Notes under the pieces: generated by a model
The model's input: the letters and a program-made list of their open reading frames with translations, nothing else
Databases searched by the model: none
What the model was told of the DNA's origin: nothing
Program-made: the position numbers and the translations under genes
Part shown: piece by piece, positions 1-53,388 of the stretch
How the letters are laid out: every line of letters starts with the position of its first letter
Position numbering within the stretch: position 1 is the first letter of the stretch
From: a virus
DNA: 53,388 bases
IMG/VR virus record: IMGVR_UViG_3300015245_000011
Span: 1 to 53,388 of that record
Direction: 5' to 3' (one strand)

Positions 1-77
1 CTGGCTGAAATCTGGCGCGCAGACCCTCAGGGCAAGTTTGAGCGCGGGGTGAACTCCCTGGACGCGATTAGTCAGGC
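1..77. repeat. Terminal direct repeat, left copy (circular join)
   Basis: These 77 bases are identical to the last 77 bases of the window, and both copies lie in the same reading frame of the exonuclease gene. This is the signature of a circular (or circularly permuted) genome cut open by an assembler. A true 77-bp terminal repeat cannot be excluded. Confidence 0.95.
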
Positions 78-294
78 AAATGGGCTGGGGACGAAAGCGT
101 TGACTGGAGTGATTGCCCCACGCCTGTGGGCCGAAGGCCGTTACGCGGAAGTGATCAACTATTGTGCCGCCGATGTTCATAAGACCAAAGCCCTCTTTGA
201 GATGGTCTGCCGTGGCCAACGTATCCTCCGTGGCAATAGCAAATCCCTTGTGTTACCGCCACCTCCAGGCCTGGAGACGTTGCAACCGATATAA
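1..294 (+). CDS. DEDDy-type 3'-5' exonuclease, C-terminal part (split by contig ends)
   Basis: This is the continuation of the gene that starts at 52862; codon 1 here is codon 151 of that gene, and the joined protein is about 247 residues. It is a ribonuclease H-fold exonuclease predicted to degrade single-stranded DNA from the 3' end. This part carries the third exonuclease motif, Y-x3-D (INYCAADV, near residue 60 of this segment), which makes it the DEDDy subtype related to the proofreading domain of family B polymerases. It has no start codon here because it is the 3' end of the gene. The stop (TAA, 292-294) lies inside a palindrome that probably controls the next gene. Confidence 0.85.
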   Translation: MAEIWRADPQGKFERGVNSLDAISQANGLGTKALTGVIAPRLWAEGRYAEVINYCAADVHKTKALFEMVCRGQRILRGNSKSLVLPPPPGLETLQPI

Positions 295-308
295 CACTAT
301 GTTATAGT
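280..308 (+). promoter_or_regulatory. Sigma-70-like promoter for the recombination operon
   Basis: TTGCAA (280-285), a 17-base spacer, and TATAGT (303-308). It lies at the 3' end of the exonuclease gene and about 50 bases before the next start codon. The spacer is filled by a perfect palindrome (290-306), so repressor binding would block polymerase directly. Confidence 0.6.
290..306. promoter_or_regulatory. Operator-like palindrome between -35 and -10
   Basis: TATAACACTATGTTATA has perfect 7-base arms around a 3-base centre. It sits exactly between the -35 and -10 boxes of the promoter at 280-308 and overlaps the exonuclease stop codon. A related CTATAA/TTATAG dyad lies over the leftward promoter near 35117. 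The XRE-type protein at 51033-51377 is a candidate ligand (inference). Confidence 0.5.
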
Positions 309-356
309 TATGTGAGAGCTAGTAGTGATGTTCCCTTTTCTGTGAGGAAATTCCCC

Positions 357-1451
357 ATGGCTGAGATCGACAGCGCCAGAACACTGACCGTCGTGTCGAA
401 TGGGTTGCAAGTCCGTGACCAGACGTCCGCACTGCCGCAAGTAGCCGACGTCATGGCCCGCATGGCCTGGATGACGGAGATGCGGCCGGTTATGCGGCAG
501 TATATTGAGCAGCACATGGACCCGGCGAGACATATGTATAGCTTTGAAAACAATCGCTATACGCCCCTCTCTAGGGCCACGCTGGGCGAGATGCTCGCTG
601 AAGGCAAAAAGCCGGCCCTCAATCAAGATGGGGTGCACAATCTGCTCTCCCTCTTTGACTGCTACGCAGACGTGGCTGACGTACTGGAAGAACGGGATAC
701 GGAGCAGTTCTATCACTGCCGTGTCACCGTGCGCTTTATCTCGTTTAGCTCTGGCAAGTGTATTGGCGTTGGGACTGGCTCGTGCACCACACGAGAATCG
801 AAATACGCCTATCGCTGGCTCTACACCAGTGAAATACCGAAAGGGACTGACCGTTCGCTCCTCAAATCGCGCACGTTCACCGGTCGCAACGGCAATGAAT
901 ATACGCGCTACCGCATGGACAATGAGGATATCGCGGATCAGGAACCGAACGTGTTGCAGATGGCGATCAAGCGTGCCAAGTCCTCTGGCGTCAAAGCCTT
1001 ACCCCTCGTCTCAGAGATGTTTGCGACGTTAGGTGATCCTGATGAAGAGAAAGTTGAGGGTGACGAACGCCGGCAACATCTCCTCACGCAACTGGGGACC
1101 TGGCTCCGTGGCATGAAAGTCTCGACGCGTACCAAGGCGATTTTGGCCATCTTTAGTGAACCACTCCGGATGACGGAGCTCGGGAATCTTGATGAAGAAC
1201 GGCTGCGTGTGGCGCTGCAACTTATTGAGATTGCAACGAAGCAGAAGGTGTCGTGGGAGTCGCCAACACTGACGACTGATCTCAAAACGGCACTGGCGAC
1301 GTCTGCAAAAGCCGCGAGTGCTGATCTCTTTGGCGATCCCTTGCCGACCACGAATCGTCAGACAGGTGAGATTATCGATGTCAACGCGATGCCCTTTGAC
1401 CAGGATGCCAGTGCTGCGCTTGACCGGGAGCTGGCGGAGGAAGAAGGCTAG
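357..1451 (+). CDS. Phage recombination protein, Rad52/ERF-like annealing family (putative)
   Basis: 364 residues. The central segment resembles the phage and bacterial family linked to single-strand annealing recombination: a sheet-like VTVRFISFSSGKCIGVGTG stretch, SKYAYRW near residue 150, and EDIADQEPNVLQMAIKRA near 190-207. The last motif parallels the NPDIADQVNTVLKMAKKRA signature of that family. The usual cysteine pairs between those motifs are absent here. The ATG at 357 is chosen over a GTG at 312 because GAGGAA precedes it by 7 bases. It lies between an exonuclease and a VRR-NUC nuclease, as expected for an exonuclease/annealase module. The family match is from motif memory, so the exact role is inferred. 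Confidence 0.6.
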   Translation: MAEIDSARTLTVVSNGLQVRDQTSALPQVADVMARMAWMTEMRPVMRQYIEQHMDPARHMYSFENNRYTPLSRATLGEMLAEGKKPALNQDGVHNLLSLFDCYADVADVLEERDTEQFYHCRVTVRFISFSSGKCIGVGTGSCTTRESKYAYRWLYTSEIPKGTDRSLLKSRTFTGRNGNEYTRYRMDNEDIADQEPNVLQMAIKRAKSSGVKALPLVSEMFATLGDPDEEKVEGDERRQHLLTQLGTWLRGMKVSTRTKAILAIFSEPLRMTELGNLDEERLRVALQLIEIATKQKVSWESPTLTTDLKTALATSAKAASADLFGDPLPTTNRQTGEIIDVNAMPFDQDASAALDRELAEEEG

Positions 1452-1453
1452 TT

Positions 1454-1771
1454 ATGGCTTCTCCCTTCGCCAACCATACCTGCGGCTATTTCTGTGAGGG
1501 CAACCGGCATGCCGTTGAGGCGATTGCGAAACCCGAGATGTCTGCAGCGGCTATTCGTGAGGGGTATGACACGTATGTCCGGCAGCATGGCTGGCGCGTA
1601 GTCGCTCTCCGTGAGGCGCCTGAGGCGGATACCGAGGTGTGGAAAAAGATGATGGGCTGGCACTGGGACCCCGCCCTCGGACGTCCTGTCAGTGGGGGAG
1701 GGCTCATTCCTGGTGACGTGGTGTGCTGGCTCGTGACGATAGAACGGATAGAGCATGGCGAAGCGGTGTGA
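1454..1771 (+). CDS. Hypothetical phage protein, 105 aa
   Basis: Not recognised. It starts 2 bases after the stop of the annealing-type protein and its 3' end overlaps the next gene by 17 bases, so it is translated in the same operon. It has an N-terminal HTCGYFC cysteine pair, an Arg/Tyr-rich middle (YDTYVRQHGWRVV) and no membrane segment. Its position suggests a role beside the recombination proteins, but nothing shows an enzyme activity. Confidence 0.7.
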   Translation: MASPFANHTCGYFCEGNRHAVEAIAKPEMSAAAIREGYDTYVRQHGWRVVALREAPEADTEVWKKMMGWHWDPALGRPVSGGGLIPGDVVCWLVTIERIEHGEAV

Positions 1772-2183
1772 GTGCCCTGCCAGTGGTGCCTGGTATTGTG
1801 CGTTTTGTACAGCGCTCGCCGCACGTGCCGGGCTTGTCGTGCGTAGCTCGCCTCTTGAGCCAACTCCTCAAGCGATTGCGGCCGAGGCGACCGGAACTGC
1901 CTTTCAAAACACCCTCTACACCTACGCCCTGAACCACGGCTGGCTGTTCTACCATGCCTACAAAAGCCGCAAAAGCACGCCAGGATGGCCCGATGTGGCG
2001 TTGTGCCATCCAGAGGGTGGGCCGCTCTACCTCATCGAAATCAAGCGCGTTGATGAAGCCGTGAGTGCATTTCAACAACGCTGGTTGGAGGCGCTTGAGA
2101 AGGTAACCCACGTGGAAACTGGCGTCTGGCGCCCTGCCGACTGGCCACAGGTGCAGAGGTTGCTAGCGCAGCATAATCAATAA
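1755..2183 (+). CDS. VRR-NUC domain nuclease
   Basis: 142 residues. The C-terminal 100 residues match the VRR-NUC fold of the PD-(D/E)xK superfamily: an acidic helix at AEATGTAFQ, GWPD (about 77-80), EIK (about 95-97) and a Gln/Trp helix QQRWLEAL. Phage members are proposed to cut branched DNA and may serve as Holliday-junction resolvases. The N-terminal 20 residues add four cysteines (C5, C7, C15, C18) that could bind zinc. It overlaps the previous gene by 17 bases and completes an exonuclease, annealase and resolvase set. Confidence 0.75.
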   Translation: MAKRCECPASGAWYCAFCTALAARAGLVVRSSPLEPTPQAIAAEATGTAFQNTLYTYALNHGWLFYHAYKSRKSTPGWPDVALCHPEGGPLYLIEIKRVDEAVSAFQQRWLEALEKVTHVETGVWRPADWPQVQRLLAQHNQ

Positions 2184-2240
2184 GTTACAATTAAGGTGAC
2201 AAATTTATTTATGGCAAGGGGAACAAAATAAAATCGGCCA

Positions 2241-2269
2241 TTGACAGCACATCTCGACTGCGTGAGAAT
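2241..2269 (+). promoter_or_regulatory. Sigma-70-like promoter before the antirepressor-like gene
   Basis: TTGACA (2241-2246), a 17-base spacer, and GAGAAT (2264-2269), about 70 bases before the ATG at 2342. A long hairpin follows directly in the transcript. Confidence 0.5.
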
Positions 2270-2274
2270 GCGCC

Positions 2275-2304
2275 TCAGGGGATAGCTTGTGCTCCATCCC
2301 CTGA
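2275..2304 (+). promoter_or_regulatory. Leader hairpin, 9-bp stem
   Basis: TCAGGGGAT (2275-2283) pairs perfectly with ATCCCCTGA (2296-2304) across a 12-base loop. It falls at the predicted 5' end of the transcript, just ahead of the Shine-Dalgarno AGGAGG. No U-tract follows, so it is more likely an operator or mRNA-stabilising element than a terminator. Similar CAGGGG stems occur at 4144-4176 and 49032-49059. Confidence 0.5.
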
Positions 2305-2341
2305 CACGACTTCCACAACATTTACAGGAGGCGTAAACGCC

Positions 2342-3289
2342 ATGGCAGATGAGAATAGCATAAATTCTTTGTTTGCCCCGCTTGGTCCGCTTGGCCCACA
2401 GAGTCCGCTCATGCAAATGATTGAACTTTGGGGCAAGCGTTACTACAGTAGTTTCCGGCATCACTACGACTACTTAGAGCGTAGCGATGCGCATGCCAGA
2501 TATCGTCTACACAAAGATTTTATACGTTTACTACGATCTATCGATGCCTGGGACCTTTACCTTGAGCAAGGTGAAGCCCTTGAATTACGCTGGATGAAAG
2601 GTGGTAAAGTCAGTAGCGCAAAACCTGCGCTAGTAAACGATATCAATAACTTGCCGCCACTTCTCAGACTTATGTTTAAGGCAAATGGATATAGACCACT
2701 TATCTTTTTGACTGCAAGCGCTCAGCATGCACTTTTTGAACGACTTCCTGATACGCTTAGCAAGCAAGTCTCTGTGGCCAAGAATGTCTATGTAGCACGG
2801 GAGCAGCAACAAGACGCTCGCAAGCCCTCCGCGCTCTTTCCTGTCGAAGCTGCGGACAGGCAGCTCAAGTCCTATTTGTCGATTGCCGGCCAGTTAGGAA
2901 CGCCCTTGCATATCGCTCAGCAAATTGCCGCAAGAGAAATTAAGCGTGACACCGGCATTGATCTCACACCGATGCTCATCTCAGCGCCAGCACAGCAGGC
3001 GGTAATAGAAGAAGAGATGATGCTTGAGCCGAGCCTTCTCGCAAAGAAGTTTGGCTTTCGTGATGATGGTCGGCATGTCAACAGGCTCTTAGAAAGAGTT
3101 GGTTGGCAGATACGATTAGTCAGTGGTGAATGGGAAGCGACCCCAGTTGGCAAGCTCTACTCCATTCCTCACCCATGGGTTAAACCAGAGAAGACAGGTT
3201 ACAATCTGAAGTGGAAAGTAGAAGAAGTACGGAAGGTCTTTCGCGACCACGGCTTTCTACCTGGCCAGCAAGAGAGTGAGAATATCTAG
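2342..3289 (+). CDS. Antirepressor-like DNA-binding protein (putative)
   Basis: 315 residues. The last 90 residues resemble the C-terminal winged-helix domain of phage antirepressors (KilA-C/Ant type): EPSLLAKKFGF, then VNRLLERVGWQ, WEATPVGKLY and a closing LKWKVEEVRKVF. The N-terminal half is not recognised. The middle has an SYLSIAGQLGTPLHIAQQIAA helix and a GIDL turn also seen in such proteins. It has its own promoter (2241) and a strong AGGAGG site. It is clearly more AT-rich than its neighbours, which suggests later acquisition. In temperate phages antirepressors counter a CI-like repressor; that role is inferred. Confidence 0.5.
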   Translation: MADENSINSLFAPLGPLGPQSPLMQMIELWGKRYYSSFRHHYDYLERSDAHARYRLHKDFIRLLRSIDAWDLYLEQGEALELRWMKGGKVSSAKPALVNDINNLPPLLRLMFKANGYRPLIFLTASAQHALFERLPDTLSKQVSVAKNVYVAREQQQDARKPSALFPVEAADRQLKSYLSIAGQLGTPLHIAQQIAAREIKRDTGIDLTPMLISAPAQQAVIEEEMMLEPSLLAKKFGFRDDGRHVNRLLERVGWQIRLVSGEWEATPVGKLYSIPHPWVKPEKTGYNLKWKVEEVRKVFRDHGFLPGQQESENI

Positions 3290-3290
3290 T

Positions 3291-4139
3291 ATGTCCATCA
3301 AACGTCTGCTCCTTGTCCTTGTCATCGGGCTCCTGATGCTCGTGGCCTTCGCCCACGCCGCCACCGTGCAACTCACCTGGGACGCTCCGGTGTGGCTGGC
3401 AGGCCAGACCCCTATCGCGCTCCTGAGCTATGTCCTGGAACGCGACACCGTTGAAATTGCCCGGCCTTTGGCCCCGCCCTATAGCGACACCGTCTCTCCA
3501 GGCACGTATACCTACGCCGTGCGTGCGCTCTACGCCGGCAATCAGCTCTCAGGCCCGTCCAATGCCGTGACCGCGACTGTTGCGGCTCCACTGCCGGTGC
3601 CAGCGCCTACGAACTTCGCGTGCGTGTTTGTGCCGGGGGCGCTCCCCACGTTTACCTGTCAGGCGCTCGTGAGTGGCCCACCGACCGGGCCGTATCCCTT
3701 GCGCCCTGCGGGGTCGATCACGGCGCAGGCCGATAGTGCCGAAGTACTCATGCAGGCCAGCGGGCCCGCCGCGCTCGCCGTGGATGGCCAACCCACCACC
3801 TTTTGGCATACGCAGTATGTCAGCATTGCGCCGCCGCTGCCGCACACACTGACGCTGGACCTGGGGGCAACGTTTTGGTGTGATGGCGTGCGGTACGTCC
3901 CTCGGCAAGATCCCGGCCAACTCAATGGCACGATCACGAGCTACCGCCTGGAAGGGTCCGCGGATCTGGTAACCTGGGGTCCACTCGCCGCTGGAACCTG
4001 GGCGCTGGATGCGAGCGAGAAGGTGGTGCGGTTTGCGGCAACCAGGGCCCGCGCCGTGCGCCTGGTCGCGCTACTGAGTAACGGCACCCCGTATGCCAGT
4101 GCCGCGGAGGTAGGCGTGTTTGCCACGCCAGCCCCGTAG
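3291..4139 (+). CDS. Secreted discoidin (F5/8 type C) domain protein
   Basis: 282 residues. It opens with a Sec signal sequence (MSIKRLL, a hydrophobic run, then AHA before ATVQ). Next is an 80-residue Ile/Val/Tyr-rich segment like a fibronectin type III domain (TWDAPVW...YTYAVRAL). The C-terminal half is a discoidin-like jelly roll: AVDGQPTTFWHT, LTLDLGATFWCDGVRYVP, ITSYRLEGSADLVTWG and ARAVRLVAL. Such domains bind glycans or lipids. The ATG at 3291 is preferred to 3276 because it gives a clean signal peptide. It is the last plus-strand gene and converges with the fibre block. It could be an exported adhesin or a tail accessory; no catalytic domain is seen. Confidence 0.7.
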   Translation: MSIKRLLLVLVIGLLMLVAFAHAATVQLTWDAPVWLAGQTPIALLSYVLERDTVEIARPLAPPYSDTVSPGTYTYAVRALYAGNQLSGPSNAVTATVAAPLPVPAPTNFACVFVPGALPTFTCQALVSGPPTGPYPLRPAGSITAQADSAEVLMQASGPAALAVDGQPTTFWHTQYVSIAPPLPHTLTLDLGATFWCDGVRYVPRQDPGQLNGTITSYRLEGSADLVTWGPLAAGTWALDASEKVVRFAATRARAVRLVALLSNGTPYASAAEVGVFATPAP

Positions 4140-4143
4140 AATG

Positions 4144-4176
4144 GCAGGGGTTACATCCTAGGGAATGATCCCCTGC
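4144..4176. terminator. Bidirectional hairpin between convergent genes (possible terminator)
   Basis: GCAGGGG (4144-4150) pairs with CCCCTGC (4170-4176) between the plus-strand stop at 4139 and the minus-strand stop at 4158. No T-run follows on either strand, so its strength as an intrinsic terminator is doubtful, although its position between converging units fits. Confidence 0.45.
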
Positions 4177-4529
4177 ACCTGCGTATTCATACTCGCAATA
4201 CTCGTCGCTAACACCCCGAGCCGTGCGACCGCATCCGCCGCGGCGGTCTGCAGCGCTTGATCGGTTGGTGCACCACTCAGGGCGTTGGCGATCTGCTGGA
4301 TCTCCGTCTGCAATGTCGTGTTCAAGGTATCAAAACCAGCCTGGACACTCTGGACAGCGGCGGTTAATTGATCAGCAGCTTCTGACACTTTGGCTCCTAA
4401 GCTCGCAAGAATGGTTATCAGTTGTCCCAATCCCTGATGCAGCTCACTCCGTAGCTCGTCAAGTTCAGGAATGCTTAACGTCAAGTGCATGTCGCTAGGA
4501 AAACGTAGGTGCACGTTAAAATCACTCAT
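4158..4529 (-). CDS. Hypothetical phage coiled-coil protein, 123 aa
   Basis: Not recognised. After a short beta-like N-terminus (MSDFNVHLRFPSDMHLTLS) the protein is almost entirely heptad-rich helix (LDELRSELHQGLGQLITIL, then AADQLTAAVQSVQAGFDTL), typical of a trimeric or tetrameric coiled coil. The internal ATG at 4529 is preferred over 4574, which would overlap the upstream gene. It is the last gene of the leftward block. A fibre accessory or oligomerisation role is possible but unproven. Confidence 0.6.
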   Translation of the reverse strand: MSDFNVHLRFPSDMHLTLSIPELDELRSELHQGLGQLITILASLGAKVSEAADQLTAAVQSVQAGFDTLNTTLQTEIQQIANALSGAPTDQALQTAAADAVARLGVLATSIASMNTQVQGIIP

Positions 4530-4542
4530 ACTTGAGAATACT

Positions 4543-5079
4543 CTATTTGTCCGGTAGATTCTCCACCGCCACATACTTCAGCACATACGCTTTGGCAATC
4601 ACACTTTGCAGTAACGCGCACTCGATTTTGGCCCGGCGCATAATCGCTGGCAAGATATAGGCCGCATCGCGCTCCGAATCACTAATCAGATCGCCCATAT
4701 CCTGCGTGCGTTCAAACAAGGCCACGGTGAGTTCCTCTTCCTCCGCATCGGTCAGTTGCGACGGGGGGCCAATACGTGCGAGCAAATCATCCATGCGGGG
4801 CGTGTGGAAGTGCGTCAGTTCCTTGACCAGAATCGTTTGTAAGGCGGTGGAAATAGGCATCACCTTCTGATCAATCACCGCCAGAGACGTTTCGATTTTG
4901 ACCAGCCGCATTAAAATATCTTCTCGCTCATGGCGGGCTTGTTCAACCCGGTGTGCGGTATCCTCTACGATACGCTCCTGCGCTTTGTCACGGCGGGCGA
5001 GACTGGTCCAGTAGGCCACCGACAGAAAACTGATCAAGGCACTTAAGAAAACTAATCCAACTTGCCACCATTGAAACAT
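4543..5079 (-). CDS. Membrane-anchored coiled-coil protein, 178 aa
   Basis: One N-terminal transmembrane segment (WWQVGLVFLSALISFLSVAYW) followed by a charged helical domain (RDKAQERIVEDTAHRVEQARHERED) and a mixed helical C-terminus. It overlaps the next membrane gene upstream (stop 5052), so the two are probably coupled. A single-span protein with a long coiled coil beside another small membrane protein could belong to a lysis or spanin-like cassette, but no lipobox or holin signature proves this. Confidence 0.6.
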   Translation of the reverse strand: MFQWWQVGLVFLSALISFLSVAYWTSLARRDKAQERIVEDTAHRVEQARHEREDILMRLVKIETSLAVIDQKVMPISTALQTILVKELTHFHTPRMDDLLARIGPPSQLTDAEEEELTVALFERTQDMGDLISDSERDAAYILPAIMRRAKIECALLQSVIAKAYVLKYVAVENLPDK

Positions 5080-5339
5080 ACGTTAATTCTTTCCGGGGAA
5101 TCTTCCGAGACTTCCTTAAAGTCTGAGTTGGCTTGGACAACGGTTTGCAGATGCGTCAGGCGGGATTCAAGATTCCGCACGTGCCCGTACAGAAACGTCT
5201 TTACTTCTCCTATTTGCTGATCACATTTGCGGTGATGGGCGGAGAATTTGCGTGTTTGGAACAGGAGCGCCATAACACTGCCAATGAGGACGCCATGCAC
5301 CACCATCGTGATGACGCTCAAGCTGAGTAATGATAGCAT
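5052..5339 (-). CDS. Small membrane protein, 95 aa (holin-like candidate)
   Basis: An N-terminal transmembrane segment (LSLLSLSVITMVVHGVLIGSVMALLF) is followed by a basic turn and an amphipathic helix. Its 3' end overlaps the 178-residue membrane protein by 28 bases. Size and topology suit a lysis-associated protein, but holins cannot be identified reliably by sequence. No endolysin gene is recognised nearby. Confidence 0.55.
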   Translation of the reverse strand: MLSLLSLSVITMVVHGVLIGSVMALLFQTRKFSAHHRKCDQQIGEVKTFLYGHVRNLESRLTHLQTVVQANSDFKEVSEDSPERINVCFNGGKLD

Positions 5340-5497
5340 AATTCGGTACCCTCCCCCCTCCTTATATGTGAGAGCTTTGCGCGTACATCTTTTTCTGTTG
5401 CAGAGGTCACAAATAAACCACTACAATCCAGGGCAATCCGTACAGGTCTCCCTCTACGGATATGGCTCAATACAGACGGAGCCACTGCCAGAAGTAT

Positions 5498-5513
5498 CCT
5501 GGGTATACCCAGG
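5498..5513. promoter_or_regulatory. Perfect 16-bp palindrome
   Basis: CCTGGGTATACCCAGG is fully self-complementary with no spacer. It resembles an operator for a dimeric regulator. It lies 159 bases upstream of the start of the small membrane protein gene (5339). Confidence 0.5.
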
Positions 5514-5603
5514 TAGTCGAGCGGACACCTCGGAAATCGCTCGCACGATGCAAGCTTTTGCGGCCTGTCTCTGCGAGAAGCCCACGCTTTGAGGCGTGTG
5601 GAG

Positions 5604-5617
5604 TGTCATATTTGACA
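5604..5617. promoter_or_regulatory. TGTCA-N4-TGACA inverted repeat
   Basis: TGTCATATTTGACA contains TGTCA and TGACA arms around a 4-base centre. It is closely related to the palindrome TGTCAAATGTTTGACA at 43563-43578, so the two may be binding sites of one regulator (inference). Confidence 0.4.
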
Positions 5618-5680
5618 AAATTGTATGCACATCCCCTGTAAATACTCCTCTATCATACAGTAGTTCGCAGTCTTGTGCGG

Positions 5681-5977
5681 TTAATCTTTCGGCATGGCTG
5701 GGACGGGAGGTTCTGGTAGAACGGTAGGCTGGGGTTTTTCCAGATCTTTCAAACGCGCTTCGGCCTTTTCAGCACGAGTCTGTAACTGTTCATTGGCGTC
5801 TAATAGCACGGCAATAGCTTGCCGTTTATTATCTACTTCGCCGCGTAACAGTAATAGCTCTTTATCACATCTGCTCGCATTGTCCTTGCACGTTTGGGGA
5901 GGTTGTTGAGCAACAACACTCATTACCAAGAGCAGTAATAAGAGCATGATAGACCATACGAGAATGAGTTGTCGCAT
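5681..5977 (-). CDS. Exported or membrane-anchored coiled-coil protein, 98 aa
   Basis: Starts with MRQLILVWSIMLLLLLLVMSVVAQQ, a signal sequence or membrane anchor. An acidic/basic heptad region (ELLLLRGEVDNKRQAIAVL, then EQLQTRAEKAEARLKDLE) and a Pro-rich tail follow. There are two cysteines just after the membrane segment but no lipobox. The start overlaps the stop of the upstream fibre gene by one base. An inner-membrane spanin (Rz-like) is one possibility; a fibre chaperone is another. Confidence 0.6.
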   Translation of the reverse strand: MRQLILVWSIMLLLLLLVMSVVAQQPPQTCKDNASRCDKELLLLRGEVDNKRQAIAVLLDANEQLQTRAEKAEARLKDLEKPQPTVLPEPPVPAMPKD

Positions 5978-7740
5978 TATTTATAGCACTCCATGGCGAC
6001 AATGGTATTGGCCCCACTTGCCGGGGAGTTCGTGCCATGCGACTGGATCGTCCAGGCATTGCCGGCTGTTAGCGCCGCGGTGTGCGTGAGATCCGAACAG
6101 CTCAGGGCCGCGCTGGTAATCTGGCAGGTGAGGGCCGTTGCCGCTAACGCCCCGCGTGCGCCTGTCCGCAAGGTAATATCCCAGGTGCCGGTGCCCCCAG
6201 GGGCGGTACGGACGCCGACCCGCATATTGCGACAGGTGATCGCCATAGGCACCGTCGCCATATCCACGTTCGCTTCCGTGGTACTGGTAATCCCCGTCCC
6301 CCCGCCGATATAGGTATCGACGGTAAAACCGGCGGCCGAGGACATGACAGTCCAGGCCGGGCCCCCGTTGGCCACCGGGAGCACGCCGGTGACATCGGCG
6401 GTAAGGTCGACCGCCGCACAGGTTGCCGCCCCACTGGCGTTGAGACTCCGGGCAAACTGGTTGGTACAGGAAGTGCCGGCATAGGCCGAAGGGGTACTGA
6501 CACTGGCGGAGACGGTATTGAGGAGCAGTCCCGTCGTGAGCGCCCCCAGGGAGACTTCCGCCGACAGCCCGCTTTCCGCCTGTGTCGTGACGTAGTGCGC
6601 ATCGGTGGGGGCGCCACCGCCTGACCCGGTACATCCCGCGCCGCTATCGGAGAGATCGGCACAGGCCAGTCTGGCAACTGTCAGCGCACTCCCAGCGCCC
6701 GTTTGTTTGACGACCTGCGAGGTGCCGCCTGTCGCCGAGAAGTCCGTCGTGCCAGCTGGCAGCGTCAGCGTATTCGACCCGGCTGCAGCGGGCACGGCGA
6801 GCGTCACAGTGCCTGACGATGATCCGCCGACTTTGAGTTTGGTCGAGGCAAAGGTATGAATGCCCGTCCAGGTGGGCGCAATACTGACATCGAGCGCCGG
6901 GGCTCCGTCTGAGCGCATGGCCGTAATCGCCGACCCATTGACCGCCGTAAGCCCGAGTGAGGCCGAAGGATTAGCGAGAGCCGAAATGCCACTGAAGGAC
7001 AGCCCAGCGGTGCCGACTTTATCACTGAGAATGCCAGCAAGCTCTGCGGAGGTGGTTGAGGCAAACACGCTCAGCTTATTGGCCGTGTACGCGACCGTGC
7101 CACCCGTTCCTAGCGTAATGGTGGAGGCGTCTGTACCTGCCAGAGTCAGCGTGTTGCTGACCGTCAGCGTTTTGCCATCGGCGATAGTAAGTGTTGCACT
7201 CGTCGCTGGTGCGGTAATTGCGACTTTATTGAGGGACGTCGCTGTCGCAACCCCCAGTGTTGGGGTGACCAGTGCCGGGGACGTATTAAAGACGGCGGCC
7301 CCTGTGCCTGTTGGATTACTCAGTGTCGCCAAGAGTTGGGCTGAGGTTGTGGCGGCAAACTGTGATAGCGGCGAGCCTGTCACGCCGCAGGTAGGACAGG
7401 CAATCGTCCCTGTAGTGGTGATCGTGCCTCCGGTAATGGGCGTGGTGGTCGCTAGACTGGTGACGGTGCCGCTGCCGCCTCCCCCACCCGCACCGTTCAC
7501 GGTCAGGCACGGCACACCGGAACACGAGGCAAAGCTACTGAGAAACAAGTCATTGAGATTCATGCTTCCGGTCCAGGGACCGGTCGCCGCGACATTTTGA
7601 ATGGTGAGACACGGCACCCCACTACAGTTTTGAAACGAGTTGACCAGGACATCCTGCGCATTCGCTGCGTAACTGAGCGGGACGGGAACAGCCAGCGCGA
7701 GAAGCACGCACAGCACACCACAGAAGCGTTGCATACACAT
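5977..7740 (-). CDS. Tail fibre-like protein with signal peptide, 587 aa
   Basis: A Gly/Ser/Thr/Ala-rich fibre protein with repeated phage-fibre phrases (TGTGAAVFNTSPALVTPTLG, NTLTLPAGTTDFSATGG). These are short beta repeats likely to form a trimeric fibre, ending in a compact C-terminal domain with cysteines (CRNMRVGVRT, then MECYK). Unusually it starts with a Sec-type signal sequence (CGVLCVLLALAVPVPLSYAA before NAQD). Two CSGVPCLT repeats follow near residues 38 and 75. The ATG at 7740, preceded by GAAGGA, is chosen over an upstream codon inside the previous gene. It lies 6 bases after the Kelch fibre gene, so they are co-transcribed. Confidence 0.7.
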   Translation of the reverse strand: MCMQRFCGVLCVLLALAVPVPLSYAANAQDVLVNSFQNCSGVPCLTIQNVAATGPWTGSMNLNDLFLSSFASCSGVPCLTVNGAGGGGGSGTVTSLATTTPITGGTITTTGTIACPTCGVTGSPLSQFAATTSAQLLATLSNPTGTGAAVFNTSPALVTPTLGVATATSLNKVAITAPATSATLTIADGKTLTVSNTLTLAGTDASTITLGTGGTVAYTANKLSVFASTTSAELAGILSDKVGTAGLSFSGISALANPSASLGLTAVNGSAITAMRSDGAPALDVSIAPTWTGIHTFASTKLKVGGSSSGTVTLAVPAAAGSNTLTLPAGTTDFSATGGTSQVVKQTGAGSALTVARLACADLSDSGAGCTGSGGGAPTDAHYVTTQAESGLSAEVSLGALTTGLLLNTVSASVSTPSAYAGTSCTNQFARSLNASGAATCAAVDLTADVTGVLPVANGGPAWTVMSSAAGFTVDTYIGGGTGITSTTEANVDMATVPMAITCRNMRVGVRTAPGGTGTWDITLRTGARGALAATALTCQITSAALSCSDLTHTAALTAGNAWTIQSHGTNSPASGANTIVAMECYK

Positions 7741-7745
7741 GTCCT

Positions 7746-10142
7746 TCAGTACGCCGTGGCCATACACGACAGAATATCGCTCGCCGTCCAGGCAGCCGCT
7801 GTCCCTGCTGCCGCAAAGTTCCCAATCGTGGCGGTCGTGGCGCTGGTGGCCGTTTGTTTGGTCGTAAAGACCGTAGCACTGGTAGTGGTATTATCGGTAC
7901 ATTGAACAGCCCAGCCGACGTTGGCGGTGGGCAGACCAATCACCCCGCTGGTAGCGCTTCCTCCTGTGCCAACGTTGATCGTAAAACTGCACGTGCCATT
8001 GTTGTTGGGAATCGAGGGCGAGCTGCCAAAGCCTGAGGAGATCGTGGGGGCGACGGCTGAGCACAGGGCCTTCCCCGCCATACGCAGCACACTCGTACTA
8101 CTCACGTTCAGATCCCCGACCAGATTGAGATGGTTCCCCAGATTCGCCAGGCCCACCACACTGATGTCGCCTGTCGCGGTCATATTGCCCGCACTATAGA
8201 GATCACCGGCATACAGCACACTACTGCTGCGGTCCCGGTTAGCGAGGTACTGGCCACTGAGCCCAATGAGATCGACGTCGCCCGCGACCCGTACCTTGGC
8301 CACATTGGCGTAGCGTACGGCCGTTGCGGCTGAGCCCGCAAAATAGGCGTAGCCATTGACATATGGCGCCATCCCATTGGCAAAACCCATCGAGGAGCCC
8401 GTCGTGAGATTGGACGCCGTCCAGGTCCCCAGCGTGCCGTCCGCATTGAGACTGGCGTATTCAATGGAGGCAATGACAGTGCCCGCCGTATTGTTGCCGC
8501 CGACCCGGTAGATAGTGCCATTGGCGACGTAGGCCGCAAACTCAGACGCCACCACCGTCATACTGGTTGAGGTCGCAAACACCCCAGGCGCCCCCGAGGT
8601 CCCAAGGAGACTTTTGCGGGTAGTGGCAATCTCATTGGTATAGGTATTGTCCACTTTGCCACCGATATAGTAGAGATAGCCATTGGCGCTAAAGGCCGCG
8701 CCATCGGCCACGGAGATATCCAGGGCATTGCTGGAGGTGGTCCAGGAGCTTAACGTGCCGTTGGCGTTCACCGTCGCATAGTAGACCGTCGCCACGGCAG
8801 CGCCGGCGGTGGTAAAGCCCCCGAGCACATAGATGGTGCCATTGGTATAGACTGCCTGGGCATCATAGAGCGCTACCGGCAAGGCCGTCGTCGTCGCCCA
8901 AGTCCCGACGGTGCCGTCCGCATTGGGCTTGCTGTAGTAAACCGTGGTGGCAGCCGTATTGATGTTACTGGTAAGATGCCCGCCGAGGATATACAGCATG
9001 CCGTTGGCCACCACGCCAGCACTCCCCGAGCGGGCCAGTGGCAGGGTATTCGTCCCTTCGACCGTCCACGACGCGATCGTGCCATTGGCAGCAATCTTGC
9101 CAATTTCAATGGCGGTGGTAGGCGTTACGCCATCAGAGCCTTTGCCACCAATGGAATAGAGATAGCCGGCGTGGGTGAGGACCCGGGCATGGCGCACGAC
9201 GGCATTGAGCACCGTCGTGGTGGTAAAGCTGGCCTGAAAATCGGCGTTCTGGGCGTTGTTAAACGTCGCACTGGGGCCAAAGAACCGGGCACTTTCAACG
9301 CTGGTATTATCGGTTGTTGACGTGGCGGCGGTGCCGGGATAACTAAAGATCGTGACCAGGCCCGTTCCCGTCCCCGTACTAATGCCCGGTCCTATCGCCA
9401 ACTGGCCCCCGTTCTTGTTGGTCGCCCCGCTGGTGGCACCGCCCGCTTGCAGCGTCAGGGCGCTGCCCGCCGTGTTACTCGTGGTAAAGCGCTCGAGGGC
9501 CACGGTGCGTGCCGCATCGCCGCCCAGACTGAAGGCCGAAGACGGAGCGGTAGTCAGAATGCCCACGCGGTGATTGGTGGCATCAACAATGAGCGTGCTG
9601 GTGTCGACTACGACGGTATTGCCGGAGGCGCCGGTGAGCGTCAGGCTGGTTAGTGACGGGGTGGCTGTGTACGCGGGAAGCGTGCCCGTACCTGCCGAGG
9701 CCAGCACCGACCCTGTGGCGACGGCGGCGACCTTACTCAGCGCCGTTGTGGTACTGGCGGCGAGCAGATCCCCAATGGCATACGACGCAAAGCCCGTACC
9801 GCCGCTGGTGGCTGGTAAGGGCGTGGTGAGGACGAGGGCACCCAATGTGGCGGTGTCCGTGGCTTTGACGTACGTGAAACCGGCATCGGCCCCTAAGACG
9901 CCGCTGTCATTAAAAATCACTTGCGTATTTGAGCCTGGCGATGGCACGCTTGCCCCTGAGACGCAGCCAAAACTATTGGTGGAGCGGGTGTACGTCAGGC
10001 CCTGCGTGGGGCAGTTACTGAGCGGCAGGTGATAGACGCCGCCCACGACATCAGTCACATCGACAAAGGTATCTTGGGCCAGGACGGGAACGGTAAGTAC
10101 GAGGAGACAGAACCACAGCAATACAACAACCCATCGTTTCAT
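7746..10142 (-). CDS. Tail fibre with six-bladed Kelch-like propeller and signal peptide, 798 aa
   Basis: Starts MKRWVVVLLWFCLLVLTVPVLAQ, a clear signal sequence. Residues 25-300 are beta-repeat fibre sequence (VIFNDSGVLGADAGFTY, TPLPATSGGTGFASY) typical of phage fibres. Residues about 310-620 hold six Kelch-like blades with Gly-Gly motifs at regular 52-55 residue spacing: YSIGGK, YILGGH, YVLGGF, YYIGGK, YRVGGN and a degenerate YFAGSA, each with a Trp before the next blade. A C-terminal domain ends the protein. The propeller is probably the receptor- or glycan-binding part. The ATG at 10142 has GGAG upstream; the in-frame extension beyond it is untranslated divergent promoter region. Confidence 0.75.
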   Translation of the reverse strand: MKRWVVVLLWFCLLVLTVPVLAQDTFVDVTDVVGGVYHLPLSNCPTQGLTYTRSTNSFGCVSGASVPSPGSNTQVIFNDSGVLGADAGFTYVKATDTATLGALVLTTPLPATSGGTGFASYAIGDLLAASTTTALSKVAAVATGSVLASAGTGTLPAYTATPSLTSLTLTGASGNTVVVDTSTLIVDATNHRVGILTTAPSSAFSLGGDAARTVALERFTTSNTAGSALTLQAGGATSGATNKNGGQLAIGPGISTGTGTGLVTIFSYPGTAATSTTDNTSVESARFFGPSATFNNAQNADFQASFTTTTVLNAVVRHARVLTHAGYLYSIGGKGSDGVTPTTAIEIGKIAANGTIASWTVEGTNTLPLARSGSAGVVANGMLYILGGHLTSNINTAATTVYYSKPNADGTVGTWATTTALPVALYDAQAVYTNGTIYVLGGFTTAGAAVATVYYATVNANGTLSSWTTSSNALDISVADGAAFSANGYLYYIGGKVDNTYTNEIATTRKSLLGTSGAPGVFATSTSMTVVASEFAAYVANGTIYRVGGNNTAGTVIASIEYASLNADGTLGTWTASNLTTGSSMGFANGMAPYVNGYAYFAGSAATAVRYANVAKVRVAGDVDLIGLSGQYLANRDRSSSVLYAGDLYSAGNMTATGDISVVGLANLGNHLNLVGDLNVSSTSVLRMAGKALCSAVAPTISSGFGSSPSIPNNNGTCSFTINVGTGGSATSGVIGLPTANVGWAVQCTDNTTTSATVFTTKQTATSATTATIGNFAAAGTAAAWTASDILSCMATAY

Positions 10143-10162
10143 GCTACACTCCATAAGTGGCA

Positions 10163-10178
10163 CCGGGTTCGAAACCGG
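10163..10178. promoter_or_regulatory. Dyad in divergent intergenic region
   Basis: CCGGGTTCGAAACCGG is a near-perfect inverted repeat (CCGG arms around TTCGAA). It sits between the minus-strand Kelch fibre gene (start 10142) and the plus-strand HNH gene (start 10238). It could be an operator for either gene or a recognition site for the endonuclease (inference). It is not a tRNA. Confidence 0.4.
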
Positions 10179-10237
10179 GGCAGGGTTCATCGCCTGCCAG
10201 CCACATCCTCTGATGCCTTTGTGATGTAAGGAAGACC

Positions 10238-10792
10238 ATGTACAAACGCGACCTAGAAGCCGCCAAAGTCTACAATAAGAAATATCACCAGAATCATTAC
10301 GAGGAACATCTAAAACAGGGCGCCATCTACCGCGAAAATAATAGGGCACTCCTTGCTCAAAAGCAGCGAAAGTATTACGCGCTTCATAGAAAGGAAAGGC
10401 TGCTTAATACTAAAACCTATTTTAATACTCATAAAGATTTATGTCACCATCTCTCGAAACGCTATAAATCTCGCAAAAGACATGCACTACACGTTGATCT
10501 TAGTCTTCAGCAATGGGAAGAAATCCAAGCTGCCTATCATTACCGCTGTGTCTACTGCGATAAGAAACCACGCAAGCTCGAAATGGATCACATTACCCCA
10601 TTATCGAAGAATGGCAATCATACTGCCACAAATATTGTCCCCGCCTGCCGAAGCTGTAATGCCAAAAAGAGAGATAAAAAACCACTTGTTCCTGTTCAAC
10701 CAATTCTCCTCACCGTTGCTCAACCAAAACCTAGTCTCCTGGTTGTGGCAAAGGAGGTTGCTCCTTTTTCCACTGATACCCTTCAGAAGTAA
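10238..10792 (+). CDS. HNH endonuclease, free-standing
   Basis: 184 residues. A basic helical N-terminus (about 85 residues) is followed by an HNH core: YRCVYCDKKPRKLEMDHITP, then HTATNIVPACRSCNAKKRDK, with two CxxC zinc pairs, the DH pair and the Asn/His helix. Such free-standing enzymes are often homing endonucleases. It is transcribed against the surrounding minus-strand structural genes, is markedly AT-richer than they are, and its 3' end overlaps 62 bases of the next gene's C-terminus. This points to a recent mobile insertion. Confidence 0.85.
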   Translation: MYKRDLEAAKVYNKKYHQNHYEEHLKQGAIYRENNRALLAQKQRKYYALHRKERLLNTKTYFNTHKDLCHHLSKRYKSRKRHALHVDLSLQQWEEIQAAYHYRCVYCDKKPRKLEMDHITPLSKNGNHTATNIVPACRSCNAKKRDKKPLVPVQPILLTVAQPKPSLLVVAKEVAPFSTDTLQK

Positions 10793-13700
10793 GGGCACCG
10801 GCGAGTGCTCCAAAGACTTTACCGGCCTGCGGACTATTCACTGGAGTATGCATTGCCTGTGTCAGCCATCGCACGATACGGGGATTCGTCAGTATTTCGG
10901 TTGTCACCTTAGCGCCTCCAACAGCCGTACCGAGTCCAACTGTCAATGCCCCAGCAATTTTTGAACCAAAAATGCGGGTCGAACCATCCGCTTCAAAGGT
11001 GACAATAAACGGAAAGTGGCGTGCCGCATAGGGGACTTCTCTCCCATGCTGCGCGAGGACCATGGCCGTTTCCCCCAGATGGTGTAACTCATCAAGCATA
11101 CGCGGATCAGGGAAGAGTTCTTTGGCCACATCGGGATTGCGGCGCAGCATGTTGACATGGTCAACCAGGCGACGCCCATCAATCATTCTGGTTCCTGGAT
11201 CAATGTGGAAAGCCGGGGCCAACGCATCATGTTGGACTGCTTCCCAGGCAATGGGGTCGTTGACCACCTGGCGGTACTTTTTGAGTAGCACCGGGTTATC
11301 AAGCACCGTGAGGGCCTGTTCCATGGCATCGGCTTTACGCAGCGCCGCTTTGAGCGGTTGCAGACTATTGCCGTAGAGAACTTGCTCAGCTGGTCCACGG
11401 ATGGCATGAATCCCATCAAGCGCTTTGCCAATGTCCAGGTTCCCCTGACGATCAGTGGCGCTGCGAAAGATATCAGAGAGCCGGAGTTCCCCAGCGGTTT
11501 TCCAGTAGGGACCAGCCTGGCGCTCAAGTTCCTTCAGCACAACCGGATCGTCAGTAGTCAGGGAGCGTTGCAGCGCTGACGCCTGCCTAAGACTTTGCTG
11601 GATGTTGGGAACCTGATTCCCTGACCACAAGACTTGCGCCATGCCCGTACTTTGGAGTTCCTGCATCTCTGTGAGGGCGGCATCGAAGTTGGTGACCCCT
11701 GTAACTGGATCGCGGTTGCGCTCAAGGAGCTGACTGAGACGAATGTCGCCAACTTGTTTGGCATCGATGGGGGTCATCTGCCTGGTAAGATCCTGGTAGA
11801 TCAGGGGATCAGTCGTGGTCAGAGCCTTTTCCATAGCGGCAGTGCGGTCGAGTTGCACTTTGAGTCGGTTAATCTGTCCCTGCGGAAAGAGCTCTGCTTC
11901 AGCAATAGGCGTAAGCGCCTGTAAACGTTCCTGGACTTTCGTAGGCGAGAGGACTTTCGTCACGGTATCTGTGCTGATGTTCTCCATACGGCGTAACCAC
12001 ATAAAACCGACTCTATCCATGAGCGTGTCACCCAGCACAAAGCGCAGGGCCTTCAAATCCTCTGGGCGTTCATTTTGTACGATATGGGTTAGGACGTCAT
12101 CAGGACTGGCTTTGGAGAGTTGCATCATCAACGGTGAGTTATAGAGCCGTGCTCCACGCTCATAGAGCGCTTGAGCATCGCGCAAGGGACGTTCAATACT
12201 TGGGTCAAGGACTCTGGCGGTTTTGAACAGTTCCCCTTCAAGATTCTTTTGGGCATTGCCCCACAGAAGTTCACGCAACCGTTCACCAGCTTCTGCTGGC
12301 TGATTGCCAATGTTCATTCCTGGATGACGCCTGAGTGCGTTCAGTTCAGAGAGAATTTGCTGGGCTTCATCGAACTGGACGAAGTTTGGTTTTTCAAGCA
12401 GGTTGCGTGCGATAAGGATATGGGGATCTTCCATCGCTGGCACACGACCCATGCGACCCTGGCCTTCCATCATCGCTTGGGGTACCTGGAGACCTTGCTC
12501 GTAGCCACCAAGAATAGTACGGGCTTCCTCCTTGAGCGGCTGCAGATTGACCATCCGCCCTTCAAGCATCTGGTTCATCTGCGTGAGCGTTTGTCCCAAC
12601 TCCGGGACCAGTTGGCGGTCGACGTAGATTGCTAATGGTTGGGTAGCATCGCCTTTGAGCTTCTGCGCTTCGTCAAGAATGGTGGTCAGACGCGTACGAA
12701 TATCAAACGCCATATCGGCAGTAATGGTGTCCGGAAGCATCGCTAGAGACTTTTTGATGTCTTCCAAGTCGTGAAAGATACTGAGGTTCTGGGTACCTGG
12801 CGGCGCAGGAGTGCGCTGCAAACTGCTTTTGAGTGCTCTGGCATCGACAGGCGATTGATTCACGACGTCGCGCAGATGCGCAAACGCTTTATTGGTTGCT
12901 TGTTGTTGCTGCTCAATAGCCTCAGGAACACGCCTGAGCACTTCTCTGGGAACATACTGTAAATCTTGATCTGTCCCCATAGAGAGATGCGGACGTAGCC
13001 GCGCCTGAGCGTCAAGTGTTGTCTGACGCCTGTTTGGCAAGATGGGACGCAGCGGCGCTTCTAAATCAAGCATCGAGCGTTCAACTGGTTGTGCAATATT
13101 TTGTTCTGGACTTCCGGATACAGCCCCGCCTCGAAAATGGGTCTGGTACTGCTGGAGTTCATTGTCAATAAGTTGTCGGGCTTTTTCTTTGATCTGTCTA
13201 AAACGTCCACCGCCAGGGAGATGTTCGAGCAGTTCAGACGTGCTCCGTAAAAAGGGACTCTTGGTGGTTACGCTGACTGGCGCCTGCCCACCAACACTTT
13301 CAAGAGTTTGCCTTACGGTTGTTCCCTGAGGTGTTTCAGCGACAGCGCGCCGCATCGCATTCACCGTGCCGCCAGCGCCAACTCCGGAAAGTTCACCGGT
13401 CGCCGTGAGAATGCCATGAAGTTCGGGATCATTGTAATGCTCGCTATCCAGAAAATTGGCAGCGCGTGCCGCAACGTCAGCGCTGAGCCCTGTGACAATT
13501 GCCTTATACACCGTAGGGCCAACCTGCTGCACAAAGTTCCAGAGACGCGAGCGACCCAGTTGTGTTGCCACGGGAATCGCTGCTGAGCCTCCAGGAATGG
13601 CAAGTGATATGGCAGTTGGTACCCCTACTTCGAGTTGCGCTCGTGCGCCACGACGGACTCTATCACGCATTTGTTCATCAGACTCACCGGGTACTTGCTC

Positions 13701-13991
13701 TGGAATGTTTGTGCCGGCATAACTGCCCATCCCGCGCTTGAGTGCCCCAGGAATTTGCTTGAGTAGACGCTGATACCAGGGAGAAGTATCGCGTGGATCA
13801 TCAAGTGTTGCTCCTGTCAACCTTGGTCCCTGTAAAGTCTGCGGTGTTGCCTTCGGTGTTGTCTGCGGCGTTGTCTGTACGGATGGCGGAGGGCCAATAA
13901 GCTTATCGGTTTTTGCCCGGTCCCCTGGCGAATACGTTTCGTAGTCACGCCAGATGTCTGCTTTCTCTTCATCGGTATACGTACGCGGCAT
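10731..13991 (-). CDS. Large internal virion / DNA-ejection protein, 1086 aa (putative)
   Basis: Charged, mostly helical protein with a Pro/Thr-rich N-terminus (about 35-60) and long coiled-coil stretches. A hydrophobic Gly/Ala segment lies near the C-terminus (IAGALTVGLGTAVGGAKV). Large helical proteins next to other Ala/Gly-rich virion proteins downstream of the tail genes are typical ejection proteins of podoviruses, which enter the host envelope ahead of the DNA. No lysozyme or transglycosylase motif was found. Its last 21 codons are overlapped by the HNH gene on the other strand. Function is inferred from position and composition. Confidence 0.6.
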   Translation of the reverse strand: MPRTYTDEEKADIWRDYETYSPGDRAKTDKLIGPPPSVQTTPQTTPKATPQTLQGPRLTGATLDDPRDTSPWYQRLLKQIPGALKRGMGSYAGTNIPEQVPGESDEQMRDRVRRGARAQLEVGVPTAISLAIPGGSAAIPVATQLGRSRLWNFVQQVGPTVYKAIVTGLSADVAARAANFLDSEHYNDPELHGILTATGELSGVGAGGTVNAMRRAVAETPQGTTVRQTLESVGGQAPVSVTTKSPFLRSTSELLEHLPGGGRFRQIKEKARQLIDNELQQYQTHFRGGAVSGSPEQNIAQPVERSMLDLEAPLRPILPNRRQTTLDAQARLRPHLSMGTDQDLQYVPREVLRRVPEAIEQQQQATNKAFAHLRDVVNQSPVDARALKSSLQRTPAPPGTQNLSIFHDLEDIKKSLAMLPDTITADMAFDIRTRLTTILDEAQKLKGDATQPLAIYVDRQLVPELGQTLTQMNQMLEGRMVNLQPLKEEARTILGGYEQGLQVPQAMMEGQGRMGRVPAMEDPHILIARNLLEKPNFVQFDEAQQILSELNALRRHPGMNIGNQPAEAGERLRELLWGNAQKNLEGELFKTARVLDPSIERPLRDAQALYERGARLYNSPLMMQLSKASPDDVLTHIVQNERPEDLKALRFVLGDTLMDRVGFMWLRRMENISTDTVTKVLSPTKVQERLQALTPIAEAELFPQGQINRLKVQLDRTAAMEKALTTTDPLIYQDLTRQMTPIDAKQVGDIRLSQLLERNRDPVTGVTNFDAALTEMQELQSTGMAQVLWSGNQVPNIQQSLRQASALQRSLTTDDPVVLKELERQAGPYWKTAGELRLSDIFRSATDRQGNLDIGKALDGIHAIRGPAEQVLYGNSLQPLKAALRKADAMEQALTVLDNPVLLKKYRQVVNDPIAWEAVQHDALAPAFHIDPGTRMIDGRRLVDHVNMLRRNPDVAKELFPDPRMLDELHHLGETAMVLAQHGREVPYAARHFPFIVTFEADGSTRIFGSKIAGALTVGLGTAVGGAKVTTEILTNPRIVRWLTQAMHTPVNSPQAGKVFGALAGALTSEGYQWKKEQPPLPQPGD

Positions 13992-15856
13992 TAGTTTGCC
14001 TCATCCGATTCATCGAGTAATTCCTTGCCCGTGCGCGGTTGCACATCTTCTCCTGGTTCACTGCCAAAATAAAAGTCTTTCTCGGGTTTACGGGTTTTGG
14101 GATTAATCCCTTTGAGCATGAGCGCTTTCTCAACAACGGCCTTTTCTGGTCGCAAATAGCTGGTTTGTAACGCCACCAGCTTTTCCCGCACGGCCGAAGG
14201 ACTGGTGGTCCAGGCGACCGGGTCAAAGAGTTCGTTGGCCAGTTTGATATCGGCAACTGCGACCGTTTTTGCGCCGGCTGAGGCGCCTTTTTTAATAGCG
14301 CTGGCATGCAGATAGGCGAGGACCGCTGCCAAGACACGCACCGTTGGGGCGCCAGGATTCATCATGTCCTGCGCGGCTTGTGGGTTTTCTGCCAGCACCT
14401 GGTTAATATCCCCGCGGGTTTTGGCCAGATCGATCACGCGTCTGGTGGCATCGACCGCTTGCGTCAGCGTCTTTTTATCGTTGGGGTCTTTGTAAGCGCC
14501 AATGGCTGACGCGGCGGTTTGCCAGGCATTGTTGAGAAAGCCGCCGATACCGACACTGCGCCAGTTGAGCAGCGGATAAATATCTCCAGACACCTTTTCC
14601 GCCATCTCAATCGCATCCAGGGCCGCAATCTGCGGTTCCGCTTCTTTGACGCGGCGCTGAAACAGCGGCTCTTGCTTCCTGGCATCCAGGTAGTCCTGGA
14701 TTTTCGTAAAGTTGGCATCGTCCATGGTCGCAAGATCGCTGGATGGAATAACCCCTCGCGTATGTAACCGCCTGGCCACGGCGACTTCGTCATGCGTAAA
14801 CGGCGGTAAGCCTTTGGCGCGACGTTCTGCGGCAATGGTATCAGCGATACGTTTCGGTGTCGGGCCGGAGCCAGGCTGGGTTGGCACCGCTGGCACCGCG
14901 CCAGCATTCCTGTTACGGTACGCCTGATCGTGCTGTGGCGTTGAGGTGGCCGTGGGAGGGGCTGGACTTGCTGGCGGCGGCGCGTCAACCGCTTCTGCCT
15001 GGTTGGGATACGCTCGCAGGAAACCACGCAGCGCTGCCATCGTTTTGAGTTGGAGCGCTTGCGGATCATCCGTGAGCATCCCATCCATGACCTGTTTGCC
15101 GTAGACTTCGCCTGTTTTGGTAAAGTAGTCTTGATACGAGCGCTCAAGGGCTGGCACGGGTGCCGCCTGTCCTGGAGGCCCGCTAGCGGCCCGTGGTGCC
15201 ACGCGCTGCGGTGCGGGTTGTGCAGGGGCTGTACTCCCTGGTGCAGGCTGTGGCGGAGCCACAGGAGGGGTTTGCGGTGGTGTCTGGCCTGTGGCGCCTG
15301 GCAGCGGCGCATTGAAGGGGTAATAGCCACCCTCGGCACTGCCACGGACCGAACGGTTGACGATAATCTGCATCAACTGCGTATCTTCCGGTGCGGGATC
15401 TTCGCCACGTTCTAGTGCCCCAAAGTAGCGCCGCATGGATTGCAGTTGTGCGGTATCTTTGATGCCCGCCGTTTTCTTGAGTTCACCCTCGGCCGCAGCG
15501 GCCAACATGGGATTGCTCTTATCAGCGGCCATGACTGAGAGACTGCGCAGCTTGCGGATATAGGCGGTTTCTCCCATACCGCCAAGCGTCGCCGACTGCG
15601 CATCGTACTCGTACTTCCTGGTCTGAGGATTGAAGATATACGAGCCGTGCGCGCCAGCAGAAATAGGCTTGGGCCGCTCCAACTCTTCGCGGGTTTTCTG
15701 AATACGCAGCCGCGCCTCTTCCAATGTCAGGGGCCGCATGGCCCGCCGCTGCTGCAACTCCTCGTCTTTGTCGATCAGCTCGGGGACAGCTTGCAAACCT
15801 TCGGCCGTGGCGGTAAGGGCTGGCCCAAGGACTTTGAGAGCAGTGGGGAAAGCCAC
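13991..15856 (-). CDS. Internal virion protein, 621 aa (putative)
   Basis: Helical, with a charged N-terminal third (LEEARLRIQKTREELERPK), a Pro/Ala/Gln-rich linker around residues 190-320 (PPQTPPVAPPQPAPG) and a helical C-terminal half. Its start overlaps the next gene's stop and its own stop overlaps the 1086-residue gene's start, so all are translationally coupled. Such linker-joined helical proteins usually form the inner core or ejectosome of short-tailed phages. No specific family was recognised. Confidence 0.6.
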   Translation of the reverse strand: MAFPTALKVLGPALTATAEGLQAVPELIDKDEELQQRRAMRPLTLEEARLRIQKTREELERPKPISAGAHGSYIFNPQTRKYEYDAQSATLGGMGETAYIRKLRSLSVMAADKSNPMLAAAAEGELKKTAGIKDTAQLQSMRRYFGALERGEDPAPEDTQLMQIIVNRSVRGSAEGGYYPFNAPLPGATGQTPPQTPPVAPPQPAPGSTAPAQPAPQRVAPRAASGPPGQAAPVPALERSYQDYFTKTGEVYGKQVMDGMLTDDPQALQLKTMAALRGFLRAYPNQAEAVDAPPPASPAPPTATSTPQHDQAYRNRNAGAVPAVPTQPGSGPTPKRIADTIAAERRAKGLPPFTHDEVAVARRLHTRGVIPSSDLATMDDANFTKIQDYLDARKQEPLFQRRVKEAEPQIAALDAIEMAEKVSGDIYPLLNWRSVGIGGFLNNAWQTAASAIGAYKDPNDKKTLTQAVDATRRVIDLAKTRGDINQVLAENPQAAQDMMNPGAPTVRVLAAVLAYLHASAIKKGASAGAKTVAVADIKLANELFDPVAWTTSPSAVREKLVALQTSYLRPEKAVVEKALMLKGINPKTRKPEKDFYFGSEPGEDVQPRTGKELLDESDEAN

Positions 15857-16089
15857 TAGTCCTCTCCTCTCTTTTCGAGGATGACCGCCTCGCCGCCATC
15901 CTCATGCCAGGGAAACAGCGGAAAACGCGTGGCATCGTCAGGCGGGCGATACTCCGGAAGAAAGCGCTGCGTTACTTCGAGGAAGGCTTCCGGGGTCACA
16001 GCGCACACCCCCAGAAAACTCCGCGCGTGGCAGTAGTGATAGATTTCCCGCAGCGTCAGGGGCGTAATCTCTTGAGTCGTGATACGCAT
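15856..16089 (-). CDS. Small conserved-looking phage protein, 77 aa
   Basis: Not recognised. It begins MRITTQEITPLTLREIYHYCHAR and contains a helix with several His/Tyr residues (IYHYCHAR), then an acidic tail. It sits between two ejection-type genes and overlaps the downstream start by one base. Small proteins in this place often act as assembly chaperones for the virion core (inference). Confidence 0.6.
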   Translation of the reverse strand: MRITTQEITPLTLREIYHYCHARSFLGVCAVTPEAFLEVTQRFLPEYRPPDDATRFPLFPWHEDGGEAVILEKRGED

Positions 16090-16125
16090 ATGTCCTGAAA
16101 CCCATAGAGTGATTAGATGACATTT

Positions 16126-17817
16126 TTACTCTAAGCCATAATCATACGCGTAAGCGGCTGCGGGGGGCCCTCCGCCAGTATCGCCGCCTCCAAACGATTT
16201 GATAAAGTCGGTGTTGTATTGCTGCCCCAGGGCATCGGTCGACGTCCCTACGTCAGGATTTTGTCCTCCCCCTCCGCCCCCAAAGAGTTTGCTCAGCAGT
16301 CCCACGGCCCCTGGACTCGTCGCCGCGCCGCCAAACAGCAGTTTGCCCAGTTGGGCGACCTGGTCAGAGAGACCTTTGTAGGCGCCAGACTGATCCGCCT
16401 GCGGACCACCTGAAGCGCCAGGCACGTACTGGTCAGGTTTGGGGAGTTGGGCGGGAAACGGCGGCTGTGGCGGATCGGGACTATACGGGCCTCTGAGCGG
16501 ATTATAGGCACTCAGTGCTTGTCCCTGGCTACTTAAGAAATGCTGCATCGCCTGTTGCTGCAACTGGTTATAGTACGGCGCCATGGCATCGGCCGTGGCT
16601 CTGGACGCGGCGCCGCCGTCTGACTGTCCGCGCATCGCCAGATCACGTTGCACGCCACGGAGCAGGTTATCGGTCATGCCCTGACTCATCGGCTGGTAGA
16701 GTTGCTGGGCGCCAGCGGCGACCTGTGCCGGGTCACTGAGGCGCCCGGCCACGCCGGCCCGGCCTTCATTCGCCGTAGCGGCATTGGCTCTATCCGTGGC
16801 TGTTTGCCCCGTTTGTTCCTGAAACGCTTGCTGCTGCTGCTGCTGGTAGTGTTGGAGCAGGGCTTGATACATCTGGGCGTACTGCGTTTGCTGCTGAAAG
16901 TTGCCCTGGGACTGGTTATAGAGCGTCTCGAGACGCTTCAGGACTTCAGGCATGGCGGCGAGACTCAAGGCAGACCCGGTCAGACCGACACCGCTGGTCA
17001 GCAGTGGGCCAAGCGTATTGATCCAATCCATGGTGCCGGTGCCGCCTGTATCTGTACCGCCTGTACTTTCCGCCATACCCCGTCCTCCACTGTCTTGTAA
17101 GGTATCACCGCCCGTGCTGCCTCCCAGTGCCTCTTCCCCCGCCCCACCGGCAAACGAGCCCGCCGTCCCGAGCCCTGGAATCCCCGTATAGGCGCTTGCC
17201 ACGGAGCCAAGGAATCCCCCTGCCGAAGCACCACCAGGATTTTGCGCCAGGTTGCGGGCACTGTTGAGCAGCGAGGCCCCCTGCAAGGCCTGCTGTCCGG
17301 TAATGCCGGTGCCAAAGAGGCCTTCGCCGGTCGAAAAGGTACTGGCGGGCAAGGCCCCAAACGTGCCGCCTTCCAGTTCTGGCGCCAGGGCTGCCCCGGT
17401 AGCAGCACCCGTTTCTCCGACGCCGGCGCCCGCCCCAGCCGCCGCGGCTCCCGGCGCCAGAGCGACACCGCCGGCAAAGGCAGCGGCTGCCAGCGCCGCA
17501 AAGAGATACGGATCGTTTTCCACAAAGCCAAAGAACCCGCCCGTGCGATCATCGTGCACGTTCCACTTGCCACTTGCCGGGTCATAGTTTTGGTACACGC
17601 CGGACGGCACCAGGGAGGGCGGCGCTGGGGTGGGACGTGTCTGCCCGCTCTGCGGGTCCTGGTAGGTCCCAAAAAACCCCGGTTGGCCTTTGCCCCAGTT
17701 ATACCAGTCCTCAGGGGTGAGCAGCGTCGGCGCACGGTTGGCGATGTCAAACCAGTCTTTGCCCAGCGCGCCATAGGGATCGCCGTAGGTGCCACTGTCG
17801 CCGCCGTCATCCCCCAT
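16126..17817 (-). CDS. Gly/Ala/Gln-rich internal virion (ejection) protein, 563 aa
   Basis: An N-terminal aromatic segment (KDWFDIANRAPTLLTPEDWYNW) is followed by a hydrophobic Ala/Gly run of about 45 residues (LFAALAAAAFAGGVALAPGA onward) able to insert in membranes. Then come Gly-rich stretches, a Gln-rich coiled coil with a run of six Gln (YQQQQQQAF) near residue 320, and a Gly-rich tail with five consecutive Gly. This composition is typical of podovirus ejection proteins that form a channel across the envelope. The ATG at 17817 is preferred to a GTG at 17826 for its AGGCGG spacing. Confidence 0.6.
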   Translation of the reverse strand: MGDDGGDSGTYGDPYGALGKDWFDIANRAPTLLTPEDWYNWGKGQPGFFGTYQDPQSGQTRPTPAPPSLVPSGVYQNYDPASGKWNVHDDRTGGFFGFVENDPYLFAALAAAAFAGGVALAPGAAAAGAGAGVGETGAATGAALAPELEGGTFGALPASTFSTGEGLFGTGITGQQALQGASLLNSARNLAQNPGGASAGGFLGSVASAYTGIPGLGTAGSFAGGAGEEALGGSTGGDTLQDSGGRGMAESTGGTDTGGTGTMDWINTLGPLLTSGVGLTGSALSLAAMPEVLKRLETLYNQSQGNFQQQTQYAQMYQALLQHYQQQQQQAFQEQTGQTATDRANAATANEGRAGVAGRLSDPAQVAAGAQQLYQPMSQGMTDNLLRGVQRDLAMRGQSDGGAASRATADAMAPYYNQLQQQAMQHFLSSQGQALSAYNPLRGPYSPDPPQPPFPAQLPKPDQYVPGASGGPQADQSGAYKGLSDQVAQLGKLLFGGAATSPGAVGLLSKLFGGGGGGQNPDVGTSTDALGQQYNTDFIKSFGGGDTGGGPPAAAYAYDYGLE

Positions 17818-17831
17818 CGTAGTCACCCGCC

Positions 17832-18455
17832 TCAGAGAGCCGCGTCAAGAGCATACACCACCTCAATCCGCGCCTCGCCGGTCGCCGCAAACACGCCACC
17901 AATCGCAGAGAGCACGACGGCCGTCGCTGCCGCATAGATCGGCTGGTTGCCGGAGTGAAACGCACTCTGGCCCGTAACCGCATTTAGGGCCACGCCATTG
18001 GTGCCCCACAGATCAATCGTGCTGCCGTCGCCGATGGTGTACCCCGTCAGTCCAGAACCCGTGCCAAAGGCGATCGTGTTGGTGACGAAGACCCCACTGA
18101 CGCGAGCCCCAGCGGGAATGGCATCCGTCGCACTGAGGATAGCGGCCGCATTGATTGACGACACCACCACCGTATGCCTGAGCAGTGGTGCCCCAATGGT
18201 CCAGTTGTTGAGGTCCTGGAAGGTGTACCCATCCTTGTCAAAATCCAGGTCGTAGGTGCCTTCTTCCACGTAGAAGTCCGCCGTGCCGTAGGTCGCGTTG
18301 TTCACAAAGGGATTGGCTTTCGGGACGGCGCCGGCCGCGTCATCAAATAACAGTGCGAGGGTGGCCGTGCCGGCAATCGTGACGGTGACGGTGACTCCCG
18401 TCACAATAGCCCCTGCGGTGGTTTGCAGGACGCGATTAAAATGCCGAATGGACAT
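17832..18455 (-). CDS. Tail appendage / fibre-type protein, 207 aa
   Basis: Almost entirely beta sequence. It has an N-terminal segment (GVTVTVTIAGTATLALLFDD) followed by ATYGTADFYVEEGTYDLDF, a motif seen in the head-binding or collar domains of phage fibres. The C-terminal part (YTIGDGSTIDLWGTN, then ARIEVVYA) looks like a small trimeric jelly roll. It lies between the ejection proteins and the tailspike and probably belongs to the tail-tip complex. Unlike the spike it has no signal sequence. Confidence 0.55.
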   Translation of the reverse strand: MSIRHFNRVLQTTAGAIVTGVTVTVTIAGTATLALLFDDAAGAVPKANPFVNNATYGTADFYVEEGTYDLDFDKDGYTFQDLNNWTIGAPLLRHTVVVSSINAAAILSATDAIPAGARVSGVFVTNTIAFGTGSGLTGYTIGDGSTIDLWGTNGVALNAVTGQSAFHSGNQPIYAAATAVVLSAIGGVFAATGEARIEVVYALDAAL

Positions 18456-18464
18456 GGCGTGTTC

Positions 18465-20930
18465 CTAGCGTGGCGTCACATCAAAGCGCAGCACCCCGCA
18501 GGCAGGGGTGATGGCGCCCGAGGCCGAATTATTAATCATGCGGGCGCGCACCGCATTGCCCCCGGTAATTTCCGCCGTCAGCACCAGGTCTTGTACCAGG
18601 GCACTGGCACACGACGCGGTGACAAAACTATTGGCCGCGGTGGTCGGATAGGGAGGTGTCGTAAAGACCGTGGTATTGGAATAGATCGCATCACTGATGG
18701 CAATTTTACAATTGGCATCGAGATTGTTCCACCCAGACCCGGTACACGACCCGCCAGCGACGCCCGCCGGAATCGCCGTCGTGCAATCATTATTGAAACA
18801 CACCATAAACGAGGTCGTCAGACGGGTATTGAGGGGCGACAACTCGGGACGTCCAATCGATGCATTGGCGCCGCTGCGCACATCCGCCGTAATGTAACCC
18901 GTATCGGGATTGGGAATCCACAGCGTGGAGGTAAAACTATCGGGGATAATGCTATCGAGGATGCGTAAGCCTTTGTTGACCTGCGCACAGGTCCCACCAC
19001 CACCGCACACGGTGGCGGTACAAACCCCGGCCCCAAACCCTAAATTCCCCCCACTCATGAGAAAATCGCAGTCGCTACTCGTGTAGCAGGTGCGCCCATT
19101 CCAGGCCCCGCCGACACAGAAACTGCCGCAGGCCGCGCCGTTATTGGTACACTGCGCTTCCGCCCAGACTTCCCGGGTGTCTTGCGGCATACAAATGGCA
19201 TCGCCGCCAGCGCAGGTGAGGCCTCCGGAGGTATTGGAGCACGGCGGATCGGTCGTTGTGCACAGCGCGCCGGCGTTCGCACCACTGGCACAGAGGCAGT
19301 GTTGCACGCCGGCAAAATAGGCCGGGGTCTGCCGCGTGCCGCGCAGATGCTCAATGGTCAGATTGCGCGTATTAATCAGGTTGAGCTTCGTGCGGGCGAG
19401 CGGGGTATTCGTGGCTGCGCCGTAGACCGGACGAATGGAGCCAATGTTGAAATCTTGCAGCTTCATATCATCGCTGGACTCAACATGGACGGTGGGACTG
19501 CGCGTCCCGCCTTCGGCCTGAAACATCGAAATGGTACAGCCGCCCGAGTTGAACAAATAGATTTCGTTATCTCTATTCGCCCCAAGCCCCATGTTGATAT
19601 CATTGAAGGACGTTTGCCCGCAGCGCCCCTGGTAAAAGGTAATGGGGCCACTGCGCTGCTGTCCCACCATCACATGCTCCACCCGGCTATATTCCAGGCC
19701 AAGCCCGTCAATGGTTTTAATATCGAGGCCCGTTGGTTCGGTGGTGGCGGTACGAAAGAGCACCGGGTTATACGGCGCATCACTCACCTGATTACTGTTG
19801 CGTACATCGACCCGCAGAAAGCTAAAATTGCACCCCCAACAGGTGGCGTTGTAATACATAATCCCGGCACTTTGGTAATTCGCATCGACCAGGAAATGCA
19901 CATGATCCATACTGAGCTGGAGGCGTGAGGACGTCCAGCCACTGCCACTGCCCGCCGTGAGCTGGTAGGCCGTCGCCTGGAACTTCAGCGCTTGCGTCCC
20001 GAGGACCTGGGGGAGTTCAAAACCCAGATTGCTGATACGCTGATTCCAGGCCGGCTGCGGATTAAAGGTCGTATAGCTCGCATCGCTAAAATGGGGCGCG
20101 TCTTCCGACCAGGTAATTTGACTGGTCCCCAGGGCGGTATCAAAGCTCGTGCCGCAGCCCATGAGCAGACTGGCGGTATCACTTTCGCCGACAAGCCAGA
20201 TGACGTTGTACTCATCTTTGCCGCCATAGGTGCGGGGCATGACAATCGAACTACAGCTTTTATAGAGCCCGCGCGGAAAATAGACGATGCCTCCCCGTGG
20301 GCTGAGACTGTCGGCTTGATCGGTACTGGCGCCGTAGGCGAGCCCGGTGCGTAAGCCATCGACGGCGGCCTGAATAGCCGCCCGATCATCATTGGTGTTA
20401 TTGCCAAAGGCGCCGTAGAGTGGATCGCGCACGCTGTAGCGTTGACTGAGCACCCAGGAGCGTGGGACGCGCAGATCATCGACGAGCGTAATGACCCCAG
20501 CGCTGACAAGAACGCGGGCAAAAATGACTGTGGAGGTTTGGGCGGCGGGTCTGGTCGCCGCTTTCTGCCAGAGATAGTGCGTGCCACGCTGCCGCGTCCA
20601 GGTACTGACGGCGGTACTGGTATCGCGGTGCAGGCCGAGCCAGTAAATCCCGTCACCTCCCGTCAGTGGCCCAAGGGTGGCGGCACTCTGCGTGACGTAG
20701 ATCAGGCTCAGCGTGCTGCCCTGCACGTAGCCCTGACAGGCAAAGGCGGCGAAGGTGGCTGACGAGGACGGCACAGGGGGTAAGCATCCTGACGTCTGAA
20801 ACGGCGCCAGGGCATCGCCAAAAAAGGCTTCAAGCTCGCGCTGCGGGTTGGGATCCCCATGCGTATTTCCTGCAAATGAACTATTGGAAAGTACAAAAAG
20901 AAGCATAGCCAGAATGACTAATCGTTTCAC
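18465..20930 (-). CDS. Tailspike with pectate-lyase-type beta-helix and signal peptide, 821 aa
   Basis: It carries a signal sequence (MKRLVILAMLLFVLSNSSFAG). From about residue 180 it shows the pectate-lyase-3/tailspike entry motif: YGAFGNNTNDDRAAIQAAVD followed by GGIVYFPRGLYKS. A long parallel beta-helix follows. A Cys-rich insert (about 540-660, more than 15 Cys) could form several disulphides, consistent with export. Such spikes cleave or bind surface polysaccharide. It starts with GTG at 20930; the CRISPR-like element at 20981-21001 lies 50 bases upstream in its leader. Confidence 0.75.
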   Translation of the reverse strand: MKRLVILAMLLFVLSNSSFAGNTHGDPNPQRELEAFFGDALAPFQTSGCLPPVPSSSATFAAFACQGYVQGSTLSLIYVTQSAATLGPLTGGDGIYWLGLHRDTSTAVSTWTRQRGTHYLWQKAATRPAAQTSTVIFARVLVSAGVITLVDDLRVPRSWVLSQRYSVRDPLYGAFGNNTNDDRAAIQAAVDGLRTGLAYGASTDQADSLSPRGGIVYFPRGLYKSCSSIVMPRTYGGKDEYNVIWLVGESDTASLLMGCGTSFDTALGTSQITWSEDAPHFSDASYTTFNPQPAWNQRISNLGFELPQVLGTQALKFQATAYQLTAGSGSGWTSSRLQLSMDHVHFLVDANYQSAGIMYYNATCWGCNFSFLRVDVRNSNQVSDAPYNPVLFRTATTEPTGLDIKTIDGLGLEYSRVEHVMVGQQRSGPITFYQGRCGQTSFNDINMGLGANRDNEIYLFNSGGCTISMFQAEGGTRSPTVHVESSDDMKLQDFNIGSIRPVYGAATNTPLARTKLNLINTRNLTIEHLRGTRQTPAYFAGVQHCLCASGANAGALCTTTDPPCSNTSGGLTCAGGDAICMPQDTREVWAEAQCTNNGAACGSFCVGGAWNGRTCYTSSDCDFLMSGGNLGFGAGVCTATVCGGGGTCAQVNKGLRILDSIIPDSFTSTLWIPNPDTGYITADVRSGANASIGRPELSPLNTRLTTSFMVCFNNDCTTAIPAGVAGGSCTGSGWNNLDANCKIAISDAIYSNTTVFTTPPYPTTAANSFVTASCASALVQDLVLTAEITGGNAVRARMINNSASGAITPACGVLRFDVTPR

Positions 20931-20966
20931 TAGACACCTAGAATAGACTGTGTTAAAGTACCAACG

Positions 20967-21061
20967 GCTCTGAAGTAGCTCCCTGGAAGGGATTGAAACG
21001 AAGATGAGCTCTTCTGTGATATCGGCCGTACAGGCAAAACGATATCCAGTTACTTCAGAGC
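20967..21061. repeat. 11-bp inverted repeat enclosing the CRISPR-like element
   Basis: GCTCTGAAGTA (20967-20977) and TACTTCAGAGC (21051-21061) are exact reverse complements, 73 bases apart. The CRISPR-like motif lies between them. The right arm overlaps the stop codon of the tail nozzle gene. The arms could close a long stem around the element in RNA, or mark the ends of a small inserted unit. Confidence 0.6.
20981..21001 (+). repeat. Solitary CRISPR-repeat-like element, copy A
   Basis: CCCTGGAAGGGATTGAAAC (20981-20999) followed by GA is shared base for base with 35178-35198. It has the two hallmarks of the 3' half of many type I/III CRISPR repeats: a short CCCT/AGGG hairpin and the ATTGAAAC end that becomes the crRNA 5' handle. 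Flanking bases differ between copies. No array follows. It lies in the 130-bp gap upstream of the tailspike gene. Confidence 0.65.
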
Positions 21062-22629
21062 TAAATCCTCATCGGTCGCGTCAAAGATTTCTGTGACAAT
21101 TGCCACTCGACGCCTCTGAGCGTCAGCGATCCTGCGCCGGTCAACTCCGTCCACAACACTTCGCCTGTGCGTCCAATATCCCAGAAGAGTTCGTCTTCGA
21201 TCTGCGCTTCCACTCCTGATCCTGGATACGCCTGGGCGGTAAGTGTGACGCGCTTGGTTTGCCTGACGTGTTGTGGCATCCGGGCTGGTCCCAAAACAAA
21301 ATCTCCCACCACTTGTTGCCCAGCGTAGATGGCAAAGAACTCCGCCAGAAACCGGCGCAGGTAGGCCCGACGCATCGGTTGCGGCAGCGGCGGAAAGCGC
21401 ACCTGCCAAGGAATCGGTACGCCGTCATCGCGCAGGTCCCCCGTAAAGATGCGTTGCACGGCGGGTTGGGCCGCGAGCCCGGCCTGCGTATAGGGCAGGG
21501 CGCCAGGTTCGAGGAGCAGGTTGCAGGTCGCCCAGGGCGTTGGAAAGGTACAGATGGTCCAGGCTTTCTTGGTCACATCGAACACGAACACTCGGTCAAG
21601 CCCGGTACTTTGCGGCGTCGACGGACAGGCGCAGATATAGAGCGGCGGATTTTGGGATTGCGTGGCGACCGAGAGATGCGCCGCAGTATAGTTGAGCCCG
21701 GTAATGTCGTCATGGCCAAAAATATAGGGCCGAATGTTGTCCGAAATGACCTGATCGTTGAGACCATTAAAAAGTGCAAAGCCGCGGTGCGTCAGACGGA
21801 TCATCCCGAAGTTCGGAATGAACTGCACGGTGCGCCCGGCAATACAACCCATATCCGTTTTCACCTGCGTAATCGTGGGCGCCGCGCTGCCGCCAAAGGC
21901 CCCTGAGGCTTGATAGGTTGAGAAGTCTTTAAAGAGCACTAGGACGTTATCCGGGGAAATCCCTGATTCTGCGATCGTAAAGACCCCGATGCCTGTGCCC
22001 GATTGCCCGTCATCCTTGGCTACAAAGAGCTGGTTACCCACGGGCCACGAATGAAAGTTTTCCACGTCACTCTGGCGTATCGACGAGGGGCCATCATAGG
22101 TCGACGTCGTTTGGGCCGTATTCCAGGCCCATACGGCGTTCTGGTGGATGACCATCCACTTGGCGCCAGGGATCATGTCTGCTGCTGGATCGGTCGGAAA
22201 GATGCTGAAGCTCGCGCCGTTGGTCACGTAAGGCACGGTATAGCCATCCGTCATGAGCGTCTGGTCCAGAAAATTCAGCATCGTGGGCGTGTCGTACTGG
22301 AGTGCAAACGTCCCCAGCAGCGTCCAGGGCGTCTCGCTGCGGTAGAGTTTCTGCGTGCCGTCCACTTCACTGGTAATACGCAGGCGAAAGATCGACCCAT
22401 TATTGAGAGAGAGCGAGTTGAGGTCCAGCACACTTACCACAGTCGCCGGGATCGTCGGTGGGGCTTCCACCGTGACCACCCCATCGCGGACCCGCAGTGC
22501 GCCCGTCTGATCGAGCAAAAAGTTCTCGCAGCGCAGCAGCTCAGTCGGCTTCAGCGTCCAGGGTGAGGCGACGGTGTTCAGGCCTCCACTGAAATCTGCT
22601 TTGGTGACTGGTTTCAGATTCTCAGGCAT
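21061..22629 (-). CDS. Tail nozzle / beta-propeller tail protein (P22 gp10 or T7 gp12-like), 522 aa
   Basis: An N-terminal segment DFSGGLNTVASPWTLKPTELLRCENFLLDQTGALRVRDG is typical of phage tail tubular/stabilisation proteins. It is followed by many beta blades (TQKLYRSETPWTLLGTFAL, HQNAVWAWN, MIRLTHRGFALFNGLND) expected of the nozzle propeller that closes the short tail. It lies directly after the adaptor gene, the expected order in podoviruses. Family assignment rests on pattern and order. Confidence 0.6.
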   Translation of the reverse strand: MPENLKPVTKADFSGGLNTVASPWTLKPTELLRCENFLLDQTGALRVRDGVVTVEAPPTIPATVVSVLDLNSLSLNNGSIFRLRITSEVDGTQKLYRSETPWTLLGTFALQYDTPTMLNFLDQTLMTDGYTVPYVTNGASFSIFPTDPAADMIPGAKWMVIHQNAVWAWNTAQTTSTYDGPSSIRQSDVENFHSWPVGNQLFVAKDDGQSGTGIGVFTIAESGISPDNVLVLFKDFSTYQASGAFGGSAAPTITQVKTDMGCIAGRTVQFIPNFGMIRLTHRGFALFNGLNDQVISDNIRPYIFGHDDITGLNYTAAHLSVATQSQNPPLYICACPSTPQSTGLDRVFVFDVTKKAWTICTFPTPWATCNLLLEPGALPYTQAGLAAQPAVQRIFTGDLRDDGVPIPWQVRFPPLPQPMRRAYLRRFLAEFFAIYAGQQVVGDFVLGPARMPQHVRQTKRVTLTAQAYPGSGVEAQIEDELFWDIGRTGEVLWTELTGAGSLTLRGVEWQLSQKSLTRPMRI

Positions 22630-22638
22630 GCTGTGCTC

Positions 22639-23628
22639 TCATGGCACAATGGTGCCAAATCCACTACCATAAATAGGCCCACCAATATATGAACCGTAAG
22701 CCCTAACACTAAATGTACCATCAAGTTGCTGCCAAACAGGATCACCACAGATGTCTTTACAGGCTTCCAGAAAATCCTGCATCAAACTCTTGGCTTCTGC
22801 CCGGCTCTGCTCCGCCTCGCGCACCTTACTTAACACATACAGTTCCAATGGCGCCAGGAAGGCCGAGGGCAGCTCGACCGCATCCGTACTGAGACCCACG
22901 GGCAGTGGCCGACGCAAGCCCTTTAACCACACGCTACAGTGAGTCACCGGCGCGCCAATCTCATGCGTGCCAGGCCGCGTGCCCGCCCGGCCTCGCCTCA
23001 GCACCGAGACAACCTTGGTGGTCGCATTCACCAGGCGATACTCAATCAATTCACCTTCAATCCGTACCCACCCATAGGAGAGAAAATTGGTGGTATCGCT
23101 CACGGTAAACGACGTAACATTGGCTTGCGACAGCGCGACTGTCAGAGCAGTAACGGGATCAGTCTGGTTTGGGGCGCCGTAGAGCGACAGGTCCAGAGCC
23201 CCAGCCCGGCGATTCATGGAGTACGTCAGGGGCTGACCGACGTAGGCACTGGGGTAGATCCGCCACATCTCGTCCAGATACACGCACCGTAGTTGATTCA
23301 CCCACAGGGCTTCGACACTCACCCATTTTGAGTCGAGCGTGTATGACTCAGCCATATTGGTCGACGGAAAGACAAACCAGTCGGGGACGAGCCAGTTACA
23401 GCGCCTCGACATCTCCAGAATCCCATTCGTCAGCCAGCGATAGAGCGTCTGGGCTCTGAGGAACGACCCATCCAGATCAGGCTCAGGCTCGCCGGCGTCG
23501 TTGTACACCGGGTCCGGGATCTGGTCGCGGACACTGTTGATAATGGACGCGGCAGTCTCCACGGGTGTAAACGGATCGTAGACGCCAACAACTGCTTCGG
23601 CACTTAATACTGGAGGGATGTCAGCCAT
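22639..23628 (-). CDS. Head-tail adaptor protein (T7 gp11 / P22 gp4-like), 329 aa
   Basis: N-terminal helical part (ETAASIINSVRDQIPDPVY, then LRAQTLYRWLTNGILEMSRR) and a C-terminal helical part (APLELYVLSKVREAEQSRAEAKSLMQDF). They resemble adaptor proteins that dock under the portal, with a beta insert (about 140-220) between. Its start overlaps the upstream glycosyltransferase stop (TAATG) and the nozzle gene follows 9 bases later. Confidence 0.6.
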   Translation of the reverse strand: MADIPPVLSAEAVVGVYDPFTPVETAASIINSVRDQIPDPVYNDAGEPEPDLDGSFLRAQTLYRWLTNGILEMSRRCNWLVPDWFVFPSTNMAESYTLDSKWVSVEALWVNQLRCVYLDEMWRIYPSAYVGQPLTYSMNRRAGALDLSLYGAPNQTDPVTALTVALSQANVTSFTVSDTTNFLSYGWVRIEGELIEYRLVNATTKVVSVLRRGRAGTRPGTHEIGAPVTHCSVWLKGLRRPLPVGLSTDAVELPSAFLAPLELYVLSKVREAEQSRAEAKSLMQDFLEACKDICGDPVWQQLDGTFSVRAYGSYIGGPIYGSGFGTIVP

Positions 23629-24320
23629 TAGCGCACCGCCTTTGTCTTAACCTCTTGAGACTCCCACCACGAACTAATATAGTCGTCATCCGTAATACCC
23701 TTGGTCATCAAGTGTATCGTCTCTGCAAGAGCCGTCGCGTAGACCGGGATGTGTGCCCGCTTACAGCGGAGAAAAAAGCTCAGGTCTTCGCCCCATTTGC
23801 CGATATGATCAAACATTTCTTCTGGTGGCTGACACAAACGCTCAAGCTTTTCTATCGCCATGCGGTGGATGAGCAAACACCCACCCCCAGCGGCATCCAC
23901 CTGGAAGCACGGCACCGTGGTGTCGTACTCCATGAACGGCATAAAGCCCTGGTCTGCCTCATCCCACACCCAGAGCATCGGGTGATGGGGTAAGGCCTTG
24001 TGGCGATAGATCGCGGTCAGCACAGGTAACTGATACTGTTGCTGTAACTTCACCATCTTGAACACGATATCTGGCTCCATCATGTGGTCGGTATCGGTCA
24101 TCCAGATCCAGTCCCCGCGCATCTCACTCACCAGAAAGTTCCTGGCACTGCTGTGCAGAGAGAATGTAGCGCGAGTATAGTGGATGGTCTCACCCTGGCC
24201 ACAGAGGAACTCCGTGTTAAACTCCCGCATCGCGCCCCAAGACCAACAGAAAGGCTCTGGCACTGAAGGAACTCCGCCAAGGTAGCCACACGAACCTAAG
24301 CATCTAAGTCGATCGAGCAT
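23628..24320 (-). CDS. Glycosyltransferase, GT-A fold (family 2-like), 230 aa
   Basis: Contains the metal/nucleotide-sugar motif DTD within WIWMTDTDHMMEPD (about 76-78), an acceptor-site segment GGGCLLIHR and a catalytic-type GEDLSFFLRC. This is the pattern of GT-A enzymes that transfer sugar from a nucleotide donor. The ATG at 24320 is chosen because AAGGAGG precedes it by 5 bases; it lies inside the end of the previous glycosyltransferase gene. It is the last of three glycosyltransferase genes in tandem. It could decorate virion proteins or modify the host surface. Confidence 0.75.
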   Translation of the reverse strand: MLDRLRCLGSCGYLGGVPSVPEPFCWSWGAMREFNTEFLCGQGETIHYTRATFSLHSSARNFLVSEMRGDWIWMTDTDHMMEPDIVFKMVKLQQQYQLPVLTAIYRHKALPHHPMLWVWDEADQGFMPFMEYDTTVPCFQVDAAGGGCLLIHRMAIEKLERLCQPPEEMFDHIGKWGEDLSFFLRCKRAHIPVYATALAETIHLMTKGITDDDYISSWWESQEVKTKAVR

Positions 24321-25402
24321 GCGCCCTCCTTGTGCCTGAGCACTTGCCCCACGACACTGAGAAACTCTCGCGTTGTCTGGAGAAACGTATGCTGCTTCGC
24401 CCACATCTTGCCGCGCCTTCCCAGGTCATGGCGCCATTTATAGTCGGTCAGCACATGCACGACATGCTCAGCAAAGGCTTCTAAGTGCTGGGATGGCGGT
24501 GAGGGACAGACATCAATAGCTTTGTCAAAGGCCAGCTCAAAACTATCACTAGGCGCGGTCACCACGGGCACGCCCAGCGCACAGGCTTCCATGACGGAGA
24601 GGGGCATTACTTCACACGGCATGTTGGGCTCTGAGGGATAGGCCAGGACTTGGGCGCGTGACAGGGCCTCAAGTACGACGTTGCGTGAAGCACCCTCGGG
24701 ATGCAGTTCGAGGGACATACCTGGTTGATACATCTCATCTTCCATCGCATGCCAGAGCCCTGGATGATGCTGTTTCACCGTGTCGAGACGGGTATACACC
24801 ACCACATGGGCCTTGTGAAACCGCCGCCGAATGAGCGGATAGGCTTTGAGGAGGAGGGACAGGCCCCGCTCAGCAGAGGTATGGTAAAAAATACGCCCCT
24901 CCACGGGCCGTGGCAGGGGATAGACGCCGTAGTCCCATCCATTCGTCACCGTGTACCAGGGAATATCCGGCGTGAGTGTTGAGAGATGCTGCGCGCTAAT
25001 GTCGGTCGAGGCAATGTAGGCATCGACGGGCTCCTGCGCCATACGCTCACTATGCGGTGGGGTGATGGTCTGGTGCCAGGCCAGACGAATAGCCGCCGGC
25101 CAACCGGTGAGGGGCGAGGCATCGTGGAAGGCTAGGGCGACGTCAGCAATCTCATCAAGCAGAGGGCCACCGGCCATCGGATGGGCTGAGAGTCCCGGGA
25201 GAATGTGTCCATCAACTCGCCAACAGGTATAGAACCGCACGGTATGACTTTGCCGGGCAAGCATACGCGCGAGACCAAAGGCTGTCACCTCTGTGCCTGT
25301 CAGACCACGAGGATCCAGGCAGAGGGCGCTGGCGTCCAGGGCGCGCACCTGTCCCTGCGCGTGTCCAAGGCTGTCGGCGGAAAGGAGGAAGTCGAATAAC
25401 AT
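24296..25402 (-). CDS. Glycosyltransferase family 4-like (GT-B), 368 aa
   Basis: The N-terminal Rossmann domain includes GTEVTAFGLARMLARQSHTV, matching the Gly-rich donor-entry turn of GT4 enzymes. The C-terminal domain has IFYHTSAERGLSLLLKAYPL and AQVLAYPSEPNMPCEVMPLSVMEACALGVPVV, the E-x7-E-type motif that binds the sugar nucleotide. The length suits a complete enzyme. Its start overlaps the stop of a small gene (TAATG), and its end overlaps the GT2-like gene by 25 bases, so the three enzymes are made together. Confidence 0.75.
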   Translation of the reverse strand: MLFDFLLSADSLGHAQGQVRALDASALCLDPRGLTGTEVTAFGLARMLARQSHTVRFYTCWRVDGHILPGLSAHPMAGGPLLDEIADVALAFHDASPLTGWPAAIRLAWHQTITPPHSERMAQEPVDAYIASTDISAQHLSTLTPDIPWYTVTNGWDYGVYPLPRPVEGRIFYHTSAERGLSLLLKAYPLIRRRFHKAHVVVYTRLDTVKQHHPGLWHAMEDEMYQPGMSLELHPEGASRNVVLEALSRAQVLAYPSEPNMPCEVMPLSVMEACALGVPVVTAPSDSFELAFDKAIDVCPSPPSQHLEAFAEHVVHVLTDYKWRHDLGRRGKMWAKQHTFLQTTREFLSVVGQVLRHKEGACSIDLDA

Positions 25403-25596
25403 TAGAGGGTTTCCAAGTTTTTCAAGACCACTTTAAAGGCATCAAGACTGTTGCGTATCGTCGGATCACTAATATCAATTCTGGCAGCGACAAGGCACAT
25501 CTGTTCCACCATCTCCATTAGTAACACTTTCAACTCTTTAGGAATTGGGCCGATGATGATGGGGTCAACTGGCGCCGGATCAACAGCGATGGCCAT
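25402..25596 (-). CDS. Small helical protein between glycosyltransferases, 64 aa
   Basis: Not recognised. Residues 1-20 are Pro/Ile-rich (AIAVDPAPVDPIIIGP) and the rest is an amphipathic helix (LKVLLMEMVEQMCLVAARI). The ATG at 25596 with AAGGAC upstream overlaps the stop of the preceding GT gene. Tight coupling on both sides suggests a partner of the glycosyltransferases. Confidence 0.6.
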   Translation of the reverse strand: MAIAVDPAPVDPIIIGPIPKELKVLLMEMVEQMCLVAARIDISDPTIRNSLDAFKVVLKNLETL

Positions 25597-25598
25597 AG

Positions 25599-26753
25599 CT
25601 AGAGTCCTTCTTCTGCGATCCAATCGCAGTACTGATCCACAACGTGTGCCCAGTCAAAGCGTTTCCGTGCCTCAGCCATCATGGGACCACGTATCTCTTC
25701 CTGCCCTTCCGGATGCACCATGAGATGCACCGCTGCCATGGCGTATCTCCGCAAAGTTAACGCATCTCTTTCCGCATCACCTTCAATAGCAATACCCGCA
25801 ACTTGGTACTCACTCGCTGCCCAGAGGGGATTCACAATTGGGATAGCCCCTAATGCTTGAGATTCAAGCAGTGAGATATAGCCCGTCTCAAGAAAGTTCG
25901 TAGGCGCGCACATAATCCCCGTCTGCAACCACTCCCTATACAACGCCGGTTGTCCCAGGCGTCCGCGTAGAAACACCCCTGGTTGCTGGGCGAGCTTTAC
26001 CGTACGCGCATGCTGCCAGCGCACTGATGCTCGGTGCGTGAGCTTGTCGAGATTATCCCAGCCGTAAAACACATGCAGCTCCGCATCGGGCACCAGGAAC
26101 CGTATCAGTCGAAACGCCTGTAGCAACCCCATGAGTCCACGATCCGGCGAGGAGGCGTACATGAGGCGGTGTGGATGACGCTCCGGCAGTCCCAAAACGC
26201 CAAGATCAAGTTCATCAATGAGATCAGCGCTTTCTATCGGCCACTCTTGATACGCGCAGGTATACTCGGCTTCAAGCAAAGTAATCAGATCGCCACGAAT
26301 GCCGTTCCGGGACTGCTCTACCAGATCAGCAAAGAGGGGATGCGTCTCCCGGAGATACTGGCAGTGTGTGGCACAGAGGCCGATAATGCGGTCAAGCTTG
26401 TCCGCCCACTCGTCTTTCCAGGGCTCAAGGGTGTCGACGTCCTGAAAGACGGCCCAGACAGACTGCTGCGGGTTGCAGCCAAATTGGTCAAGGAGTTCGA
26501 TCCCGCGTACCAAAATATAGATCCCTGCATGCGTAGGATTAAACCTGGCGAGGTCTTCCCAGATCACCCCACGGTGCAGACGTGTGACAGCGGCAGGGAG
26601 TGGGGCATAGACCGTCACACTATGCCCTCGCGCTGCCAGACGCCAGGCCATCTCACACACAAAGGTCTCAGAGCCGCCGATGCCAGGATCGTCGGGGGAC
26701 TGCCAATACCACGGCTCGTAGTGGCGAGGATTACAAATAAAAATGGTAGCCAC
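25599..26753 (-). CDS. Glycosyltransferase family 4-like (GT-B), 384 aa
   Basis: N-terminal GIGGSETFVCEMAWRLAARGHSVTVYAP is the classic GT4 first-domain motif. The C-terminal domain shows LMYASSPDRGLMGLLQAFRLI and CAPTNFLETGYISLLESQALGAIPIV, with the conserved Glu residues and Gly loop. Starts with GTG at 26753. It resembles the enzyme at 24296-25402 in layout, so the pair may be ancient duplicates acting in sequence on one glycan. Confidence 0.75.
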   Translation of the reverse strand: MATIFICNPRHYEPWYWQSPDDPGIGGSETFVCEMAWRLAARGHSVTVYAPLPAAVTRLHRGVIWEDLARFNPTHAGIYILVRGIELLDQFGCNPQQSVWAVFQDVDTLEPWKDEWADKLDRIIGLCATHCQYLRETHPLFADLVEQSRNGIRGDLITLLEAEYTCAYQEWPIESADLIDELDLGVLGLPERHPHRLMYASSPDRGLMGLLQAFRLIRFLVPDAELHVFYGWDNLDKLTHRASVRWQHARTVKLAQQPGVFLRGRLGQPALYREWLQTGIMCAPTNFLETGYISLLESQALGAIPIVNPLWAASEYQVAGIAIEGDAERDALTLRRYAMAAVHLMVHPEGQEEIRGPMMAEARKRFDWAHVVDQYCDWIAEEGL

Positions 26754-26790
26754 TTAGGATGCATCCTCTCGTTGGCGTAGGATAAAGATC

Positions 26791-27234
26791 CTAAATGCCC
26801 GGGATCGTATCGAGCACATAGTCAAACGTCACGACGTCTGTACCGCTGAGCGTCACAGCTACGCGTCCGAACGTGTACGTCTGCGCATCAGGAACCGGCC
26901 CTTCTAACAAGAACGTTTGATCCGTCCCTGTCCGCAGCACGATCTTGCTTCCAATGGTGCGGACCTGTGACGTGAACCCTGAGTCGTACGCAATCTGCAA
27001 CTCGTAGGTAGGGCCAACGGTGCCGTTGCCCGAGCCCCAGCCTTTCTGCCGCACAACGCAACGGCCGTAGGACACACCAGTTGGAAACTGCGCGACTGGC
27101 GTGGTGGTCACGGCCTGATCGGCGAGTTCAAAGTGATAGGCAATGGTAGGCGGCTGGTTGGAAGCCTGCCCGCCAGGAGCCACGGTAAAGGGATGGACGT
27201 GGGATTTGGTCCAGGCGCCAAGAGTGAATGCCAT
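26791..27234 (-). CDS. Hypothetical structural protein, 147 aa
   Basis: Beta-rich (FTVAPGGQASNQPPTIAYHFELADQAV, then TYTFGRVAVTLSGTDVVTFDYVL), without helices or membrane segments. It follows the major capsid gene, from which it is separated only by an inserted HNH gene. A capsid decoration or head-fibre protein is a fair guess. Its ribosome-binding site (AAAGG) overlaps the HNH stop codon. Confidence 0.55.
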   Translation of the reverse strand: MAFTLGAWTKSHVHPFTVAPGGQASNQPPTIAYHFELADQAVTTTPVAQFPTGVSYGRCVVRQKGWGSGNGTVGPTYELQIAYDSGFTSQVRTIGSKIVLRTGTDQTFLLEGPVPDAQTYTFGRVAVTLSGTDVVTFDYVLDTIPGI

Positions 27235-27238
27235 GTAT

Positions 27239-27850
27239 TTAGCCTTTCAGAGCTTTGAGAGCGTGACGCGCTTCCTTAAGTTTCTGCTTCCGCGCTCTCA
27301 TACAGATGCGACAGTGTTTAGAACCACGAATCCAGAGCGTATTATCCTCGCTATAATCATGGCCTTGCGGGCAATGAATAGTGCGAGTAATGCTAGCCTG
27401 TGCATGCGCATCCTTTTTCTGCTTCCAACGCTTCTGCGCTGCAGAAAGACAGATACGGCATCGACGTTCTGTCTTGAGCCACCAGGTATTCTCTTCGTTG
27501 TATGGATGGCCCTGCGGACAATGTGTGCGATTGATAGTTGAGGATGGCGACCTAAGCTGGTTTTCCCGCGGCGTAACGGCTTCGAGATGGTCAATGTTGA
27601 CGCAACGTGTGTTGCGACAGGTATGGTCAATCTGCAAGCCCTTAGCGATAGAACCATGCACAAGCTCATAGGCGTATCGATGCGCATAGATCTTCTTGCT
27701 TTTGACCTGAAATAGACCGTAGGGAAGCTTCCCATTCGACCACGATAAAGCACCTTGCCACTCCCAGCATCCGTCTTGACGCTTACTTACTTTTGCCCAA
27801 AACCGCGCTTCGATTACTTCTGGGCTTGGATCGACTGGCCATCCTGCCAT
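27239..27850 (-). CDS. HNH endonuclease (HNH_3 type) with zinc-knuckle tail, 203 aa
   Basis: Starts with RFWAKVSKRQDGCWEW, then YGLFQVKSKKIYAHRYAYEL and GLQIDHTCRNTRCVNIDHLE, the full HNH_3 signature with catalytic His and zinc Cys. The C-terminal half has two similar zinc units: THCPQGHPYNEENTWW...CRIC and IHCPQGHDYSEDNTLW...CRIC. These tandem units are likely to bind DNA. The ATG at 27850 follows a perfect AAGGAGG. It lies on the same strand between the capsid and decoration genes and is AT-richer than both, as expected of a mobile free-standing endonuclease. Confidence 0.85.
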   Translation of the reverse strand: MAGWPVDPSPEVIEARFWAKVSKRQDGCWEWQGALSWSNGKLPYGLFQVKSKKIYAHRYAYELVHGSIAKGLQIDHTCRNTRCVNIDHLEAVTPRENQLRSPSSTINRTHCPQGHPYNEENTWWLKTERRCRICLSAAQKRWKQKKDAHAQASITRTIHCPQGHDYSEDNTLWIRGSKHCRICMRARKQKLKEARHALKALKG

Positions 27851-27963
27851 GCTTGCCTCCTTGTAGAAGAATAGTCTGTACAAGGAGCACCATAGCGTAT
27901 ATACTATCTTTAGTCAATCACTATCTATACACCCATCCATACGAGAGTGCATTGAATACCTAT

Positions 27964-28986
27964 CTACGCATTGCTTATCGTGGTTATACGAGCATGATTC
28001 CTTAAACTCAAGAACTGCAACTGTAACATCACGTAAACCCTGGTAATGGCCACATACTGGTTGCTTGGCTGGATGTATGGGTCCATGCGGAAGTGCATAT
28101 TAGGGTGAAAAATGGGCCGCACGTACTTTTCGGTGTACATCTGCATCTCACCACTCGGCACGAACTGGTCATGCAGGACAACCATCCGGTTAAACATCAG
28201 GTTCCGAAACCCGCCCCTGGTCGTCTCTTCATCTTCAATAAAACGCTGGTTATTGACCAGGAGTCCCCAGTAGCTATTCCACCCGGCCTGCGTGGTAATC
28301 CCCAGCGTCGGTTCTTCGTTGCCGAAGCTGCACTCGCCGTAGGCATACTGCATACCCGCCAGCGACAGGGCGGTACCTGCGGCAGAGCCCGCCAGGGTGT
28401 TGAGTGCGGCCATGGTTTGCGGACCAGCCCCACCGTTACACTCCCAGACAAAACCGGTCGTCGCGTTGTTCTGAATCGTCACGCCGGCGTAGGTCCCAGA
28501 CGCCGCAAGAGCAATAGGGACCCCGTCAATATCGATGGCGGTATTCTGGGGACTGGTACGCTGGGCGGCGCGGTTGAGCTTAATCAGCAAGGACGCGAAG
28601 GCAATCTCTTCCTTGATGCGCACCAGGTTGACGACGCCAGGAGGGCCCTGGTTCAAGATGGCGTCAATGATGGGAATGGCGCAGAGCTGGTTGTAGGCCC
28701 GCCACTGCAGTTCAGCTGGTTGGGCCGAATCGGTCACGTCCGTTGACAGGAGTTGCGTGCCCCAGAAAGCCCCGCCGGTTAATTCTTCCTGGTTAATGAG
28801 CGTCCAGACGATCGCTCCACCCTGAAACTTGCGGCCAAGACGCGTGAGGCGCCACCAGAAGGGGGAGGGCTTAAAGACGGCATCGACCAGTTGGGGCTGG
28901 AAGTACTTTTGGGTGACTCCGTTCGCCGTATTGATAAGGCTAATCGGTGGCTGAGAGAGTTGAGAACCTATCCCGCCAGCGGCCAT
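27964..28986 (-). CDS. Major capsid protein (putative), 340 aa
   Basis: An N-terminal NGVTQKYFQPQLVDAVFKPSPFWWRL followed by a beta-rich E-loop-like region (GRKFQGGAIVWTLINQEEL) is typical of HK97-fold coat proteins of this group. The central helix-rich and C-terminal parts (RGGFRNLMFNRMVVLHDQF, then YVAITRVYVMLQLQFL) also fit. It has the strongest ribosome site in the block (AAAGGAGG) and comes straight after the scaffold-like gene, as in most tailed phages. Confidence 0.65.
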   Translation of the reverse strand: MAAGGIGSQLSQPPISLINTANGVTQKYFQPQLVDAVFKPSPFWWRLTRLGRKFQGGAIVWTLINQEELTGGAFWGTQLLSTDVTDSAQPAELQWRAYNQLCAIPIIDAILNQGPPGVVNLVRIKEEIAFASLLIKLNRAAQRTSPQNTAIDIDGVPIALAASGTYAGVTIQNNATTGFVWECNGGAGPQTMAALNTLAGSAAGTALSLAGMQYAYGECSFGNEEPTLGITTQAGWNSYWGLLVNNQRFIEDEETTRGGFRNLMFNRMVVLHDQFVPSGEMQMYTEKYVRPIFHPNMHFRMDPYIQPSNQYVAITRVYVMLQLQFLSLRNHARITTISNA

Positions 28987-29054
28987 AGTGGCCTCCTTTC
29001 AGAGTACCGCTCTGGCTCAGACCTTATGGGGGAAAGGAGCCAATAGGCGTGAAG

Positions 29055-29078
29055 CGAATACGCAGCATCACGTATTCG
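29055..29078 (-). promoter_or_regulatory. Hairpin at scaffold stop codon
   Basis: CGAATACG (29055-29062) pairs with CGTATTCG (29071-29078) across an 8-base loop, an 8-bp perfect stem that holds the scaffold stop codon in its loop. No U-tract. It may stabilise or process the mRNA between scaffold and capsid genes and help raise capsid expression. Confidence 0.5.
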
Positions 29079-29817
29079 GGTAGAGAAGTCCGATAATCTC
29101 TGGATCACTCATGGCCGCACTTTCCGCTTGCTCTATCGTGGTAAACTGCGGTTGCGGTAAGGGAATCGACTGCGGAGGCCCGTAGGGTGCATAGGGCACC
29201 TGCGGATGCATCATCAAGTCTTTCTGCGCTTGTTCCAGGCCGTCAGCTTTGCCAGCTTCTCTGGCAGTCGCCACGGCGCGGTCATAGGTCATCAGGCGAT
29301 ACGCATCCGCCAGATCGGGCTGGCGGAGCTTTTGCTGTTGGAACTCCAGCAGACGGGCGGGATCAAGGTTGGGATCCTGTTGTTTTAACTGTTCGATCCT
29401 CATAACCTGCGGAATCTGCGCCAGGCCCTGCAAAAGTTGCTGTTGCATGCGCATGATGTCATCGAGGCGCTTGTCGTTGGCCGTAGCCATCTCGAGTGCT
29501 TTGACGCCATTTTGATGCAGCGGGCCAAGCAGCGGATCAGTGTTGTAATCGATAGGATAGGCAGGGCGAGCGTTTGGATCAGACACAACAGGGTCAGGGG
29601 CAGCGGCAAGGGCCTGGGCGAGCCGATATTCGAGGGCCCTCTTTTCTTCCGCAAGGACTTCGGCACGCTGAGCAAAGCGAGCCGCTGTGTCTCTTGGGAC
29701 GACTGATTTACGAAGGTCGACCAATCGCTGGCCATACTCGCCCATATCCCTCAGTAACATCTCGTCAGGATACGCCTGAGGGTTTTGAATAACATCAGTC
29801 CAGTTGAGATCGGCCAT
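29068..29817 (-). CDS. Scaffold-like protein, 249 aa
   Basis: Highly charged and helical: KSVVPRDTAARFAQRAEVL, coiled coil EEKRALEYRLAQALAA and Gln-rich MQQQLLQGLAQIPQ. It has a Pro-rich hinge near residue 90 and a short C-terminal helix. Scaffolding proteins have this composition and sit immediately upstream of the capsid gene, as here. Its end carries the stop-codon hairpin. Confidence 0.6.
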   Translation of the reverse strand: MADLNWTDVIQNPQAYPDEMLLRDMGEYGQRLVDLRKSVVPRDTAARFAQRAEVLAEEKRALEYRLAQALAAAPDPVVSDPNARPAYPIDYNTDPLLGPLHQNGVKALEMATANDKRLDDIMRMQQQLLQGLAQIPQVMRIEQLKQQDPNLDPARLLEFQQQKLRQPDLADAYRLMTYDRAVATAREAGKADGLEQAQKDLMMHPQVPYAPYGPPQSIPLPQPQFTTIEQAESAAMSDPEIIGLLYPNT

Positions 29818-29995
29818 ACTGCTTTCTTTCTACCTGAATGTTTTCTTCGGATATAGCAATATCAGCATGCCCTCGTTGCCAATGTTCCCTGACTGCCTGT
29901 ACTGATTGAAGAATATCACCACAGGAACACGCGACGTAGCCTCCAGCAACACTCTTCGCATAGCTCTGCCACTCTGGTCGTGTGGTCATCGTCAT
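29795..29995 (-). CDS. Small zinc-finger-like protein, 66 aa
   Basis: Contains CSCGDILQSVQAVREHWQRGH, a C-x-C ... H-x4-H arrangement like a degenerate C2H2 finger. It overlaps the scaffold start by 23 bases and begins just after the stop of the Pro/Gly-rich gene. Function unknown. Confidence 0.6.
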   Translation of the reverse strand: MTMTTRPEWQSYAKSVAGGYVACSCGDILQSVQAVREHWQRGHADIAISEENIQVERKQYGRSQLD

Positions 29996-29996
29996 A

Positions 29997-30398
29997 CTAT
30001 CCGCCTAACTGCGGCATGCCTGGTGCGCCAATATCGCCCCCACCCATCATTCCACCACCGGACGGCATTCCAGGCGGCGGCGCCGCAACAGGTTCAGCCG
30101 GTAGTGTCGCCGACTGTTCCTCAGCGGCTTTCAAGTGTACAAGCGCTGTCGCTAACTCTTTCGCTAGCTTTGGAGACCTGAGCGCATACCTCTGCATCAG
30201 TGTGCCAATCGCATCCTTCGCCTGGTTGAATAACGGCCCTTCCTGGCCTGGTGGGGCCGAAGACATCTTCTGGATGCCTCCCAGGTCAGGCGGCGGCGGT
30301 CCACCCATTCCTGGAGGGCCACCAGCGCCAGGAGGACCGCCCTTGCCCATACCTTGCAGGAGCTGAGCGAGCATATGTGGCGGTGGCATTGGGGCCAT
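29997..30398 (-). CDS. Pro/Gly/Met-rich phage protein, 133 aa
   Basis: Low-complexity ends (PPPHMLAQLLQGMGKGGPPG at the start, GMPSGGGMMGGG at the end) flank a helical core (AKDAIGTLMQRYALRSPKLAKELATALVHLKAAEE). Proteins of this composition often lie between portal and scaffold genes in environmental podoviruses. The role is unknown. Confidence 0.6.
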   Translation of the reverse strand: MAPMPPPHMLAQLLQGMGKGGPPGAGGPPGMGGPPPPDLGGIQKMSSAPPGQEGPLFNQAKDAIGTLMQRYALRSPKLAKELATALVHLKAAEEQSATLPAEPVAAPPPGMPSGGGMMGGGDIGAPGMPQLGG

Positions 30399-30400
30399 GG

Positions 30401-30607
30401 CTAGCTCTTTCCCCCGCCAGGGAACTCTGGCTTCCAGTGATTGCCATGGCCTTCATCCCCACCACCAGCCGTAATCTGCGGCACGGTATGGCCTACCGGG
30501 TCCATAATGCCCAGTGGGTCAGGGGGAGTGCCAGCCATTGGGGAACGCACGGTTGCGTGATGGACGCCAGTTTCATAGAGCGGACTCACGATTTCGACTT
30601 CAGCCAC
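30401..30607 (-). CDS. Small acidic protein, 68 aa, GTG start
   Basis: Not recognised. The GTG at 30607 is chosen because AAGGAG lies 6 bases upstream; the longer frame to 30673 has no ribosome site. Sequence VAEVEIVSPLYETGVHHATVR is beta-like, followed by a Gly/His/Pro-rich tail. It lies 2 bases before the Pro/Gly-rich gene. Confidence 0.55.
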   Translation of the reverse strand: MAEVEIVSPLYETGVHHATVRSPMAGTPPDPLGIMDPVGHTVPQITAGGGDEGHGNHWKPEFPGGGKS

Positions 30608-30703
30608 GGTGTTCTCCTTGTTATGTTTGTGGCGAGGCCAGCCCATATTCTGGGGGAAGATAGCTGGCCTCACCCCTAAAGCCGCGGGCTCCCGCAGCTC
30701 CAG

Positions 30704-30778
30704 CTACATCCGACGCCCTTTGCGACCTTTCTTCCGGCCACGACGCTCCAGTACAGTATGCTCTGGTTGGTTAGACAT
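30704..30778 (-). CDS. Very small basic peptide, 24 aa
   Basis: MSNQPEHTVLERRGRKKGRK followed by GRRM; ten Arg/Lys in 24 residues. A G-rich ribosome site (GGGGGGA) precedes the ATG. It lies in the operon between two small genes. Short basic peptides of this type may bind RNA or DNA; whether it is translated is uncertain. Confidence 0.4.
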   Translation of the reverse strand: MSNQPEHTVLERRGRKKGRKGRRM

Positions 30779-30863
30779 TGCTTCATCCCCCCTCTCAGGT
30801 GTCTCGGGCTAGAGAAAAATAGGACACAGATTAATGGTGCCTATAAGAGATTTTAATGTCAAG

Positions 30864-31100
30864 CTAATTGTTGTGCTCAGCGTCTTGCTTACGGCTTTCG
30901 ATAGACGCCTCTATGCTACGTTTCAACATCTCCTGAAACTCTTTCTTTCCGTGCTGCCTCTCGTAGTCATGTAGGGAGTATTTGGGGATGAAAAACGACG
31001 CTTCCCCTTCCCCATGCTTCCCACCACTGACTTCATAGGCTACTGAACCATCTTTGCCGCGCACTTCCCTGATATTGCTAACGCCGGTATCGTCTGGCAT
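30864..31100 (-). CDS. Hypothetical phage protein, 78 aa
   Basis: Not recognised. MPDDTGVSNIREVRGKDGSVAYEV is beta-like and the C-terminus is a charged helix (DYERQHGKKEFQEMLKRSIEASIESRKQ). The start codon overlaps the stop of the next upstream gene (TGAATG), giving translational coupling. Confidence 0.6.
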   Translation of the reverse strand: MPDDTGVSNIREVRGKDGSVAYEVSGGKHGEGEASFFIPKYSLHDYERQHGKKEFQEMLKRSIEASIESRKQDAEHNN

Positions 31101-31313
31101 TCACAATTCCTTCTTTGCTATATAGGCTTTAAGTATCCTTACAAGATGAAGACGCATGCGTTTTAATCTACGTTTTTCTTCCGAACCCTTACCGCTGCGT
31201 CCAGGTCGATATGGCGGTGGGTGAGGATTATAGTATCTACTCTCACGGCGGGATACCCATCCTGAACCATACTCAACCTTGACACGATGAATCTGTTCAT
31301 AGATGGTACTCAT
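31101..31313 (-). CDS. Small basic protein, 70 aa
   Basis: Arg/Lys/Tyr-rich (GWVSRRESRYYNPHPPPYRPGR), then a basic helix (KRRLKRMRLHLVRILKAYIAKK). A good AGGAG ribosome site. It may bind nucleic acid. It is coupled to the following 78-residue gene. Confidence 0.6.
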   Translation of the reverse strand: MSTIYEQIHRVKVEYGSGWVSRRESRYYNPHPPPYRPGRSGKGSEEKRRLKRMRLHLVRILKAYIAKKEL

Positions 31314-31343
31314 AGCGGCTCTCCTTCGCCTACGCCTTCACAT

Positions 31344-31505
31344 TTAGACTTCTGGATGCTGCTCAGCAAGTGTACGTACTACAGCGGCATGCTCCGGTGG
31401 CAGCTGTACTGTGGCGGTTGCTTCCTTCGTATGCCCTGCCGCAAATGCTTGCAACGCCTGCCCAAGCAGCGTTGTTGCGAGTTGAAGAATCATAAGCCAG
31501 CTCAT
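31344..31505 (-). CDS. Small hydrophobic-start protein, 53 aa
   Basis: MSWLMILQLATTLLGQALQAF (shown without its start Met it is 20 residues) is an amphipathic/hydrophobic helix, followed by TKEATATVQLPPEHAAVVRTL. The ATG overlaps the portal stop codon (ATGA) and AGGAG precedes it, so it is translated with the portal. The function is unknown. Confidence 0.55.
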   Translation of the reverse strand: MSWLMILQLATTLLGQALQAFAAGHTKEATATVQLPPEHAAVVRTLAEQHPEV

Positions 31506-33265
31506 TTTCTACTCCTACTACTACTGCCCTGTTTCGCTTTCGCAGCAGCCTGCAACTCCAGGGCTTTCTGGTTCCGTTGTGCAATCGCCTTTCCACCAGG
31601 AAATTCTAAGATAGCAAGCAAATCTTCATCGGAAGACATTCTCCCCATCTTGGCCAGGGCCATGGCCAGGCGTTTCACCATCGTTTTGCTGTTAATACTA
31701 AAACTTGCTGGATCAACCACCGCCGCATACTGCTTCCAGTCACGCAGCGGTTCCCACAAGACCGGCTCCCACTGCTCGCCTTGCGCAAAGGGCAAGACAC
31801 GAGGCACGGTATAGAACTGTCCCATGCGGGCGACGATCTTGGAGACGAGTTTATGGACGGCCATAAAGAGATAACGAGCTCGTAAGCGCGTGAGACCCAT
31901 CGACTGACTTATTTCTGTTTCGGTAAGCTCAGCAGACACGTTGCCGCGACCTTGTTGGCCAGCGCGAGAAGGTTGGTGGCCAAGCTGCTCACGCATGATA
32001 CTCCGCAGACGTCCACCGTGTTGGATGAGGTCGGCTGGCATCGGGGGTGGGCGCTCGGCCCGAACTTCTGAGCCAGCGCGCTTAAAAATGACCTGGCCAG
32101 GGATATCAGCAAAGGTGCGAGAATTGATGCCAGAATTAGCATCAGCAATCCAAAAAGCTTTCTGCATACGCAGGGCATTTTCCACCACCAGGGATTCGAG
32201 TTTATCGCTGGCTCGTTGTAACTCAAGGAGTTCCCCGACGATTGATTTCTCTGGCCAGAACCTGTGGACCGTCGGTTGCAGCGTCACACGGATGACATCA
32301 AAGCCGTCACCGTAGGGCATCGGCCCATCGTAGAGAATGACATTGGAGGTCGCCTGGATAAAGCGGCCCTGCGGGTATTTGTAGCGCACGGTGCGACGGA
32401 GACGGTCGACGCCCTCGGGATCTTTCAGCATCTCTGGAATGACTTCGAGCGTGGCGTCTTTGACACGCGCCGTAATGACGGAGACTCTCGTATCCATGCC
32501 GTGCGTCGGCACCGGCGCATTGACGGGATAGAGGGGCGTCAGCAGCCCAACACCCGACGGGCGATCCATCGGCATCGTCATAGGCATGGGGTCTGAAGGC
32601 CTGGCAGCATCAGGCTTCACACGCCAGCCCTGGTCAGGCCAGCGTTGACGTACCTCGTTAATGTCCAGGACGTCCTGTGTAATGCAGTAGCGCCAATCCT
32701 CATCATCCGTAGCGTAGGGGTCTGGGAAGACCGTTTGCGGTGGGCGGACACGGACGATGACTTCGCCCTGGCCCTGAAGACGCAGCGGGTCCCACGGCAC
32801 CTCAAAGAACCCGCAGGGCCAGATGGCCGCATCAGCACAGGCTTCCAGGATGGTAATATCGAGAAAGTAGCGCTGCCAGTAAGCGCGAATAGCTTTCTCC
32901 ACCTGTTCTTCCCGCGTACCGGTCACAGGATTCGAGGTGACATAGACCGTGGGAGAATTATCGGTGAGATCGGAGAGTTCGGTAAGAATGAGCCGCTTCA
33001 TCTCGTTAATCTGGATGGGGGATTTCCAGGACGGTAACACATCTGGCCAATAATCTCCCCAGTAGCCGCGCTCCCAGTCTCTCCAAATGTTTGTAGGCAA
33101 AGTCTTTTGTCGAGCGTTTAGGGCATCTAGATACAAACCATTAACCCACTGACTGAGTAACTCTTCCCCTTGCCGCTGTTCGCCGACAGCTCGGTCAACG
33201 CGAGCATTTTCACTGTTATAGTCATGGCGACCGTTAACCGTAACGCGGGGAGAAGCAGTAGCCAC
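31502..33265 (-). CDS. Portal protein, 587 aa
   Basis: N-terminal helical clip/wing region (WKSPIQINEMKRLILTELSD, then EKAIRAYWQRYFLDITILEA), then the beta-rich middle (GFFEVPWDPLRLQGQGEVIV, RVRPPQTVFPDPYATDDEDW) and a long stem helix (LELQRASDKLESLVVENALR). This is the arrangement of podovirus portals, the dodecameric ring through which DNA enters. It starts with GTG at 33265 behind AGGAG. It lies downstream of the terminase, with only small or unknown genes between. Confidence 0.75.
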   Translation of the reverse strand: MATASPRVTVNGRHDYNSENARVDRAVGEQRQGEELLSQWVNGLYLDALNARQKTLPTNIWRDWERGYWGDYWPDVLPSWKSPIQINEMKRLILTELSDLTDNSPTVYVTSNPVTGTREEQVEKAIRAYWQRYFLDITILEACADAAIWPCGFFEVPWDPLRLQGQGEVIVRVRPPQTVFPDPYATDDEDWRYCITQDVLDINEVRQRWPDQGWRVKPDAARPSDPMPMTMPMDRPSGVGLLTPLYPVNAPVPTHGMDTRVSVITARVKDATLEVIPEMLKDPEGVDRLRRTVRYKYPQGRFIQATSNVILYDGPMPYGDGFDVIRVTLQPTVHRFWPEKSIVGELLELQRASDKLESLVVENALRMQKAFWIADANSGINSRTFADIPGQVIFKRAGSEVRAERPPPMPADLIQHGGRLRSIMREQLGHQPSRAGQQGRGNVSAELTETEISQSMGLTRLRARYLFMAVHKLVSKIVARMGQFYTVPRVLPFAQGEQWEPVLWEPLRDWKQYAAVVDPASFSINSKTMVKRLAMALAKMGRMSSDEDLLAILEFPGGKAIAQRNQKALELQAAAKAKQGSSSRSRK

Positions 33266-33274
33266 TAGAAACTC

Positions 33275-34288
33275 CTACAAGGGAATATCGCCCATAAGAT
33301 GGGCAAGCTGCTCACTCAGGGCGCGCAAGTGATCAAGCCATGTTTGCGAAACATCTTGGCCAGCAGGACGCTCGATATAGCGTTGTAAAATATCGCCATG
33401 CTCTCTCGAGATGCGAGCAATATCAATACCGGAATGCTGGGCTTCTTGCAGATCACGATTGATCTCCTGCGACAAGCCCCAGAATTGGTCATCAAGCTCC
33501 TCTGACGCCGCAGGAGGCGGGATCGATCTCGTTCTCAAAGCCTGTTCGGCGGCACCACTGCGATACGAGCTCGCCATAGCCCTACTCAATTGACGATGCA
33601 ATTCAGTCAGCTCCTGAGCCTCGCCATAATTCTCCATTGTTGCCGCTGCATGTTGGATATCGCCGTAGATGTGCTCAAAGCCACTGGTGTCTATGCCCTG
33701 GCTGCGTAAATGCGCCAGGCGTTCACGAATCCCGCTGTGGAGGAGTCCGGTGCTGCTGGTATCGGGCATATTAGGTGGCATGTCTATGAGGCCGCTACGA
33801 TACTCCGAGGGCATCATAGTCTGCCGGACGTCATCGTCAACGTTGAACTCGAACGGTTCTTGGCCTATCGGCGCATCAGCGCGGTACAGTTGCTCTCTTG
33901 GCCTGGGTGTTGTGAGACGCGTACCTGGAAGGCCACCTTCCTGGAGTGCCCGCATGCGTGCTACCGCTGCGTCGGTGCTCCGTCCGGCAGTCTCTGTCAG
34001 CGCCGGCAGGCCAGGCGTTGGCAGCGTGCGGCGAGCCGGCATCCCTAGTTCCTGTACTGGCGCCTGGATACCGCGGTACTGGCTAAGGAACGGCGCCAGA
34101 ATCATGGCAATCTGACTGATCGGATCAGCGGGATCCCCGAGCGGTAACGCCTCAACACCACCCTGCTCGGCCCGCTCCGTGCGCGAGAATGGGCCGCTAA
34201 AGGGGCTCCCAGCATACAACGCGGTATCCTCAGGCAGTCCTCGACTTGTGAGTCGCGTGAGTGCACTGATCCAGTCATTGTCGGCCAT
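33275..34288 (-). CDS. Hypothetical structural protein, 337 aa
   Basis: Soluble and mostly helical, with Pro/Arg-rich loops (PARRTLPTPGLPALTETAGR) in the first half and a charged helical second half (ELHRQLSRAMASSYR, DLQEAQHSGIDIARI, LDHLRALSEQLAHLM). It lies just upstream of the portal and behind a 224-bp repeat-rich gap. No family recognised. Confidence 0.55.
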   Translation of the reverse strand: MADNDWISALTRLTSRGLPEDTALYAGSPFSGPFSRTERAEQGGVEALPLGDPADPISQIAMILAPFLSQYRGIQAPVQELGMPARRTLPTPGLPALTETAGRSTDAAVARMRALQEGGLPGTRLTTPRPREQLYRADAPIGQEPFEFNVDDDVRQTMMPSEYRSGLIDMPPNMPDTSSTGLLHSGIRERLAHLRSQGIDTSGFEHIYGDIQHAAATMENYGEAQELTELHRQLSRAMASSYRSGAAEQALRTRSIPPPAASEELDDQFWGLSQEINRDLQEAQHSGIDIARISREHGDILQRYIERPAGQDVSQTWLDHLRALSEQLAHLMGDIPL

Positions 34289-34357
34289 GAACACCCACCC
34301 CTGAACAACTTAAAGAGGGTACATATTCAACACAGTCATTCATGTACAGCAAACGCA

Positions 34358-34413
34358 TGCATGCAAAAGATCCATGCATAAACACTCGCATGAAACTCTT
34401 GCATGCAAAAGAT
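34358..34413. repeat. Direct repeats TGCATGCAAAAGAT, two copies
   Basis: The 14-base unit occurs at 34358-34371 and 34400-34413, exactly 42 bases (four helical turns) apart, within a gap (34289-34512) rich in ATGCAT/GCATGC words. Likely protein-binding sites in front of the leftward gene at 34288. Related words occur in the control region at 41.1 and 41.97 kb. Confidence 0.55.
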
Positions 34414-34512
34414 TTACATACACACATGCGCATGCATTGAGATAACTCATATTCTATGAGCCTACAGAGAAAAAACAGTACGAGTCATTTTTTCTATGCA
34501 TGTGCATGCATG

Positions 34513-35097
34513 TCACCGCGTTTGAAAGAAACCGTAGGGATCATCGTCGCCACCGGCCACAGGAATCGGCCGCTCCTGTCCTGGCACCATCGCGACACCC
34601 TCGCCAAGGCCCATGCGTCGGCGATATTCGAGGGCGCATTCGTTACTATCGACTAAATGCACATAACCGGCCACGCCGCCCTGTCCGAGTCGGGTCTGCA
34701 TCGTGCGCGGGCGATCCGTCACGAGCACCCACTCATGCGAGGTGCCGCACACCATACAGAGCCAGTGGCGCTGATTATGTGGCGTACAGGAGGGGCAGGC
34801 GCAGGCTGAGCCCACAAGTAACCGGGCTTCCCACGCAGCATCCTTTTGTCCTGGCAACATGAAGGAGCCATCGGCGCGCTGCTGAATCATCCCGGCATCG
34901 CGGTAGGTATGCATGAGCTGGAGGAGCTGGGCAAGTTGGGCTTGCGGATCAAAGGGCGGCGGGGGCTGTCGGTCGACAATCAGGGGCTGACTTTCCGCTG
35001 ACGAGGTGACCACATCCTCAAGGATATCCTCGTCCGTCTCGCTGTCCGCTGGTTCGTCCTCTGGCGGATCATATTTAGGCGCATTGTATTTTGGCAT
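34513..35097 (-). CDS. Hypothetical phage protein with zinc ribbon, 194 aa
   Basis: An acidic disordered N-terminus (KYDPPEDEPADSETDEDILE), a helical middle, then CACPSCTPHNQRHWLCMVCG, a two-pair cysteine zinc ribbon, and a short C-terminal domain. It starts behind an extended -10 promoter and heads the portal/capsid section of the leftward block. Its function is unknown. Confidence 0.6.
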   Translation of the reverse strand: MPKYNAPKYDPPEDEPADSETDEDILEDVVTSSAESQPLIVDRQPPPPFDPQAQLAQLLQLMHTYRDAGMIQQRADGSFMLPGQKDAAWEARLLVGSACACPSCTPHNQRHWLCMVCGTSHEWVLVTDRPRTMQTRLGQGGVAGYVHLVDSNECALEYRRRMGLGEGVAMVPGQERPIPVAGGDDDPYGFFQTR

Positions 35098-35116
35098 GAT
35101 GTTTGCAACCTATAAC

Positions 35117-35125
35117 ATTATAGCA
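35117..35125 (-). promoter_or_regulatory. Extended -10 promoter (TGCTATAAT)
   Basis: Minus-strand TGC followed by TATAAT (35122 to 35117) is a perfect extended -10 element, 20 bases ahead of the start at 35097. The -35 is weak. A CTATAA/TTATAG dyad overlaps it, similar to the operator at 290-306. Confidence 0.5.
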
Positions 35126-35177
35126 TTGTGCCATCTTTACAAAGGATGCTATGCTCCTTCTGGGCGTGGCTACGGTA

Positions 35178-35198
35178 CCCTGGAAGGGATTGAAACGA
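35178..35198 (+). repeat. Solitary CRISPR-repeat-like element, copy B
   Basis: Identical over 21 bases to 20981-21001, including the CCCT/AGGG hairpin and the ATTGAAAC end. It lies 2 bases beyond the stop codon of the zinc-ribbon gene at 35201-35440, and about 55 bases upstream of the promoter at 35117-35125. No further repeat copies or spacers follow. Confidence 0.65.
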
Positions 35199-35200
35199 TC

Positions 35201-35440
35201 TTAGCGTACGACGGTACGGTACGTTCCCGTACCGTTGCCGTACCCACCGCCCACGGCGTTAGCGCGGCCATCATCTCGTGCACCAGCGCCCATGGTCCCG
35301 CCGGTTTTGCTCTTGGTGACAAAGCGCAGCGTGCCGCAGGTTGGGCACTCGAAGGAATTCCCCGTTTCAAACTCTTTACGGAACACCATCTGGTGACGGC
35401 CGCGGGAATGCTCGATGCAGGATGGACAGACGATCGTCAT
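35201..35440 (-). CDS. Zinc-ribbon protein, 79 aa
   Basis: MTIVCPSCIEHSRGRH, then FECPTCGTLRFV: two CxxC pairs about 30 residues apart, a standard zinc ribbon, followed by a Gly/Thr-rich tail. The ATG at 35440 is preferred to 35458 because GGAGG precedes it. The tail is encoded by a CGTACC-rich stretch that also forms an 8-bp DNA hairpin (35216-35235), so its sequence may be shaped by that structure. Confidence 0.6.
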   Translation of the reverse strand: MTIVCPSCIEHSRGRHQMVFRKEFETGNSFECPTCGTLRFVTKSKTGGTMGAGARDDGRANAVGGGYGNGTGTYRTVVR

Positions 35441-35601
35441 AGGGTGAAACCTCCCCAAGAAGTAGGGAGGGAGGGCTCGACCACCGCATGGTGTGGATCA
35501 CAGGGCAGGAGCCGATATCCCAGTGGAGGGCGTACATCTCAGGCGTGCGACTGAGAGAGCCGGTGTCCAGCGCTAGGATAGTAGCATACGGATGCGGTAT
35601 T

Positions 35602-35790
35602 CTACAACAAACGCGCCAAGACTGCCGGCCCTTCGTCTTCCATGGCCCGTAGGAACGCTTCAACGCTGAGGCTACACGCTGCCGCCACATCGTCCATGGC
35701 CACGGCGGCGATCTGACAACTCGCCTCGATAGGAAACATATACCCCAGGGCATTGGTGCTAAAGACGGCTCCACGCAACTGCGCGGTCAC
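35602..35790 (-). CDS. Small helical protein, 62 aa, GTG start
   Basis: Not recognised. TAQLRGAVFSTNALGYMFPI, then a helix AAVAMDDVAAACSLSVEAFL and AMEDEGPAVLARLL. The GTG at 35790 has only a weak ribosome site; coupling to the small gene ending at 35800 is likely. Composition is coding-like. Confidence 0.45.
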   Translation of the reverse strand: MTAQLRGAVFSTNALGYMFPIEASCQIAAVAMDDVAAACSLSVEAFLRAMEDEGPAVLARLL

Positions 35791-35799
35791 ACCGCCTGG

Positions 35800-35889
35800 T
35801 CACAGCCCTTTATTCCTGTGTCCCCAGGAGGAGGTCCGCCACCAGTTGGCGGTTTCGAGAACGGCCCGTTTTTCGGTGGTGGTCAGCAT
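35800..35889 (-). CDS. Very small peptide gene, 29 aa
   Basis: MLTTTEKRAVLETANWWRTS followed by SWGHRNKGL. AAGGA lies 6 bases before the ATG at 35889. A helical, Trp-rich peptide between the terminase-linked gene and the 62-residue gene. An overlapping 27-residue frame starts 4 bases earlier; this one has the better spacing. Expression is uncertain. Confidence 0.4.
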   Translation of the reverse strand: MLTTTEKRAVLETANWWRTSSWGHRNKGL

Positions 35890-35911
35890 GCATTGTCCTT
35901 GCGTCAGGAGG

Positions 35912-36304
35912 TCAGAGCGCCTGGGTACCTTCGACCCCGCGCCCCAGACGGTCTTCCGTGCGCTTGCGCAGCATCTGCTGGGCCATAATCACATACGTGA
36001 GCGCGTCATGATTCTCTTTGCAGGCATAGGCCCCGGACTGAAAGCCTTCCAGCCGGTCGCGCACAATCGCCAGCAGCGCCTCATTACTCACCCCATTGAC
36101 CCCCACCTCCTGCACCGGCCCCTCCTGGAAGTGCGTGTCCCAGGTCCAGCGGTCCAGATACTCAATCCGGTAGTGGTGACAGGCGCCGCCGTAGCCCGGC
36201 TCATCCATCACCCGAATGCGGAGCTGGTCATTGAGGGACGGAACTTTCTGGGGAGGGACATTGGGATGCTCCACTTTGTGCGTCTCAATCTCACGAAACA
36301 TCAT
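35912..36304 (-). CDS. Terminase-linked protein with Acb2/Tad1-like hairpin (candidate anti-CBASS), 130 aa
   Basis: The N-terminal half is a beta domain (QLRIRVMDEPGYGGACHHYR, then FQEGPVQEVGVNG). The C-terminal half is GFQSGAYACKENHDALTYVI followed by MAQQMLRKRTEDRLGRGVEG. Phage proteins with this GFQSGP-x-ACxEN-x2-AL helix and RGVEGT end are common beside terminase genes. The helix is similar to the Acb2/Tad1 hairpin (REAS-x-ALTKLEEA), which sequesters cyclic oligonucleotides to block CBASS and Thoeris immunity. That link is from motif memory and needs testing. The ATG at 36304, not 36439, is used because the longer frame runs into the terminase gene. Confidence 0.5.
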   Translation of the reverse strand: MMFREIETHKVEHPNVPPQKVPSLNDQLRIRVMDEPGYGGACHHYRIEYLDRWTWDTHFQEGPVQEVGVNGVSNEALLAIVRDRLEGFQSGAYACKENHDALTYVIMAQQMLRKRTEDRLGRGVEGTQAL

Positions 36305-36305
36305 T

Positions 36306-38015
36306 TCACCACTCCAGAAACGTTGCAGGTTGTTGCATGCCGTCCAGTGTTTCTCCCAGGGTTGCACCCATAACACGTGAAAGCATCGCCGCATCCCGGT
36401 CATGAATCTCTTCCTGATGCTGTAAGTGTAAAGCATCAAAGGGGAACTGCAGGGCTATCTGCGCGTGCGACGTCTGCGGGATATGGTTCTGAAACCGGCC
36501 CATCAGCGCAATGCCCCAGGCCATGAGCAAATCGTCATGCCCGCTTAACGCTTCAATCGCCCCACTGTCCTTCTCGCCAAACGTCCGGAGCTGCGTGAGG
36601 AGGGCCCGTGAATGAATCAGGGCGGAGCGCTCATCGATCACTTCCCGCATCCTGGCAATCATCTGGGGTTTGGTCCTGGAATTGGTTTCCCACCCATATA
36701 GGACTGGATTATACGCCCGTATTCTATCGTTAGCGCCTTTCCAGCCGCCAATAGACGGGTAGTTATAGGAGTCACGGAGGTAGACAATGAGTTCGCGGCC
36801 GCCGCCCCCGCCACTACTCTGGACTTCTGGAAAGAGGAGGGCCTCATTATACGCCCGACCCAGCATGGCCAGGTCTCTGGCAAACGTATGCGGCGGTGCT
36901 GGCGCTTCGTACTCGGCCACTTGCTCGAGCGTATCCATGTCCACCACTTCTGCGGCACTCCGTGAATGGGATGCATCATCATGCCCCATGGCGCTATCAG
37001 CCCCAATTACATACTCGTGCCCAGGAGAGGGAGGTTTGAAGATCACAAATCTTCCCTCTGTATCGTCTTGAAAACGCACGTGTTCTCGTACTTCAAGAAG
37101 TTTGCCACGGCGCCCCCGTTCAACCCAGGGCTCCAGCCACAGCAGGTCCCTGGCGGAGAAATAGGGCGTTCCTGACATAATGAACGCCATCTCGGGGGTC
37201 GCCGGGTACTCCTGGTTAAATTTCTCGGGATCGTCCTGACACTCGTCCACAATGACACGCCGCCGCCAGCGTAACTGTCCCCAGGTGAGTCCCAGGTCTT
37301 TTTTGAGCTGCGCCTCATCACTCTCCATATCGTCGAGCGGCTTGTTATTCAAAGACGTATACTGCGGAAAGGTATGCCACGGCAGGAAGATCGGCACAAA
37401 GGACCCCTCGCCCTTGACTGCCTTGAGCCATTCTTCGTAAAACAGTGCCCCGTCATCGACCATGCCGTTGGCCGTGGACTCAATAAACGCCGCGCTAAAG
37501 ACATCTTCTTCCCGTGGCAAACACTGGAGAATGGCCAGCATGGCCAACGGATCTTTCCAGAACGCGACTTCGGAGAGATGGCAGGCGGTCAGATCGCTGC
37601 CGCGTGTGGCATTGGGGCTTCCGGCCGTCGCCAGTTCCATCGTCGAATGGCGAAACTGAATCTTGTGCCCGGTAATAGTGCCAATAGCCTTGAGCGGCGA
37701 GGCTTCTACAAAGCGTTTGGACATATCCCAGATACGCTCGGTCGGCTTGGCCTCATGCGCGACGACCATGACCTGCGAATAATCCTGCATGACACAGAGG
37801 CAGGTGAGAAAGTTCTCAATCCAGGAGGACATCCCCAACCGGCGCGCTTTGAGGACAATGCGGCGAATCGGGCGGCCGGCGTCGAGGTCCGGCGCAATCG
37901 AGCGGTGGATATAGTCTTGCGCCTGGTTAAACCGCATCGGCACAATCGCGCGCCGGGGCGTCCGGACCGGGAGACGTTCCATGAGGCGGCGGTAGACCTG
38001 GCTAGGGAGCGGCAT
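36306..38015 (-). CDS. Terminase large subunit, 569 aa
   Basis: The DNA-packaging motor. The ATPase domain has a Walker-A-like LKARRLGMSSW (about 55-65), a Walker-B/catalytic segment HLSEVAFW and FIESTANG. The C-terminal RNase H-type nuclease has GADSAMGHDD (first metal Asp), then FPEVQSSGGG and GHDDLLMAWG (last metal Asp). The Walker A lacks the usual GK[ST] but matches the R-rich variant seen in other terminases. The start at 38015 overlaps the upstream gene by 14 bases. Confidence 0.85.
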   Translation of the reverse strand: MPLPSQVYRRLMERLPVRTPRRAIVPMRFNQAQDYIHRSIAPDLDAGRPIRRIVLKARRLGMSSWIENFLTCLCVMQDYSQVMVVAHEAKPTERIWDMSKRFVEASPLKAIGTITGHKIQFRHSTMELATAGSPNATRGSDLTACHLSEVAFWKDPLAMLAILQCLPREEDVFSAAFIESTANGMVDDGALFYEEWLKAVKGEGSFVPIFLPWHTFPQYTSLNNKPLDDMESDEAQLKKDLGLTWGQLRWRRRVIVDECQDDPEKFNQEYPATPEMAFIMSGTPYFSARDLLWLEPWVERGRRGKLLEVREHVRFQDDTEGRFVIFKPPSPGHEYVIGADSAMGHDDASHSRSAAEVVDMDTLEQVAEYEAPAPPHTFARDLAMLGRAYNEALLFPEVQSSGGGGGRELIVYLRDSYNYPSIGGWKGANDRIRAYNPVLYGWETNSRTKPQMIARMREVIDERSALIHSRALLTQLRTFGEKDSGAIEALSGHDDLLMAWGIALMGRFQNHIPQTSHAQIALQFPFDALHLQHQEEIHDRDAAMLSRVMGATLGETLDGMQQPATFLEW

Positions 38016-38280
38016 AACTCACCATGGTTTCCGGGAGTCCCGCCACGGCGGCGTGCAGCTGCGCCGCCAGTCGTGCCTCGGTTGGCCAACTGAGCACGTG
38101 CACATGGCCATAGGTAAGCCTGGCAATCTGCTCGGCCTGCTCTACATACTGATAGTCGGGATTGGCGCGCACCGCCTGGCGCCACACGTCAAACGCCTCG
38201 TGGTCACGGGCAATGCACCAGAAAGAAAACACTGGTTCCCAGGGGAAAGGGTCGCGGAGTCGCCAGCGAGGCAGCGGCAT
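38002..38280 (-). CDS. Hypothetical protein upstream of terminase, 92 aa
   Basis: Not recognised. Tryptophan/proline-rich N-terminus (LPRWRLRDPFPWEPVFSFW) and a helical C-terminus (YVEQAEQIARLTYGHVHV, RLAAQLHAAVAGL). It overlaps the terminase start by 14 bases. A small-terminase role is possible from position, but no DNA-binding motif is evident. Confidence 0.55.
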   Translation of the reverse strand: MPLPRWRLRDPFPWEPVFSFWCIARDHEAFDVWRQAVRANPDYQYVEQAEQIARLTYGHVHVLSWPTEARLAAQLHAAVAGLPETMVSYAAP

Positions 38281-38308
38281 GGCTTAGGAACGTACGGAGG
38301 AGGGAAGG

Positions 38309-38563
38309 TTAGCTACAGGAGACCCGGTCGTACTCATGATACGCTACTCCAGGAAAGGCCTGCGCATTGAGCGCGGTCAGCACCGCCTGCTCCTGCGCCC
38401 GCAGCGCCGCCGTGGCGATGTCCAGTGCGTCACATGCCACCACCAGCGCATGGCGCCATTCCTCGTCGGTCATGGTCCCATAGCGCAGACGCCAGCGCAG
38501 ATGCGCCGTCCACACGTCTTGCGGCTGCCAGCTCAGGATATCGGTCATGGTTTTAACTGCCAT
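38309..38563 (-). CDS. Hypothetical protein, 84 aa
   Basis: MAVKTMTDILSWQPQDVWTA, then HLRWRLRYGTMTDEEWRHAL and a helix IATAALRAQEQAVLTAL. The ATG at 38563 overlaps the stop of the coiled-coil gene (38553). Its compact helical composition could suit a small terminase subunit, but no family is recognised. Confidence 0.55.
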   Translation of the reverse strand: MAVKTMTDILSWQPQDVWTAHLRWRLRYGTMTDEEWRHALVVACDALDIATAALRAQEQAVLTALNAQAFPGVAYHEYDRVSCS

Positions 38564-39290
38564 AACGCGTCCCCCGCGTCTGGGCGTCGAGCACCGCCCG
38601 CTCAATCTCCGCACTGCGCTGGTCACTCAGCACAAACGTGCCCAAGAATTCGGGCTGAGGTTCGTCCTGGCCTGCCTGCCCCGCGTCTTCGAGCCTGGAG
38701 AGCCGGGTGTCAAACGTCAGCAGCGTGTCGGCCACTCTGGCGACCAGGCGCTCGAGCGCTTGCACCTGCCGTGTTTCTGGTGCCACCCGGCGGCCTTCCA
38801 CCGGACGCCGCAGCGTCTGCGCCTCAGCCTGCACCTGCGCTACCGTTTGCGACAGCGTTGCCAGTGTGCTGAGTGCCTGCGGAATCATCTCCGCAAACGG
38901 CACCTCGAGATGATTCTGGCGATAGTACTCCGCCAGCGGCTGCATCATCTGCTGCACGCCAGTCACAAACGTCTGGCGCTGGTCTTCAAGACGGCTGGTG
39001 AGTTGCCCCACCCGCTCCCGCAGCACCTGTACTTCCGCCTGCAGGGCCGATTCGGCTTCGAGCGAGCGGCGCAATGTCGCTGCCTGGTGCGCCGGCTCAG
39101 CCTGCCTGACGTGCCCACCACCCTCCAGCTCCGGCGCCGTGAGCTCCACCGGCCACGGCTGGCTTTGCGGCTGCACGGGGACACCGTATCCACAGTCGAC
39201 ACAGTACTGTCTTCCACTGTGCCACACCGCCTTGCAGTGCGGACACGTCCAGGGTTGCATCGCCAGGGGACCGTTGACGTCAGCCATCAT
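38553..39290 (-). CDS. Zinc-ribbon coiled-coil protein, 245 aa
   Basis: An N-terminal zinc ribbon (CPHCKAVWHSGRQYCVDCG, about residues 16-34) is followed by a Pro/Glu linker and a long coiled coil (LQAEVQVLRERVGQLTSRLE, then QVQAEAQTLRRPV and ALERLVARVADTLLTFDTR). It starts behind GGAG and overlaps the neighbouring 59-residue gene. The arrangement suggests an oligomeric scaffold or adaptor, possibly terminase-related. No family recognised. Confidence 0.55.
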   Translation of the reverse strand: MMADVNGPLAMQPWTCPHCKAVWHSGRQYCVDCGYGVPVQPQSQPWPVELTAPELEGGGHVRQAEPAHQAATLRRSLEAESALQAEVQVLRERVGQLTSRLEDQRQTFVTGVQQMMQPLAEYYRQNHLEVPFAEMIPQALSTLATLSQTVAQVQAEAQTLRRPVEGRRVAPETRQVQALERLVARVADTLLTFDTRLSRLEDAGQAGQDEPQPEFLGTFVLSDQRSAEIERAVLDAQTRGTRYGS

Positions 39291-39459
39291 GCGTCTCCAC
39301 CGGTAGCGCCGCGAGCCGCGCCTCGGCCTCGTCCCTGGTCATGCCCTGCTCCATGAGCCAGGCCACCAACACCCCAGCCCCCACCCAGGCGCCCGCCACC
39401 GCTTCAGCGCCTTTCGCGCACGCCTCATACTGCGCGTTTAAGACGTCAGTCCTGTCCAT
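39280..39459 (-). CDS. Small helical protein, 59 aa
   Basis: MDRTDVLNAQYEACAKGAEA, then a Gly/Ala/Val-rich helix (VAGAWVGAGVLVAWLMEQG) and ARLAALPV. The ATG at 39459 has AGGAGG upstream and overlaps the stop of the gene before it. The middle helix is hydrophobic enough to be membrane-associated. Function unknown. Confidence 0.55.
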   Translation of the reverse strand: MDRTDVLNAQYEACAKGAEAVAGAWVGAGVLVAWLMEQGMTRDEAEARLAALPVETHDG

Positions 39460-39817
39460 CCGTCCCCTCCTGCGCGTCACTGCCCCCGACCCAAATCTCC
39501 GCCATGAGCCCCTGAAACTCCTCTAACCGCCGCGCTTCCTCTTCCCCACCACCACGGCGAGACGCCAGTCTGATTTTCAGGACCGTCTCCGCCGCCCGGC
39601 TAATCATCCCCATCGTCGATAAGGGCGACTGGTACTGGGTAAAGGACCCCCATTGGCGAGCAATCAGGCGCGGAATCTCCTGCCATACCCGCTCTGACGC
39701 TATATCCTGGGCGTCGTCTAACAGGGTGAGAAGGGCCGACCCAAACGGATCGGACGGTATGGCCGGAGGCGGGGAGGCGTGCGACTGCGAACGCTGCTGG
39801 GCATAGGATACCGGCAT
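39446..39817 (-). CDS. Hypothetical protein, 123 aa
   Basis: Pro/Ser-rich N-terminus, then helices (FGSALLTLLDDAQDIASERV, MISRAAETVLKIRLASRRGG) and an acidic C-terminus. The ATG at 39817 with GGAG upstream follows the zinc-ribbon gene by 5 bases. No family recognised. Confidence 0.55.
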   Translation of the reverse strand: MPVSYAQQRSQSHASPPPAIPSDPFGSALLTLLDDAQDIASERVWQEIPRLIARQWGSFTQYQSPLSTMGMISRAAETVLKIRLASRRGGGEEEARRLEEFQGLMAEIWVGGSDAQEGTDGQD

Positions 39818-39822
39818 GGGCC

Positions 39823-40152
39823 TTACTCCCCTCGCTTCCACGCCTGTGCTTCTAACGCCGCCGCCGATACCTCACGCGGCGCTTGCAGCCGAAGCCGGCC
39901 ATGCGCATCTGTGACTAACACCTCGCCACAGTACCAACACACCGATTCGTCCCCAGGGCGGGGAGGACCCTGCGAACCCTCGCCAGGCAGTACCACCTCC
40001 CGCGCTGCATCTAACACATAGCCACAGGACGGACACAACTGCGCAGGCACCAGAAACACACCGCCAGGGGCCTTCGACACGCAAATGCCCTCCAGGGTGA
40101 CAAGGGCGATACAAACCAGCAAGGGGAGGAACGCTCTATGGATCAAGGGCAT
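39823..40152 (-). CDS. Zinc-ribbon protein with hydrophobic N-terminus, 109 aa
   Basis: A hydrophobic first helix (AFLPLLVCIALVTLEGICV) is followed by CPSCGYVLDAAREVVLPGEG and CWYCGEVLVTDAHG, a two-pair zinc ribbon. The first helix may be a membrane anchor, or the true start may lie further in. It sits 139 bases downstream of the RepL-like gene, behind the G-quadruplex motif. Confidence 0.5.
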   Translation of the reverse strand: MPLIHRAFLPLLVCIALVTLEGICVSKAPGGVFLVPAQLCPSCGYVLDAAREVVLPGEGSQGPPRPGDESVCWYCGEVLVTDAHGRLRLQAPREVSAAALEAQAWKRGE

Positions 40153-40198
40153 AGGAGATACCCTGTAGGTGACTGGGTAATAATTTAAAAAGGACTAT

Positions 40199-40235
40199 GG
40201 GGTGATGGGGACCTGGGGGTGGTGGGGCTAGGGGG
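40199..40235 (+). other. G-quadruplex motif (five G-tracts)
   Basis: Five runs of four to five G in 37 bases, separated by 3-4 bases (TGAT, ACCT, TGGT, CTA), directly in the 139-bp gap between the second RepL-like gene and the zinc-ribbon gene. On the plus strand this is a canonical intramolecular quadruplex. It lies on the template strand for leftward transcription, so it could slow RNA polymerase or a replication fork. Confidence 0.7.
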
Positions 40236-40291
40236 CGTTTGCGTCTCTATTTCTGCGACCCCCTGCTTGCCCGTGCCTCCCCCGCCGTCCC

Positions 40292-40801
40292 TCAGCCCTG
40301 CGTCTGTGGCCCATTATCCCACGTCTGGGCGAGGTGTGCAAGCTCAGCTTCCGCATCCCAGTTCTTTTGCGCAATCCGCGCCTTCCACGGCCGCCCGCGC
40401 CAGCACAGGTGGGGCGAGAGCCTCCACCTGAGCGGCACTCCCCCAGCATCATACTCCAGCCGCACCAGGTCATGACTCAGCAACAGCTGCCAGGCCCGCC
40501 GCGTCACGCCATACGACATCCCCGTCCGCCGTGCCCCCTCCGCCATCGAGTAGTACACATAGTTCGCCGGCTCCATCGTCCCTGCGAGTGCCCAGAACAG
40601 GCGCCAGGACGGCGGCGTCATCCACAGCGCGCCGCCTAACTCTGTCATCGCCCGCTGAAAGACACAGATCGTGCCCTCCTCCGCGAGCAGACGTTTGCCC
40701 TGGCGTGTCAGATCATCAATCCCTGATCCATGGTCCGTTTCCACATGAGATCCGCCGTGTCGCCCATGTGTGCGAGGTTTGCGTTGAAGCGATACCGCCA
40801 C
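40292..40801 (-). CDS. RepL-like winged-helix protein, second copy, up to 169 aa
   Basis: From ICVFQRAMTELGG to WRLSPHLCWRG it matches the RepL-type plasmid/phage initiator pattern. There is a helical domain (TPPSWRLFWALAGTMEPANY), a helix-turn-helix (AEGARRTGMSYGVTRRAWQL) and the wing ending RLSPHLCWRG. It is a clear paralogue of the gene just upstream. Two starts are possible: GTG at 40801 behind AAAGGA (overlapping the previous gene by 94 bases) and GTG at 40741. It may initiate replication or regulate the leftward unit. Confidence 0.55.
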   Translation of the reverse strand: MAVSLQRKPRTHGRHGGSHVETDHGSGIDDLTRQGKRLLAEEGTICVFQRAMTELGGALWMTPPSWRLFWALAGTMEPANYVYYSMAEGARRTGMSYGVTRRAWQLLLSHDLVRLEYDAGGVPLRWRLSPHLCWRGRPWKARIAQKNWDAEAELAHLAQTWDNGPQTQG

Positions 40802-41076
40802 TGGTTTCCTTTCGGGGCATGCTCCCGTACCAACACGCCAGCAATGAGGAGATGCCCAAGATTGCGCGAGAGTTGCGCTTCGGAGATGTATGCCTTCGCG
40901 GCAAGCTGCTTTTGACTATACTGTATAAAACCTCCGTAAATCATCCCACCCATGCACACCGCCATGACGCGCCAGTCGGATGCCGTCAGCCCTACATTCC
41001 CCCCGAGTTGCTCCATCACTGCCTTGAACACCTGGACAAACAACTCATGCTCGCGTAGCTTCCGCCTGGAGGGCAT
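40708..41076 (-). CDS. RepL-like winged-helix protein, first copy, 122 aa
   Basis: The core VFKAVMEQLGGNVGLTASDW, MAVCMGGMIYGGFIQYSQKQL, an HTH (AKAYISEAQLSRNLGHLLIA) and the wing WRYRFNANLAHMGD align residue by residue with the neighbouring copy and fit the RepL replication-protein pattern. The ATG at 41076 is chosen because the promoter at 41114-41142 would start RNA near 41107, leaving a 30-base leader with AAAGGCGG; the upstream ATG at 41100 would have almost none. It is the first gene of the leftward unit. Repeats rich in TGCAAT lie over its promoter, as in autoregulated initiators. Confidence 0.55.
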   Translation of the reverse strand: MPSRRKLREHELFVQVFKAVMEQLGGNVGLTASDWRVMAVCMGGMIYGGFIQYSQKQLAAKAYISEAQLSRNLGHLLIAGVLVREHAPKGNQWRYRFNANLAHMGDTADLMWKRTMDQGLMI

Positions 41077-41100
41077 GTCCAACCGCCTTTCTTGTGGCAT

Positions 41101-41180
41101 AACCCTTGCATGCAATATACACACATTGCATAGCTGATGCAATAGACCATTGCGCAGACTATGCAATGTAACCCCTGATG
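41101..41180. promoter_or_regulatory. TGCAAT repeat cluster over the leftward promoter
   Basis: Within 80 bases the word TGCAAT or its complement ATTGCA occurs about four times, with close variants (TTGCATGCAAT, CATTGCAT, GATGCAAT, CATTGCGC, TATGCAATG). It sits immediately upstream of the first RepL-like gene and overlaps its promoter. This resembles iterons or an autorepressor site; either would fit a replication initiator. Confidence 0.55.
41114..41142 (-). promoter_or_regulatory. Leftward promoter
   Basis: On the minus strand: TTGCAT (41142-41137), 17-base spacer, TATATT (41119-41114). A second candidate, TTGACA with TAGTCT at 17 bases, lies about 40 bases further upstream. It would start the RepL-like genes and probably the leftward unit. 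Confidence 0.55.
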
Positions 41181-41459
41181 TCAAGCAGTAAAATAGCGGG
41201 TGTCAGAGAGCCTCTTCTATGATCTTTTATCTTAGGGAAGGGACCAGCTTATTGCTGGTAGGCCATTTTCCTCGCTTTCCTCGCATTTTCCCAGTTTTGC
41301 GGCCCCACACCAACAAATGGAACATTAAGACCTAAAAAACAGCTGAACAGCCGAGAGAAGAGTGAATTTGTCCCCTTTCCCAAGTCTTACAGTAAGATCC
41401 AAAGACTTTTTTTGTCCTCGACTGGGTGGGTGAAACAAAGACACCCGAAGAAAAAGAAG

Positions 41460-41900
41460 GGTGGGGGGACTGATCCCCCCAGACCCCCCTAATGTCGCTA
41501 ACGCTCCGTAAGGTAAAAAAACACTCTTTCTTTACCGTCGCGGCACCATCGCGACGGAACGCGTTCGTCCGCGAACGTCGTTCATTCCGAACTGGAGCGC
41601 GCGACAAAGTCGTAGCGCGGAGCCGGCAGAGGGACGACACGCACAGTCGCGGTGGTTTAGGCGTTGTCGCGCTTCAGACGTGGCGAGGCGAAGATCTGAG
41701 ACGCGCTCGTTGGCGCGCACCACGGGCCATCCGCCACGAAGAAAACCCGTGGAGCGACGCAAAAACGATCATTCCTGGTCGAAAGAGCCGCACCAGCAGA
41801 TCCGAACCGCGGAGCGGGTTGCGAGGAGTTGGGGGGCTTTAGCCCTCCAAAGCTCGCAACAAAACCTCTCCGCAGATCCGAGGGGTTTTTCTCTCTACTC
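41460..41900. other. Hairpin-dense structured region
   Basis: Consecutive perfect stems: GGGGGGA/TCCCCCC (41463-41480, loop CTGA); CCGTCGCG/CGCGACGG (41535-41557); CGTTCG/CGAACG (41562-41577); a GCGC-CGAC/GTCG-GCGC stem near 41598-41620; and a nested cruciform GTTGCGAG/CTCGCAAC (41818-41860) enclosing GGGGGGC/GCCCTCC. AAAACC ... GGTTTTT follows near 41861-41888 and may terminate transcription. It could be a structured noncoding RNA or an origin/packaging element. Confidence 0.5.
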
Positions 41901-41973
41901 TCTATCTCTTCGTACTATGGATGCTGGTGGGCGCGAAACTGTCAATGACTCCAGCCTTAATAGCCCTACGCAT

Positions 41974-42023
41974 GCATGTACATGCGGTTGCATAAAGGGA
42001 CAGGCATGTACATACGGCTACAT
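41974..42023. repeat. Paired GCATGTACAT repeats with 12-bp palindrome
   Basis: Two 20-base imperfect direct repeats (41974-41993 and 42004-42023, 17 of 20 identical), spaced by 30 bases centre to centre. The first contains the perfect palindrome GCATGTACATGC. They lie about 140 bases upstream of the rightward promoter and look like operators. Confidence 0.55.
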
Positions 42024-42157
42024 GTCTAAGTTGGCCTAATGTAACCTTTTCTAGTACATTATCTTTCCTACTAGGATGACCTGTTACATAATAGTTTATA
42101 ATCATATAACCACTATCTTATCAACAACTTGTACTTGCTACCTGCCTGTAAACTGGA

Positions 42158-42186
42158 TTGACGATAGAGCTAGGCGAACGTATATT
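42158..42186 (+). promoter_or_regulatory. Strong rightward promoter
   Basis: TTGACG (42158-42163), exactly 17 bases, TATATT (42181-42186): the best sigma-70 match seen in this control region. It would transcribe the leader and the rightward operon beginning at 42673. Confidence 0.65.
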
Positions 42187-42672
42187 AAGGGGTATTGGAT
42201 ATTGTTACACATAGCCCAGGCAAAGGCGGAACACATCCGTGTGAGGTACACGCCTCTTGGACGTGGCATCGAGGAACTCTCTCAACTCCTTGAGTAAGCC
42301 CATAGTCAGGTATGCAAGAGCAGCCGGCTTCAGAGTCGGAGCGTGCGAAGACGTGAAAATCTCCAGTGGTCCTGATACCTGGAGAGAGCCTTAGACCTTA
42401 TAGGTCAATACTGACCCGACCAGGGACACGCCCAGTGTAGGACACGGCAGGCCTCACCAGAGGCAGTGTGTCGTCTCGTGAGAGATCTGGGCGAGGGGAG
42501 AGCGAAGGGCGTGTTTACCGGTCGATCACTGAGGACGTTTGGAACTATAGAGACAGACGTGACGTGAGTAGGACCACCGAACCGTTGCCGCACGCGCGCA
42601 AGCTCTCCTTATCCTGTCGTAGGGAAATTGGCCCTACTTGAACAAGCGTAACCGCGAAACAGGAGACCCCGT
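42187..42672 (+). ncRNA. Long structured leader / candidate noncoding RNA
   Basis: About 480 bases lie between the promoter and the first gene. Local stems include CCGGCT/AGTCGG (42324-42339), TCTCCAG/CTGGAGA (42360-42385), GACCT/AGGTC (42394-42406), GGTCA/TGACC (42403-42416), GACAC/GTGTC enclosing GCCTC/GAGGC (42441-42472), and GTAGGG/CCCTAC (42619-42637) just before the ribosome site. Two pairs of stems exclude each other, as in riboswitches or attenuators. No known RNA family was recognised. Confidence 0.5.
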
Positions 42673-42843
42673 ATGACGAACGTCACTGATTGGAGCGACG
42701 CGTTTGACACCGCCTGTGCTGACCAGACGCCTGTCGACTGGTGGGACGATGGTATGCAGGAGCCGTGTGACTGTGACGAGTGTAGACCAGAACAGGATGC
42801 AGTGACCCTGGAGTTTTACCACCACAACGACGATAACACGTAA
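42673..42843 (+). CDS. Small acidic Cys-rich protein, 56 aa
   Basis: First gene of the rightward operon. MTNVTDWSDAFDTACADQTP, then PCDCDECRPEQ with a C-x-C-x2-C cluster. Very acidic, with three Trp. AGGAG precedes the ATG. Not recognised; such small acidic early proteins often bind and inhibit host factors (inference). Confidence 0.55.
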   Translation: MTNVTDWSDAFDTACADQTPVDWWDDGMQEPCDCDECRPEQDAVTLEFYHHNDDNT

Positions 42844-42863
42844 AGCCCTGAAAGGAAGCCCCC

Positions 42864-43070
42864 ATGCCCACGTACCGCATCCGTGAATACTTTCTCTTTG
42901 CTGATACCTATGTGATCGATGCTGAAGACGAAGACAGCGCCGAAGCACTGCTCGCCGCCTACACGTCACAGACGATCCCTCTCACAGGGATAGCCCCGGA
43001 ACGCCTGCACGAAGGCTGTGGCTATAGTGGCCGCGATCTCATGAATGACCACGGTGATATTCTCTACTAA
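42864..43070 (+). CDS. Small hypothetical protein, 68 aa
   Basis: MPTYRIREYFLFADTYVIDA, then a helix DSAEALLAAYTSQ and GCGYSGRDL. The ribosome site GAAAGGAAG is followed by CCCCC before the ATG, the start signature shared by most genes of this operon. No family recognised. Confidence 0.6.
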   Translation: MPTYRIREYFLFADTYVIDAEDEDSAEALLAAYTSQTIPLTGIAPERLHEGCGYSGRDLMNDHGDILY

Positions 43071-43081
43071 GGAGCCCCCCC

Positions 43082-43480
43082 ATGCCGATACTCGAAACCC
43101 GCACTGGCACCAACCTTCCCGCCTGGACCACCATGCACCTCGACTACACCAGACGCGATGATCGACCGCAAGTCAAGCACTACCGTAACCGCTCTGCGTA
43201 TGACACCACGTTGTATGTCGGCAGAAATAACGGCTCGCCTCTGGGCAATCCCTTTCGGCCCATAGGAGGCGAAGCCGGCAGGCAGACCGCCATCCGGCAG
43301 TATCGCCACTGGTTGTGGAAGCAACTGTGCACCAGGAATGCTGCTGTCCTGGCAGAACTGGACAAGGTGACCGCCGATACCGTTTTGCTGTGCCACTGCG
43401 CTCCCAAAGATTGCCACGCCGACGTGATTAGCAAAGCCTGGAAATGGCTACAACACGCCAGAGCGCACGGCCTGTACTAA
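43082..43480 (+). CDS. DUF4326 family protein, 132 aa
   Basis: YVGRNNGSPLGNPFRPIGGE, then RQTAIRQYRHWLWKQL and TVLLCHCAPKDCHADVI: the GNPF, R-x4-Y-x2-W and CxCAPxxCHAD motifs define DUF4326. The Cys/His cluster suggests a metal or catalytic site; the biochemical role is not established. Common in phage genomes. The start follows TAAGGAGCCCCCC. A strong terminator-like hairpin follows the stop. Confidence 0.75.
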   Translation: MPILETRTGTNLPAWTTMHLDYTRRDDRPQVKHYRNRSAYDTTLYVGRNNGSPLGNPFRPIGGEAGRQTAIRQYRHWLWKQLCTRNAAVLAELDKVTADTVLLCHCAPKDCHADVISKAWKWLQHARAHGLY

Positions 43481-43487
43481 CCCGAAC

Positions 43488-43514
43488 AAGGGAGAGAGCC
43501 CCCTCTCTCCCTTT
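43488..43514 (+). terminator. Rho-independent terminator-like hairpin
   Basis: AAGGGAGAGAG (43488-43498) pairs perfectly with CTCTCTCCCTT (43503-43513) across a CCCC loop, 8 bases after the DUF4326 stop. Only TTT follows in the transcript, so it may act as a partial terminator separating the first rightward genes from the next promoter. Confidence 0.6.
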
Positions 43515-43562
43515 CCATCCACGTGATTCTGGGATACTATGATCCTGTATACTAGTTCACAG

Positions 43563-43578
43563 TGTCAAATGTTTGACA
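43563..43578. promoter_or_regulatory. 16-bp palindromic operator candidate
   Basis: TGTCAAATGTTTGACA has perfect 7-base arms with a 2-base centre, in the gap after the terminator and before the small membrane protein gene. A TATACT (-10-like) lies about 10 bases upstream (near 43549). It resembles the inverted repeat at 5604-5617. Confidence 0.5.
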
Positions 43579-43624
43579 GGTGCCAAAAAAACGGTTCGGA
43601 AACCCCGTGTCTGTGGAGGAACCC

Positions 43625-43810
43625 ATGACCCCGATTCTGCTGCTAGCGGCGTTTTTTCCTGGTGTACTGATGACCATCGTCGGTATTGGCGTCGCGGTTA
43701 TGGCGCTAGGTGCCTGTGTCTCACTGCTCGCGTGGGTGTGCAGCCACCCCGTGCGGTTGCTCGTGTTCGGTGTGCTGTGCGCCATTGGCGTAGCGGCCGT
43801 GATGCCCTAA
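43625..43810 (+). CDS. Small membrane protein with two hydrophobic segments, 61 aa
   Basis: MTPILLLAAFFPGVLMTIVG, then VAVMALGACVSLLAWVC and VRLLVFGVLCAIGVAAVMP: two to three membrane spans filling the whole protein. The ATG at 43625 has GGAGG followed by AACCC. Early small membrane proteins often alter the host membrane or block superinfection; a holin is also possible. Not assignable further. Confidence 0.55.
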   Translation: MTPILLLAAFFPGVLMTIVGIGVAVMALGACVSLLAWVCSHPVRLLVFGVLCAIGVAAVMP

Positions 43811-43821
43811 AAACGCACAAC

Positions 43822-43852
43822 GGGCCAGCCCCCACCGCAAGGAGACTGGCCC
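43822..43852. other. Hairpin in 87-bp gap
   Basis: GGGCCAG (43822-43828) pairs with CTGGCCC (43846-43852), with no U-tract. It precedes a nine-residue leader frame that overlaps the SWIM gene start. Confidence 0.45.
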
Positions 43853-43871
43853 ATCTACAACAGAAGCCCCC

Positions 43872-43901
43872 ATGACTTCTTCCAGGAGTATAGTCGCATG
43901 A
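43872..43901 (+). CDS. Leader peptide, 9 aa, coupled to SWIM gene
   Basis: MTSSRSIVA, then TGA overlapping the ATG of the next gene (ATGA). GAAGCCCCC precedes its ATG, the same Shine-Dalgarno/C-tract signature as real genes here. Ribosomes ending at its stop would re-initiate on the SWIM gene, so it may tune that gene's expression. Too short to prove coding. Confidence 0.35.
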   Translation: MTSSRSIVA

Positions 43902-44791
43902 AAACCGTAACGCAAGTCCGCATCCAGTTCGTTGACGACCATGCCGGAGAGTTTCTCGCCCGCCTGGACGATCGTGTTGCCACCAACCAGTTAGGCCCCC
44001 AGGAAGCCAACGCCTACCGCGCCCGCATGGCACGGGCGCATCTCATCGCCAACGCCGCTGGCATGATGCAGGAAGTCAGCCCGGGCGTGTGGGATGTCTG
44101 GAGTACGGGCAAAGATATGGCGAAAGTCTGGACCGTCGACACCACCTGTAACTGTCCCGATGCGGACGTAAAAAATGGCGGCAAAGCCCCGCAAGGCCAC
44201 TGCAAACACCGCTTAGCCGTGTGGCTCAGGCGCAGTGCCAACAAAGACCTGCACATTCTGGAGGCCCGCATGGAAGGCCTGAAACTCCCGCACACGCATA
44301 CCTACGAATGCGGCCACGACGCCCTCGAGGCGTGTTATGACCACACCTGCACCACCGTACAAGACGACAGTCTATGCGAGACCTGCACCGCCACTGAGCA
44401 CGTGGGCACCCTTGAGGAAGCACAGCAGCGGCGGGAAGACGCCATCTTTGGCCCTGAGGTCCCCCCTGTCGTGTACCCACAAGTCATCCTGGACCAGGGG
44501 GACCCACCAGAGCACCGCTCGACAGACAACGGCTGTGAAGAAGGATGCGAGGCGTGCGCCCTGGACGCTCCGCTTGCCCCACCCGCGCAGTATGAACTAC
44601 CACCTGTGCTGACGTCCAAACTGGCACCCCTACCGGAAGCCCCGGCGTCCCTCAACCTCAAGTTTAAGAAGGGGCAATGCGAGTTCATGGTCACCATGCG
44701 GGCCCACACCGATCAGGAAATTCTCGAGCGGCTGCCCGCGATGCTCAAGGGCTTACGCGATCAGTTAGGCATTACCTTCACTAGCGAGTAA
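43898..44791 (+). CDS. SWIM zinc-finger protein, 297 aa
   Basis: CNCPDADVKNGGKAPQGHCKH (about residues 83-103) is a SWIM zinc finger (C-x-C ... C-x-H), used to bind DNA or protein partners. An N-terminal helical part (LGPQEANAYRARMARAHLIA) precedes it. The middle has further Cys pairs (CDHTC-like, CETC, CEEGCEAC) and the C-terminus (KKGQCEFMVTMRAHTDQEIL) is a small alpha/beta domain. Function unknown; SWIM proteins often work with recombinases or MuDR-type nucleases. Confidence 0.7.
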   Translation: MKTVTQVRIQFVDDHAGEFLARLDDRVATNQLGPQEANAYRARMARAHLIANAAGMMQEVSPGVWDVWSTGKDMAKVWTVDTTCNCPDADVKNGGKAPQGHCKHRLAVWLRRSANKDLHILEARMEGLKLPHTHTYECGHDALEACYDHTCTTVQDDSLCETCTATEHVGTLEEAQQRREDAIFGPEVPPVVYPQVILDQGDPPEHRSTDNGCEEGCEACALDAPLAPPAQYELPPVLTSKLAPLPEAPASLNLKFKKGQCEFMVTMRAHTDQEILERLPAMLKGLRDQLGITFTSE

Positions 44792-44886
44792 GCGTGCGTG
44801 CCTTGGGACGAGCACCAGGGCAGCCCGATAAAACGGGAGTCGTGGCTTCCACGGCTGGCGTAGCTCTCCCAAGCAAGGAACCCCCC

Positions 44887-45171
44887 ATGTTTCGTTGTCC
44901 AGAGCCCGAGTGCGACGGCACCACGTTTCGCCTCGAAGGCGCCGTAGTGATTGACGTTATCTGTAGCGTTGACGTGATGCCAGACGGCTCTGTCATCTTT
45001 GAGCCGACCTACACTGGCGCTCTCCCTGATGACCCTGACCAGTACGACGACCCCATCACCTGCCTGACATGCCAGACACCCTGCACACAAGGTCAGGCCA
45101 TGGATGCCTACGACGAGTGGTATGACGGGCAGCCCGTCATTGATCCCAAACAGTTACCACTCCTGACCTGA
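44887..45171 (+). CDS. Zinc-ribbon-like protein, 94 aa
   Basis: MFRCPEPECDGTTFRLEG at the start and ITCLTCQTPCTQG near residue 60 supply two cysteine pairs for a zinc ribbon. The ATG at 44887, not 44794, follows AAGGAACCCCCC. The middle is beta-like and acidic. Function unknown. Confidence 0.6.
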   Translation: MFRCPEPECDGTTFRLEGAVVIDVICSVDVMPDGSVIFEPTYTGALPDDPDQYDDPITCLTCQTPCTQGQAMDAYDEWYDGQPVIDPKQLPLLT

Positions 45172-45183
45172 AAGGGAACCCCC

Positions 45184-45381
45184 ATGACCACGTATAAGAT
45201 CGTCCGCCTCTTTGCCAACAGCGGCAAGCGACTGACGCTGCTGACCGGCCTCACACTCCGCGAAGCCCAGCAGTATTGTCGTGACCCTGAGACCTTAAGT
45301 AGTACCGCCACGCGACCGACGCTCGTCCAGCTTACACAGGAGGCGGGCCCGTGGTTTGATGCGTATTACGAAGAAGGATAA
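45184..45381 (+). CDS. Conserved small protein (phage/actinobacterial type), 65 aa
   Basis: MTTYKIVRLFANSGKRLTLL, TGLTLREAQQYCRDPETLSS and WFDAYYEEG match a widespread small family with the GLTLEEAQ-x-HCRDPETSS motif. No function is known. The start follows AAAGGGAACCCCC. Confidence 0.65.
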   Translation: MTTYKIVRLFANSGKRLTLLTGLTLREAQQYCRDPETLSSTATRPTLVQLTQEAGPWFDAYYEEG

Positions 45382-45479
45382 ACGTGGACGTCGCCCTGCA
45401 GGGTTGCCACAAGCCCTCCTGCAGGGCGACCAGCTCGAACAACGGGCGAGGAACCCGTAGACCTAAAGGATACAAGAGT

Positions 45480-46781
45480 ATGCCACGACTTTCAAGTCCC
45501 GATCCGCAGATTGACGCGCTGCTCGCCACCAGCGCCCTGGTGGAAGTGGCCTTGCAAGCCTTTATCGATGAAGGGAAATTTACCACCCGGCGTATTTTGC
45601 CAGGCTTCTGGCAAAAGTTCCTGGCCTCGCCGCATGGAGCACCGTGGCAAGACGGAAAGCTGGAAAAGGAGCATATACCGGAGCCGGGCACACCTATCAA
45701 ACTCACCTGTAACAACGGCCTATGTTTAGAAGTCGCCTACTGTCCAGAATGCGGCAAGTGTCATCACCATTGTCCCGGGCATCGTCTCGTCACACCTCCA
45801 AGCCTTTCCCCTACCCCTCCGCAAGACGATCTCTTTGACCTTCTGGCGCGGGGCCTGCAAGATCGGCTCAAGCCTGGCGCCACGGCGTTGGACGAAGATC
45901 GCGTCCAGGCGCTCATTCACCAGGCATTGGCGGACGAACGCGCCAAGCACCGCTACACCATCGTCACGCGTTCTATTGACGAGAAACAGATACGTGTCAC
46001 GCCTACCGATCTCCCGATGCCCCGCTGGTTCCCCCGCGTCTACAAACAAGCCCTATGCCGGGTCCACACGTTGCTTGTGGGGCCACGGGGCTGCGGGAAA
46101 ACGGTGACGGGCGAGTTGCTGGCACAGGCGTTAGCGCTGCCCCTGTACACCATTTCGCTCTCAGCGGGAGTGAGCGAAGGCGTCCTGCAGGGCTGGTTGC
46201 ATCCGTCCAAAGCGGGGTTGCTCTTTGAATATAATCGTTCGTCTTTTGTGCGGGCCTACGAAGAAGGCGGTGTCGTATTGCTGGATGAACTCGACGCGGC
46301 GGATCCCAATATGTTGATGATTCTCAACGCGGCACTCAGTAATAGCCACTGGGAGATTCCGCTCAGGGGCGAGCATGCCGCACCGCTGGTCAGACACCAG
46401 GATTTTGTGTGTCTCGCCGCTGCCAACACCAAAGGACACGGGGCTGACCGCGTCTATGTTGGCCGCAACCAGTTGGACGGGGCGACCCTCGATCGTTTTG
46501 CGATGGGCCGCCTGACAGTGGATTACGATGAGGCGATGGAAATAAGCGCCTACGACAAGGCTACTGTCACGTTTGGGCAGCGTCTACGCGCCAGATGCCG
46601 CGCCCAGCAAGGATGGACGCGGGATGTCTCAACTCGCAACATTGCGGACGCCTGCAAGTTACAGCAACAACTGAGCTTAGAGGAAAGTTGGTACAACTAT
46701 TTTGAAGATTGGGAAGACACGCACTGTGAGCAAGTTGGTGCGGTGCGAGACCGTGACCGCATGCGTGTCACGTTGGAATGA
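45480..46781 (+). CDS. AAA+ ATPase, MoxR/CbbQ-type, 433 aa
   Basis: Walker A GPRGCGKT (about 201-208), Walker B VVLLDELD (about 265-272), sensor-1 CLAAANT (about 311-317) and an arginine-finger region LDGATLDRF. The helical insert GWLHPSKAGLLFEY between A and B is typical of MoxR/CbbQ ATPases, which remodel or activate protein complexes, often with a VWA partner. The N-terminal 200 residues contain a zinc cluster (CPECGKCHHHC) and a helical domain unlike ordinary MoxR. The ATG at 45480, with AAAGGA, is preferred to 45384. The gene at 47018 is the likely partner. Confidence 0.75.
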   Translation: MPRLSSPDPQIDALLATSALVEVALQAFIDEGKFTTRRILPGFWQKFLASPHGAPWQDGKLEKEHIPEPGTPIKLTCNNGLCLEVAYCPECGKCHHHCPGHRLVTPPSLSPTPPQDDLFDLLARGLQDRLKPGATALDEDRVQALIHQALADERAKHRYTIVTRSIDEKQIRVTPTDLPMPRWFPRVYKQALCRVHTLLVGPRGCGKTVTGELLAQALALPLYTISLSAGVSEGVLQGWLHPSKAGLLFEYNRSSFVRAYEEGGVVLLDELDAADPNMLMILNAALSNSHWEIPLRGEHAAPLVRHQDFVCLAAANTKGHGADRVYVGRNQLDGATLDRFAMGRLTVDYDEAMEISAYDKATVTFGQRLRARCRAQQGWTRDVSTRNIADACKLQQQLSLEESWYNYFEDWEDTHCEQVGAVRDRDRMRVTLE

Positions 46782-46826
46782 CACGAGTGGGGGAGCCACG
46801 TCTTCCCCATAAGGAGCCCCCCCCCC

Positions 46827-47045
46827 ATGCCGAAAGTACACATGCGCGTTGAGTATTTGCAAGTGTCCTTTGGAGGCGTCGTGGCCCTGTACTACACCGC
46901 CTGTGGTCGATTACTCAAGAACAAGCCACACGGGCGAACGATCGCTGACGTCACCTGTCTCTCTTGTAAACGCACCAGTTACGCCGCTCGGTGGCGTCAC
47001 TACCACAAGGAGCCCCCATGCTCACCTTCTACTACGCAAGTCTAG
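46827..47045 (+). CDS. Small zinc-type protein, 72 aa
   Basis: Beta-like N-terminus (HMRVEYLQVSFGGVVALYYT), then CGRLLKNKPHGRTIADVTCLSCKRT, with three cysteines and a His that could hold zinc. A run of ten C lies between the AAGGAG and ATG. It overlaps the next gene by 28 bases. Function unknown. Confidence 0.55.
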   Translation: MPKVHMRVEYLQVSFGGVVALYYTACGRLLKNKPHGRTIADVTCLSCKRTSYAARWRHYHKEPPCSPSTTQV

Positions 47046-47887
47046 GCGCCATGATAGACGCGGTGGAAGCCACGCCGCGAGACTCGAGTACTGGCGTCTA
47101 TCTCCACCAGGGCGCCAGTGGCTCGACCAGCACAAATAACAATACCTTCTACGGCCGTCCCCTGGCCTCGATGGTGGCGGACTGCCGCGCTATGCTGCCG
47201 TTTAGTGGAGCGATCAATGATATTGAAGCGATGGCCAAAGAGCTTACCGCCCGCCTACCACCGCCGCGCAGCGTCAAACGCCGGCGTGTCCGCGCGGAAG
47301 TCGGAGACCATCCGGACACTGATAGGATGCTCCGCGGCGATCTCGCCCATGCCTGGGTGACCACGCGGAAGCTTCTCCACGATGATCCGACCGCTCTCAC
47401 CACCATTATCCTTCCCGTCGCCTATGCCAGTACCACGCCGCACACCACGATCTACTGGACTATGGCGGCAACACTCGCGCTCGCCTGGCTCCTGGAAGAC
47501 TCGGGACGGCGAACCTGTCTTGTCTCGCTGGAGTACTGTGTGCTGACGGGTGTGAGCCCCACCACGGAGTTCTCGTCCGTCACTGTTCTGAAGGCCCACG
47601 AGGCGCCCTGGAGTCTCCAGGAAGCCATCATCACCACCGACAGAGCCTATCTCCGTCGCCTGGTCTTTCGTCTCCAGGATTGTCTGCCGACGCCGCCAGA
47701 CCTAGGGTATGGCTACGTGCCCAGTCGGGGAGCATTGCAAGAGCATATTGCGTGGTGTTCGCAAGAATATGACTGGAGACACGTCATCACCGGAGCGCAT
47801 CCGCAACACGATCACATCAGGGACAGAAGCAATGCACTCGCCTGGATACAGGCGCAGCTGACGAGTCTCGAAGCCGTCGCACTCTAA
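47018..47887 (+). CDS. Partner of the AAA+ ATPase, VWA-like (putative), 289 aa
   Basis: Resembles the phage family found beside MoxR-type ATPases: KRRRVRAEVGDHPDTDRMLR, then TTIILPVAYASTTPHTTIYW, TMAATLALAWLLEDSGRRTC and a C-terminal GYGYVPSRG segment. The alternating strands and helices with Asp/Thr turns recall a von Willebrand A fold, though no perfect DxSxS site is seen. With the ATPase at 45480 it would form a MoxR-VWA-like pair. The ATG at 47018 has AAGGAGCCCCC. Confidence 0.5.
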   Translation: MLTFYYASLGAMIDAVEATPRDSSTGVYLHQGASGSTSTNNNTFYGRPLASMVADCRAMLPFSGAINDIEAMAKELTARLPPPRSVKRRRVRAEVGDHPDTDRMLRGDLAHAWVTTRKLLHDDPTALTTIILPVAYASTTPHTTIYWTMAATLALAWLLEDSGRRTCLVSLEYCVLTGVSPTTEFSSVTVLKAHEAPWSLQEAIITTDRAYLRRLVFRLQDCLPTPPDLGYGYVPSRGALQEHIAWCSQEYDWRHVITGAHPQHDHIRDRSNALAWIQAQLTSLEAVAL

Positions 47888-47977
47888 CCAGAGTCCCCGC
47901 AGTTACTAGTAGCTGGCAACCGCGTATGCGCAACGCTAGTGGCTGTGGGGCATACAGAACAACGAGGAAAGATTCCC

Positions 47978-48166
47978 ATGGCTACACCGCTGTCGAAAAC
48001 AGAGATACACCGTACCGTTGATACACTGATTGTTCTCGTCTCCGCTGCAAGGCATACAACAGGCGTCGACCAGCAAGAAACATTTAACGTCATCTTCGAG
48101 ACCTTAGCACGCCTACAGGGCCATCTCTACGACGATATCAGCCACGAACTGCCACATCACGAGTAA
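47978..48166 (+). CDS. Small helical protein, 62 aa
   Basis: MATPLSKTEIHRTVDTLIVL, then a second helix QETFNVIFETLARLQGHLYD and a His-rich end. GAGGAAAG precedes it. It lies between the VWA-like gene and the 276-residue gene, with 11 bases to the next start. Function unknown. Confidence 0.55.
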   Translation: MATPLSKTEIHRTVDTLIVLVSAARHTTGVDQQETFNVIFETLARLQGHLYDDISHELPHHE

Positions 48167-48177
48167 AGGAGCCATTC

Positions 48178-49008
48178 ATGCATCCACGACTCATCAAAAT
48201 AGCCGTCCCAAAGGTCACACTCGCCGATCGTGACCGCGTCTCCAACTGGCTGCGCTGCCTTGAAAAAGAGGCACTGCTGCCCAAGGAACGGGGCACCCCC
48301 GATGCCATGCGAGTAGCAATCGCGTATGTCCTGAGAGACTGGAGTAGCTGGAAAGGCGACGATGGCACCGTCTACCGCGCTATTGCCGCGGCGCCTACCG
48401 AACAGAAGGGCTTGATGCTCAACATTAACGTGCAAGTCCGCAAGCCTGACGGTGTGCAGTATAGCGAGACGGTGTGCACGCTCAGTGGCGATGAAGGCGA
48501 CGCACCACAGCGGACTGGCCACTACCCGCTGCCAGAGTTTCGCGCCTTGTATGAAGACCTGGAACCCTGGAAGCTCAAAGACTTAGGCACCAACTGTCTC
48601 TTTGATCACGACCTGCGCAATATCGCGGAAGACCTCCTCGAAGGGTCTGTGGATAAATTGTGGAAAGGCGTGTGGCTCTGCCTTGGCAACGCCCCGGCCC
48701 TGGAAGAGGTCGCCACCCTGGGCACACTTGTGAGTAGCGGCAGTGTGACTCTTTCGACCCTTACCCTGGATCAAAGTGAGGCAAATCGCCTGATGCTCGC
48801 GGACGAACTGGCGAAGGAGTATCTGGGCAAGTTGGAACGACTCACGAAGCGCCTGGCACTGCCCAGGCCCAACCTGGAGGCGATTGAGCGGGACTACATG
48901 GCGATATGTGTCCGTATTCGCCAGGCTGAAGAGATGTTAGGGGTCAAAATCCCGTGTCTCAATGAGCAGATTGCGTTTGAAGAAGTGCTGGCCACTACGC
49001 CGGCGTGA
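48178..49008 (+). CDS. Hypothetical protein of the AAA+ module, 276 aa
   Basis: Two-domain soluble protein. The N-terminal half (LPKERGTPDAMRVAIAYVLR) is followed by a beta-rich KGLMLNINVQVRKPDGVQYS. The C-terminal half is helical (QSEANRLMLADELAKEYLGK, LERLTKRLALPRPN, IRQAEEMLGVKIP). It is the last gene of the section that contains the AAA+ ATPase and probably works with it. I cannot assign a family with confidence. Confidence 0.55.
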   Translation: MHPRLIKIAVPKVTLADRDRVSNWLRCLEKEALLPKERGTPDAMRVAIAYVLRDWSSWKGDDGTVYRAIAAAPTEQKGLMLNINVQVRKPDGVQYSETVCTLSGDEGDAPQRTGHYPLPEFRALYEDLEPWKLKDLGTNCLFDHDLRNIAEDLLEGSVDKLWKGVWLCLGNAPALEEVATLGTLVSSGSVTLSTLTLDQSEANRLMLADELAKEYLGKLERLTKRLALPRPNLEAIERDYMAICVRIRQAEEMLGVKIPCLNEQIAFEEVLATTPA

Positions 49009-49031
49009 GGCAAGGAAACCTCTGTGGAATC

Positions 49032-49059
49032 ATCCCCCTGCGCGTTACCTCAGGGGGAT
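49032..49059. other. 9-bp hairpin ATCCCCCTG/CAGGGGGAT
   Basis: A perfect 9-bp stem with a 10-base loop in the 118-bp gap before the microprotein triplet. No U-tract. It belongs to the same CAGGGG(G)AT hairpin family as 2275-2304 and 4144-4176. Confidence 0.5.
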
Positions 49060-49126
49060 AATCCACTCTAAACGCAGTTCAGCTTCAATCTGAGGAGAGC
49101 GCCTAGTATACAGAAAGGAGAAGTGC

Positions 49127-49306
49127 GTGGCAACACCAATAAGTGCCGTCGAAGCAGAATGCCGCTTGAGTATCGGCGTGGCCTACGCCGCATGGCTCTG
49201 GGGCCCAGACAGCGACGGGTTTTTTAGCGCGCAGGCCTACGACGAGATACTCGGATTTCACCTCGTGGACTACGAGCGGGCCATGGGGCTCGATCTCCCA
49301 TGCTAA
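49127..49306 (+). CDS. Microprotein 1 of a tandem triplet, 59 aa, GTG start
   Basis: MATPISAVEAECRLSIGVAY, AAWLWGPDSDGFFS, and a C-terminal VDYERAMGLDLPC. It shares E-x-CR-x2-I-x-VAYA-x-W ... YERA[LM]GL[DE]-x-P with the next two genes. AAAGGAG precedes the GTG. A small alpha-helical protein of unknown function, about 10 residues longer than copy 3. Confidence 0.6.
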   Translation: MATPISAVEAECRLSIGVAYAAWLWGPDSDGFFSAQAYDEILGFHLVDYERAMGLDLPC

Positions 49307-49321
49307 GAGAGGGCCACGATC

Positions 49322-49489
49322 ATGAGCCACATCGAAGAAGAATGCCGCTACGCTATTGCCGTGGCGTATGCCGAGTGGTGCTGGGCGCACGGGAGTAAAG
49401 GGCTGTTCAGTGTCTATGCAGCGGATAGTGATGTCGGCCTCAACTTGCTGGAGTATGAACGGGCCCTGGGGCTCGATCCACCGCTCTAA
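49322..49489 (+). CDS. Microprotein 2 of a tandem triplet, 55 aa
   Basis: MSHIEEECRYAIAVAYAEWC and LLEYERALGLDPPL. Second copy of the tandem family, 15 bases after the first. The central loop (AHGSKGLFSVYAADSDVGLN) differs from the other copies, while both end motifs are kept. Confidence 0.6.
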   Translation: MSHIEEECRYAIAVAYAEWCWAHGSKGLFSVYAADSDVGLNLLEYERALGLDPPL

Positions 49490-49502
49490 AAAGGGGACAC
49501 CT

Positions 49503-49652
49503 ATGGCAGCACCAATGAGTCTGGTCGAACACGCCTGCCGCCTGAGTATCGTGATTGCCTATGCCGAATGGTTTCTGGCACGCCATAAGGGCATTGTGAC
49601 GGAAGACTTTGTGGCCTACGAACGGGCGCTTGGGTTAGAACCGCCGTTTTAG
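49503..49652 (+). CDS. Microprotein 3 of a tandem triplet, 49 aa
   Basis: MAAPMSLVEHACRLSIVIAY, AEWFLARHKGIVTEDF, VAYERALGLEPPF. The shortest copy, with the central loop reduced. It is in the same operon, 13 bases after copy 2, with AAAAGGGG upstream. The kept ends and variable centre suggest selection on both helices. Confidence 0.6.
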   Translation: MAAPMSLVEHACRLSIVIAYAEWFLARHKGIVTEDFVAYERALGLEPPF

Positions 49653-49812
49653 AAAGGGGACAAGAACAACAAAGTCCTAGACACAAGGGGACTAGGGTGG
49701 TAGAGTAGAGGCTCTTGCGTTACCAAGGCGCGGCTAGGTTGATCACCGAACGCTGGAATTTCCCGCCAGCTGCCGCGCCTCTATCATCAGGGAAACGTGA
49801 AGGGAACACGTC

Positions 49813-50403
49813 ATGCCAGCTTCTCCCTATGCTGCTATCTGGGAACACTCTCGTTGTAGAAATAGTGAACTACTGCTCTTGCTTGCCATTGCTGATGACG
49901 CTGATGCTGATGGGATAGCCCGTTGTTCTGTCGCATCGCTCTCCCGTAAATCTAGACTGAGTTCTCGCCAGGTACAACGCCTGCTCCGCGTGCTCGAAAA
50001 AAAAGGCGAGATCTTCACTACCGCCGATGGCCGCCCCGGGAAACCCAACATCTACACGGTGACGTTTACGGTGTCAGGGGTGACATCTGAGGTGTCAGGG
50101 GTGACACCGAGGGCAAAGGCCTCTTCTCTTAGTGATGAAACCTGGCCTGGACTACGTGACTTGATCCTCAGTTTTGGACTACCTCTTGAGTATCTGGACG
50201 ATGACAACTGGTGGAACGCAACCAGTCATGCCGTCGGTGGTATCAATATGCAGGTTCTGGATAAAGAGTTTGGTAAGATCGAGGCGTATCTCATCGAACA
50301 CCCGCGCAAACGTCCGCAGCCACGCGGCTGGAAACGTTTTGTCCGCACGTGGCTGCAACGCGCTTACGAATACGAAAGGAAATATCATGGCCGCTCCGCT
50401 TAG
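49813..50403 (+). CDS. Replisome-organiser-like HTH protein, 196 aa
   Basis: N-terminal winged helix-turn-helix (CSVASLSRKSRLSSRQVQRL, LRVLEKKGEIFTT, then the wing GKPNIYTVTF) of the HTH_36/DnaD-associated type. A linker with a VSGVTSEVSGVTP repeat and a C-terminal basic helical domain (KRPQPRGWKRFVRTWLQRAY) follow. Phage proteins of this layout bind the origin and recruit the host helicase. It fits a phage without its own polymerase or helicase. It is followed by a coupled gene (start 50387). Confidence 0.65.
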   Translation: MPASPYAAIWEHSRCRNSELLLLLAIADDADADGIARCSVASLSRKSRLSSRQVQRLLRVLEKKGEIFTTADGRPGKPNIYTVTFTVSGVTSEVSGVTPRAKASSLSDETWPGLRDLILSFGLPLEYLDDDNWWNATSHAVGGINMQVLDKEFGKIEAYLIEHPRKRPQPRGWKRFVRTWLQRAYEYERKYHGRSA

Positions 50404-51031
50404 AGACCGCACTGGCGACCCGCTAGACGATCAACGCCACCCTCAAACTGGCCACTCATCCTCAGGTCCCCCACGCTGTGCTGATTGCCTCCTTGCCGAC
50501 CCGCAAGAACGCACTAGGCATCATCTACGCTGGCTTATGGAGCATGGACTTCAGTCGTTTGGGAACCACGTTACTATGCAGTTCGTCACCTTACGAGAGC
50601 CTGGCAAAAAGCGCCAAGATAGCGCCGACACGCTCATAGTCTGGGCGAACAACCTCTTGCAGCAGTATAGCGGTATGGCGCATCCTGACGATGGGCACCA
50701 GATGCTCTGGTGGGAAGCCCGTCAGTGGATGATGGAGCACCGTCACGGCGCAGATCCCCGTGTGCGGAACGAACGAAAACTTGTGCATCTCGAACACAAG
50801 CGTCTCTTAGGCGCCAGGTATCGTCCGCCGTGTATCCACGGGGCCCAGGAAGATCCTCGTTGGCCCAATAGTGCGTGCGATCCAGAGCTCTGTGATGGCG
50901 TGTTTGTTGGCGTAGCTACGGCTGTAGCACCGCATGTTACGCCACCGCTTGAACATCTGCAGCCTATGATCCACCGCGTCACGGCGCATCTCGCCACCGA
51001 GCCGGGTGACGATGACCCGCTGGCGATATAA
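50387..51031 (+). CDS. Hypothetical protein, 214 aa
   Basis: Pro/Asp-rich N-terminus, a CADCLLADPQERTRHH segment and helices (LIVWANNLLQQYSGMAHPDD, WWEARQWMMEHRHGADPRVR), then a cysteine pair ACDPELCDG. The ATG at 50387 has AAAGGA and overlaps the replisome-organiser gene. It may be a helicase-loading or replication accessory, but no domain proves it. Confidence 0.55.
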   Translation: MAAPLRDRTGDPLDDQRHPQTGHSSSGPPRCADCLLADPQERTRHHLRWLMEHGLQSFGNHVTMQFVTLREPGKKRQDSADTLIVWANNLLQQYSGMAHPDDGHQMLWWEARQWMMEHRHGADPRVRNERKLVHLEHKRLLGARYRPPCIHGAQEDPRWPNSACDPELCDGVFVGVATAVAPHVTPPLEHLQPMIHRVTAHLATEPGDDDPLAI

Positions 51032-51032
51032 G

Positions 51033-51377
51033 ATGAGCCCAACGCAGCTGCGCATGGCCCGTGCCGCACTTGCCCTCAGCGCGCGGGCCCTTGGCAAGGC
51101 GGTGGGCGTCTCCGCTATGGCGATTAGCCGCTATGAACACGGGGATACGGCTGTCATGTCTATGGCGACGGTCATCCGTCTCACGGCCTGGTTTGAGGCG
51201 CAGCGCGTGTATTGCGGTCCCAAGGACGGGGTGTGTTGTCGGGCGAACGTGTTTGCGAGCGAGCGCTGGCTAGGACTGGCGTGCTATCAACTCCTCCTGG
51301 AGCACGGCATACAGCCCAGTAGCGCGGACTTGCTTGCGGCTGGCGACCGGGCGAAAGGAGCGCGCGATGTTCAATGA
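51033..51377 (+). CDS. XRE-family transcriptional regulator, 114 aa
   Basis: A helix-turn-helix of the Cro/CI (XRE) type: TQLRMARAALALSARALGKA, VGVSAMAISRYEHGD, then TAVMSMATVIRLTAWFE. The C-terminal 50 residues are helical and would dimerise. It is a candidate regulator of the phage operators. Start 51033 follows the previous stop directly, so it is coupled. No CI-type protease domain is present. Confidence 0.75.
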   Translation: MSPTQLRMARAALALSARALGKAVGVSAMAISRYEHGDTAVMSMATVIRLTAWFEAQRVYCGPKDGVCCRANVFASERWLGLACYQLLLEHGIQPSSADLLAAGDRAKGARDVQ

Positions 51378-51774
51378 TCGGCCCGTCGAGGATCCGCGCC
51401 TGCAAGAAGCGCTGCAGGCGATGCAGCTCCTGTGCCGGGAATACGATCTTGCCGGCGCTATTATGCTGGTGAGCGAGCACGAGGCCGCGTTTACCTATCC
51501 GATCTATACGACCTGGAATGCGGTGGTTGAGGACGAGACCCTGCCGCTGGGGTTTCGCTTTCGTCTCAAAACCGCCGAGCAAGGCCCCGAGCGTGCCAAA
51601 GACCTCGCACTTGGGACGGGCCATATGCTGCATCAGCTCAAAGACTTTGGGGCCCAGACCCAACTGTGGATGGGCGATTTATTGCGTCTGTTGCGGCAAG
51701 CCGGGATGCGTTTTACCCATGTCCCCTTTAACGGCCGTAAGCTGCCCAGACTGACCAATGAACCTCCACACTGA
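51367..51774 (+). CDS. Hypothetical protein, 135 aa
   Basis: Helical N-terminus (LQEALQAMQLLCREYDLAGA), a beta hairpin (AIMLVSEHEAAFTYPIYTTW), then helices (ERAKDLALGTGHMLHQLKDF, MGDLLRLLRQAGM). The ATG at 51367 overlaps the XRE gene by 11 bases and follows AAAGGAG. Not recognised. Confidence 0.6.
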   Translation: MFNDRPVEDPRLQEALQAMQLLCREYDLAGAIMLVSEHEAAFTYPIYTTWNAVVEDETLPLGFRFRLKTAEQGPERAKDLALGTGHMLHQLKDFGAQTQLWMGDLLRLLRQAGMRFTHVPFNGRKLPRLTNEPPH

Positions 51775-51800
51775 TCCGCTCGCCATCTGAGGTATAGGCA

Positions 51801-52004
51801 ATGAAACGCTATCCCAACCATGACTGTGCATGTGATGATACGGACCTTAGCCTGGCGCAGGCGATCGGCGACTGGCGTGATGGTTCCAAGGTACTGATTA
51901 CCTGTGGCAAAGGACACCGCAGGGCGATTAGCCGCGCGCTCTGGGAAACGGAGCTTGAGCGGCGGTATCAGGTTTTTCGTGCAACCGATCCCCTCACGCA
52001 CTAA
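51801..52004 (+). CDS. Small Cys-containing protein, 67 aa
   Basis: MKRYPNHDCACDDTDLSLAQ, then a CGKGHRRAISRALWETELER helix. C-x-C and a downstream CGKGH could bind a metal. Not recognised. Confidence 0.55.
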   Translation: MKRYPNHDCACDDTDLSLAQAIGDWRDGSKVLITCGKGHRRAISRALWETELERRYQVFRATDPLTH

Positions 52005-52014
52005 GGAACTCTCT

Positions 52015-52206
52015 ATGTCTATCGTCCGTGGTACCCGTCATCCAATCGGCACCTGGCGCGTCTGCCCGCAGTGCCGCGAATTCTACTCACACGCCAAGCC
52101 CTGCTCTTGTCGTTGGCAGGAGAGTCTCCAGCGAAGCGAAAGACTCTTGCCGGCTTTACAAGCGCTCCTGGTGTCTGTACGGAGGTGGTGGCATGGCGAC
52201 ACCTAA
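52015..52206 (+). CDS. Small zinc-ribbon protein, 63 aa
   Basis: WRVCPQCREFYSHAKPCSCRW provides two cysteine pairs for zinc, followed by a basic helix. The ATG at 52015 is the internal start in a longer frame. It overlaps the next gene by 14 bases. Confidence 0.6.
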   Translation: MSIVRGTRHPIGTWRVCPQCREFYSHAKPCSCRWQESLQRSERLLPALQALLVSVRRWWHGDT

Positions 52207-52426
52207 ACCGCGTATCAAAGTGAAACCGCTCGTCCTCCAACCAGGGCACTGTCCCACGTGTGGCCATCTCCTGGTCGAAGTCGTGACGAGCGCTGGCGAA
52301 GTGCTGTTACTCGACACAATCGCCCCGGCAGTCTGGGTGCTCTCAGGTCGAGAAACCCCGGAAGGAAGACCGCTGGCTGTCCCGAGCAGAGGCTATGTTG
52401 TCCACCAGGAGCCGTGCCGTGGCTGA
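52193..52426 (+). CDS. Zinc-ribbon-like protein, 77 aa
   Basis: PGHCPTCGHLLVEVVTSAGE followed by a beta-rich domain (VLLLDTIAPAVWVLSG) and a C-terminal HQEPC. GGAGG lies ahead of the ATG at 52193. Its stop overlaps the GTG of the next gene. Function unknown. Confidence 0.6.
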   Translation: MATPKPRIKVKPLVLQPGHCPTCGHLLVEVVTSAGEVLLLDTIAPAVWVLSGRETPEGRPLAVPSRGYVVHQEPCRG

Positions 52427-52862
52427 GATACACTTCCAGGGCCGCACGTATAAAGTGGGCGGTGATGCTCGCCACGAGGATGTAACGCTTCCCGACTGGT
52501 TCCCGGCCTCTGTGCATACGAGCTGGCGCGAGAGCCTCGAAGCGTGGGGACCCTCCAGAACTTACGGCCGGGTATACCGTAATCAGGGCGAAGGCTTGCT
52601 ATTACTGGTTTCCTGTGCACGCTACAGTGACGCGCAGCGCTGGCTGCATCTTTCCGTCACCAGACGTGATGGGAAGATACCGACCTGGGAACAGATGAGT
52701 CAGGTGAAGCGCGTCTTTATCGGCGATGAACGTACTGCCTATCAGGTGATGCCACCGAAGAGTAAACATGTCAATATGCACAAAGCGTGTTTGCATCTGT
52801 ATAGCTGTGTGGATCTCGATAGCTACCTGCCAGACTTTACAGCGGGAGGAGAAACCATCTGA
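52419..52862 (+). CDS. DUF7694-like protein, 147 aa
   Basis: WLHLSVTRRDGKIPTWEQMS, then VKRVFIGDERTAYQVMPPKS and HKACLHLYSC. This W-h-S-v-R ... PTWE ... VK-x-FIG ... vN-x-H-x2-CLHL layout is common in phage and bacterial small proteins, although the role is not known. GTG at 52419 follows AGGAG; an ATG at 52395 lacks one. Its TGA overlaps the exonuclease ATG. Confidence 0.65.
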   Translation: MAEIHFQGRTYKVGGDARHEDVTLPDWFPASVHTSWRESLEAWGPSRTYGRVYRNQGEGLLLLVSCARYSDAQRWLHLSVTRRDGKIPTWEQMSQVKRVFIGDERTAYQVMPPKSKHVNMHKACLHLYSCVDLDSYLPDFTAGGETI

Positions 52863-53388
52863 TGGAACTCGACGGACTCAATATCATCTGCCTTGATTTG
52901 GAATGCCTCCGCAGTCCAGACGATTGCCGCTACTGTGGCAAACCACCTGAACAGTGCCAAGGGCCCCTGCGTATTCCGCCGGTACTTCCCCATGGTTTTG
53001 TCAAGATTGGCTGGGAGAACAAGCCGGCCCTGGGACTCTCCATCGGCTGTTACTACGCCTACGGGGATAGTCGTCTGCACTTTTTTGACCGCCACACCCT
53101 GGAAGACACCATAACCTCCTTCGTAGAAATGGCTTGTCTGCTCGTGAGTTTCAACGGGATAAGCTTCGACTTCTCGCTGATGCGTGGACTCCTCAGGCAA
53201 GAAGCGGACGCGCTCCGGCTCTCAGAGTCCGACGCGGATCTCTTTCGGAGTGGGGTGCTGGTCGAGTTGTGCGATCGGTTCAAGGATCTCTGCGCGGTGT
53301 CCTACGATATCCTGGCTGAAATCTGGCGCGCAGACCCTCAGGGCAAGTTTGAGCGCGGGGTGAACTCCCTGGACGCGATTAGTCAGGC
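52862..53388 (+). CDS. DEDDy-type 3'-5' exonuclease, N-terminal part (continues at base 1)
   Basis: Carries the first two exonuclease motifs: DLE (Asp12, Glu14 in ICLDLECL) and FNGISFD (about residue 98-104, the h-N-x2-FD motif). A cysteine cluster CRYCGKPPEQC follows motif one and could form a zinc knuckle. The protein ends at the contig end and resumes in frame at base 1, where motif three is found. It is the recombination or repair exonuclease partner of the annealing-type protein at 357. The ATG overlaps the upstream stop by one base. Confidence 0.85.
   Translation, partial: MELDGLNIICLDLECLRSPDDCRYCGKPPEQCQGPLRIPPVLPHGFVKIGWENKPALGLSIGCYYAYGDSRLHFFDRHTLEDTITSFVEMACLLVSFNGISFDFSLMRGLLRQEADALRLSESDADLFRSGVLVELCDRFKDLCAVSYDILAEIWRADPQGKFERGVNSLDAISQ
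53312..53388. repeat. Terminal direct repeat, right copy (circular join)
   Basis: Identical to bases 1-77. Removing one copy gives a unit of about 53,311 bp in which the exonuclease gene is intact. Confidence 0.95.

Follow-up and report, generated by a model that had tools for sequence, protein, structure and literature searches.

The window, by which we mean the whole stretch of DNA analysed, is a complete virus record of 53,388 bp with a 77-bp end repeat, in which the late genes read leftward. Two short intergenic gaps between leftward genes each contain the same CRISPR half-repeat, which reads rightward on the opposite strand (copies A and B). Copy A and the sequence around it (unit A) lie between a tailspike-like gene and a second gene of the late/tail region, with the following features:

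18465..20930 (-): tailspike-like gene with a pectate-lyase fold domain (PF12708, E = 1.9e-07), adjoining unit A
20931-21060: short intergenic gap containing copy A (+), between leftward genes
20931..20959 (+): promoter-like site TAGACA-17-TAAAGT with extended TG, a consensus match only
20966..20980 (+): 5' arm of the closing stem of unit A, pairing with 21048-21062
20981..20999 (+): copy A, a CRISPR half-repeat identical to the 3' half of genuine-array repeats
20981-20991 (+): hairpin of copy A, CCCT-GGA-AGGG
20992-20999 (+): 8-nt handle of copy A, ATTGAAAC
21000..21035 (+): putative 36-nt guide (spacer) of unit A, GAAGATGAGCTCTTCTGTGATATCGGCCGTACAGGC, directly 3' of copy A
21048..21062 (+): 3' arm of the closing stem, pairing with 20966-20980
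21061..22629 (-): 522-aa gene of the late/tail region, which holds the guide-matching sequence of unit A
21163..21198 (-): the phage's own guide-matching sequence, inside gene 21061-22629, with ATC and not GTH as 5' neighbour

Gene 21061-22629 had no family match, and its relatives in IMG/VR comprised one new contig (L173), which, to judge from the aligned residues, stops short of the guide-matching site. The annotated phage collection contained no DNA relatives of unit A, and its nearest terminase relatives (<30% identical) name no host. Rfam returned no family at copy A or copy B; elsewhere in the window it matched an int-alpA RNA (RF02996) at 49727-49792 (+) with 40.6 bits.

The 21-mer CCCTGGAAGGGATTGAAACGA occurs exactly at 20981-21001 (+) and 35178-35198 (+), with no third copy in the window at up to three mismatches and none expected by chance (100 dinucleotide shuffles). 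A preliminary description had reported these two identical occurrences of 19 bases plus GA, together with a CCCT/AGGG hairpin and the lack of any array beyond either copy. Both occurrences were confirmed as exact, but the repeat itself comprises the first 19 nt only, the GA being the start of two different downstream sequences. The hairpin also folds as described, with 4 bp followed by the handle, and a single half-repeat is present at each site. Copies A and B are truly solitary repeat-like units in intergenic gaps, as RNA anti-CRISPRs (Racrs) are; they share 19 nt only, and a complete 36-37-nt repeat with its 5' half is not present.

With the last 18 nt of the half-repeat as query, we then scanned 84,980 genomes of bacteria and archaea and detected true arrays in four taxa, including Moorella and Desulfacinum, while the other matches were single and many of them lay in the coding context LEGIET. 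The repeats of these genuine arrays are 36-37 nt long; the 3' half coincides with the phage element, and the 5' half differs. A Cas4-Cas1d pair (cas4-cas1d, type I-D) adjoins the Moorella array, and a fused Cas4/Cas1 adjoins that of Desulfacinum. The 19 nt therefore correspond to the 3' half of a type I repeat, namely a Cas6-type hairpin and an 8-nt handle, and the proposed match to half of a known CRISPR repeat was borne out in all four taxa. The argument built on it, that conservation of this half alone points to a mimic, did not hold, because genuine arrays of different bacteria likewise keep the 3' half and vary the 5' half. The 5' half of a phage mini-array described below was absent from the arrays of all four taxa in the same scan, and no host was therefore assigned. 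Among viral sequences, CCCTNNNAGGGATTGAAAC was found in 70 stretches compared with 6 for the reversed pattern (~12-fold), and many of these stretches look cyanobacterial.

The 36 nt that follow copy A matched positions 21198-21163 (-) at 30/36, the best match in the whole genome, while shuffled guides reached at most 24 matches anywhere in it. The homology extends from the first base after the handle to base 36 and keeps the reading frame; the six differences all occupy third codon positions (EDELFCDIGRTG vs EDELFWDIGRTG), and four of them lie at guide positions 6, 18, 24, and 30. To judge from this pattern, the guide looks like a spacer from a related phage's version of gene 21061-22629. A Racr would carry no functional guide after its repeat, whereas copy A is followed by this gene-derived sequence of 36 nt; moreover, the carrier's own site is altered (ATC for GTH, and six mismatches), as is seen where viral mini-arrays avoid their own genome. 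Searches of IMG/VR for the exact or degenerate protospacer returned only the near-identical contig L005, and no relative with the exact protospacer. The guide-homology pattern, like the PAM pattern below, was noticed during the analysis and not predicted beforehand.

Copy B lies in the following setting:

35098-35200: short intergenic gap containing copy B (+), between leftward genes
35121..35195 (+): approximate insertion with copy B, absent from relatives G004 and L061
35161..35177 (+): 5' arm of an inverted repeat around copy B, pairing with 35230-35246 (p = 0.02)
35178..35196 (+): copy B, the same CRISPR half-repeat as copy A
35197..35232 (+): 36-nt stretch following copy B, antisense to the 3' end of small gene 35201-35458 (-)
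35230..35246 (+): 3' arm of the inverted repeat, pairing with 35161-35177

Compared with G004 and L061, the window has ~74 extra bases at this site. The fold as a whole is not unusual (z = -0.7), and the 36 nt after copy B had no independent guide match; at the same position in two relatives, they matched at 22/36 and 20/36, beside ATA and AGA (not GTH). Copy B may be a decayed unit or a decoy. In another non-coding gap, at 34351-34434, we observed a tandem pair of 42-nt copies (74% alike) in which GCATGCA / CATGCA motifs are abundant.

Six further virus contigs contain the 19-mer, two of them duplicates of phages already in the count. The preliminary description had proposed looking for the element in relatives at non-orthologous positions; solitary units did occur there at different loci, with clean empty sites. 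G004, which belongs to the family of the window, carries a unit of its own in a different gap, which corresponds to window 30622-30678, and the element lies at a different place in each of G001, its relative G002, and G005, a relative of G002. G001 carries a true four-repeat mini-array, in which the repeat consists of GTCTCAAAACCGTAGCAG and the 19 nt. Two-sided repeats around a spacer were present only in the relatives G001, L085, and L148, and not at A or B. Independent soil lineages are few (the window/G004 family; the G001/G002/G005/L136 group; and L085/L148, which have a weak protein match to G005 only).

Several further observations concern these phages. A stretch of 53 bases at window 10156-10208 is 96% identical to G001 4912-4964, inside a tail gene, which is a possible recent exchange given that both phages are otherwise unalignable as DNA. 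In L136, a relative of G001 and G002, the half-repeat core is tandemly duplicated at 728-743 (-) (GGAAGGGATTGAAAGGAAGGGATTGAAAC) and accompanied by a degenerate second repeat (CCCTGCAAGGGATTTAAAT), in the same gap as the G001 mini-array. In L085, L148, and G005, 0-1 base separates the half-repeat from the ATG of the following gene, for which GGAAGGG may double as a ribosome-binding site.

Guide-like homologies recurred in the sister units. The G004 guide encodes HHATVRSPMAGT, the same peptide as its window orthologue, with silent differences only:

30527..30562 (-): window orthologue of the site matched by the G004 guide (27/36, PAM GTC)

The G002 guide matched G005 at 28/36 and its own gene at 25/36, and the G005 guide matched G002 at 28/36, a homology that is partly trivial because the G005 guide is the start of its own adjoining gene. 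The L085 guide matched a related virus, L148, at 32/36. In G004, G002, and L085, the target gene adjoins the unit. The remaining spacers of G001, L136, and L148 had no match, and a guide match in L119 was dropped, since the sequence lies after the last repeat of the array and could be shared flank. Cyanophage L080 guides matched the 3' half of a phage tRNA-Met (35/36 in L108, GTC); as the homology passes the 36 nt to the end of the tRNA, this sequence is possibly a tRNA remnant. Four solitary repeats (L080:1408, L086:670, L095:3311, and L118:2832(-)) are likewise followed by a match to the contig's own tRNA-Met 3' half, with GTC at the PAM position of the tRNA. A different arrangement was seen in probable cyanophage contigs (L079:1034, L080:188-206(-), L081, L082, L089, L092, L094, and L131), in which a 27-bp near-perfect stem (GGCCCACCACAGGCCCACAACAGCTAA...) surrounds CCCTACTAGGGATTGAAAC with ~20-42 nt after the handle; from their sequence, these units are strong candidates for a stem-clamped RNA anti-CRISPR.

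We further examined the three bases directly 5' of the matched sites. GTH is the PAM of Microcystis type I-D (PMC7648086) and GTN that of Synechocystis type I-D (PMC10212523). GTH was present at 6 of the 9 sites counted, to which unit A contributes its own copy (ATC) only, against a background of 3.9%, so that by our arithmetic the chance of 6/9 is ~3e-7:

GTH sites: G004 to window, GTC; G002 to G005, GTA; G005 to G002, GTC; L085 to L148, GTC
GTH sites of cyanophage units: L080 to L108 tRNA, GTC; L095 to L094, GTT
Non-GTH sites: unit A own copy, ATC; G001 S2 on its own genome, CTT; a weak L100 match, GTG

In an alignment, the orthologous site of L085 itself had diverged and had GTG. The ATC of unit A and the GTG of L085 at their own sites fit guides directed against others and not against self.

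The 11-bp inverted repeat previously described around copy A is real, but longer (20966-20980 / 21048-21062), with 15 pairs including two G-U. We defined a closing stem as the sequence just upstream of the half-repeat pairing with a stretch beyond or within the guide, and compared it with random stretches of the same genome. Such a stem was significant in four of the five single-repeat units (A, p = 0.002; G004, 0.001; G002, 0.005; B, 0.02; G005, 0.23) and in none of nine mini-array units (p 0.17-0.97). The fold of 20964-21063 reached z = -6.25, and whole-unit RNA folds were exceptional in A (-6.3), G002 (-4.4), and G004 (-5.1), but not in B or G005. We infer that the closing stem may take the place of a second repeat, in that it protects the ends of the RNA or defines them. 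The promoter-like site at 20931..20959 is the only one in 20850-21200 (0.3 expected); it ends seven bases upstream of the 5' arm, near which it would start an RNA. We also considered a shared mobile element (MITE-like) as a source of the units and rejected it, because the units have only the 19 nt in common, with different arms and different 36-nt sequences.

Taken together, we consider it likely that copy A belongs to a minimal phage-borne crRNA gene that uses host Cascade against a coinfecting relative. A short RNA would start near 20966, fold into the stem-clamped form, and offer the hairpin CCCTGGAAGGG to host Cas6, which would cut at the hairpin base to give the 5' handle ATTGAAAC and the 36-nt guide, with 3' trimming completing the product. 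A second repeat would be unneeded, since the cut falls at the hairpin base and trimming follows. In type I-D systems, crRNAs carry an 8-nt 5' handle and a spacer that is mostly 35 nt long, and their 3' ends undergo trimming in the natural host (PMC10212523); on this form, one hairpin-plus-handle with 36 nt would in principle be enough for a mature guide. The predicted RNA of unit A is 40-60 nt long and begins ATTGAAACGAAGATGAGC, and host arrays are expected to have repeats like GTCTCAAAACCGTAGCAGCCCTGGAAGGGATTGAAAC. Host Cascade, presumably of type I-D in view of the PAM, would then be directed against a relative in which gene 21061-22629 has both the guide match and GTH. The carrier would escape, since its own copy differs from the guide at six positions and has ATC where the PAM would be. 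In archaeal viruses, mini-arrays with two repeats have been shown to act against coinfecting relatives (PMC6858448; PMC11656645), and by analogy such an attack is the most likely action of unit A.

A purely decoy role, which the preliminary description had favoured for copy A, would have the half-repeat RNA occupy Cas6/Cas7 and poison effector assembly, with the downstream sequence irrelevant. Solitary phage repeats are known Racrs (PMC10651486), the stem-clamped form would suit a stable decoy (cyanophage L079 has a 27-bp stem and only ~20 nt after the handle), and no guide was recognised for copy B. This account is nevertheless unlikely for unit A, given that copy A and four sister units have gene-derived, spacer-length sequence directly after the handle, most of it homologous to sites beside the type I-D-like GTH, which a decoy does not need. 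It is also quite improbable that the units are functionless fossils of viral mini-arrays or host arrays captured by recombination: the 5' repeat halves have eroded, the last base of some repeats in mini-arrays is T or G and not C, and L136 has its partly duplicated half-repeat, but unrelated phages have the same intact hairpin and handle in surroundings that all differ, and a closing stem and promoter-like site would not be kept.

Type I complexes tolerate mismatches at every sixth guide position. Tolerance at position 6 is documented (PMC10212523), and four of the six mismatches of unit A fall on such positions, so that its 30/36 match could suit a CreA-like regulator, in which a partly complementary crRNA leads Cascade to the phage's own neighbouring gene and represses it without cutting. 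We regard this as very improbable, since the own PAM position is ATC, the guide of L085 fits the relative L148 (GTC) rather than the copy in L085 itself, and the matched sites lie inside genes, not at promoters. As for an origin by chance or as a non-CRISPR signal that looks like a repeat (promoter, ribosome-binding site, or protein-binding site), GGAAGGG can act as a ribosome-binding site in the three phages with an ATG next to it; yet copies A and B are antisense to genes, the element is exactly the repeat of real arrays, its excess over the reversed control is ~12-fold, and G001 has a true mini-array, which makes such an origin barely credible.

If the minimal crRNA gene is real, a CRISPR guide gene of only ~95 bp, with one 19-nt half-repeat, can be functional, and some of the solitary repeats now regarded as candidate anti-CRISPRs may instead be weapons directed at rival phages. 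More tentatively, and with rather low confidence, the stem-clamped half-repeat crRNA genes of soil phages might form a CRISPR-based homing or marker-exclusion element that runs on host Cas proteins. The unit would sit beside a resistant allele, a rival would be cut at the same locus during coinfection and repaired from the carrier, and repair would copy guide and resistant allele together, so that the pair would spread like a homing endonuclease. If true, this would explain the closeness of guide and target in archaeal virus mini-arrays and turn that closeness into a testable hypothesis.

Among known systems, CreA/CreR are degenerate single-unit crRNA-like genes with a partly matching guide, and are host-encoded regulators of a toxin promoter. 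Unit A has a partly matching guide as well, but is phage-encoded and matches coding sequence. The mini-arrays of the Saccharolobus portogloboviruses SPV1/SPV2 (Medvedeva et al. 2019, PMC6858448) are similar in that a host-type repeat occurs in a virus without cas genes, with a guide aimed at relatives and the virus's own orthologous site altered, as we propose for unit A. The target is also close to the unit, a proximity that the authors call unexplained. SPV1/SPV2 differ in that their 1-2 spacers have a repeat on each side and are accompanied by a leader, whereas unit A has one 19-nt half-repeat and no host-like leader; furthermore, the single-repeat units are closed by a stem and occur in phages of soil bacteria, with the mismatched own copy present in the same genome. 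The Acidianus two-tailed virus mini-array (cited in PMC6858448) likewise has one guide in a virus without cas genes, but its spacer is flanked by complete repeats on both sides, unlike that of unit A. With the solitary repeat units reported as Racrs (Camara-Wilpert et al. 2023, PMC10651486), copy A shares a single intergenic unit with a Cas6 hairpin and 5' handle, and a position just downstream of a predicted promoter, which is frequent among them; it differs in that the downstream 36 nt are derived from a phage gene and spacer-sized. That survey applied a cut-off of 41.1 bits (PMC10651486), and by our estimate a 19-nt match would probably fall below it, so that units this small were probably missed. 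Overall, from its sequence, unit A is proposed to work like a virus-borne mini-CRISPR array without the two-repeat layout that defines one, and copy A is solitary like a Racr but accompanied by what looks like a guide.
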